From IMG/VR virus record IMGVR_UViG_3300011114_001058, positions 1 through 24,639 of that record: a stretch of 24,639 bases of DNA. One strand, written 5' to 3'. A program made the translations under genes and the position numbers. This stretch comes from a virus. Shown here piece by piece: positions 1 to 24,639 of this stretch (position 1 is the first letter of the stretch; the number at the start of each line of letters is the position of its first letter). The notes beneath the pieces are model-generated. The model did no database searches and was not told the DNA's origin. It saw nothing but the letters and a program-made list of their open reading frames with translations.

Positions 1-8
1 CTTAATCA

Positions 9-338
9 TTGCTTGTTTCACCACGTCTTGGTTTCCAAGCTGCAAGAATTTTGAAATCATCTTTCAGAACTGGCACAGCAAACAATGATATCAATGCGAT
101 CGTTCATGATAAGTATCTACCTGGTGGATATATTATTAACCCATTCCTAACTAGTCCTTATAACTGGTTTATTCTTACTGATGAACCAAACGGTTTCAAA
201 ATGTTCCAACGTACGAACCTTGATATCGATTTCATTATGGATCCAGTGACCGATAACACAACAGTTCGTGCATTAGAGCGTTATAGCTTTGGTTGTTCTA
301 ACTGGCGTGGCACGTTCGGCGCACAAGGTTCAGCATAA
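9..338 (+). CDS. Major capsid protein, C-terminal part (truncated by window edge)
   Basis: This is the last ~109 residues of an HK97-fold-type major capsid protein, which forms the icosahedral shell. The clue is the segment GTANNDINAI followed by an aromatic/Asp-rich stretch (YNWFILTDEPNG) and an end of the form ALERYSFGCSNWRGTFGAQG, which I recognise from phage capsid proteins. The next genes are virion proteins, which fits. The frame has a TAA stop at 3-5, and the position 9 start would be TTG with no ribosome site visible, so this is not a real gene start. Restoring one base near positions 9-11 would join a preceding Leu-Asn-His to Leu-Leu-Val-Ser-Pro. A frameshift, sequence error or interrupted gene at the window edge is therefore likely. 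Family call fairly sure; exact 5' end unknown. Confidence 0.7.
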   Translation: MLVSPRLGFQAARILKSSFRTGTANNDINAIVHDKYLPGGYIINPFLTSPYNWFILTDEPNGFKMFQRTNLDIDFIMDPVTDNTTVRALERYSFGCSNWRGTFGAQGSA

Positions 339-361
339 AGGGATTTTAGAGGAGACTAGCT

Positions 362-2284
362 ATGGCTGATAATGCCTATTTAACGAATACAAATATTCCT
401 TTAGGGTCTGAATTTAATGATGGTACAAGACTTGGTCCTATTCTAGATAGAACCGTTGTTTCAGGTGCTGGCGTTAATGGTCAAGGATTTCCTTATTCGA
501 ATACCACTGTGCAACCATATTCCTATACACAATGGGGATTAGGAATGTTTACGTCTGCTAAAAATACGTACAACATAATTCCTAGAGGACCTAGTGTTGC
601 AGGTAATATTGTTGGATTTGGTGCACCATTTTCACCTGCTGGCGCTGCAAATCTTGCACTTTCTCAAGATGGATACGTATCAACTTCTGGAATTGCTGGA
701 AATGGTAGCACCTATCTTCAATTAGATTGGCCTAGAGCTTTATCTGTTACTATTGCCAATGGTAATATTGGTGCAATTGCAACAATAACAGTTTTTGGAC
801 AAGACTATTATGGTGTTTCATTACAAGAATCTGTAGTGGTAAATGAAGCTGGTACCTATGATCTTAAAAAAGCTTTTTATACCGTTACTAGAGTGTATTG
901 GAATGGTGCCGCAACTGGTTCTACTGTTCAGATTCAAGCTACAGATACTTTTGGTTTACCGTTTAGATTAAAATCTGCCGGTGATATTGATTCTATACGT
1001 TGGGGTAATGCTTCTGATATGTCTACTTCAGAAGAAGATGTATCATCTAATAATTTAACTGGTGTAGCGACTTTAGCATCAAGCCCAGGATCAGTAATTG
1101 TTAACAGCCCAGCTGTAACAAAAGCAAGCAATATTCAAGTTACAGTCAATACAGCAATTGGAGCTGCTAGAGGTCATTTATCAGTACCAGTAGCAGATGT
1201 TATTAATAATACTTCTTTTGTCATAAATTCTGATGCTGATGATCAAAGTACAATAAATTGGTTAATTACTAATCCACCTTTTGTAACAGGAAGTTCTGCT
1301 ACTTATGGAGCTGGAGCTAGTAATATGATTAATGGTGCTATTACAATTCCATCCACAAATGTTAATGCAAATAGTTTTATTTATTCTAATGTATCAACTT
1401 TTGGAACAGCACATGGTTCATGGAGTATTTTAAATATTAATCCAGAAGTAAGTTTTACTATAACTTCAACTGATGATACCGAAACCTCTAGTGCTGAATG
1501 GGCAATTATGCCACAAGAATGGGTTAGTGGTATTTCTACTAATATGGTAGCTGGTGTTATTAATGTTAATACAACTTCGGTTCAAAGTAATAGTATTATC
1601 CTTGTTAACTACCAAACAATTTCAGGTACGGCAGGTACATTATCAGTACGTTCAAATGAAATAATTCCCGGTGTAGGATTTACCATTAGATCTGGTAGCA
1701 ATATTGATACTTCAACTGTTAAATGGACTATTCTTCAAAATATACAAGGATTAACACAGGGTACAGCTACTTTAGCAGCTGGTACAGCAACTATTGCTAC
1801 CACATCTGTTGCAGCTAATAGTGTTATTTTAGCTTGTTACAATACTTTAGGTGGTGCTGCTAATGGTACGTGGATTGATGTTACAACAAAAAATAACGGT
1901 GTTAGCTTTATTGTTCAGGCAAAAGATAACGCAGGAAATCTTGTAAATACTGATGTATCAACATTTAACTGGGTAATTTTCCCATATAATATGGTTATAG
2001 CTGATTATGCTGCGCCACTAGGTGACTTTATTCCAGCAGATGATAATACAGCAACTAACACAACTGGAGATGTAAGGGGCACATATAAACCTTCGACTCC
2101 GGCTAATGGATATAATGTATTACATTTTACAGCCTTTATCAGTGGATTTGATAATTTCGTAAGTCAACAAGCTTCTGTTCCGCTTCCAGCGGGTGGTCAA
2201 GTTGGTGCATTGCGAACGCGTCGTCAAATTACCATCGATGATCAGGTTGGTGTAATGCAATATTACTCAGGAACACCTGCATAA
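362..2284 (+). CDS. Virion structural protein with four inserted beta-sandwich-like repeats
   Basis: A 640-residue structural protein directly behind the capsid gene, started by ATG with a GAGGAG ribosome site. Residues 1-230 and 545-640 read as one split domain; the end carries TNTTGDVRGTYKP, a stretch I associate with capsid-neighbouring virion proteins. Between them are four related repeats of 60-75 residues at about 244-302, 322-383, 395-458 and 471-540. Each has the pattern G-x-I-x-V-x-TTSV-x-x-NS-x-I near its start, G-x-x-S-F-x-I in the middle and W-x-I at its end. The region around residues 125-195 resembles the next protein (positions 2284-3042), so the two are probably paralogues. 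A capsid decoration or head-surface role is inferred from gene order. The repeats look like surface-exposed Ig-like modules, but I cannot name their fold. Stop and next start overlap by one base. Confidence 0.6.
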   Translation: MADNAYLTNTNIPLGSEFNDGTRLGPILDRTVVSGAGVNGQGFPYSNTTVQPYSYTQWGLGMFTSAKNTYNIIPRGPSVAGNIVGFGAPFSPAGAANLALSQDGYVSTSGIAGNGSTYLQLDWPRALSVTIANGNIGAIATITVFGQDYYGVSLQESVVVNEAGTYDLKKAFYTVTRVYWNGAATGSTVQIQATDTFGLPFRLKSAGDIDSIRWGNASDMSTSEEDVSSNNLTGVATLASSPGSVIVNSPAVTKASNIQVTVNTAIGAARGHLSVPVADVINNTSFVINSDADDQSTINWLITNPPFVTGSSATYGAGASNMINGAITIPSTNVNANSFIYSNVSTFGTAHGSWSILNINPEVSFTITSTDDTETSSAEWAIMPQEWVSGISTNMVAGVINVNTTSVQSNSIILVNYQTISGTAGTLSVRSNEIIPGVGFTIRSGSNIDTSTVKWTILQNIQGLTQGTATLAAGTATIATTSVAANSVILACYNTLGGAANGTWIDVTTKNNGVSFIVQAKDNAGNLVNTDVSTFNWVIFPYNMVIADYAAPLGDFIPADDNTATNTTGDVRGTYKPSTPANGYNVLHFTAFISGFDNFVSQQASVPLPAGGQVGALRTRRQITIDDQVGVMQYYSGTPA

Positions 2285-3042
2285 TGAGTCAAGCACAGAT
2301 TATTGTTTGGGAACCGTCTAGTGGAAATACAGATACTATAGCTTCTGTTCAAGCACTTGCTGGTGCAGGAAACTTAGTACTTAATACCAATACGCTCCCA
2401 AACAATACTTTGGCTTTTCCTACTACTACCAATCCATTTGGATCTTATATCTATAATGGCGTAGCAAGAGCTGTTTTGATTTCAAGTAGTGCTAATCTAA
2501 GTGCGCTAAATGTAACAATTACAGGTCTTGGTTCGGCCGTTGATGGTGTGGGTAATCCTACGGGACCAATTTTTAACACTTATTCAGAAACCATAACTGG
2601 TCCTAATAATGATAATGTTGAAACCCTAGGTGTTTTTACACGCATAGATTCTATTTCAATAAATGGGGCTGCAGCAAATATTAGCGCCGGTTTCGGTACG
2701 TATGGGATTACACATTATTTGTTTCCTGATTATGACCGTAAAGCTTGGTATGCATCATGTTCGGCACAAGTATTTGCAACTACGTCGCTTTTATATAGTG
2801 GGTATGTAAGTCTGAATAAACCTTCTTATCCAAGTTTGGCTGGATATGGAAATATTATGCCTTTTGTTGGTGGAGAAATTCCAGCTTTTCCAATAGCAAC
2901 TAATATGACTGGTGCTAGTGATAATCAAATTGCACAACTGAATTATCCCATCGCAACAATCTGGTGGCGAATAGAAGATAATGCCGTTTTAAATGCAGAC
3001 GAAAAAGCTATTTTCACGTTCCTACAACAAGGAATTACGTGA
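2284..3042 (+). CDS. Virion structural protein, paralogue of the preceding gene's core
   Basis: A 252-residue soluble, beta-rich protein rich in Asn, Thr, Ser and Gly, with no membrane segment. Its start overlaps the previous stop (TAATG), implying translational coupling. Residues ~58-145 (GVARAVLISS ... VFTRIDSISINGAA) align with residues ~125-195 of the preceding protein (RALSVTIANG ... FYTVTRVYWNGAA), so the pair probably arose by duplication without the repeat insert. The C-terminal third has an aromatic ending (ATIWWRIEDNAVL) and a short helix. A head-decoration or head-completion role is inferred from position only. Confidence 0.55.
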   Translation: MSQAQIIVWEPSSGNTDTIASVQALAGAGNLVLNTNTLPNNTLAFPTTTNPFGSYIYNGVARAVLISSSANLSALNVTITGLGSAVDGVGNPTGPIFNTYSETITGPNNDNVETLGVFTRIDSISINGAAANISAGFGTYGITHYLFPDYDRKAWYASCSAQVFATTSLLYSGYVSLNKPSYPSLAGYGNIMPFVGGEIPAFPIATNMTGASDNQIAQLNYPIATIWWRIEDNAVLNADEKAIFTFLQQGIT

Positions 3043-3239
3043 TGAGTAAAAAATGGATTCAAGATGCTTTATCATCCTCATCTAAAGAAAAACTTCATAA
3101 TGACTTGGGCGTTCCAGAAGGCAAGAAAATTCCTCGTCGTATGATAATGCGTGCTGAACATAGTTCTGATCCAAAATTAGCTAGACGTGCGCGTTTAGCA
3201 GATACATTAAGTCATTTTCATCACAGAGGTAATAGATAA
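3042..3239 (+). CDS. Small basic phage protein of the KKWIQ.A / RRARLA.TL type
   Basis: A 65-residue basic protein. The ATG at 3042 overlaps the preceding TGA by one base, so I prefer it over the GTG at 3039. It opens with SKKWIQDAL, has LGVPEGKKIP in the middle and ends in ARRARLADTLSHF. I recall the same three-part layout in small hypothetical proteins encoded near capsid genes of many phages, whose function is not established. The high Lys/Arg content would suit binding to DNA or to a head protein, but that is a guess. Coupled translation suggests production in proportion to the two upstream virion proteins. Confidence 0.6.
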   Translation: MSKKWIQDALSSSSKEKLHNDLGVPEGKKIPRRMIMRAEHSSDPKLARRARLADTLSHFHHRGNR

Positions 3240-3243
3240 GTGA

Positions 3244-4356
3244 ATGGCAACAAGCAATTCGTACGTTTTTGGAATCACTACACAGATAGATGAATTTTTC
3301 AGAGAATCCTTTGAACGCATAGGCGTTAAAGGAAATGAAATCTCTGAACCAATGATTGCTTCAGCTCAAATGTCTGCCAATCTTGCTTTAACAGATTGGA
3401 TGGGAAAAGTTCCTCTTACGTGGATGCGTAAACGTCAGATGATTACCTTGTATCAAGGTCAAATGACATATCAACTTCCCCCACAAATGACGCAGATTAT
3501 TGATGTCATTGCTATTCAACCCCAACGATTAAATACAGGTGGTATAGCTTTATCCTCTACGGTTGCTTCTGGTTCCGCAGCAAATGTTTTTGATCCTAAT
3601 TCTACAGCAGGGTGTACACTTGCTAATCCTAATGGAGATATTGGATACAATTACGGGACAAATACATTAAGCACTAACAATAGCTTTAATGGAAATTCCA
3701 TATTTTATGTAGGCATTCAGCCATTAAATAATAATTCAGTTTATAAACTTGCGGTTCAATATTCTTTTGATGGTGCTAATTGGTTAACCATTAATACACC
3801 TAAACAAACCATTTATAACATGGATCAAATAGGATGGATTGTTATTGAAAATTCTTTAAATGCTCAATATTGGAGAATTTTAGAGACAGGCGGTGCTACT
3901 CTAGCTATCCAACAATTGTATTTTGCTGAACCTATTAATAATGGCCAAGGAGACAGGGCATTAACTGCTCTTTCTTATACCCAATGGATGCAAGTTTCTA
4001 ATAAATTAACGCAGAGTTATCCCTCTGGATATTTTTTTAATTCTCAAGCTAATCCAACAATTACGTTGTGGCCGGTTCCCAATCAAACGTATACAGGTTT
4101 ACTGTATACAGGGTATTTTTACCCTCAAGATGTCACGTATCTTTTTAATGAATTTGATGTTCCAAGACGGTTTGTTGAAGCACTAGTAGCTGAGCTTGCC
4201 TATCGATTAGCTTCAAAATCTATTTTTAATGTTCCATCAGACAAAATTGTTCAATTAAAAGAAGACAAAGTTGAAGCCTTTAATAATGCGGCAATGACAG
4301 ATCAATCAAACTTTATTTTGTCATTCAAACCAGATTTTAGTTATTTGGGTAAATAA
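3244..4356 (+). CDS. P22 gp4-like head-to-tail connector with an inserted discoidin-like domain
   Basis: A 370-residue connector candidate, expected to bind below the portal and start the tail. Residues 1-95 are helical with a WMRKRQMITLYQGQMTYQLP segment. Residues ~234-345 hold the typical end of this group: ITLWPVPNQTYTG, then YFYPQDVTYL, then DVPRRFVEALVAELAYRLA. Residues ~97-233 are an extra beta-rich block ending in AQYWRILETGGATLAIQQLYF. That pattern is typical of discoidin/F5-8C-like sandwiches, which often bind sugars or other proteins. The usual gp4-type protein is shorter, near 160-240 residues, so the insert explains the length. The next gene begins at the base after the stop. The connector call is good; the insert's role is unknown. 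Confidence 0.65.
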   Translation: MATSNSYVFGITTQIDEFFRESFERIGVKGNEISEPMIASAQMSANLALTDWMGKVPLTWMRKRQMITLYQGQMTYQLPPQMTQIIDVIAIQPQRLNTGGIALSSTVASGSAANVFDPNSTAGCTLANPNGDIGYNYGTNTLSTNNSFNGNSIFYVGIQPLNNNSVYKLAVQYSFDGANWLTINTPKQTIYNMDQIGWIVIENSLNAQYWRILETGGATLAIQQLYFAEPINNGQGDRALTALSYTQWMQVSNKLTQSYPSGYFFNSQANPTITLWPVPNQTYTGLLYTGYFYPQDVTYLFNEFDVPRRFVEALVAELAYRLASKSIFNVPSDKIVQLKEDKVEAFNNAAMTDQSNFILSFKPDFSYLGK

Positions 4357-4923
4357 ATGCGTATTGGATCTAAGGGAAAATACACTAGGCAAAACAAACA
4401 AAAACCACGTGGTATTGGAACATGTGATTACAGCGGTTTAATGGTTCGCCATAGTAATATGATTCAACAATACCAATATCGAGGTAATGGACTTGTTTGG
4501 ACAGGTTTTTGGGTAAATCCAAAGTTTGCCGATAAACCTAATCCACAAGATCTTGTTCCTATTATTCGCTTAGATCCAGTTCCACTTAATCATGCTCGCC
4601 CAGATCCAATCGTTTATGACAATACAATTAGCACAATTACCATTGATGTAAGTGGAGGAATCGACATTCTGCTTACTGAACAACAATTTGATAATATGGT
4701 TATTAGATTTATTGGAGTGTTAACAAATAATATTACAGTATTTATTCCCAATACTTTTAATGAATTCTATGCTATTAATTTAGCAACAGGTGGTTTTACT
4801 TTAGCAATGCAAATAGAAGGGAATGCTGCTCCAGGTTTAATTATACCAGCAGCAGATCCGCTTACTAATACAGGACCTTTAGTATCGAATAATTTTATAA
4901 GTTTAAATTTTGTTTATCATTAG
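4357..4923 (+). CDS. Virion protein: degenerate zinc-ribbon-like N-terminus fused to a fibre-type beta module
   Basis: A 188-residue protein whose ATG directly follows the preceding stop. Residues ~20-85 (GTCDYSGLMVRHSNM ... NPKFADKPNPQDLVPI) match the outline of small phage proteins with a Cys-Asp-x-Cys-Gly ... Cys-x-x-Cys ribbon followed by PQD. Here only one of the expected four Cys remains, so metal binding is probably lost. Residues ~92-175 follow a phage fibre module pattern: ITIDVSGGIDILLTEQQ, then FIGVLTNNITVFIP, then INLATGGFTLAMQ. Its place between a connector and the first fibre gene suggests an adaptor joining fibres to the tail stub. This is inferred from domain resemblance and order, not from a sure family match. 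Confidence 0.5.
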   Translation: MRIGSKGKYTRQNKQKPRGIGTCDYSGLMVRHSNMIQQYQYRGNGLVWTGFWVNPKFADKPNPQDLVPIIRLDPVPLNHARPDPIVYDNTISTITIDVSGGIDILLTEQQFDNMVIRFIGVLTNNITVFIPNTFNEFYAINLATGGFTLAMQIEGNAAPGLIIPAADPLTNTGPLVSNNFISLNFVYH

Positions 4924-4935
4924 AGGATACACTTT

Positions 4936-6006
4936 ATGGCAAATGCTTCTGATACTTCTCATTATGTCTTGGTTAGTCCTGACACTACATTGCCCAATTC
5001 TCAAACATTAACGGCGGGTACAGGATTATCTGTTAGTTCTGGTGGTGCAGGTGGACATATTACGGTCGCTGCTGACGGAGCATTAGCAAATTTTGCAAAT
5101 CTTATTGGACCCCAAGGTTTTGTTGTTTATAACCCGTCCAATAAAGTTATAAAAACTGTTGTTTTTCAAAGTGATGGAAGCATTGCAATTAATGATCCTG
5201 GTGGAAATGGTGCGCCACCTACTTTTGGAGTTGTTCCACAAACAACAAATCAATTAATTCAAGCAAGTGGAAATGCAGGATCAAGTGTAGGTAATTATCC
5301 TCAAATTAATTTTTCGGGAACAAATGGTATAAGTTGTTCAGTATCAGCTGATGCAGCTAATAACCGTATTCTTGTAAGTTACAGTGGGTTAAATGCTTCA
5401 TCTCAATGGTCTTTATATCCTGCCATTACAAATGTTAATTTATCTGGATATAAAATTTTTAATTTAGCAGATCCAACTGATGCTCAAGATGCTGTAACAA
5501 AAAATTATGTAGATCTTCATAGTGGTGGAGCTCCTATTGGAGCCTCCTATTTAACTGCATCTGAAAATAGCACGCTTACAAATGAAATTAATCTAGGTGC
5601 TCTTGATTCTGGAATTCTTGTAAGTACAGTAAATTCAGGCGTTGCAACAATTTCTACCTACAATATTGTCCCTGTTACAGCAACTTTACAAACACTTAAT
5701 GCAACAACAACTACATTATTTTCTATTCCTTTGACAACAAATCAATCAGTGACCGTAACCGGTTCAATTATTGGATCAAGTGATGATCATGCAGACACAA
5801 CAGGTGCGTGGTTTACAGCAACAGTTGGAAGATCGGCAACTGATGTTTATATGGTAGGAACGCCATTTTTACTAGTTAATGCATCTTCTTCAACAAATGT
5901 AGTTATTACTGCTGATACTTTAACACAATCTGTATTGTGTCAGGTCACAGGAATTGTTGCTACTACGTATAATTGGTCGGTCAGTTATACATCTCAATTA
6001 ATTTAA
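4936..6006 (+). CDS. Tail fibre, type-A N-terminus with ATTYNW C-terminal domain
   Basis: A 356-residue trimeric-fibre candidate with a GAGG ribosome site. Residues 1-150 form N-terminal module A (MANASDTSHYVLVS, TLPNSQ, GGAGG, ADAANNRI), shared with the fibre at 7724-9424 and probably the virion-attachment part. Residues ~175-195 hold the phage fibre repeat NLADPTDAQDAVTKNYVD. Residues ~200-220 (YLTASENSTLTNEINLG) are a common shaft-to-tip hinge. The last ~105 residues end in GIVATTYNWSVSYT and are homologous to the tip of the next gene (6023-6514), although the two N-termini are unrelated. A receptor-binding role is inferred. First gene of a four-fibre array. Confidence 0.75.
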   Translation: MANASDTSHYVLVSPDTTLPNSQTLTAGTGLSVSSGGAGGHITVAADGALANFANLIGPQGFVVYNPSNKVIKTVVFQSDGSIAINDPGGNGAPPTFGVVPQTTNQLIQASGNAGSSVGNYPQINFSGTNGISCSVSADAANNRILVSYSGLNASSQWSLYPAITNVNLSGYKIFNLADPTDAQDAVTKNYVDLHSGGAPIGASYLTASENSTLTNEINLGALDSGILVSTVNSGVATISTYNIVPVTATLQTLNATTTTLFSIPLTTNQSVTVTGSIIGSSDDHADTTGAWFTATVGRSATDVYMVGTPFLLVNASSSTNVVITADTLTQSVLCQVTGIVATTYNWSVSYTSQLI

Positions 6007-6019
6007 ATTTAGGAGAATT

Positions 6020-6054
6020 TAAATGGCTAATATTAAAAATGCACAAACATTTAG
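6020..6054 (+). repeat. Direct repeat B, copy 1 (fibre gene start)
   Basis: A 35-base stretch spanning the start codon and first codons of the 163-aa fibre. It is identical to 6550-6584 and nearly repeated at 7434-7460. Low divergence compared with flanking sequence suggests recent duplication or gene conversion. Confidence 0.85.
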
Positions 6055-6514
6055 CGGTGCAATTACAACAAGTTCTGATCTTGTAGTTGATGGTGCTTTT
6101 AAAAAAGCAGCTGGCGCAGTTAATGGTTATTTCCTTCAAACTGATGCAATTGGTACTGGTACTTGGGCGCCTGTATCTGGTGCCCCTTCTACTGCTACAG
6201 TACAAACTACTGATGCAACCCCAACTACGCTCTTATCTATATCGTTGGGCGCAAGTAGTGTTTTAACGTTAAATGGAATTGTCGAAGCAGCTGATGCAGC
6301 ATATACAGATGCAACAGGTGGTTCACTTGTCGCTACCGCATTGCGTGCAGCAGGAGCAGCAATTAATGTTGGAGCTCCTTTTGTGGCAGTTTTAGCAACT
6401 TCTACCGGAACATTTAATGTGGCAGTTTCAGGAAACAATTTAGTTGTAACCGTAACAGGTATTGCAGCGACAACATATAATTGGAAAATAACTTATACTG
6501 TTTCAACAAATTAA
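6023..6514 (+). CDS. Short tail fibre, type-B N-terminus with ATTYNW C-terminal domain
   Basis: A 163-residue fibre candidate with an AGGAG ribosome site. Residues 1-12 are module B (MANIKNAQTFSG), identical in the next gene and in the broken copy at 7436. Residues ~40-52 (GYFLQTDAIGTGTWAPV) are the phage fibre motif that often precedes a tip. Residues ~58-163 are homologous to the last ~105 residues of the preceding fibre, including GIAATTYNWKITYT. It therefore carries one neighbour's start and the other neighbour's tip, direct evidence of module exchange or duplication. It is small for a whole fibre and may be a tip or adaptor unit. Confidence 0.7.
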   Translation: MANIKNAQTFSGAITTSSDLVVDGAFKKAAGAVNGYFLQTDAIGTGTWAPVSGAPSTATVQTTDATPTTLLSISLGASSVLTLNGIVEAADAAYTDATGGSLVATALRAAGAAINVGAPFVAVLATSTGTFNVAVSGNNLVVTVTGIAATTYNWKITYTVSTN

Positions 6515-6549
6515 TTTTTTGGGTGTAATCTATTTAACTAAGGTTTATA

Positions 6550-6584
6550 TAAATGGCTAATATTAAAAATGCACAAACATTTAG
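6550..6584 (+). repeat. Direct repeat B, copy 2 (fibre gene start)
   Basis: Identical over 35 bases to 6020-6054. It covers the start of the 264-aa fibre. Similarity drops quickly downstream, so the repeat marks a junction between a shared start and a private body. Confidence 0.85.
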
Positions 6585-7347
6585 TGGTACAGTTACAATA
6601 AGTTCTGATGGGACTGATCTTACGACTATTACCCCTCTATCTATAACTTTTGATGATGGAACAATCTCTTCTATTTCGGTGAATAGCGGAAATCTTACTT
6701 GTCTTGGTAATAATCTAAATTTAAATGCAAATGACAATGTAAGTATTAATGCAACTAATGATGCTATTACTATTACCGCAGATGACAATATTTCATTAAC
6801 AAGTGCCGGTGAAGGTAATATAAATTTAGACGCTCCTAATATTAATAGTTATGGTTGGGCTCTCCCTATATGTCTGAATGTATTTGAAACTTCTTCTTAT
6901 AGTTATACTAATGGTGGGCAGGTATTTGGAGATGTATATCAAATAGCATTTAACTTACCTAATCAATTTTTTAGTAATGTTCCACAATCTGGATATACGG
7001 CGACAAGATGGCAAATAAACTTTGATTTAAACCAATTTAATATGACATATAATTCTGATAAAGGGTACGCAATATATTTTGAATTATGGGACAGTAATTC
7101 AAATGTTTATTCACCATTTCTTTATAATCAATTAACCCCATTTTGTAGGTGGAATAATCCCGCAGGTTTTAGTAATGGAACTTATAGCAGTTTTAGTTCC
7201 GTTAATTGGTGTGATTATGTTGATTTAGGAGGTATGGCAGGAACTTTTGATGGTAATTTAACATTACATTTATTTATTGCAGGAGATAATCCTTTTACAT
7301 CTGATTTTAAATTAAAATTAGGATTTACAAGAATTAACAGAATTTAA
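6553..7347 (+). CDS. Tail fibre, type-B N-terminus with a distinct C-terminal domain
   Basis: A 264-residue fibre candidate. It shares the first 12 residues with the preceding fibre, and its 5' end is identical over 35 bases. Residues ~30-92 are short beta-strand repeats (LNANDNVSINATNDAITITA), the look of a beta-helical or beta-prism shaft. Residues ~95-264 form an aromatic-rich domain (WQINFDLNQFN, YAIYFELWDSNSNVYSPF, LHLFIAGDN, KLKLGFTRI) with no copy elsewhere in the window; I do not recognise its family. A receptor-binding tip is the natural reading. The ribosome site is weak (AAGG about nine bases before the ATG). Confidence 0.65.
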   Translation: MANIKNAQTFSGTVTISSDGTDLTTITPLSITFDDGTISSISVNSGNLTCLGNNLNLNANDNVSINATNDAITITADDNISLTSAGEGNINLDAPNINSYGWALPICLNVFETSSYSYTNGGQVFGDVYQIAFNLPNQFFSNVPQSGYTATRWQINFDLNQFNMTYNSDKGYAIYFELWDSNSNVYSPFLYNQLTPFCRWNNPAGFSNGTYSSFSSVNWCDYVDLGGMAGTFDGNLTLHLFIAGDNPFTSDFKLKLGFTRINRI

Positions 7348-7433
7348 AAATAAAATCATTTGATATATGTTATATTATGCCTCAACCAGTAATAGTTAAA
7401 ATAAATTCTAAAATATACAATATACCCATTTTA

Positions 7434-7460
7434 AAATGGCTAATATTAAAAATGCACAAA
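7434..7460 (+). repeat. Direct repeat B, copy 3 (broken fibre start)
   Basis: 27 bases identical to the first part of repeat B (from 6021). After it the CA present in the other two copies is missing, which shifts the frame and gives a stop two codons later. Confidence 0.8.
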
Positions 7461-7641
7461 TTTAACAAAAAGCACAACAGCTTCAACTATAACTGGGCCC
7501 TAAGGGAACGAACATGTAACCAGCCGCCACTTTGGTTTTATTTGTTCAATGTCGGTACTTCTAGAGGGGATATCTTTAGCTCCTGCCTTAACTGGTACAG
7601 GTTCATTAGATAATGGAATTATTATTATTGAAGGTTATTAA
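7436..7641 (+). pseudogene. Decayed type-B tail fibre gene remnant
   Basis: The copy opens ATG-GCT-AAT with the same eight residues as the two upstream type-B fibres (MANIKNAQ). A two-base deletion against them then leads to a stop after nine codons. Fibre-like fragments follow in other frames: Thr/Ser-rich TKSTTASTITGP near 7460-7500, and APALTGTGSLDNGIIII ending at TAA 7639-7641. At least two further shifts would be needed to join them. No ribosome site is seen. This remnant is the main content of the 376-base gap 7348-7723; the rest (7642-7723) is very AT-rich and holds no gene I can support. Confidence 0.65.
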
Positions 7642-7723
7642 GCATTTATTCTTTAAATAAAAATAAAGACAAAGTAAATAAAACCGTTTATTATTTATAT
7701 ATATAATATATTTATCTATTCTT

Positions 7724-9424
7724 ATGGCCAATGCATCTGACACTTCACCATATTTATTAGTAAGCAATGATTCAACTTTACCAAATTCACAACAACTTGT
7801 TGTAGGATCTGGTTTAATTGCAGAATCTGGTGGGGCAGGGGGAGATTTTACGATATCTCCTGCATTAGGATTGGCATCATTAGCTAATTTAAACACACCC
7901 GGTATATTGTCATTTAATTCTTTTTCTAAAAGTATTACACCAAGAACGTTTGTAAGTAATTCGTCAATTACTATTGCTAATGCTGATGGATTAAATGGCA
8001 CGCCTATTTTTAGTGTCGTCCCCAATACGACGCAACAATTGATTACGGCGAGTGCTAATGGTGGATCTAATGTAGGAAATTATCCGGAATTACATTTTAC
8101 CGGTAGTGGTAGTGCAACATGTTCTGCAGTAGCTGATGCAGCAAACAATCGCATTGTAATAAATTATAATGCACCTTCTGGTGCAGGTACAGGATCGGTA
8201 ACTTCAGTTGGTGCCACATCACCGAATTCAACATTAACTATTGGCGGAACTAATCCAATAACTACCGTTGGTACTTTTACCTTTGATTTACCAACAACCG
8301 GTGTTGTTGCAGGTGCCTATACAAGTGCTAATATAAATGTAGATGCTTATGGTCGATTAACTTTTGCTGCCAATGGGTCAGGTGGATCAGGCGGTGGTGG
8401 AACAGTTAGTTCAGTTCAATTAGCATCTCCCAGTACCAGTTTAATTATTGGTGGAACTAATCCTATTACTACTGGTGGTATAATCAATGTAGATATGCCT
8501 GCCATAATATCATCTGGAAGTTATACAAATGCAAATGTATCAGTAGATACTTATGGTCGTGTAACTGCCATTACTAACGGTATTGCAGGTGGAACAGGCA
8601 CGGTAACGTCTGTTGGAGTAACTTCTAGTAATGGAACTTTAACAGTTACAGGAAGCCCTGTAACGACGTCAGGAACAATAAATGTAGCGTTGCCTACTAC
8701 ATCGGTTACCGCTGCTACTTATACAAATTCTACAATCACTGTAGATAGTTTTGGGCGCATAACTTCTGCTGCTAACGGAAGTTCTATTGGAACGATTGTT
8801 GGAGCGACAAATCAAATTAGTGCTAATACAGTTTCTGGTACGACAACATTAAGCATTCCATCAGATTTCAGAATTCCTGGGACTTTAACGTTTCCTAATA
8901 CTACTCAATCATCTAATTCTTCCAATCTTTCTTTTTATACAAATTCTACAACAACCTATCCGGTAGCATTTGCTTATTCAGTACCTCAAATTTCTTACAA
9001 TTTAGATATTGCTTATGAACGTATTGGAAATTTAATTTTTGTTTCAGTTAATGCTAATGGAACTTATTTAACATGTGATGTATCAGGTAGTACCTCTTTA
9101 TATGGAATTAATAGTTCTAGTGTTCCATCTTCTTATATACCTACAAATATAGGAGGGGTAAAAATTGGTAAAGGAACTATTATTGTTTCCTCTTTATCTA
9201 CTTATTTATATACACTTTCTTGCAGCGTTAATATATATACTGATGGAACTCAAAATGGGACTACTTTTTCTTTTGATTTAGATCCTATAATTAATTTTGA
9301 TGGAATCACTTATACATCTTATCAACCTACGTTTGTCGCAGGGTATGTATACGTGTTTGGATCAATAACTAGTGGATATACTTATCCTGGTATAAATTTC
9401 TTTTATTCAAGAGTTGCTCCATAA
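7724..9424 (+). CDS. Long tail fibre, type-A N-terminus with three shaft repeats
   Basis: A 566-residue fibre candidate, the longest of the array. Residues 1-150 are module A, aligned throughout with the fibre at 4936. Three tandem shaft repeats follow at ~156-219, 226-288 and 291-353. Each runs GTVTSVG, a TLTIGGTNPITT-like strand, then YTNANxxVDxYGRxT and NG, a well-known phage fibre shaft pattern. A Gly-rich hinge lies at ~218-226. Residues ~405-566 form a tip domain whose end (INFDGITYTSYQPTF ... YVYVFG) is related to the remnant at 10322-10507. No clear ribosome site precedes the ATG; the leader is almost pure A/T. A receptor-binding function is inferred. Confidence 0.75.
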   Translation: MANASDTSPYLLVSNDSTLPNSQQLVVGSGLIAESGGAGGDFTISPALGLASLANLNTPGILSFNSFSKSITPRTFVSNSSITIANADGLNGTPIFSVVPNTTQQLITASANGGSNVGNYPELHFTGSGSATCSAVADAANNRIVINYNAPSGAGTGSVTSVGATSPNSTLTIGGTNPITTVGTFTFDLPTTGVVAGAYTSANINVDAYGRLTFAANGSGGSGGGGTVSSVQLASPSTSLIIGGTNPITTGGIINVDMPAIISSGSYTNANVSVDTYGRVTAITNGIAGGTGTVTSVGVTSSNGTLTVTGSPVTTSGTINVALPTTSVTAATYTNSTITVDSFGRITSAANGSSIGTIVGATNQISANTVSGTTTLSIPSDFRIPGTLTFPNTTQSSNSSNLSFYTNSTTTYPVAFAYSVPQISYNLDIAYERIGNLIFVSVNANGTYLTCDVSGSTSLYGINSSSVPSSYIPTNIGGVKIGKGTIIVSSLSTYLYTLSCSVNIYTDGTQNGTTFSFDLDPIINFDGITYTSYQPTFVAGYVYVFGSITSGYTYPGINFFYSRVAP

Positions 9425-9425
9425 A

Positions 9426-9473
9426 ATGGCTAATGCACCAGATACCCCATCTTATCTATTAGGGGTTAATTGA
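9426..9473 (+). pseudogene. Truncated start of a type-A tail fibre gene
   Basis: One base after the preceding stop, an ATG opens MANAPDTPSYLLGVN and then a TGA. It matches the first residues of the type-A fibres (MANASDTSPYLLVSN). The reading frame ends where the toxin-antitoxin cassette begins. It looks like the 5' stub of a third type-A fibre whose far end survives at 10322-10507. The 9474-9573 stretch beyond it holds no gene I can support. Confidence 0.7.
9459..9467 (+). repeat. 9-bp direct repeat, left edge of toxin-antitoxin insertion
   Basis: TTAGGGGTT lies at the end of the fibre 5' stub and recurs at 10323-10331, where the fibre 3' remnant begins. It may be a target duplication or a short homology used at the join. 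Nine bases could also match by chance. Confidence 0.4.
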
Positions 9474-9573
9474 GCAGTCCCCCGAAATGTTCCCTTCGAA
9501 TTAAACATAATAAAAAACACTACGTTTATTTACAACTCTCTCTGCCCTTAAGGAAAAATTAGTATCTATATTT

Positions 9574-9960
9574 TTATCGGATAAGCTCAATTTCAAGATT
9601 GTCTAATTGAAGTTTTTGCCATACTTTGTCAGCCGTATAAACAGGAAGGCCCATCTTTATGCCTAAAGAGATACATGCGCGGTCACCTAAAGATAAGCCA
9701 TGCTTTTTCGTGTGTTTTCTAAGTTCAGCCGTTTTGAAAGCTTGTTCCTCATCAAAAGGCACAATATCAGAAATAAGAGGCAATAGGCACTCTTGCACTT
9801 CCTGGGCCGTCATTTCTGATTCCAACAAAATACTGGCTGTTTCAGAAACATTGATGCTAGACATGACAATTTGCCCCAACAAGGGCTCAACTTTATCAGC
9901 GCCAGGCTCATTTTTGAGAAGGGCAAGCAGCGCAGATGCATCAAGAATAAATTTACTCAT
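9574..9960 (-). CDS. vapC: VapC-type PIN-domain toxin ribonuclease
   Basis: A 128-residue PIN-domain protein; VapC toxins are metal-dependent ribonucleases that cut tRNA or rRNA and stop growth when unopposed. The acidic active-site residues expected of the family are visible: D7 in FILDASALL, E40 in SINVSE, D93 in LSLGDRAC and D111 in VYTAD. Length is normal, so it is probably intact. Its ATG overlaps the end of the antitoxin gene by 8 bases, the usual antitoxin-first order with coupled translation. It lies on the minus strand within a plus-strand structural operon and is visibly richer in G+C (40-47% in lines I counted) than the fibre genes (about 28% in one line), which points to separate acquisition. 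Its target is unknown. Confidence 0.88.
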   Translation of the reverse strand: MSKFILDASALLALLKNEPGADKVEPLLGQIVMSSINVSETASILLESEMTAQEVQECLLPLISDIVPFDEEQAFKTAELRKHTKKHGLSLGDRACISLGIKMGLPVYTADKVWQKLQLDNLEIELIR

Positions 9961-10198
9961 GTTTGGCCTCTTCTTTGCGTTCAGCTAGCAATTTATCAAC
10001 TAGGCTTTCATTAGCAGAATGGTACTGATTGACTAGTTGTCGTGACTTTTCTAAAAGACATCTCAAAGAAGAAATGACAAGCGTGTCATTTTTCATATCT
10101 AAGACAACTTCTTCGCCATCCTTGAATTGAAGCATTTTACGATAAATTGAAGGTATAGAAATTTTTCCACCTTTTGATATTTTTGCTCTCAATAACAT
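9953..10198 (-). CDS. vapB: AbrB/MazE-fold antitoxin (VapB partner)
   Basis: An 81-residue antitoxin with an N-terminal swapped-hairpin DNA-binding domain: AKISKGGKISIPSIYRKML, then FKDGEEVVLDMKNDTLVIS. A charged helical C-terminal half (~45-81) should wrap and block the toxin. I chose the ATG at 10198 rather than upstream in-frame starts because an AAAGGA ribosome site lies about 10 bases before it, the family domain begins there, and a longer start would read through the promoter. Such antitoxins bind their own promoter, alone or with the toxin; a matching inverted repeat lies just upstream. Confidence 0.85.
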   Translation of the reverse strand: MLLRAKISKGGKISIPSIYRKMLQFKDGEEVVLDMKNDTLVISSLRCLLEKSRQLVNQYHSANESLVDKLLAERKEEAKHE

Positions 10199-10215
10199 TA
10201 GATATCGTCCTTTTT

Positions 10216-10243
10216 TGACAATTGTTACCATTGTCATTATAGC
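10216..10243 (-). promoter_or_regulatory. vapBC promoter with overlapping operator
   Basis: On the minus strand an extended -10 box (TGCTATAAT, hexamer at 10241-10236) runs directly into a perfect inverted repeat. Its 7-base arms are TGACAAT/ATTGTCA at 10216-10222 and 10230-10236, with a 7-base spacer. Transcription would start inside this repeat, so an AbrB-fold antitoxin bound there should block initiation. No good -35 box is visible, as is common with extended -10 promoters. Confidence 0.65.
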
Positions 10244-10321
10244 ATCAAAATGATTAATAGTAAGTAAATATCTTTTAATCACCATTTTAGGAAAAAGCTC
10301 TCGTAATCTTAAAAAGATCCA

Positions 10322-10507
10322 TTTAGGGGTTCCAGAAACACATGTTTTTGGAATGGTATTAGTAATACGTTTGTTTTAACAAAACTCACCACTTTTAACG
10401 GTACAACTTATACATCTACGTCACCAAAATATGTAAATACCAATATTTATAATTTTGGTCAAAATGGAAATTCTTTTGGTTTAGTCTTTTCTTACCCTTT
10501 CGTATAA
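10322..10507 (+). pseudogene. 3' remnant of a type-A tail fibre gene
   Basis: An open frame without a start codon ends at TAA 10505-10507. It reads NTFVLTKLTTFNGTTYTS ... YVNTNIYNFG and aligns with the last ~50 residues of the 566-aa fibre (INFDGITYTS ... VAGYVYVFG). The start stub of a similar gene lies on the other side of the toxin-antitoxin pair. The two remnants are one base out of frame if joined at the 9-bp repeat, so sequence was probably lost or has decayed since. Confidence 0.65.
10323..10331 (+). repeat. 9-bp direct repeat, right edge of toxin-antitoxin insertion
   Basis: Second copy of TTAGGGGTT (first at 9459-9467). Together the copies bracket the vapBC cassette and its promoter. 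Confidence 0.4.
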
Positions 10508-10537
10508 ATGCAATAGAAATTTTTTGTAATTAAGTAT

Positions 10538-10561
10538 AAAATTAAATATAAATTTAATTTT
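10538..10561. repeat. AT-only inverted repeat before the adaptor gene
   Basis: A perfect inverted repeat with 9-base arms (AAAATTAAA/TTTAATTTT) and a 6-base loop, ending 12 bases before the ATG at 10574. With no G/C pairs and an AT-rich setting, chance is possible. It takes the place where a ribosome site would be expected; none is seen. Confidence 0.35.
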
Positions 10562-10573
10562 ATTTAAATATAA

Positions 10574-11203
10574 ATGGCATTTGTCCTAACTTATGAAACA
10601 TTAACGACAACCATTAAGGATTATGTAGAACGTCAAGATGCACGTTTTATTGATACTATTCCTGTATTTTTGGTTTTAGGACAACAACGTGTTTGTAAAG
10701 ACTTAAAGATCTTAAACATTAAGAATTTTGTAACTGATTCATTAACTACAAATGTTCAATTAGTTGCCAAACCAGGAGATTGGATAACAAGTAACTATTT
10801 TAATATTTTACAACCTAACGGTGAAAAACTTATTCTTAAATTTAGATCTAACGAGTATTGCGATACTTATTGGCCCAATCCAACAGATGTCGGCGTACCA
10901 AAATATTTTGCAGATTATACCTTTAATACCACAAAAATAGTTCCTACGCCTGATCAAGATTATCCTTACGAATTTGGATATTATGCATTGCCACCTCTTT
11001 TAGACGAAACAAATGGCACAAACATTTTAACAAGTACTATTCCTCAAGTATTGATTTATGCCTGTCTTTTAGAAACAGCATCTTATTTAAAGGATGATGA
11101 ACGTTTGCCTGTATGGACAGATTATTATTCCAAAGCAAAAGATGCCGTAAATGCAGAAGATTTAAGTCGTATTTATGTAGGATTTACCAGTAATAACCAT
11201 TAA
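10574..11203 (+). CDS. SU10/gp6-type head-tail adaptor protein
   Basis: A 209-residue connector of the adaptor type that forms a ring under the portal. The N-terminus is helical (LTTTIKDYVERQDARFIDTIPVFLVLGQQRV). The middle is beta-rich with a KPGDWIT turn, as in related adaptors. The C-terminus is helical, ending in LIYACLLETASYLKDDERLPVW, then YYSKAKDAVNAEDLSRIY, the hallmark end of this group. Length is normal. It is the second connector in the window, separated from the gp4-like one by the whole fibre array and the toxin-antitoxin cassette. No ribosome site is visible and the leader is A/T only. Confidence 0.72.
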   Translation: MAFVLTYETLTTTIKDYVERQDARFIDTIPVFLVLGQQRVCKDLKILNIKNFVTDSLTTNVQLVAKPGDWITSNYFNILQPNGEKLILKFRSNEYCDTYWPNPTDVGVPKYFADYTFNTTKIVPTPDQDYPYEFGYYALPPLLDETNGTNILTSTIPQVLIYACLLETASYLKDDERLPVWTDYYSKAKDAVNAEDLSRIYVGFTSNNH

Positions 11204-11212
11204 GGAAAAAAT

Positions 11213-13165
11213 ATGACTATTCAATCAATAAGTTATGGTGCTGTGCAAACGGCGTATGTAAGTTACACAAGTTATGATTTAGATGTAGCAAATTCTATTT
11301 CAACTTTTGTATGGCCAACACCATATGCAACGTCTCTAAATGTTTTAGCTGCTACAACCAATTTTGTTGTTACAAAAACTGGATGTAAAGTTAATTTTCC
11401 AAATGCTAATGAAGTTAGCTTAGGCATGAATATTTTTATTCGTAATGATGGTTCATCAAGTGATATAGTTACGATTAATGATAATCTCGGTAATCCGATA
11501 GAAGTTATAGATCCAGGTGAAGTTTGGTGGATTCAATTAACGGCTTATACAAACGACTCGGCAGGTGTTTGGATTCCTATACAACAAGGAGCTGGAACAT
11601 CTCAAGCTACTGCTGCAGATTTAGCAGGAAAAGGCTTAGAGGCAGTTGCTACAAGACTTAATACAGTTATTCCTCCCAAAACAATTACAGCAGATTACAC
11701 AATTGTAGACGCTGATCAATCAGGGTTAATTTTAATTAATAGCACTGGGTTAGTAACAATCACTCTTGGTGCATATCGTGGTGGATTTAGTGTTTCATTT
11801 AACAATATAGGAACTGGTGATGTTTTCTTCACCGGAATTGTTAATAATTCTGCAACTTTTTCTTTAGGAAGTTCTCAAACGGTTACATTAATTAATGATG
11901 CAATAGATACTAATAAATGGTGGACATTAGGATTAGGGCAAGGAACATCTTTTCTCGATAGCATTGTATCAGTTGATTTGACGGATATAGCTTCCACAGG
12001 AGGGACTTTAGTTCTTAGCGCCAGTCAACTTAATGCATTTATCCAACAATTTTACTCTGATGATCCAATTACAGGAAACATTGTTATTTATTATGGCAAT
12101 AATTCAGGAAATTGGTATGTAGCAAATTTTTGTAGCACTACAAATGGTTCATCAATTTCATTAAGTTTAGGGTTTCCGGTTACCCCTGTAGGTACCCCAA
12201 TAGTAGTCCCAATGGGTGCAAAATTAATTTATTATGCAGCTAATGATCCAACGACAAATCAGTTATCTTTGTTTACTATTCCATCTATCTTATCTTTACA
12301 AAAATTACTTCTTGCAAATGGAACAGCAGCTGCACCTTCTCTTTCATTTTCGTCTAATGAAACATCGGGTTTTTATTTAGAAAATGCTTTTCAGCCATCT
12401 ATTTCAGCAAATGCAGTTCAAGTTGCCACTTTTGATGGAACAACTGACATTAATCCAAAAATATTAGCTAATTCAGGTTCATCAGATTATCCCGTTTATA
12501 CTTTTGATACGGGAACTGATTTTGGTATGGGATTGGTCAATCCAGGAAAATTAGGTTTTTTTGGTGGAAATGCTGCAGTATGTAATACTTTAGTTACGTC
12601 TGGTGGTGTAACTAATTCTACATTTATAGAACCAACAAGTGGAAATACCTTAGCTTTAAACATAGATAATGCAGAGGCTGTATTAGATTTTACTGTTGGT
12701 GGATTAACCGGTTCAATATCAACTTCAGCTACAAATTTAACTTTGTCATATTTTGATGGTACAACTACTGGAAATTTAAAACTATCGGTTCCAAGCGTTA
12801 CATCGACAGCTTTAACGCTTTCATCACCTGCAGCAAACAATTTATTAATAACTGTTAATGATGCAACTCCAGCAACAGTTTCTTATGATGGAAATTTAGC
12901 AGTTTCTATTGCAACTACTGGTGCAATGACATTTGCGCAAACTGCAAATTTCACTCAACGAACTGCTACTTTAAATGCCTTATTGCCGAACCCTGCTGCA
13001 CTTGGAAACATGCTTGCATATGATGGTGCTAATTGGATTTTAACTCCCGCAGCTGCAGCAGGAACCATTCTTTACTTTAATGGTGCTAATTGGATAAATC
13101 TTGCTCCTGGTGCTGATGGGAGTGTTTTAACGCTAGCAGGAGGATTACCAACATGGGCTCCTTAG
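11213..13165 (+). CDS. Large tail fibre / tail appendage protein
   Basis: A 650-residue fibre protein with an AAGGA ribosome site. The N-terminal ~130 residues form a beta domain (TNFVVTKTGCKV, NIFIRNDGSSSDIV, DPGEVWWIQL) probably used for attachment. Residues ~155-240 repeat a similar theme (KTITADYTIVDADQSG, LILINSTGLVTITL). Residues ~365-380 contain GTAAAPSLSFSSNETSGFYL, a widespread phage fibre motif. The C-terminal ~55 residues carry two copies of the fibre strand GNMLAYDGANWIL / GTILYFNGANWINL and end GSVLTLAGGLPTW. There is no intramolecular chaperone or catalytic motif that I can see. The last 13 bases overlap the muramidase gene, whose AGGAGG ribosome site lies inside this coding region. 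Confidence 0.68.
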   Translation: MTIQSISYGAVQTAYVSYTSYDLDVANSISTFVWPTPYATSLNVLAATTNFVVTKTGCKVNFPNANEVSLGMNIFIRNDGSSSDIVTINDNLGNPIEVIDPGEVWWIQLTAYTNDSAGVWIPIQQGAGTSQATAADLAGKGLEAVATRLNTVIPPKTITADYTIVDADQSGLILINSTGLVTITLGAYRGGFSVSFNNIGTGDVFFTGIVNNSATFSLGSSQTVTLINDAIDTNKWWTLGLGQGTSFLDSIVSVDLTDIASTGGTLVLSASQLNAFIQQFYSDDPITGNIVIYYGNNSGNWYVANFCSTTNGSSISLSLGFPVTPVGTPIVVPMGAKLIYYAANDPTTNQLSLFTIPSILSLQKLLLANGTAAAPSLSFSSNETSGFYLENAFQPSISANAVQVATFDGTTDINPKILANSGSSDYPVYTFDTGTDFGMGLVNPGKLGFFGGNAAVCNTLVTSGGVTNSTFIEPTSGNTLALNIDNAEAVLDFTVGGLTGSISTSATNLTLSYFDGTTTGNLKLSVPSVTSTALTLSSPAANNLLITVNDATPATVSYDGNLAVSIATTGAMTFAQTANFTQRTATLNALLPNPAALGNMLAYDGANWILTPAAAAGTILYFNGANWINLAPGADGSVLTLAGGLPTWAP

Positions 13166-13656
13166 ATAATATTTTTAATCAAGCCATTGAAAATGTTTTA
13201 GAAAATGAAGGGGGTTATGTTAATGACCCTTATGACCCTGGTGGAGAAACAAATTTTGGTATATCTAAAAGAATTTATCCCCATCTAGATATAAAAAATA
13301 TTACGCGCAATCAAGCAATAGATATTTACAAAAAACAATATTGGGAAAATACAGCATATCCATTAATTTCAACAAAACTACCATTAATTGCTATAAAAAT
13401 TTTCGATTTAAGTGTCAATATGGGAAATGTCCAAGCCAATAGACTTTTGCAACGTGCTTGTAGATCAATTGGATCCCCACTTGTAGAAGATGGATATTTA
13501 GGTCCTAAAAGTTTAAAAGTTATAATGAACAGTAATCAGGATTTACTGTTATGTAGTTTTAAATCAGAAGCAGCGGGCTATTACCGTGTTCTTTGCGCCT
13601 TAAAATCTTCTAACAATGAATTTTTAAATGGGTGGTTAAGTAGGGCATATGAATAA
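13153..13656 (+). CDS. GH108-type N-acetylmuramidase (phage lysozyme)
   Basis: A 167-residue peptidoglycan hydrolase. Residues 14-37 contain ENEGGYVNDPYDPGGETNFG, the active-site signature of GH108-type muramidases; E19 is the expected catalytic acid. Residues ~105-140 (LLQRACRSIG, VEDGYLGPKSLKVI) match the C-terminal peptidoglycan-binding domain of this family. There is no signal peptide or membrane segment. The start is fixed by a perfect AGGAGG at 13138-13143, nine bases upstream. It is wedged between a fibre and the gp10-like gene with overlaps on both sides (13 and 8 bases) and no holin beside it. It could therefore be a virion-associated lysin that opens the wall at entry as well as, or instead of, an endolysin. 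Enzyme call strong; timing of use inferred. Confidence 0.88.
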   Translation: MGSLDNIFNQAIENVLENEGGYVNDPYDPGGETNFGISKRIYPHLDIKNITRNQAIDIYKKQYWENTAYPLISTKLPLIAIKIFDLSVNMGNVQANRLLQRACRSIGSPLVEDGYLGPKSLKVIMNSNQDLLLCSFKSEAAGYYRVLCALKSSNNEFLNGWLSRAYE

Positions 13657-15241
13657 TTACAAATGTCAGGTATTACAAAGCGATCCAGGTATTCAGCGTG
13701 ATGGTACTGGTTATGATTCAACAAATTTTATTGATGGACAATGGACAAGATTTTACAACAACAAACCTAGAAAAATGGGTGGTTACAAAGCTGTTAATTA
13801 TGGGACAAATCAAATTATCCGTAGCATGTATTCTGCTCCTTTAGATAATGACGTTCAAATATATTTAGGACGAAGTGAATCGTTAAGTTATGTATCCCTT
13901 CCCATTAGCGGTAACATAAATATTAACCTTACAAATGAAGTTGATAGAACTCCAACAAGTTTGGATCTTAATCTAGAAAACTCTTGGAGTTTTGATTTAT
14001 TTACTAACTTTACCGATGCATATCTTGAATCTCAAATTATTGCTCAGGTATGTCCTAATGCATCATCAATTAACAATGCTGTAGAAGGTCCTATTTATTA
14101 TGGAAGTATCACTAATAATTTACCTTTAATTCCTATCATAGACAGCGAATTAGGTACGATTCAATGTAGTGGGGGTATTGTTTTTCTTTCCCCTATTTTG
14201 GTTGCTTATGGAAATAATGGAAAAATTCAATGGACAGATCCAAATGCGGCTGATCCTTTAAATACATGGCATGATTCTTCGAATAATCCTTTAGAAAACA
14301 CAATTGCTAACACCAAAATTGTTTATGGAACATCTATCATTGGTGCAAGTGTTCCTACTGGACTATTTTGGTCATTAAATAGTTTGATTCGTGTAACATA
14401 CAGTGCAATAACAACAGCAGAAGTTACAAGTTATGTATTTGCCTCTACAACCATTGATAACAACATAAGCATTATTTCTAATACAAGTGTTGTTAGTTAT
14501 AAACAAACATATTTTTGGATTGGTACTGACCAATTTTATATGTTTGATGGCGTTGTGCAAACTATCCCTAATACCATGAATAGACATTGGTTTTTTAACA
14601 ATGTAAATTTTGAACAGCGTAACAAAATATTCGGATATGTAAATTCACGATACGATGAAATTATTTGGTATTATCCGACTAGAGATAGTACAGAAAATAA
14701 TGCATTCATTGCCTATAATTATGTAGGAAGATTTTGGTTTGATTCATTAAATGGACGTTCAACAGGTGTATCAGCAAATGTGCTTCCTTTTCCTTTATTA
14801 GCTGATTCTCAATCTACAGCTATTACTACACGCAGGGGCGTAGAAAATTATTATCTTCTTTGGCAGCATGAAATAGGAAATGACAAAGATATTTCTGGTA
14901 AATTGACGCCTATTTTAAGCAATTATACGCATCACATTACAGATATTTGCTCTCAACCAGACAGTCAAAATCGTTTAATTCGCAACCGTCGTGTAGAACC
15001 AAACTTTTCAATGATTGGTAATATGGATTTATGGTTTATCAATATGATGTGGGCTGCAGATTATATTAATGGAAACGCTATTATTGATGGTCCTTACCCT
15101 TTTAATTCTTTTACGCAATTTGTAGATATGGCAAGCCAAGGTAGACAAGTAGCTTTGAAATTTCAAAGCAACGAATTGGGTGGTTTTTTTCAAGGTGGAA
15201 AAACCTTATTTGATTGGGAAGTTGGCGATGTGCAACCTTAA
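13649..15241 (+). CDS. P22 gp10-like packaged-DNA stabilisation / tail hub protein
   Basis: A 530-residue protein of the group that plugs the tail stub and keeps packaged DNA inside the head. The N-terminus has the typical run SDPGIQRDGTGYDSTNFIDG followed by WTRFYNNKPRKMGGY. The middle shows repeated beta blades with aromatic ends (KQTYFWIGTDQFYMFDG, RYDEIIWYYPTRDS, RFWFDSLNGRS), fitting a propeller-like fold. The C-terminus has the repeated RQVALKFQSNELGGFF and TLFDWEVGDVQP ending seen in relatives. Its start overlaps the muramidase by 8 bases and no strong ribosome site is visible, so translation is probably coupled. Presence of this protein together with gp4-type connectors is the main reason for calling a podovirus. 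Confidence 0.72.
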   Translation: MNNYKCQVLQSDPGIQRDGTGYDSTNFIDGQWTRFYNNKPRKMGGYKAVNYGTNQIIRSMYSAPLDNDVQIYLGRSESLSYVSLPISGNININLTNEVDRTPTSLDLNLENSWSFDLFTNFTDAYLESQIIAQVCPNASSINNAVEGPIYYGSITNNLPLIPIIDSELGTIQCSGGIVFLSPILVAYGNNGKIQWTDPNAADPLNTWHDSSNNPLENTIANTKIVYGTSIIGASVPTGLFWSLNSLIRVTYSAITTAEVTSYVFASTTIDNNISIISNTSVVSYKQTYFWIGTDQFYMFDGVVQTIPNTMNRHWFFNNVNFEQRNKIFGYVNSRYDEIIWYYPTRDSTENNAFIAYNYVGRFWFDSLNGRSTGVSANVLPFPLLADSQSTAITTRRGVENYYLLWQHEIGNDKDISGKLTPILSNYTHHITDICSQPDSQNRLIRNRRVEPNFSMIGNMDLWFINMMWAADYINGNAIIDGPYPFNSFTQFVDMASQGRQVALKFQSNELGGFFQGGKTLFDWEVGDVQP

Positions 15242-15246
15242 TAACT

Positions 15247-15495
15247 ATGCCTAATTTAGCATTGCCAATTAATTTAGATTTTAATGATTGGGCTAACCAT
15301 ATTCGAAATGATTTAAGTATGTACAACATTCCAATTGCCGGAACTAAAAATCAATGGAGACAATGGGCAAATCAAGTTATTAATAGCAATACAATTCCTG
15401 GCATTCCGCTTCCGACTGAACTTGGATATCCAAAAAATGAAGATTGGAGGCAATGGGCAATTCGTTTTTATCAAATTGTTATTGATATTCCATAA
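15247..15495 (+). CDS. Small Trp-rich phage protein with WRQWA repeats
   Basis: An 82-residue protein just after the gp10-like gene. I chose the ATG at 15247 because an upstream in-frame start at 15214 would lie inside the preceding gene. It contains three related short units: FNDWANHIRNDL, WRQWANQVINS and WRQWAIRFYQ. I recall similar F-x-x-W-x-x-W-A units in short phage proteins at this place in podovirus-like operons. Function is unknown. A part in the tail stub or at the start of ejection is a guess from position. Confidence 0.65.
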   Translation: MPNLALPINLDFNDWANHIRNDLSMYNIPIAGTKNQWRQWANQVINSNTIPGIPLPTELGYPKNEDWRQWAIRFYQIVIDIP

Positions 15496-15589
15496 TAAAC
15501 CAAAGTATTTATGTGTAGAAAATAATCCAATATAACTATATACTTTTAATTAAGTATTTGTTTTTATTTTTGTATACTGGAGCTTTATT

Positions 15590-16762
15590 ATGTACCCTAA
15601 TCTAAATCCAAACCCAATGCAGGGAATGAATTTTCCTACGAGACAACTTGTTAATTCTGCTCCGACACAATCACCATTTCAGGCAAATATGTCGGCACAA
15701 AGTCAACCTAATCCACAACAACCTCAACAAAATTTTAAACGGGGAGGTCGGGTTAAAAATAGTTATGTAGCTGCTCATTTTTCTAAAAAAGAATTAGATG
15801 CATTAGATCATTTACAGGGTGGATCTGAACGTCATAATAAAACGGGGATTCGATCATACAAAGGATTAGAAGCGCTTTTAAAAAATCCTCATTTGCTAAA
15901 ACTTATTCATGAACATAGTGCAAGCCATCATGCAGAAGGTGGTTCTATACAAGGAATGGCACACAATGGACGTCATGGCGATACAGAAATGGCTTTTATT
16001 GGACCTCATACACGTCAATTACTTGATAAATTAGCAGGTCATAAAACACGTAATCCTTATGACGGTCATCCTGAATATTTTTCTTTAGGAAATATGTTAG
16101 GTGGTATTGGCAAAACTATTATGCGTGTTCCAAAAGGGATTATTAAAGGCGTTTCTGGAATTGGAAAAACTTTTGGGAATTTAAGTCCTACGGCACGTGG
16201 AATGTTAGGCACAGCAGCATCTGCTCTTGCATTACCAATAATGGGACCAGCGGCTGCAGCACTTCCTTTTATTGCTAAGGCTGCGCCTGGTTTTTTAAAA
16301 CATATAAAAGGTTTTGCTGGAAAAGCAAAAAGTTCTGTAAATGATTTGAAAAATCAGGCTAATAGCATGTTGGGACAAGCACAAAATGAAGCTCAAAATA
16401 TGTATGGCCGTGCACAAGAGTATGGACAAAATATGTACGGAAAAGCTCAAGACAAAGCTCAGGGTATGTATGATCAAGCACAAAATGAAGCTCAAAATAT
16501 GTATGGCCGTGCACAAGAGTATGGACAAAATATGTATAACCAAGGTCAACAAGCTTATGGAAATGCACGTAAACAAGCAAAAGGATACGGCCAAGATATA
16601 TACAATCAAGCTCAAGGAATGGGTAATCAGTATGCACACCAAGGGCGTCAAATGTATAACCAAGGACGTGATCAAATGAATCAAATGGGTCAACAAGCAA
16701 AGGAAATGTATAACCAATATCAACAACAACCTTCTTACCAACCTTATTCTTACTATCAATAA
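15590..16762 (+). CDS. Candidate internal/ejection protein with 11-residue amphipathic repeat tail
   Basis: A 390-residue protein, first of four large genes that probably encode internal virion proteins. Residues 1-50 are Pro/Gln-rich. Two related motifs follow at ~58-93 (HFSKKELDALDHLQGG ... TGIRSYKGL) and ~130-166 (GDTEMAFIGPHTRQLLDKLAG ... YFSLGNML). A hydrophobic Ala/Gly/Pro stretch at ~203-236 could enter a membrane. Residues ~264-390 form a run of 11-residue units of the kind AQNEAQNMYGR / AQEYGQNMYGK, likely long amphipathic helices like those in LEA proteins, but rich in Gln, Asn and Tyr. The ribosome site is GGAG eight bases before the ATG. A role in forming a conduit or coating DNA during ejection is inferred. 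Confidence 0.6.
   Translation: MYPNLNPNPMQGMNFPTRQLVNSAPTQSPFQANMSAQSQPNPQQPQQNFKRGGRVKNSYVAAHFSKKELDALDHLQGGSERHNKTGIRSYKGLEALLKNPHLLKLIHEHSASHHAEGGSIQGMAHNGRHGDTEMAFIGPHTRQLLDKLAGHKTRNPYDGHPEYFSLGNMLGGIGKTIMRVPKGIIKGVSGIGKTFGNLSPTARGMLGTAASALALPIMGPAAAALPFIAKAAPGFLKHIKGFAGKAKSSVNDLKNQANSMLGQAQNEAQNMYGRAQEYGQNMYGKAQDKAQGMYDQAQNEAQNMYGRAQEYGQNMYNQGQQAYGNARKQAKGYGQDIYNQAQGMGNQYAHQGRQMYNQGRDQMNQMGQQAKEMYNQYQQQPSYQPYSYYQ
16376..16536 (+). repeat. 62-bp perfect direct repeat with 99-bp period
   Basis: Bases 16376-16437 recur exactly at 16475-16536, 99 bases (33 residues, three 11-mer units) apart. The copies encode QAQNEAQNMYGRAQEYGQNM twice. Perfect identity in a coding repeat suggests a recent duplication and possible length variation by slippage or recombination. 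Confidence 0.9.
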
Positions 16763-16771
16763 GGAGATATT

Positions 16772-18445
16772 ATGGAAGAACAAGCTATTGATAATGGTGT
16801 AGAAAGTCCAACTGAAATCCCAGGTGTTGAGCTTTTATTGTGTCATTTTACCAAAGGAGAACTTGAAGGTTTAGATAATCTTCAAGGTGGTCCTTCTATT
16901 GATGATGATACAGGATTAAGAGAGTATTCTAAACTTTCTATCGTTATTGAAGATCCTAAAATTCAAGAAATTTTTAGGCACGTCCAAGAAGAATTGGGTG
17001 ATGATGGAAAAGTTTCTCCAGATCTTCACAATATTTATAAAACTGCTAAAGACAATTCTTTGCCATTTAGAGAAGCACCTCAAGAAAAAGAACCTCCTGC
17101 AAAAACGCTTGCGAATATGGGAGAAGGTGGAGATACCGAATTAGCACTTATTCCCAAAAATCTTGCTGAATTTTTAATTGATCTTAATGGGGGATATTCC
17201 ATTAATGATAAAACTGGATTATTAGAATTTGGTCTTTTTAAAAATATAGTAAAAATTGTTAAAAGGGTTATTCATAATCCTGTAAAAGCTGTAATTCACG
17301 GTGTAAAAAAAGCATTTGGCCCAGAAGGCGTAAGAATTGCTGGAACAATTGGAGGAGCAATAATTGGAGGTCCATTAGGTGCAGGACTAGGTGCTGGGTT
17401 AGGAAACATGGTAACAGGAGCGGGTATAAATAAATCTTTATCTCGTGGACTTGGAGTAGGTGCTGCAGCTTATGGTGTTCAGGGATTAGGACAAGCTATG
17501 GGCGTTAGTGCTTCTGCACCATACACAGGTGGATTTTTTGGTGGAGAAAATGCTTTGGGATCATTATTAGGTGGATCAGGTACTATTGGAGCTAATATGG
17601 CTCCGGCATACGGAACAAACGGACAATTGATTGCAGCTAAAGGCGCTGCTTTACCAGCAGTTAGTAATGCTACGGCAAGTGCTGGAACCGGTAGTGGAAT
17701 TTTTGGATCATTAGGAAAAGCTGCATCTTCTTTGGCATCTAATCCAGCTGCGTTAATGCTTGGTATGACAGGTCTGAATATGTTGGCAGAAAAACAACGT
17801 ATAAAAGAACATAACAAGTTAGTACAAGCACAAAAAGAAGAAAATGAACGAGTGCGTCATGATCTTGGTTTTGATCTTCCCGATATTAAAATGGGAAGAC
17901 GTAATCGTTTATTAAAAAATCCCGCCTATGATCTAGAAAACAATGAAAATTATTATTTAGATGAACCAGAATATTATAAAAAGGGTGGATTGGTTAAACA
18001 CAAAGATTTAGGTTCATTTACTAAAAGTACAGGTATTTATGGTCCTGGTAATGGTCAAGATGACAAAATCAAAACCAAAATTCCGTCTGGTTCTTATATC
18101 ATTGATGCTAGCACAACAGCAAATTTAGGAGATGGGTCTTCTTCTTCTGGAATCAAAGTTTTAGAAGAAGTAGCAAAACATATTAAAAAATCTAAACCAA
18201 TTCATGTAGTAAAGCATGTAGAAAAATTCATTAAAGGTGATTCAAAAAATACACCTGTATATTTAGCAAATGAAGAATTTAAGTTTGATCCAATAACTGT
18301 AGCTTTAGCGGGTGGTGGAAGCATCGACAAAGGTGCAAAAGTTTTTGAGAATATGGTCAAACAAGTGCGTTCTCATAAAAATAGTAATGGATTAGGTTTG
18401 CCTCCAAAAGCAAAACATCCTTTAGAATACATGAACATAGCATAA
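16772..18445 (+). CDS. Candidate internal/ejection protein with glycine-zipper segment, paralogue of preceding N-terminus
   Basis: A 557-residue protein with an AAGGAG ribosome site. Residues ~20-54 (HFTKGELEGLDNLQGG ... DTGLREYSKL) and ~120-155 (GDTELALIPKNLAEFLIDLNG ... TGLLEFGLF) match the two N-terminal motifs of the preceding protein. The D-T-x-L-A-x-I ... TGL-x-EF motif is familiar from internal proteins of other podovirus-like phages. Residues ~188-265 are Gly/Ala-rich with a G-x-x-x-G pattern (GTIGGAIIGGPLGAGLGAGL), suited to membrane insertion. Residues ~411-557 hold a known phage C-terminal block: GPGNGQDDKIKTKIPSGSY, then a TTANLGDGSS stretch, then a PPKAKHPLEYM end. Expected to be packaged and ejected with the DNA; the membrane role is inferred. 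Confidence 0.65.
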   Translation: MEEQAIDNGVESPTEIPGVELLLCHFTKGELEGLDNLQGGPSIDDDTGLREYSKLSIVIEDPKIQEIFRHVQEELGDDGKVSPDLHNIYKTAKDNSLPFREAPQEKEPPAKTLANMGEGGDTELALIPKNLAEFLIDLNGGYSINDKTGLLEFGLFKNIVKIVKRVIHNPVKAVIHGVKKAFGPEGVRIAGTIGGAIIGGPLGAGLGAGLGNMVTGAGINKSLSRGLGVGAAAYGVQGLGQAMGVSASAPYTGGFFGGENALGSLLGGSGTIGANMAPAYGTNGQLIAAKGAALPAVSNATASAGTGSGIFGSLGKAASSLASNPAALMLGMTGLNMLAEKQRIKEHNKLVQAQKEENERVRHDLGFDLPDIKMGRRNRLLKNPAYDLENNENYYLDEPEYYKKGGLVKHKDLGSFTKSTGIYGPGNGQDDKIKTKIPSGSYIIDASTTANLGDGSSSSGIKVLEEVAKHIKKSKPIHVVKHVEKFIKGDSKNTPVYLANEEFKFDPITVALAGGGSIDKGAKVFENMVKQVRSHKNSNGLGLPPKAKHPLEYMNIA

Positions 18446-18458
18446 AAGGAATTAGGAT

Positions 18459-20990
18459 ATGCCAGGATCTTTACGGGCAACAATTGGTGATGTTGATGCA
18501 ACTGTCCAAGGCAGACCTGGACATATAACAAGATATGAACATGCTATTTTACAGCAATTAGCAGATCTTGCAGCACGAGATTATGAAAGATTACCATCTA
18601 AGATTGCAGCACGTACGCCTATACAAAAATATGTATCTGATGAAGTTATGAAAATGTTGGGAACCCTCAGTCATAATGTTGAGGAAAAGGCACAAGACCA
18701 AAGACGTCAAGCTGCTGAACAAAGACAAATTTATAAAATAATTAAGCAAAATGAAAGATTAGGCGCTCAACAAGAAGCACCAGCACCACAAGTAGCAGCA
18801 GATAGGAACGAAGAACAAAGACAACGTAATTTACAAGTTCAACGACTTGCAGAAAGTAGAATTCCAACTTCTGGTCCGTTAAAAGGTGCCCCTTCTCTAG
18901 ATGAAGTTACGGGCTTAAATTACGCTCAGCGTCGCGCCGAAATACTTAGACTTGAAGGATTATTGGGTACTCCACCATCAGATGTAATGCAACTTAATAT
19001 GGCACAAAGACGTGCTCTAATTATGCGGTATGCAAAACAATACCAAGAAAAATATCTTACAGAACATCCAGAAATTATAGAGGAAGCTGAAAGATCTGTG
19101 CCTGCTATACCTATAGCACCACACATAATGGATGTTGGCATAAATGAAGCAGAAAAATTTCCAGATATTGAGCCAGGTTTTGAAACATTGAGACATGAAT
19201 CTTTTGACCCAATGGTTGATGAAGCTTTACGAGATAATTTTAGTCTTGGGGAACAAGAAATTAAAGCAAGTTTTTCTTCAAAGAATAAACATTTACGCGA
19301 TATGATTTTAGCAAAAACACTAGACGTAGGCGAATCTCCTTTAAGAGATGCTCACGAAATAGGAAGCTTTTTATCTGATAAATATCGTGGAATGAGCCGT
19401 TCTGTTCTTGATGAAATGACAGAAAATTATCTTAGTAATATTTTACCAAAAGCCAATTTAGGATATATGGGCGGATCTTGGAATAGTCCACAAAGACGTA
19501 CTCATAATGAAAAAGTGCTTAGTAATCTTCATAAAGATGTTTCACGTAACCTTATTAATTTGGAAGCTAAAACAGCCGAAAAAGGATTAGAAGAAGCAGG
19601 ACAGCAACGAACACGTCAATTGTTTGCAGCTAAAGGTGCTGCTGAAATGTTAAATCAACAACAGCAAGAAGCATCTAGAGGCGCTGAAACATTAGCTAAT
19701 TTAGAAAAAACAAAAATAGGATCTGATTTAGCTAAAATTGAAGCAGCAAGAACTTTAGGCGCAGAAGAACAAAATTTTGAAGGATCAAGATTAGAGGAAA
19801 TGCAAAGAGAAGCATTAAGACAGCAAGAATATCCTTTAGAAATGATTGAAAGACAATTAGGAGCTTCTAGAGGTATTCCAACAGGATCTTATGCAACGCA
19901 TCAACAAATATCTCAACAACCTAATTATGCTGCTATTGGTGCAGGTGGCATTGGAAATATGGCAACAGCTATGATGTATCCACAACAATTACAACAACGA
20001 AAAAGTGGGGGTTTAATTCAAAAATATGCTCCTGGTGGATTTGTTCTTCCTAAGGTTGAAAATGATCCACAAACACAATTAATAGAACAAGAAGCTCAAT
20101 CATTAATGAATGAACCATATAATCCTCAACAAGCTCTTTTACATGGAATAGCTAAAGCTGGTGATAAAATAGCAGAACGTTATACTGGCATGCCAGGAAT
20201 AGCTGGAGATATGGCTGATACACATTTAGCACATCAAGAAGCACATGCGGTAAAACGTGCGCGCGGCCTTAACTTAATCCAACAAGTACAAGCTAGTCGT
20301 GTAAAACAACAGAATTTTTTGGCTGAATTAGAATATAAAAATAAACATCATAGTGAAACACTTGGTGAAACATCACGTCATAATAAGGCGATGGAAAGTT
20401 TACAAGAAAGTCGTGGTGGTTCTGGATCTAATGGACCTGGTGGTGGTTCTATAACAGATCGAAAAGCTGCACGAGAAGCTGTTGCTGCATTAAGAAGATC
20501 TAAATCCATGAAAAGGGAACTTAGCACCCTTAGTGAATTGAGTTCTAAAATTAAAACAGGTCCTGTCAGAGGTTTATTAAATTCTGGTTATCTAAAAGGT
20601 GAAGATGCTAACAAAATGGAAGTGGGCGCCAATAAACTTATATTAGATATGCATCAAGGAATGAAAAACATTCCAAGATCTGAAGAGTTTATGAAAAGAA
20701 TTGAATCAACAAAACCTAATGTTAATAATTATCCTGAAGCTAATAAGATGGCTCTTAAAATGATGGCTGAAGGCGTAGATGATATTGAACAAAATAGCAT
20801 TGATACTTTATTAGCTGCTGGTTACACCATGGAAGATATTCAGAACATACGGCAAGATCATGAAGAATCTCCTGAAACAGAAATATCTGATGGAATGGTT
20901 AGTGTTATTTCTCCCGAAGGGATTCCTGGAAAATTACCAGCACATAATCTTGAAAAAGCATTAGCAAGAGGATACAAACGTGCCGCATGA
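18459..20990 (+). CDS. Large candidate internal virion protein, coiled-coil rich
   Basis: An 843-residue, mostly helical protein with an AAGGA ribosome site and no signal peptide. Residues ~70-145 are Gln/Arg/Glu-rich helix. Residues ~153-190 hold a doubled unit (LNYAQRRAEILRLE / LNMAQRRALIMRYA). Residues ~370-480 look like a long coiled coil (Ala, Glu, Gln, Leu). At ~515-530 comes a KSGGLIQKYAPGGF stretch, a type of Gly-rich turn also seen in the preceding two proteins (KRGGRV, KKGGLV). A Gly/Ser linker lies at ~650-662. I do not recognise a catalytic domain. Length, helicity and position between ejection-type genes suggest an ejectosome component. The end overlaps the next gene by 11 bases. 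Confidence 0.55.
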   Translation: MPGSLRATIGDVDATVQGRPGHITRYEHAILQQLADLAARDYERLPSKIAARTPIQKYVSDEVMKMLGTLSHNVEEKAQDQRRQAAEQRQIYKIIKQNERLGAQQEAPAPQVAADRNEEQRQRNLQVQRLAESRIPTSGPLKGAPSLDEVTGLNYAQRRAEILRLEGLLGTPPSDVMQLNMAQRRALIMRYAKQYQEKYLTEHPEIIEEAERSVPAIPIAPHIMDVGINEAEKFPDIEPGFETLRHESFDPMVDEALRDNFSLGEQEIKASFSSKNKHLRDMILAKTLDVGESPLRDAHEIGSFLSDKYRGMSRSVLDEMTENYLSNILPKANLGYMGGSWNSPQRRTHNEKVLSNLHKDVSRNLINLEAKTAEKGLEEAGQQRTRQLFAAKGAAEMLNQQQQEASRGAETLANLEKTKIGSDLAKIEAARTLGAEEQNFEGSRLEEMQREALRQQEYPLEMIERQLGASRGIPTGSYATHQQISQQPNYAAIGAGGIGNMATAMMYPQQLQQRKSGGLIQKYAPGGFVLPKVENDPQTQLIEQEAQSLMNEPYNPQQALLHGIAKAGDKIAERYTGMPGIAGDMADTHLAHQEAHAVKRARGLNLIQQVQASRVKQQNFLAELEYKNKHHSETLGETSRHNKAMESLQESRGGSGSNGPGGGSITDRKAAREAVAALRRSKSMKRELSTLSELSSKIKTGPVRGLLNSGYLKGEDANKMEVGANKLILDMHQGMKNIPRSEEFMKRIESTKPNVNNYPEANKMALKMMAEGVDDIEQNSIDTLLAAGYTMEDIQNIRQDHEESPETEISDGMVSVISPEGIPGKLPAHNLEKALARGYKRAA

Positions 20991-23151
20991 TGATTTAGGA
21001 TTTGTTCCATATGCTACTCAAAATGATTTAGGGTTTGTTCCTGAACAATCATTAGAAGACGAATCTTCTTTTGGCGAAGAAACTTTGCGTCAATTAGGAC
21101 GTACAGGCAGAGGAGTTGCAACTGGAATAGCGGGTCTTGCTGATATTCCAAACTTAGCAGCTATGGGTTTACATGCAGCTGGTCTTAAAGAAGATCCTTT
21201 ATTTTATGAACCGGTTGCTCAACGGGTTCAAGAAAAAATTGATGAAATAACAAGTGGTAAATTAAAACCTCGATCAAGATTTGAAAGAGCAGCGGATGCC
21301 GTAGTGGAAGGTATTGCTCCTCTTGCTTTAGCGCCTGTTACTGGTGGTGCTTCATTAACAGGTACATTGACTAGAAATTTGGCTAAAAATATTGCGGGAA
21401 CGGGTGCAAAAAAAAGCATACAAAAGGGTGCTGAAAAACTTGCATCATTAGGTGCAAAAACTTATGCACCGACCGCTGGAAATTTAGCAGGTAGTGCTGG
21501 ATCTTCATTGGCTATGCAACAATATCTTGATGAAAATGAAGATCCATCAATTGTAGCAGCATTAGCGGCTGGTTTGGCAGGTGGTGTTGGTGCTCAGGTT
21601 GCACCTCAAGCCATTAAATCAATAGGTAAAGGTATGCGTCACCCTATTGAAAGTACTAAAAATGCCGCTGCTAGTTTATATGCTAAAAGATTAGGAATAA
21701 ATCCTGAACAATATGCTAGAAATGAACAGTTAGGACTACCTGTAACAGCAGGACAAGTTAGTAAAAAAGATAGCACAAAAGCACGAGAAGAAATTTTACG
21801 TCATCATCCTAGTTCTCGTGATGAATTTGCTAAATCATATAAATCAAGAGAAGAAGCAATTGCTAAAAATTTAGGTGTAAGCGAACCAGAAGATTTAAAA
21901 AGAACGGTGCGCAATATAGATAAATCAATTGCTAGAGAAGGCGCTGAAGGTTATAAAAAGCGTATTAGTGATATATTTGAACATTATCAAAATAAGTTTG
22001 AAGGTCGAGAACAACAAGCTATTGAAAACCGTGAATTAGTAAATGTTTCTGATATTCATGATAAATTATCAGCAGGAGCAAAAGGTCTTAAAAAAACCAA
22101 AGAATTGAAAGATTTTGAAAAAACTCCATTAGGACACTTTAGAAAACAAATTGAAGATTATGCGGAATCTTCTTTGACTGCAAAAGATATTTCTAATCCT
22201 CGCAAACAAGGATTTTCTGATGAAATTATTGAAAAAATTGGAACACCTAATAAACTTGTTGGATATGCAGGTTTAGAATCATTACGTCGAGAAGCAAAAT
22301 CTTTACGAGATAATGCTAAACGTGGAACCCCTGAATATCGTGATTCTTCTTATATTTATGATATGTTATCACGAAAACGCCATGATTTTATGGAAGAAGC
22401 AGGAACTACAACTGAAAAGCATGCCGCAAAAAAAGCACGTGAAGTTTATCGTCAATACGCTAGCAAAGATGAAAAAAACTTTAAGAAATATATTTATGAT
22501 ATTACGGAAAGTTCAAATGATGCAGCTGCATTTGAAAAGCTAATTTCAAAAGATCCCAAATATCTTCATGTAACACGTATGGGTTTACCTAAAGAAGAAC
22601 AAAACAGACTTGCCGAATCTGTAATTGAACATTTAGGAAAGCAGCAGGGTAGATTTAACATAAATCATGCTTATACCAGATGGGAAAAACTTGAACCTGG
22701 GGTCCAGGCAGAATTTTTACAAAGTATGCATAAACCAGATCGTAAAAACTTTTTAGGTACCATGGATCTTATTGGTGAAAATAAAGATGTGATGGAAAAA
22801 ATATCTAACGTATCTCGTTCTGCTCATACTTTAACAAGCACAAAAGCCAGAGAAGATATATTATCGTCAGCTTTAAAAGGTAATGTTAAAGGTGTTATGG
22901 AACAATTATTTAAAAACGGTTTATATCGTTTAGATGCCAAGGCTTATACTGATCCGATTTTCTTAAAACGCATGAATGAAATGGCTAAGGCTCAAAATGG
23001 TAAAACGCTTTATAATCGTACAAATTTACTTTTAAAAAGCCCTGTATTCCGCCATTTAAGTCGTGAAAATGAAAAAACTAAAGAATCTGAAAAAAAACAA
23101 AAAAAGTTACATATTATGATGACTCCAAACAGAGCGTATCAAATAAATTAA
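20980..23151 (+). CDS. Candidate DNA ejection/transfer protein (last gene of late operon)
   Basis: A 723-residue protein. The start is GTG at 20980, supported by AGAGG eight bases upstream; the nearby ATG at 20987 runs into a stop at once. The N-terminus has a doubled DLGFVP tag (residues 5-10 and 16-21) seen at the start of internal proteins in other phages. Residues ~105-215 alternate Gly/Ala-rich hydrophobic stretches (APLALAPVTGGASLTGTL, VAALAAGLAGGVGAQVAP) that could act at membranes. From ~250 on it is highly charged and helical to a Lys-rich end. No enzyme motif is recognised. Its place just before a strong terminator marks the end of the transcription unit. DNA transfer across the inner membrane, as for P22-type ejection proteins, is inferred from layout. 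Confidence 0.55.
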   Translation: MPHDDLGFVPYATQNDLGFVPEQSLEDESSFGEETLRQLGRTGRGVATGIAGLADIPNLAAMGLHAAGLKEDPLFYEPVAQRVQEKIDEITSGKLKPRSRFERAADAVVEGIAPLALAPVTGGASLTGTLTRNLAKNIAGTGAKKSIQKGAEKLASLGAKTYAPTAGNLAGSAGSSLAMQQYLDENEDPSIVAALAAGLAGGVGAQVAPQAIKSIGKGMRHPIESTKNAAASLYAKRLGINPEQYARNEQLGLPVTAGQVSKKDSTKAREEILRHHPSSRDEFAKSYKSREEAIAKNLGVSEPEDLKRTVRNIDKSIAREGAEGYKKRISDIFEHYQNKFEGREQQAIENRELVNVSDIHDKLSAGAKGLKKTKELKDFEKTPLGHFRKQIEDYAESSLTAKDISNPRKQGFSDEIIEKIGTPNKLVGYAGLESLRREAKSLRDNAKRGTPEYRDSSYIYDMLSRKRHDFMEEAGTTTEKHAAKKAREVYRQYASKDEKNFKKYIYDITESSNDAAAFEKLISKDPKYLHVTRMGLPKEEQNRLAESVIEHLGKQQGRFNINHAYTRWEKLEPGVQAEFLQSMHKPDRKNFLGTMDLIGENKDVMEKISNVSRSAHTLTSTKAREDILSSALKGNVKGVMEQLFKNGLYRLDAKAYTDPIFLKRMNEMAKAQNGKTLYNRTNLLLKSPVFRHLSRENEKTKESEKKQKKLHIMMTPNRAYQIN

Positions 23152-23356
23152 TCAATTTATAAAACATTTCAAAATGGGAAAACACTTTATACGTTTTATT
23201 TAGAATCAATTATGATACGAACTTATTTTTTTAATTATGTTTTTTGATTCATCATCTAAATTATGTTTATATATTAATGACATTGACAATGCAAAAAAAT
23301 GATTACAAAATTTATTTGTGAATATTTTTTATTCATAAAACTTTATAAAACTCCAT

Positions 23357-23390
23357 AAAAAAAGATAACATCAACGTGTTATCTTTTTTT
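23357..23390. terminator. Bidirectional Rho-independent terminator after the late operon
   Basis: Perfect 14-base inverted repeat (AAAAAAAGATAACA/TGTTATCTTTTTTT) around the loop TCAACG. An A-run on one side and a T-run on the other let it work in both directions. It lies ~205 bases after the stop of the last ejection-type gene. Confidence 0.85.
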
Positions 23391-23417
23391 AATTTTATAA
23401 AAAGTAAGTTATAGCGA

Positions 23418-23447
23418 TTGATAGTTATTTATAAATTTATATATAAT
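23418..23447 (+). promoter_or_regulatory. Sigma70-type promoter for the RHH-like gene
   Basis: TTGATA (23418-23423) and TATAAT (23442-23447) are 18 bases apart. The transcript would start near 23454, giving a leader of only ~20-25 A/T bases before the ATG at 23477. It lies between a terminator and its gene, so it is an independent unit. Confidence 0.65.
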
Positions 23448-23476
23448 GATATACATTAAATTAATTATTAATTATT

Positions 23477-23686
23477 ATGACATCTCAAATTACTATTAGA
23501 AAAAAAAATTCAGAATACGTACTTAATAAAAAAGAATATAAATATTTATCTGTAAAACTTCCCATAGAAGTTCATATTCAAATTGAACAAATTAAATTAG
23601 ATCTACGTAAAAATTTTATCAAAAATGTTATGCAAGATGCTTTAAATGATTATTTTAAAAAGTATGGTTATCCTCCTATTGCTTAA
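23477..23686 (+). CDS. Small ribbon-helix-helix-like DNA-binding protein
   Basis: A 69-residue protein. Residues ~23-28 (LSVKLP) fit the beta strand of a ribbon-helix-helix fold. IEVHIQIEQIKLDLR fits the first helix, and NFIKNVMQDALNDYFKKYG the second. Such proteins bind DNA as dimers and act as repressors, antitoxins or partition/copy-control factors. The first 22 residues are Lys-rich and probably flexible. It has its own promoter and a terminator on each side, so it is expressed apart from the late operon. No ribosome site is seen; the leader is A/T only with a TTAATTA-like repeat that could itself be a binding site. No toxin lies next to it, so a regulator is more likely than an antitoxin. 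Confidence 0.55.
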   Translation: MTSQITIRKKNSEYVLNKKEYKYLSVKLPIEVHIQIEQIKLDLRKNFIKNVMQDALNDYFKKYGYPPIA

Positions 23687-23694
23687 ACAATAAT

Positions 23695-23723
23695 AAAAAA
23701 AGCAGCTACATGCTGCTTTTTTT
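23695..23723. terminator. Rho-independent terminator after the RHH-like gene
   Basis: Perfect 12-base arms (AAAAAAAGCAGC/GCTGCTTTTTTT) around TACAT, starting 9 bases after the stop codon. The A-run and T-run would also stop transcripts coming from the minus-strand recombinase gene. Confidence 0.88.
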
Positions 23724-23787
23724 AAGGAAGTTAATCTATGAAATATTAAAACGTCAATGCTTTATGTGTTTTAATGGTAGCCTCATG

Positions 23788-24423
23788 TTATGTATAACTT
23801 TTGAGTGTGTCAAGTGTTTGCTCATTGTTATTCCGTTTAATTATCCCCACAACAGTTCCAGGTGATATTTTAAGGTTTTTAGCAATTTTTCTGATGGTAT
23901 CGCCATTTTCTCTAGCTTTTAATACAAGTTTTTTTACTTTATCAGAAGTAGGACGAAATCCTGTTTTTCTACCAAGGATCATCCCTTTAGATTTAGCTAA
24001 TGCAATACCGGACATAATACGTTCTTGAATTAAATCACGTTCGAATTCTGCAATGGATGCAAAAACAGACGCAATCATTTTTCCATGAGCTGTACATAAA
24101 TCATATTGCATTCCATTTAGAGCAAGTAGCGAGACATTATAAGATTGAAGAAGTTGTAAAGTTGTTACGAGATCAATAGTACTTCTTCCCCATCTACTAA
24201 GTTCGGTTACCAAAATGCTATCTATATATCTTTGTTTTGCTAACTCAATAACTTGTTTACGAATGGCTCGACCATTTTTGGCGCCAGAAGCATTCTCTTT
24301 ATATATACCAATTATTTCGTAACCTAATCTTTCACTAAAAGCGATCAAGTCTTTTTCTTGACGCTCACATGATTGATCTTTGGTTGAAACACGACAGTAA
24401 ATAGCGACCTTTTTTTGTGTCAA
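23788..24423 (-). CDS. Small serine recombinase (resolvase/invertase family)
   Basis: A 211-residue serine recombinase, which cuts and rejoins DNA at paired sites through a Ser-DNA link. The N-terminal catalytic domain has YCRVSTKDQS with nucleophile S13 and R11. Then come LVTELSRWGRSTIDL with the conserved arginines, and IAEFERDLIQERI leading into the long E-helix. The C-terminal ~50 residues form a helix-turn-helix (TIRKIAKNLKISPGTVVGII). Length matches small resolvases/invertases, not the large integrases. The start is TTG, fixed by a perfect AGGAGG five bases upstream. It faces the late operon tail-to-tail. It could resolve multimers of a plasmid-like prophage, invert a segment, or belong to a mobile element. 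No paired crossover sites are proven here. Confidence 0.88.
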   Translation of the reverse strand: MTQKKVAIYCRVSTKDQSCERQEKDLIAFSERLGYEIIGIYKENASGAKNGRAIRKQVIELAKQRYIDSILVTELSRWGRSTIDLVTTLQLLQSYNVSLLALNGMQYDLCTAHGKMIASVFASIAEFERDLIQERIMSGIALAKSKGMILGRKTGFRPTSDKVKKLVLKARENGDTIRKIAKNLKISPGTVVGIIKRNNNEQTLDTLKSYT

Positions 24424-24428
24424 TTAAT

Positions 24429-24434
24429 CCTCCT
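24429..24434 (-). promoter_or_regulatory. Ribosome-binding site that sets the TTG start of the recombinase
   Basis: On the minus strand a perfect AGGAGG sits five bases before the TTG at 24423. No ATG or GTG in frame lies at a better distance, and the family domain begins at once after TTG. Confidence 0.75.
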
Positions 24435-24447
24435 GATTTTTATCCCT

Positions 24448-24483
24448 CAAAACCTCTTGTTTTGGTCACACAATACATGTATT
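24448..24483. promoter_or_regulatory. Paired inverted repeats upstream of the recombinase
   Basis: Two symmetric elements lie in the divergent gap. One is CAAAAC-ctctt-GTTTTG (24448-24464). The other is the perfect 12-base palindrome AATACATGTATT (24472-24483). They could be operator or crossover/accessory sites for the recombinase. Their arms differ from each other, so a shared binding protein is not shown. Confidence 0.4.
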
Positions 24484-24587
24484 AATTAGACACTACATTA
24501 TATGAAACAAAAAATAAAGAGATGCATGATCTTGCTTTTCATATTTGTAGTTAATTTTAAATAAATTTTAAGTAGAAAGTAGAAAAA

Positions 24588-24639
24588 ATGGTTAAAATAA
24601 AATGTTTACTAATAAGTTTATGCTTATTAACAAATGTAG
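24588..24639 (+). CDS. Start of an exported or lipoprotein-like gene (cut by window edge)
   Basis: Seventeen codons are visible, reading MVKIKCLLISLCLLTNV. A short basic start followed by a hydrophobic run is the layout of a signal peptide. Two Cys are present, but the lipobox, if any, would lie beyond the window. It is divergent from the recombinase gene and its function cannot be told. The ribosome site is weak (AGAAAGTAGA upstream). Confidence 0.4.
   Translation, partial: MVKIKCLLISLCLLTNV

Follow-up and report, generated by a model that had tools for sequence, protein, structure and literature searches.

Tail-fibre segments in which a constant start can be joined to alternative tips by inversion are known from phages Mu, P1 and p15B. 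Receptor-binding genes are also found grouped in clusters, as in the Kuttervirus/Ackermannviridae tailspike cluster, where several of them have conserved N-terminal regions, one receptor-binding module can occur on different spikes and a conserved motif has been proposed as a recombination site (PMC8432352, PMC11721090). In lytic coliphages, 44–95 nt of conserved DNA before the exchanged receptor-binding domain and a conserved region after it have been proposed as recombination hotspots (PMC10408124). Tip swapping behind conserved N-termini is already known from such clusters (PMC8432352, PMC10408124), and the array described here works like those; here the exchange takes place in fibre proteins without a convincing family match and without a match among the cultured phages searched. 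As in Kuttervirus, the fibre genes stand in a row, have conserved starts, carry varied tips in relatives and display conserved sequence at the crossovers. However, the Kuttervirus proteins are beta-helical myovirus tailspikes assembled in a branched complex, whereas here the virion genes are podovirus-like and the fibre proteins show no convincing family match. The position of the joint also differs, since the B joint of the array lies at the start codon end of the gene and that of Kuttervirus at the end of the anchor domain. The coliphage motifs were inferred across genera (PMC10408124), whereas the joints of the array could be read directly between near-identical phages.

The window, i.e. 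the whole stretch of DNA analysed, is a 24.6-kb IMG/VR virus record (IMGVR_UViG_3300011114_001058, positions 1–24,639). It includes a portion of the virion-gene block of a tailed phage, whose adaptors are of the SU10 type (Pfam), and the phage from which the array originates is uncultured and podovirus-like. According to virion genes, its nearest cultured relatives were the Caulobacter phages GB2A, RW, RLK and KcrB, with 31–37% identity (37% for the adaptor and 31% for a 530-aa protein). At the position equivalent to the array, however, GB2A carries genes for a regulator and an endolysin as well as two small genes. Two SU10-type adaptor matches flanked the array (3244–4356 and 10574–11203), the first of these genes having an additional weak F5/8 type C match. 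The left-flank protein had no match in bacterial genomes, and scans for consensus promoters and terminators remained at or below chance level. Further downstream, a 390-aa protein showed at 16386–16679 a repeated Q- and Y-rich stretch, whose copy arrangement was unlike that of the sister phage L007.

Between the 188-aa gene and the adaptor gene, six fibre-like genes were found, four of them intact and two reduced to relics; each has a start, and they were named in order A1, B1, B2, relic B3, A2 and relic A3 (Table 1). The original prediction, made on this DNA from its letters alone, had described six fibre starts using two N-terminal modules, and all six were recovered where it had placed them. 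Type A starts read MANASDTS at 4936 and 7724 and MANAPDTPSYLL at 9426, with a stop soon after; type B starts read MANIKNAQTFSG at 6023 and 6553 and MANIKNAQ at 7436, followed by a stop. Module A extended over approximately residues 1–156 (51% identity between A1 and A2, E 2e-38), whereas the B start was far shorter, covering ~19 residues or 60 bp. Regarding the tips, family T1 (ending in GIxATTYNW) was common to A1 and B1, T2 was found in B2, T3 in A2 and relic A3, and T5 in relic B3, while T4 and T6 were found in relatives only. Tip T2 was seen behind both MANIKNAQ and MSVIKNNQ starts. The occurrence of one tip behind a type A (4936) and a type B (6023) start, another feature of the original prediction, was borne out by the 38–41% identity of the A1 and B1 tips (37.7% in a 130-aa match with E 3e-21, and 41% when the tips were aligned).

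In an unconstrained tree of T1 tips, the A1 tip of the window grouped with B tips, which is suggestive of a movement of T1 between A and B starts; it is left as suggestive because a tree keeping all A1 tips together, i.e. splitting A1 from B1, was not rejected (AU p 0.18). The module A tree did not discriminate as to an exchange of starts between A1 and A2 (p 0.45). A tblastn search of A2, B1 and B2 against 50,697 cultured phage records gave no match, and structure models of A2 and B2 had mean pLDDT values of 31 and 46, respectively, a quality too low to rely on. The locus is probably a receptor-binding protein array: judging from what is known of such families, each fibre gene would probably give rise to a trimeric fibre, docking on the virion by its start and contacting the host receptor by its tip.

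Both relics retained recognisable tips. The end of relic B3 corresponded to a fifth tip, T5 (LTGTGSLDNGIIIIEGY), identical at 14 of 17 residues (82%) to an intact gene in L022; this tip had been overlooked at first. In relic A3, the stretch 10352–10495 was 35–39% identical to the A2 tip over 36–51 aa (E ~3e-6 for the 1.1-kb region searched), in agreement with the earlier proposal that the tip of the 566-aa fibre is related to a remnant near 10322.

Table 1. Coordinates of the fibre array and associated features in the window
Feature	Position	Strand	Evidence or remark
Conserved 188-aa gene, left flank of array	4357..4923	+	60–99% identical in relatives
Fibre gene A1: module A start, tip T1 (GIxATTYNW)	4936..6006	+	A1–T1 pairing constant within each close group
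B-start repeat, copy 1	6018..6079	+	
Fibre gene B1: B start, tip T1	6023..6514	+	Sequence and tip alignment
B-start repeat, copy 2	6548..6609	+	58/59 identical to L005 B2 start
Fibre gene B2: B start, tip T2	6553..7347	+	Tip T4 in same slot of sister phage L007
Left junction of window/L007 tip exchange (B2 codon 36)	6658	.	Comparison with L007
Relic B3: B start, then broken gene ending in T5	7436..7641	+	Last 17 codons match L022 gene
End of T5 and A2 leader: common right junction of tip exchanges	7628..7723	+	
Fibre gene A2: module A start, repeat stem, tip T3 (~8879–9424)	7724..9424	+	
Relic A3, start piece	9426..9470	+	
VapC-like PIN toxin gene, inside relic A3	9574..9960	-	Pfam PIN E 5.5e-14
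AbrB/MazE-like antitoxin gene	9953..10285	-	Weak, below curated cut-offs
Relic A3, tip piece (T3)	10352..10507	+	
SU10-type adaptor gene, right flank of array	10574..11203	+	Pfam SU10_adaptor E 1.2e-19

Scans of viral contigs provided relatives with a whole or partial array (L007/L004, L003, L005, L006, L012/L022, L013, L014 and L015/L023), and three tip exchanges were legible at base level among these related metagenome phages. In the first, the window and L007 were 98.9% identical until codon 36 of B2, from which point the window continued with T2 and L007 with T4; both were collinear again from ~7628, in the final codons of the T5 relic and just before A2. In the second, L023 and L022, whose flanks were 94–96% identical, had only ~35 bp of the B-type start in common, which was followed in L022 by T1 and then a separate T5 gene, and in L023 by T2. 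These two rejoined at the T5 stop codon, ~10 bp or less from the joint observed between the window and L007. The L023 arrangement recurred in L013 and L014, which came from other samples (L013 ends inside the gene). In the third, the A2 stem was common to L023 and L022, the tip was T3 or T6, respectively, and collinearity resumed at the adaptor ATG.

The exchanges and their joints were thus read directly from comparison, and the result of the check on relatives that had been proposed with the original prediction was clear: in near relatives, one and the same start is followed by different tips (window/L007 and L023/L022). Breakpoints had been expected near the B start and in codons 1–150 of module A. 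Two independent left breakpoints were found at the former location, lying ~35 and ~106 bp from the start of the gene, and none at the latter, the A-type swap lying instead after the A2 stem. As near-identical sister phages had different tips behind the same starts, it can be concluded that probable receptor-binding tips are exchanged at this locus through recombination. All compared sequences were metagenomic contigs, and a repeated start might lead to chimeras during assembly. Three observations argue against this: the left joint between the window and L007 was situated ~50 bp past the repeat, the right joints were outside repeats, and one arrangement recurred in separate contigs. A search for a donor of T4 returned the same contig only among viral contigs and none among cultured phages. 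T4 and T6 were each found in one contig only, without counterpart in any other array seen and with no donor detected for either, so that import from other phages is at least as important as reshuffling of a phage's own copies.

The distribution of tips among relatives showed that the slots of the array did not behave alike. In every array-bearing relative A1 came first, and phages of one close group all had the same tip on it. The window, L007 and L005 agreed in the order A-B-B-A; other orders were A-B-(B-like)-A in L022 and A-B-A in L023 and L014, and L006 had a single A-type fibre with YadA-like repeats. Since A1 was never swapped and the slot order was kept, these data point to a slot-wise exchange of cassettes and not to free shuffling or a programmed switch. 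The interchangeable starts and tips of the original prediction have to be qualified accordingly: tips do differ behind the same start, but they are not freely interchangeable, as the A1 tip and the A-B-B-A order were kept. On the basis of these alignments, the array can be regarded as a set of slots, some constant and others open to replacement. In the more distant L017, L018 and L019, a 268-aa gene with a module A-like start was found at the array position, followed by long-repeat genes and a 228-aa gene, i.e. the same locus with another composition.

Conserved sequence was present at the crossovers, with the B start on the left and the A2 leader together with the T5 end on the right. Within the window, the stretch common to B1 and B2 extended over 77 bp at 86% identity, and that with relic B3 over 30 bp at 97%. 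Comparison of the B2 starts of the window and L005 revealed 58 identical positions out of 59 from the ATG to codon 19, against ~65% identity for aligned backbone codons, and all 17 comparable codons were the same, against 51% in the backbone. B starts also provided the first, second and fourth longest exact matches between these two sequences. Upstream of the B2 ATG, however, L005 was like its own clade (L022) and unlike the window, which suggests import or homogenisation of the B2 start. Under an assumption of independence, the probability of this identity was ~1e-5, uncorrected for the number of places examined, and the best backbone stretches reached 53 identical bases out of 60, so that the identity counts as a supporting and not as a decisive argument. 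The B start had no match in bacterial genomes.

Taken together, we consider it quite probable that, at the population level, the tips of this receptor-binding protein array are exchanged as cassettes via recombination between co-infecting phages. These phages would recombine through short conserved stretches bracketing the tips, one crossover occurring in conserved DNA within the first 35–106 bp of a B gene, or where the A2 stem ends, and the other in the conserved A2 leader or at the adaptor gene. Phage recombinases of the Red beta type are reported to need only ~30 bp (PMC3945230), and a start of 35–60 bp would therefore be enough in principle; among the genes of the window, none was recognised as coding for a recombinase that acts on short homologies. 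Which enzyme acts, which phages donate tips and how host binding or host range is affected are matters of inference.

Another possible explanation is a reshuffling within one genome, in which B starts recombine mutually and delete or fuse genes, thereby producing new pairings. The window contains three direct copies of the B start, and L023 has a gene composed of the first B-slot start and a T2-type tip, as expected from a deletion between adjacent B genes; recombination among direct B starts in one genome may well account for this particular fusion. As an explanation for the locus it is nevertheless unlikely, because the tips T4 (L007) and T6 (L022) were without match in the other arrays seen, which indicates import, and because the B2 start was common to the window and L005, i.e. 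across diverged phages. It is also conceivable, although very unlikely, that the ~60-bp B start represents a dedicated recombination site, conserved as DNA, at which a phage enzyme, possibly the serine recombinase encoded in the window, loads new tips into the B slots.

This serine recombinase, a member of the invertase/resolvase family overlooked in the original prediction, is encoded on the minus strand (23788–24423). It matched PHROG DNA invertase (E 1e-44) and Resolvase (E 2e-35), and scored 82.6 bits against the nearest invertase model, for which the cut-off is 272 bits. Homologues were found in the L003 contig (99% identity) and the L006 contig (32%). A start shared by alternative tips and a serine recombinase in the same genome are features reminiscent of Mu, P1 and p15B, and the encoded enzyme might accordingly perform a programmed switching of the kind known from invertible tail-fibre segments in Mu or P1. 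However, its gene is 13 kb away from the array and its score is far below the cut-off of the nearest invertase model, and most related records showed no homologue, although these are fragments. Unlike the Mu, P1 and p15B systems, the array has no inverted segment and no recombination sites were found in it; the fibre genes all have the same direction, repeated sequences are in direct orientation, and none of the tips is flanked by a convincing inverted pair. Given that convincing inverted sites and oppositely oriented genes were lacking, switching by the serine recombinase is unsupported and must be considered highly improbable. An old gene duplication followed by divergence and decay only, without any exchange, would be compatible with the A-B-B-A order conserved in the window, L007 and L005, but, assembly artefacts at the junctions apart, it is hardly tenable since whole tips differ, with sharp joints, between near-identical phages.

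Besides exchange of whole tips, amino-acid changes concentrated in the A2 tip represent a second layer of variation. Between the window and L007, this tip displayed 34.5 nonsynonymous and 3.5 synonymous differences (pN/pS 3.0), against one difference in the A2 stem (codons 1–385; 0 nonsynonymous to 1 synonymous, pN/pS 0). The excess had a Fisher p of 5e-5 against pooled backbone genes and a p of 0.04 against neutrality alone. It fits diversifying selection, and it could also have been produced by the import of part of a tip from a related allele. A 640-aa repeated-domain protein (362–2284) had 22 nonsynonymous to 2 synonymous differences in the same comparison (pN/pS 3.5) and may likewise be exposed on the surface and subject to diversifying selection. 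Variation of the A2 tip by a diversity-generating retroelement can practically be dismissed: differences between the window and L007 tips indeed included very few synonymous ones and fell mainly on the first two codon positions, but they were spread over ~500 bp and affected third positions too, 14 of 38 were without A on either side, no clear bias towards adenine-specific variation was observed between these two phages, and no RVT_1 reverse transcriptase was detected in 12 related records (fragments), control genomes being positive in the same search. The absence of RVT_1 matches in these 12 records supports the recombination without retroelement that had been postulated originally.

Fibre genes, once discarded, would decay to relics, one of which would then have acquired cargo genes. 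Relic A3 was interrupted by a VapBC-like pair on the minus strand (9574–10285), which the original prediction had overlooked, and the sister phages L003 and L007 had relic A3 without this pair. In L007, a gene for an XRE-type regulator adjoins the relic (L007 9890–10527). The decayed third A gene appears as a landing place for cargo (window 9463–10351), VapBC-like in one case and XRE-type in the other.

In a multi-fibre array, a constant slot (A1) could be told apart from changeable ones (the B slots and the A2 tip), and cargo genes, for instance a toxin-antitoxin pair, can settle in a discarded fibre gene. Moreover, tip exchange was caught in uncultured phages with its joints visible at base level.

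Follow-up and report, generated by a model that had tools for sequence, protein, structure and literature searches.

We analysed an unannotated virus record of 24,639 nt (IMGVR_UViG_3300011114_001058), called here the window; coordinates are positions within it unless another contig is named. A run of plus-strand genes includes a 390-residue ORF whose C-terminal third is built from 11-residue units (the repeat ORF). The features are as follows:

13649..15241, + strand: P22 gp10-like 'stabilization' protein, 530 aa, phrog_3287 (virion structural protein)
15214..15495, + strand: 93-aa ORF, placed after the gp10-like gene and before the repeat ORF; contigs L001, L002, L008 and L009 have it conserved
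15590..16762, + strand: repeat ORF, 390 aa, candidate ejection protein (ORF list, homologue comparison)
15770..16090, + strand: N-terminal domain of the repeat ORF, aa 61–167, two tandem β-α-β motifs
16091..16330, + strand: Gly/Ala-rich cationic and hydrophobic stretch, aa 168–247
16376..16540, + strand: five in-register 11-residue units, aa 263–317 (translation, TRF, lag identity)
16541..16717, + strand: looser 11-residue units and one 7-residue unit, aa 318–376 (partly read from the sequence)
16718..16762, + strand: Q/P/Y-rich C-terminal end and stop codon, non-repeat
16772..18445, + strand: 557-aa paralogue with the same N-terminal domain, a Gly/Ala hydrophobic stretch and a C-terminal motif
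18459..20990, + strand: 843-aa protein, positional counterpart of a 790-aa protein in contig L063
20980..23151, + strand: 723-aa protein, final gene of the run, with a weak match to L069

Relatives of the gp10-like protein carry the annotation 'phage stabilization protein', and an SU10-like adaptor is also encoded upstream of the repeat ORF. Homologues of the repeat ORF occur in at least 13 other contigs, mostly directly 3′ of a P22 gp10-like gene. Within the fetched stretches, 12 of the 14 contigs with the full N-terminal domain have that gene upstream in the same orientation (window, L001, L002, L008, L009 and L063–L069); L070 and L077 show none there, though in the L070 contig one sits about 6.6 kb upstream. 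Further along the run, the 557-aa protein matches relatives' proteins annotated as tape measure, and its C-terminal motif matches tape-measure families in relatives. Weak similarity (26.6%, E 4e-6) links the 843-aa protein to the 790-aa protein of L063, which itself matches phrog_4287 'DNA ejection protein' (E 3.4e-5). The last proteins of the run in MW202545 (L015) and in Caulobacter phage GB2A (L016) match phrog_342, 'internal virion protein with endolysin domain' (E 2e-15 and 6e-11).

This arrangement resembles P22 and Sf6, where gp7-gp20-gp16 and gp11-gp12-gp13 form a run downstream of a gp10-type protein. Judged from gene position, which speaks for the locus and not for the protein's presence in the virion, the repeat ORF likely belongs to an ejection-protein locus. 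The preliminary description had called its product a candidate ejection protein; gene place and relatives fit such an operon, although BLAST finds no match to P22 gp7, gp20 or gp16, and the P22 and Sf6 ejection proteins tested lack the N-terminal domain of the repeat ORF.

Several other features of these contigs vary. In L008 (2730–3365, minus strand) and L009 (2729–3364, minus strand), a ParA-like gene, identified by reading, separates the 93-aa ORF from the repeat ORF. The third gene of the run differs in length and sequence blocks between near-identical phages (window 18459–20990, 843 aa; L001 8095–10977, 960 aa; L002 7942–10569, 875 aa). A fibre-like protein with YFNGTxWV-type repeats (window 11213–13165, L001 507–2576, L002 510–2576, L008 2–538) also changes in repeat number, with lengths of 650, 689 and 688 aa. 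The window additionally holds a predicted PIN-toxin/AbrB-like pair (9574–10285, minus strand; by reading) and a serine recombinase (23788–24423, minus strand; Pfam Resolvase), which suggest a temperate or plasmid-like phase.

The N-terminal domain of the repeat ORF is a duplication, with motif 1 reading H(F/M)S..E..LD.LQGG...TG.R.Y and motif 2 GDTE.A.(I/L)P...LD...G...NP.TG..EYF. An AlphaFold2 model from 17 sequences (mean pLDDT 72.9, pTM 0.64) predicts a strand-helix-strand pattern occurring twice. Pfam, PDB and PHROG give no assignment for the domain; a fold search returned no PDB match below E 2.9, and two uncharacterised phage models in BFVD at E≤0.001. The duplicated β-α-β motif is shared by two adjoining genes of the window (15770–16090 and 16838–17239) and occurs in many IMG/VR phages. 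The following Gly/Ala-rich stretch contains a single borderline membrane-like segment (aa 204–235), whose best 19-residue Kyte–Doolittle mean is 1.67 (aa 211).

The 11-residue repeat is real, statistically strong and broader than first noted. TRF on the window DNA finds a 33-nt period at 16376–16544 (5.1 copies). Lag-11 identity over residues 251–390 is 0.38 (z 9.5), equalled in 0 of 1,000 shuffles and also unmatched by the best of 60 lags in each of 1,000 shuffles; lags 22 and 33 come next. The preliminary description had placed the units at residues ~264–390. Translation, TRF and lag identity all bear out their presence, with altered limits: the repeat starts at 263, is regular to 317 (nt 16540) and loose to about 376 (nt 16717), while the last 14 residues are the non-repeat Q/P/Y-rich end, which is longer in L001 and L002. 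A lone 7-residue unit was read at about aa 351–357. Antisense ORFs across the region show the period only as a mirror of the sense repeat. Among 804 mechanically picked ORFs from 107 loci, the window repeat ORF ranks first for lag-11 identity, and the top nine scores all come from its family; since the loci were collected with this operon in mind, the remaining ORFs serve as same-region controls and not as a sample of all phages. Since the window/L001/L002, L008/L009 and L063/L064 sets are near-copies, the nine amount to five lineages.

The period is that of an α-helix. The hydrophobic moment of the repeat peaks at 98.75° per residue, a peak reached by 0 of 1,000 shuffles and close to the 98.2° of 11 residues over three turns. 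Proline, cysteine and tryptophan are absent from the repeat (proline also from those of five of five close homologues), and charged residues make up 16.7% (10 K/R and 9 D/E in 114). On a helical wheel, one face carries Met, Ala/Gly and Tyr in that order; Gln borders this face on either side and Asn, Asp and Glu lie across from it, a pattern in agreement with the amphipathic helix proposed at the outset. The four apolar positions of each unit are spaced 3-1-3-4, as in the core of a hendecad coiled coil. AlphaFold2 predicts helices at 249–330 and 335–378 with very low confidence (pLDDT about 29–49), and the repeat does hold helix-disfavouring residues (Gly 13%, Asn 12%).

Repeat number changes between close relatives. 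In the IMG/VR contigs L001 and L002 the same protein has 465 and 414 residues, versus 390 in the window, and the neighbouring gp10-like and 557-aa proteins are 98–100% identical to their window counterparts. By alignment and reading, the repeats of these near-identical phages differ by 11, 18 (11+7) and 51 (4×11+7) residues, that is 3.02, 4.95 and 14.03 helix turns, all near whole turns, so that helical phase is kept. L001 carries a nearly exact duplication of 51 residues within the repeat, and the L001 and L002 tails also diverge from the window at the extreme C terminus. The homologues in L008 and L009 are 45–46% identical and have longer repeats; YGQ motifs in L008 are spaced 22, 29, 11, 22 and 18 residues apart.

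Pooled comparison of the L008 units (165 codon pairs) gives 87.2 synonymous versus 64.8 non-synonymous differences, with synonymous sites saturated, and the five window units give dS 0.91 and dN 0.28, the pooled unit pairs in these counts being not independent of one another. The N-terminal part, compared between the window and near-identical phages, has 2 synonymous and 8–9 non-synonymous differences, with no signal of constraint or purifying selection. At 1.5 Å per residue the predicted repeat spans are ~186 Å (window), ~203 Å (L002), ~279 Å (L001) and ~260 Å (L008). Near-identical phages thus differ by ~75 Å or more (~93 Å), which argues against an exact ruler of the periplasm.

The duplicated N-terminal domain marks out a wider family. 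A profile built on it matched at least 600 stretches of IMG/VR; among the matches listed, 232 were confirmed and 80 kept. Tails were surveyed in 13 full-domain proteins, omitting L009 and L064 as near-copies of L008 and L063. Lag-11 z is at least 4.5 in seven (window, L001, L002, L008, L063, L067 and the 346-residue L068 protein), and two have 36-residue repeats (L065, z 10.8; L066, z 11.5). A strong repeat is missing from the other four (the 389-residue L068 protein, L069, L070 with lag-11 z 3.0, and L077), which makes the repeat dispensable to the family. A hydrophobic peak at 90.5–100.5° is found in all 13 tails (p≤0.014). Unit composition differs: L068 has Ala/Gly-rich units and L063 Gly/Ser/Ala-rich ones, and those of L067 and the window clade are rich in Q, N and Y. 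Because the domain tree groups the window clade, L067 and L063 (support 0.81–0.88) and places L068 elsewhere, we do not claim independent origins of the 11-residue tail.

In L065 (5917–7335) and L066 (L014; 5908–7125), the 36-residue repeats replace the 11-residue units, for example around FDNPYANAARNGLSTYQNGGNLQNSLMSGAMSGLSG, and each 36-residue unit probably forms two helices. L068 (5926–9860) has three tandem genes (389, 346 and 569 aa) sharing the N-terminal domain, with the 11-residue repeat in the middle one only. In annotated phage records, tblastn gave no match to the complete ORF, to its N-terminal domain by itself or to the L014 relative; the bacterial genomes scanned held no relative, and a repeat-only query matched just the four contigs already known.

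Eleven-residue periods are also a mark of group 3 LEA proteins (PF02987), which share with the repeat an Ala-rich, hydrophilic composition. Their motif is charged and rich in K/E/T. Kinship with LEA or apolipoprotein helices, suggested in the preliminary description, does not hold: Pfam gives no LEA model at E≤1 for five tails, the whole repeat protein finds none at E≤0.1, and a charged fraction of 16.7% is too low for LEA_4. Apolipophorin III and apolipoproteins A1/A4/E have an amphipathic 11-residue-type helix pattern, and there is a weak profile match; unlike them, the repeat has low charge, a small-residue face and no proline breaks. The models of these families score far under their cut-offs; that for A1/A4/E reaches 9.7 bits, where 90 are required, and does so in L008 only. 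DivIVA was likewise rejected; the L001 tail reaches 29.5 bits against a cut-off of 28, over only the coiled-coil part of the model, and was judged a coiled-coil cross-match, while the window tail (27.3 bits) stays under the cut-off.

Nor is the repeat a general property of ejection proteins. The preliminary description knew of no such repeat among them, and we found none in seven (P22 gp7, gp20 and gp16; Sf6 gp11, gp12 and gp13; T7 gp16; maximum z 1.8). Open-access papers gave no account of an 11-residue or hendecad repeat in a phage ejection protein. Ejection proteins of T7, P22, PhiM1 and DEV are described in PMC8954989, PMC11440229 and PMC10925440; 'amphipathic' and 'coiled' are absent from the first two texts and 'amphipathic' from the third. 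A helix that mixes 11- and 7-residue units has nevertheless been described for H, the DNA-pilot protein of phiX174 (PMC7354561).

Residues 151–271 of H form a decameric helical tube of 170 Å from hendecads and heptads, with inward side chains that are Asn, Gln or Arg in 18 of 23 cases (PMC7354561). On pattern alone, and with no detectable homology, H is the closest working analogue of the repeat tail. Both mix 11/3 and 7/2 helix units without proline, over about 120 residues; both are rich in Gln and Asn (35% in the window repeat, 26% in H); and both are phage-encoded, H serving DNA passage. They differ in regularity, with lag-11 z 9.5 in the window repeat versus 2.8 in H, and in hydrophobic moment, weak in H (p 0.048) and far stronger in the window repeat. 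Amides face the lumen in H, whereas on the helical wheel those of the window repeat flank and oppose the hydrophobic seam. The phage of H is a tailless ssDNA phage, unlike that of the window, and H is missing from the six PDB matches at E≤1.

We tentatively favour, at somewhat under even confidence, an ejection-type protein whose helical tail self-associates along a small-residue seam into a conduit rod. Virion location, oligomerisation and a conduit role are what we infer for it. The product would belong to the internal virion proteins of a short-tailed phage. Its N-terminal domain, common to the next gene, would act as a docking or assembly module, and its Gly/Ala-rich hydrophobic stretch could contact membrane. 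The C-terminal third (about 125–190 residues across phages) would be a single long α-helix of 11-residue (three-turn) and 7-residue (two-turn) units, bearing a seam of small residues (A/G) with Met and Tyr at its sides. After ejection, copies of the tail may pack laterally along this seam into a rod or bundle of about 190–280 Å in the periplasm, lining or bracing the DNA path. We propose that tail length varies by whole units because helical phase alone, and not exact length, must be kept. A bolder form, which we regard as improbable, makes the tail a closed α-helical barrel whose Gln/Asn-rich side faces the DNA; a dsDNA phage would then have arrived independently at an equivalent of the phiX174 H tube, lengthened by whole 11- and 7-residue units. 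With small residues central on the wheel and amides flanking, the arrangement suits tight packing of a few helices no less than a wide barrel, and the barrel is the less likely of the two.

A tail that is disordered in the virion and, on exit, coats and loosens a membrane leaflet as a surface amphipathic helix (of the α-synuclein, perilipin or apolipophorin type) would suit the continuous, weakly hydrophobic single face, the adjoining hydrophobic stretch and the faint profile similarities (apolipophorin III, E 0.016; Pfam ApoLp-III, 0.25; Perilipin, 0.78). We nonetheless consider it unlikely: mean hydrophobicity and net charge of the tail are both ~0, the HeliQuest lipid-binding score is passed by only 17% of 18-residue windows (11% in L008), and the Ala/Gly, Met and Tyr face lacks the large aliphatic residues usual in lipid binders. 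Nor do we give much weight to a tape-measure-like role, in which the length of the helix would fix or scaffold a portion of the tail or internal core in place of a function after ejection. Length does vary by whole units, as seen in tape-measure proteins, and several family members or paralogues match such families weakly; the paralogues' PHROG matches, however, sit in a short C-terminal motif outside the repeat, and the gp10-like gene and SU10-like adaptor indicate a short tail, the window being a genome fragment.

Two readings that ask little of the helix are less probable again. The preliminary description had mentioned a disordered filler, packed in the head; as a hydrophilin-like filler shed with the DNA it would agree with the low AlphaFold2 confidence and with values inside the hydrophilin limits (repeat Gly 13.2%, hydrophilicity 1.71), yet the whole protein, at 0.90, misses the hydrophilicity limit, and a filler needs neither phase-keeping repeats nor helical periodicity and so leaves the phase-keeping unexplained. 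We rate it no higher than neutral slippage in a merely tolerated linker, for which the tandem repeats at the DNA level, the near-exact 51-residue duplication in L001 and the lack of a repeat in some family tails could all be cited. Against slippage, the old units of L008 retain their residues despite saturated synonymous sites, and 7-residue insertions preserve helical phase where slippage of DNA in 11-residue units would not yield them.

The way in which short-tailed phages bridge the envelope of their host cell has been worked out in only a few of them. A family whose probable ejection-locus protein bears a long modular helix, naturally variable in length among phages that otherwise hardly differ, would make it possible to test directly whether a conduit has to fit the envelope in length.
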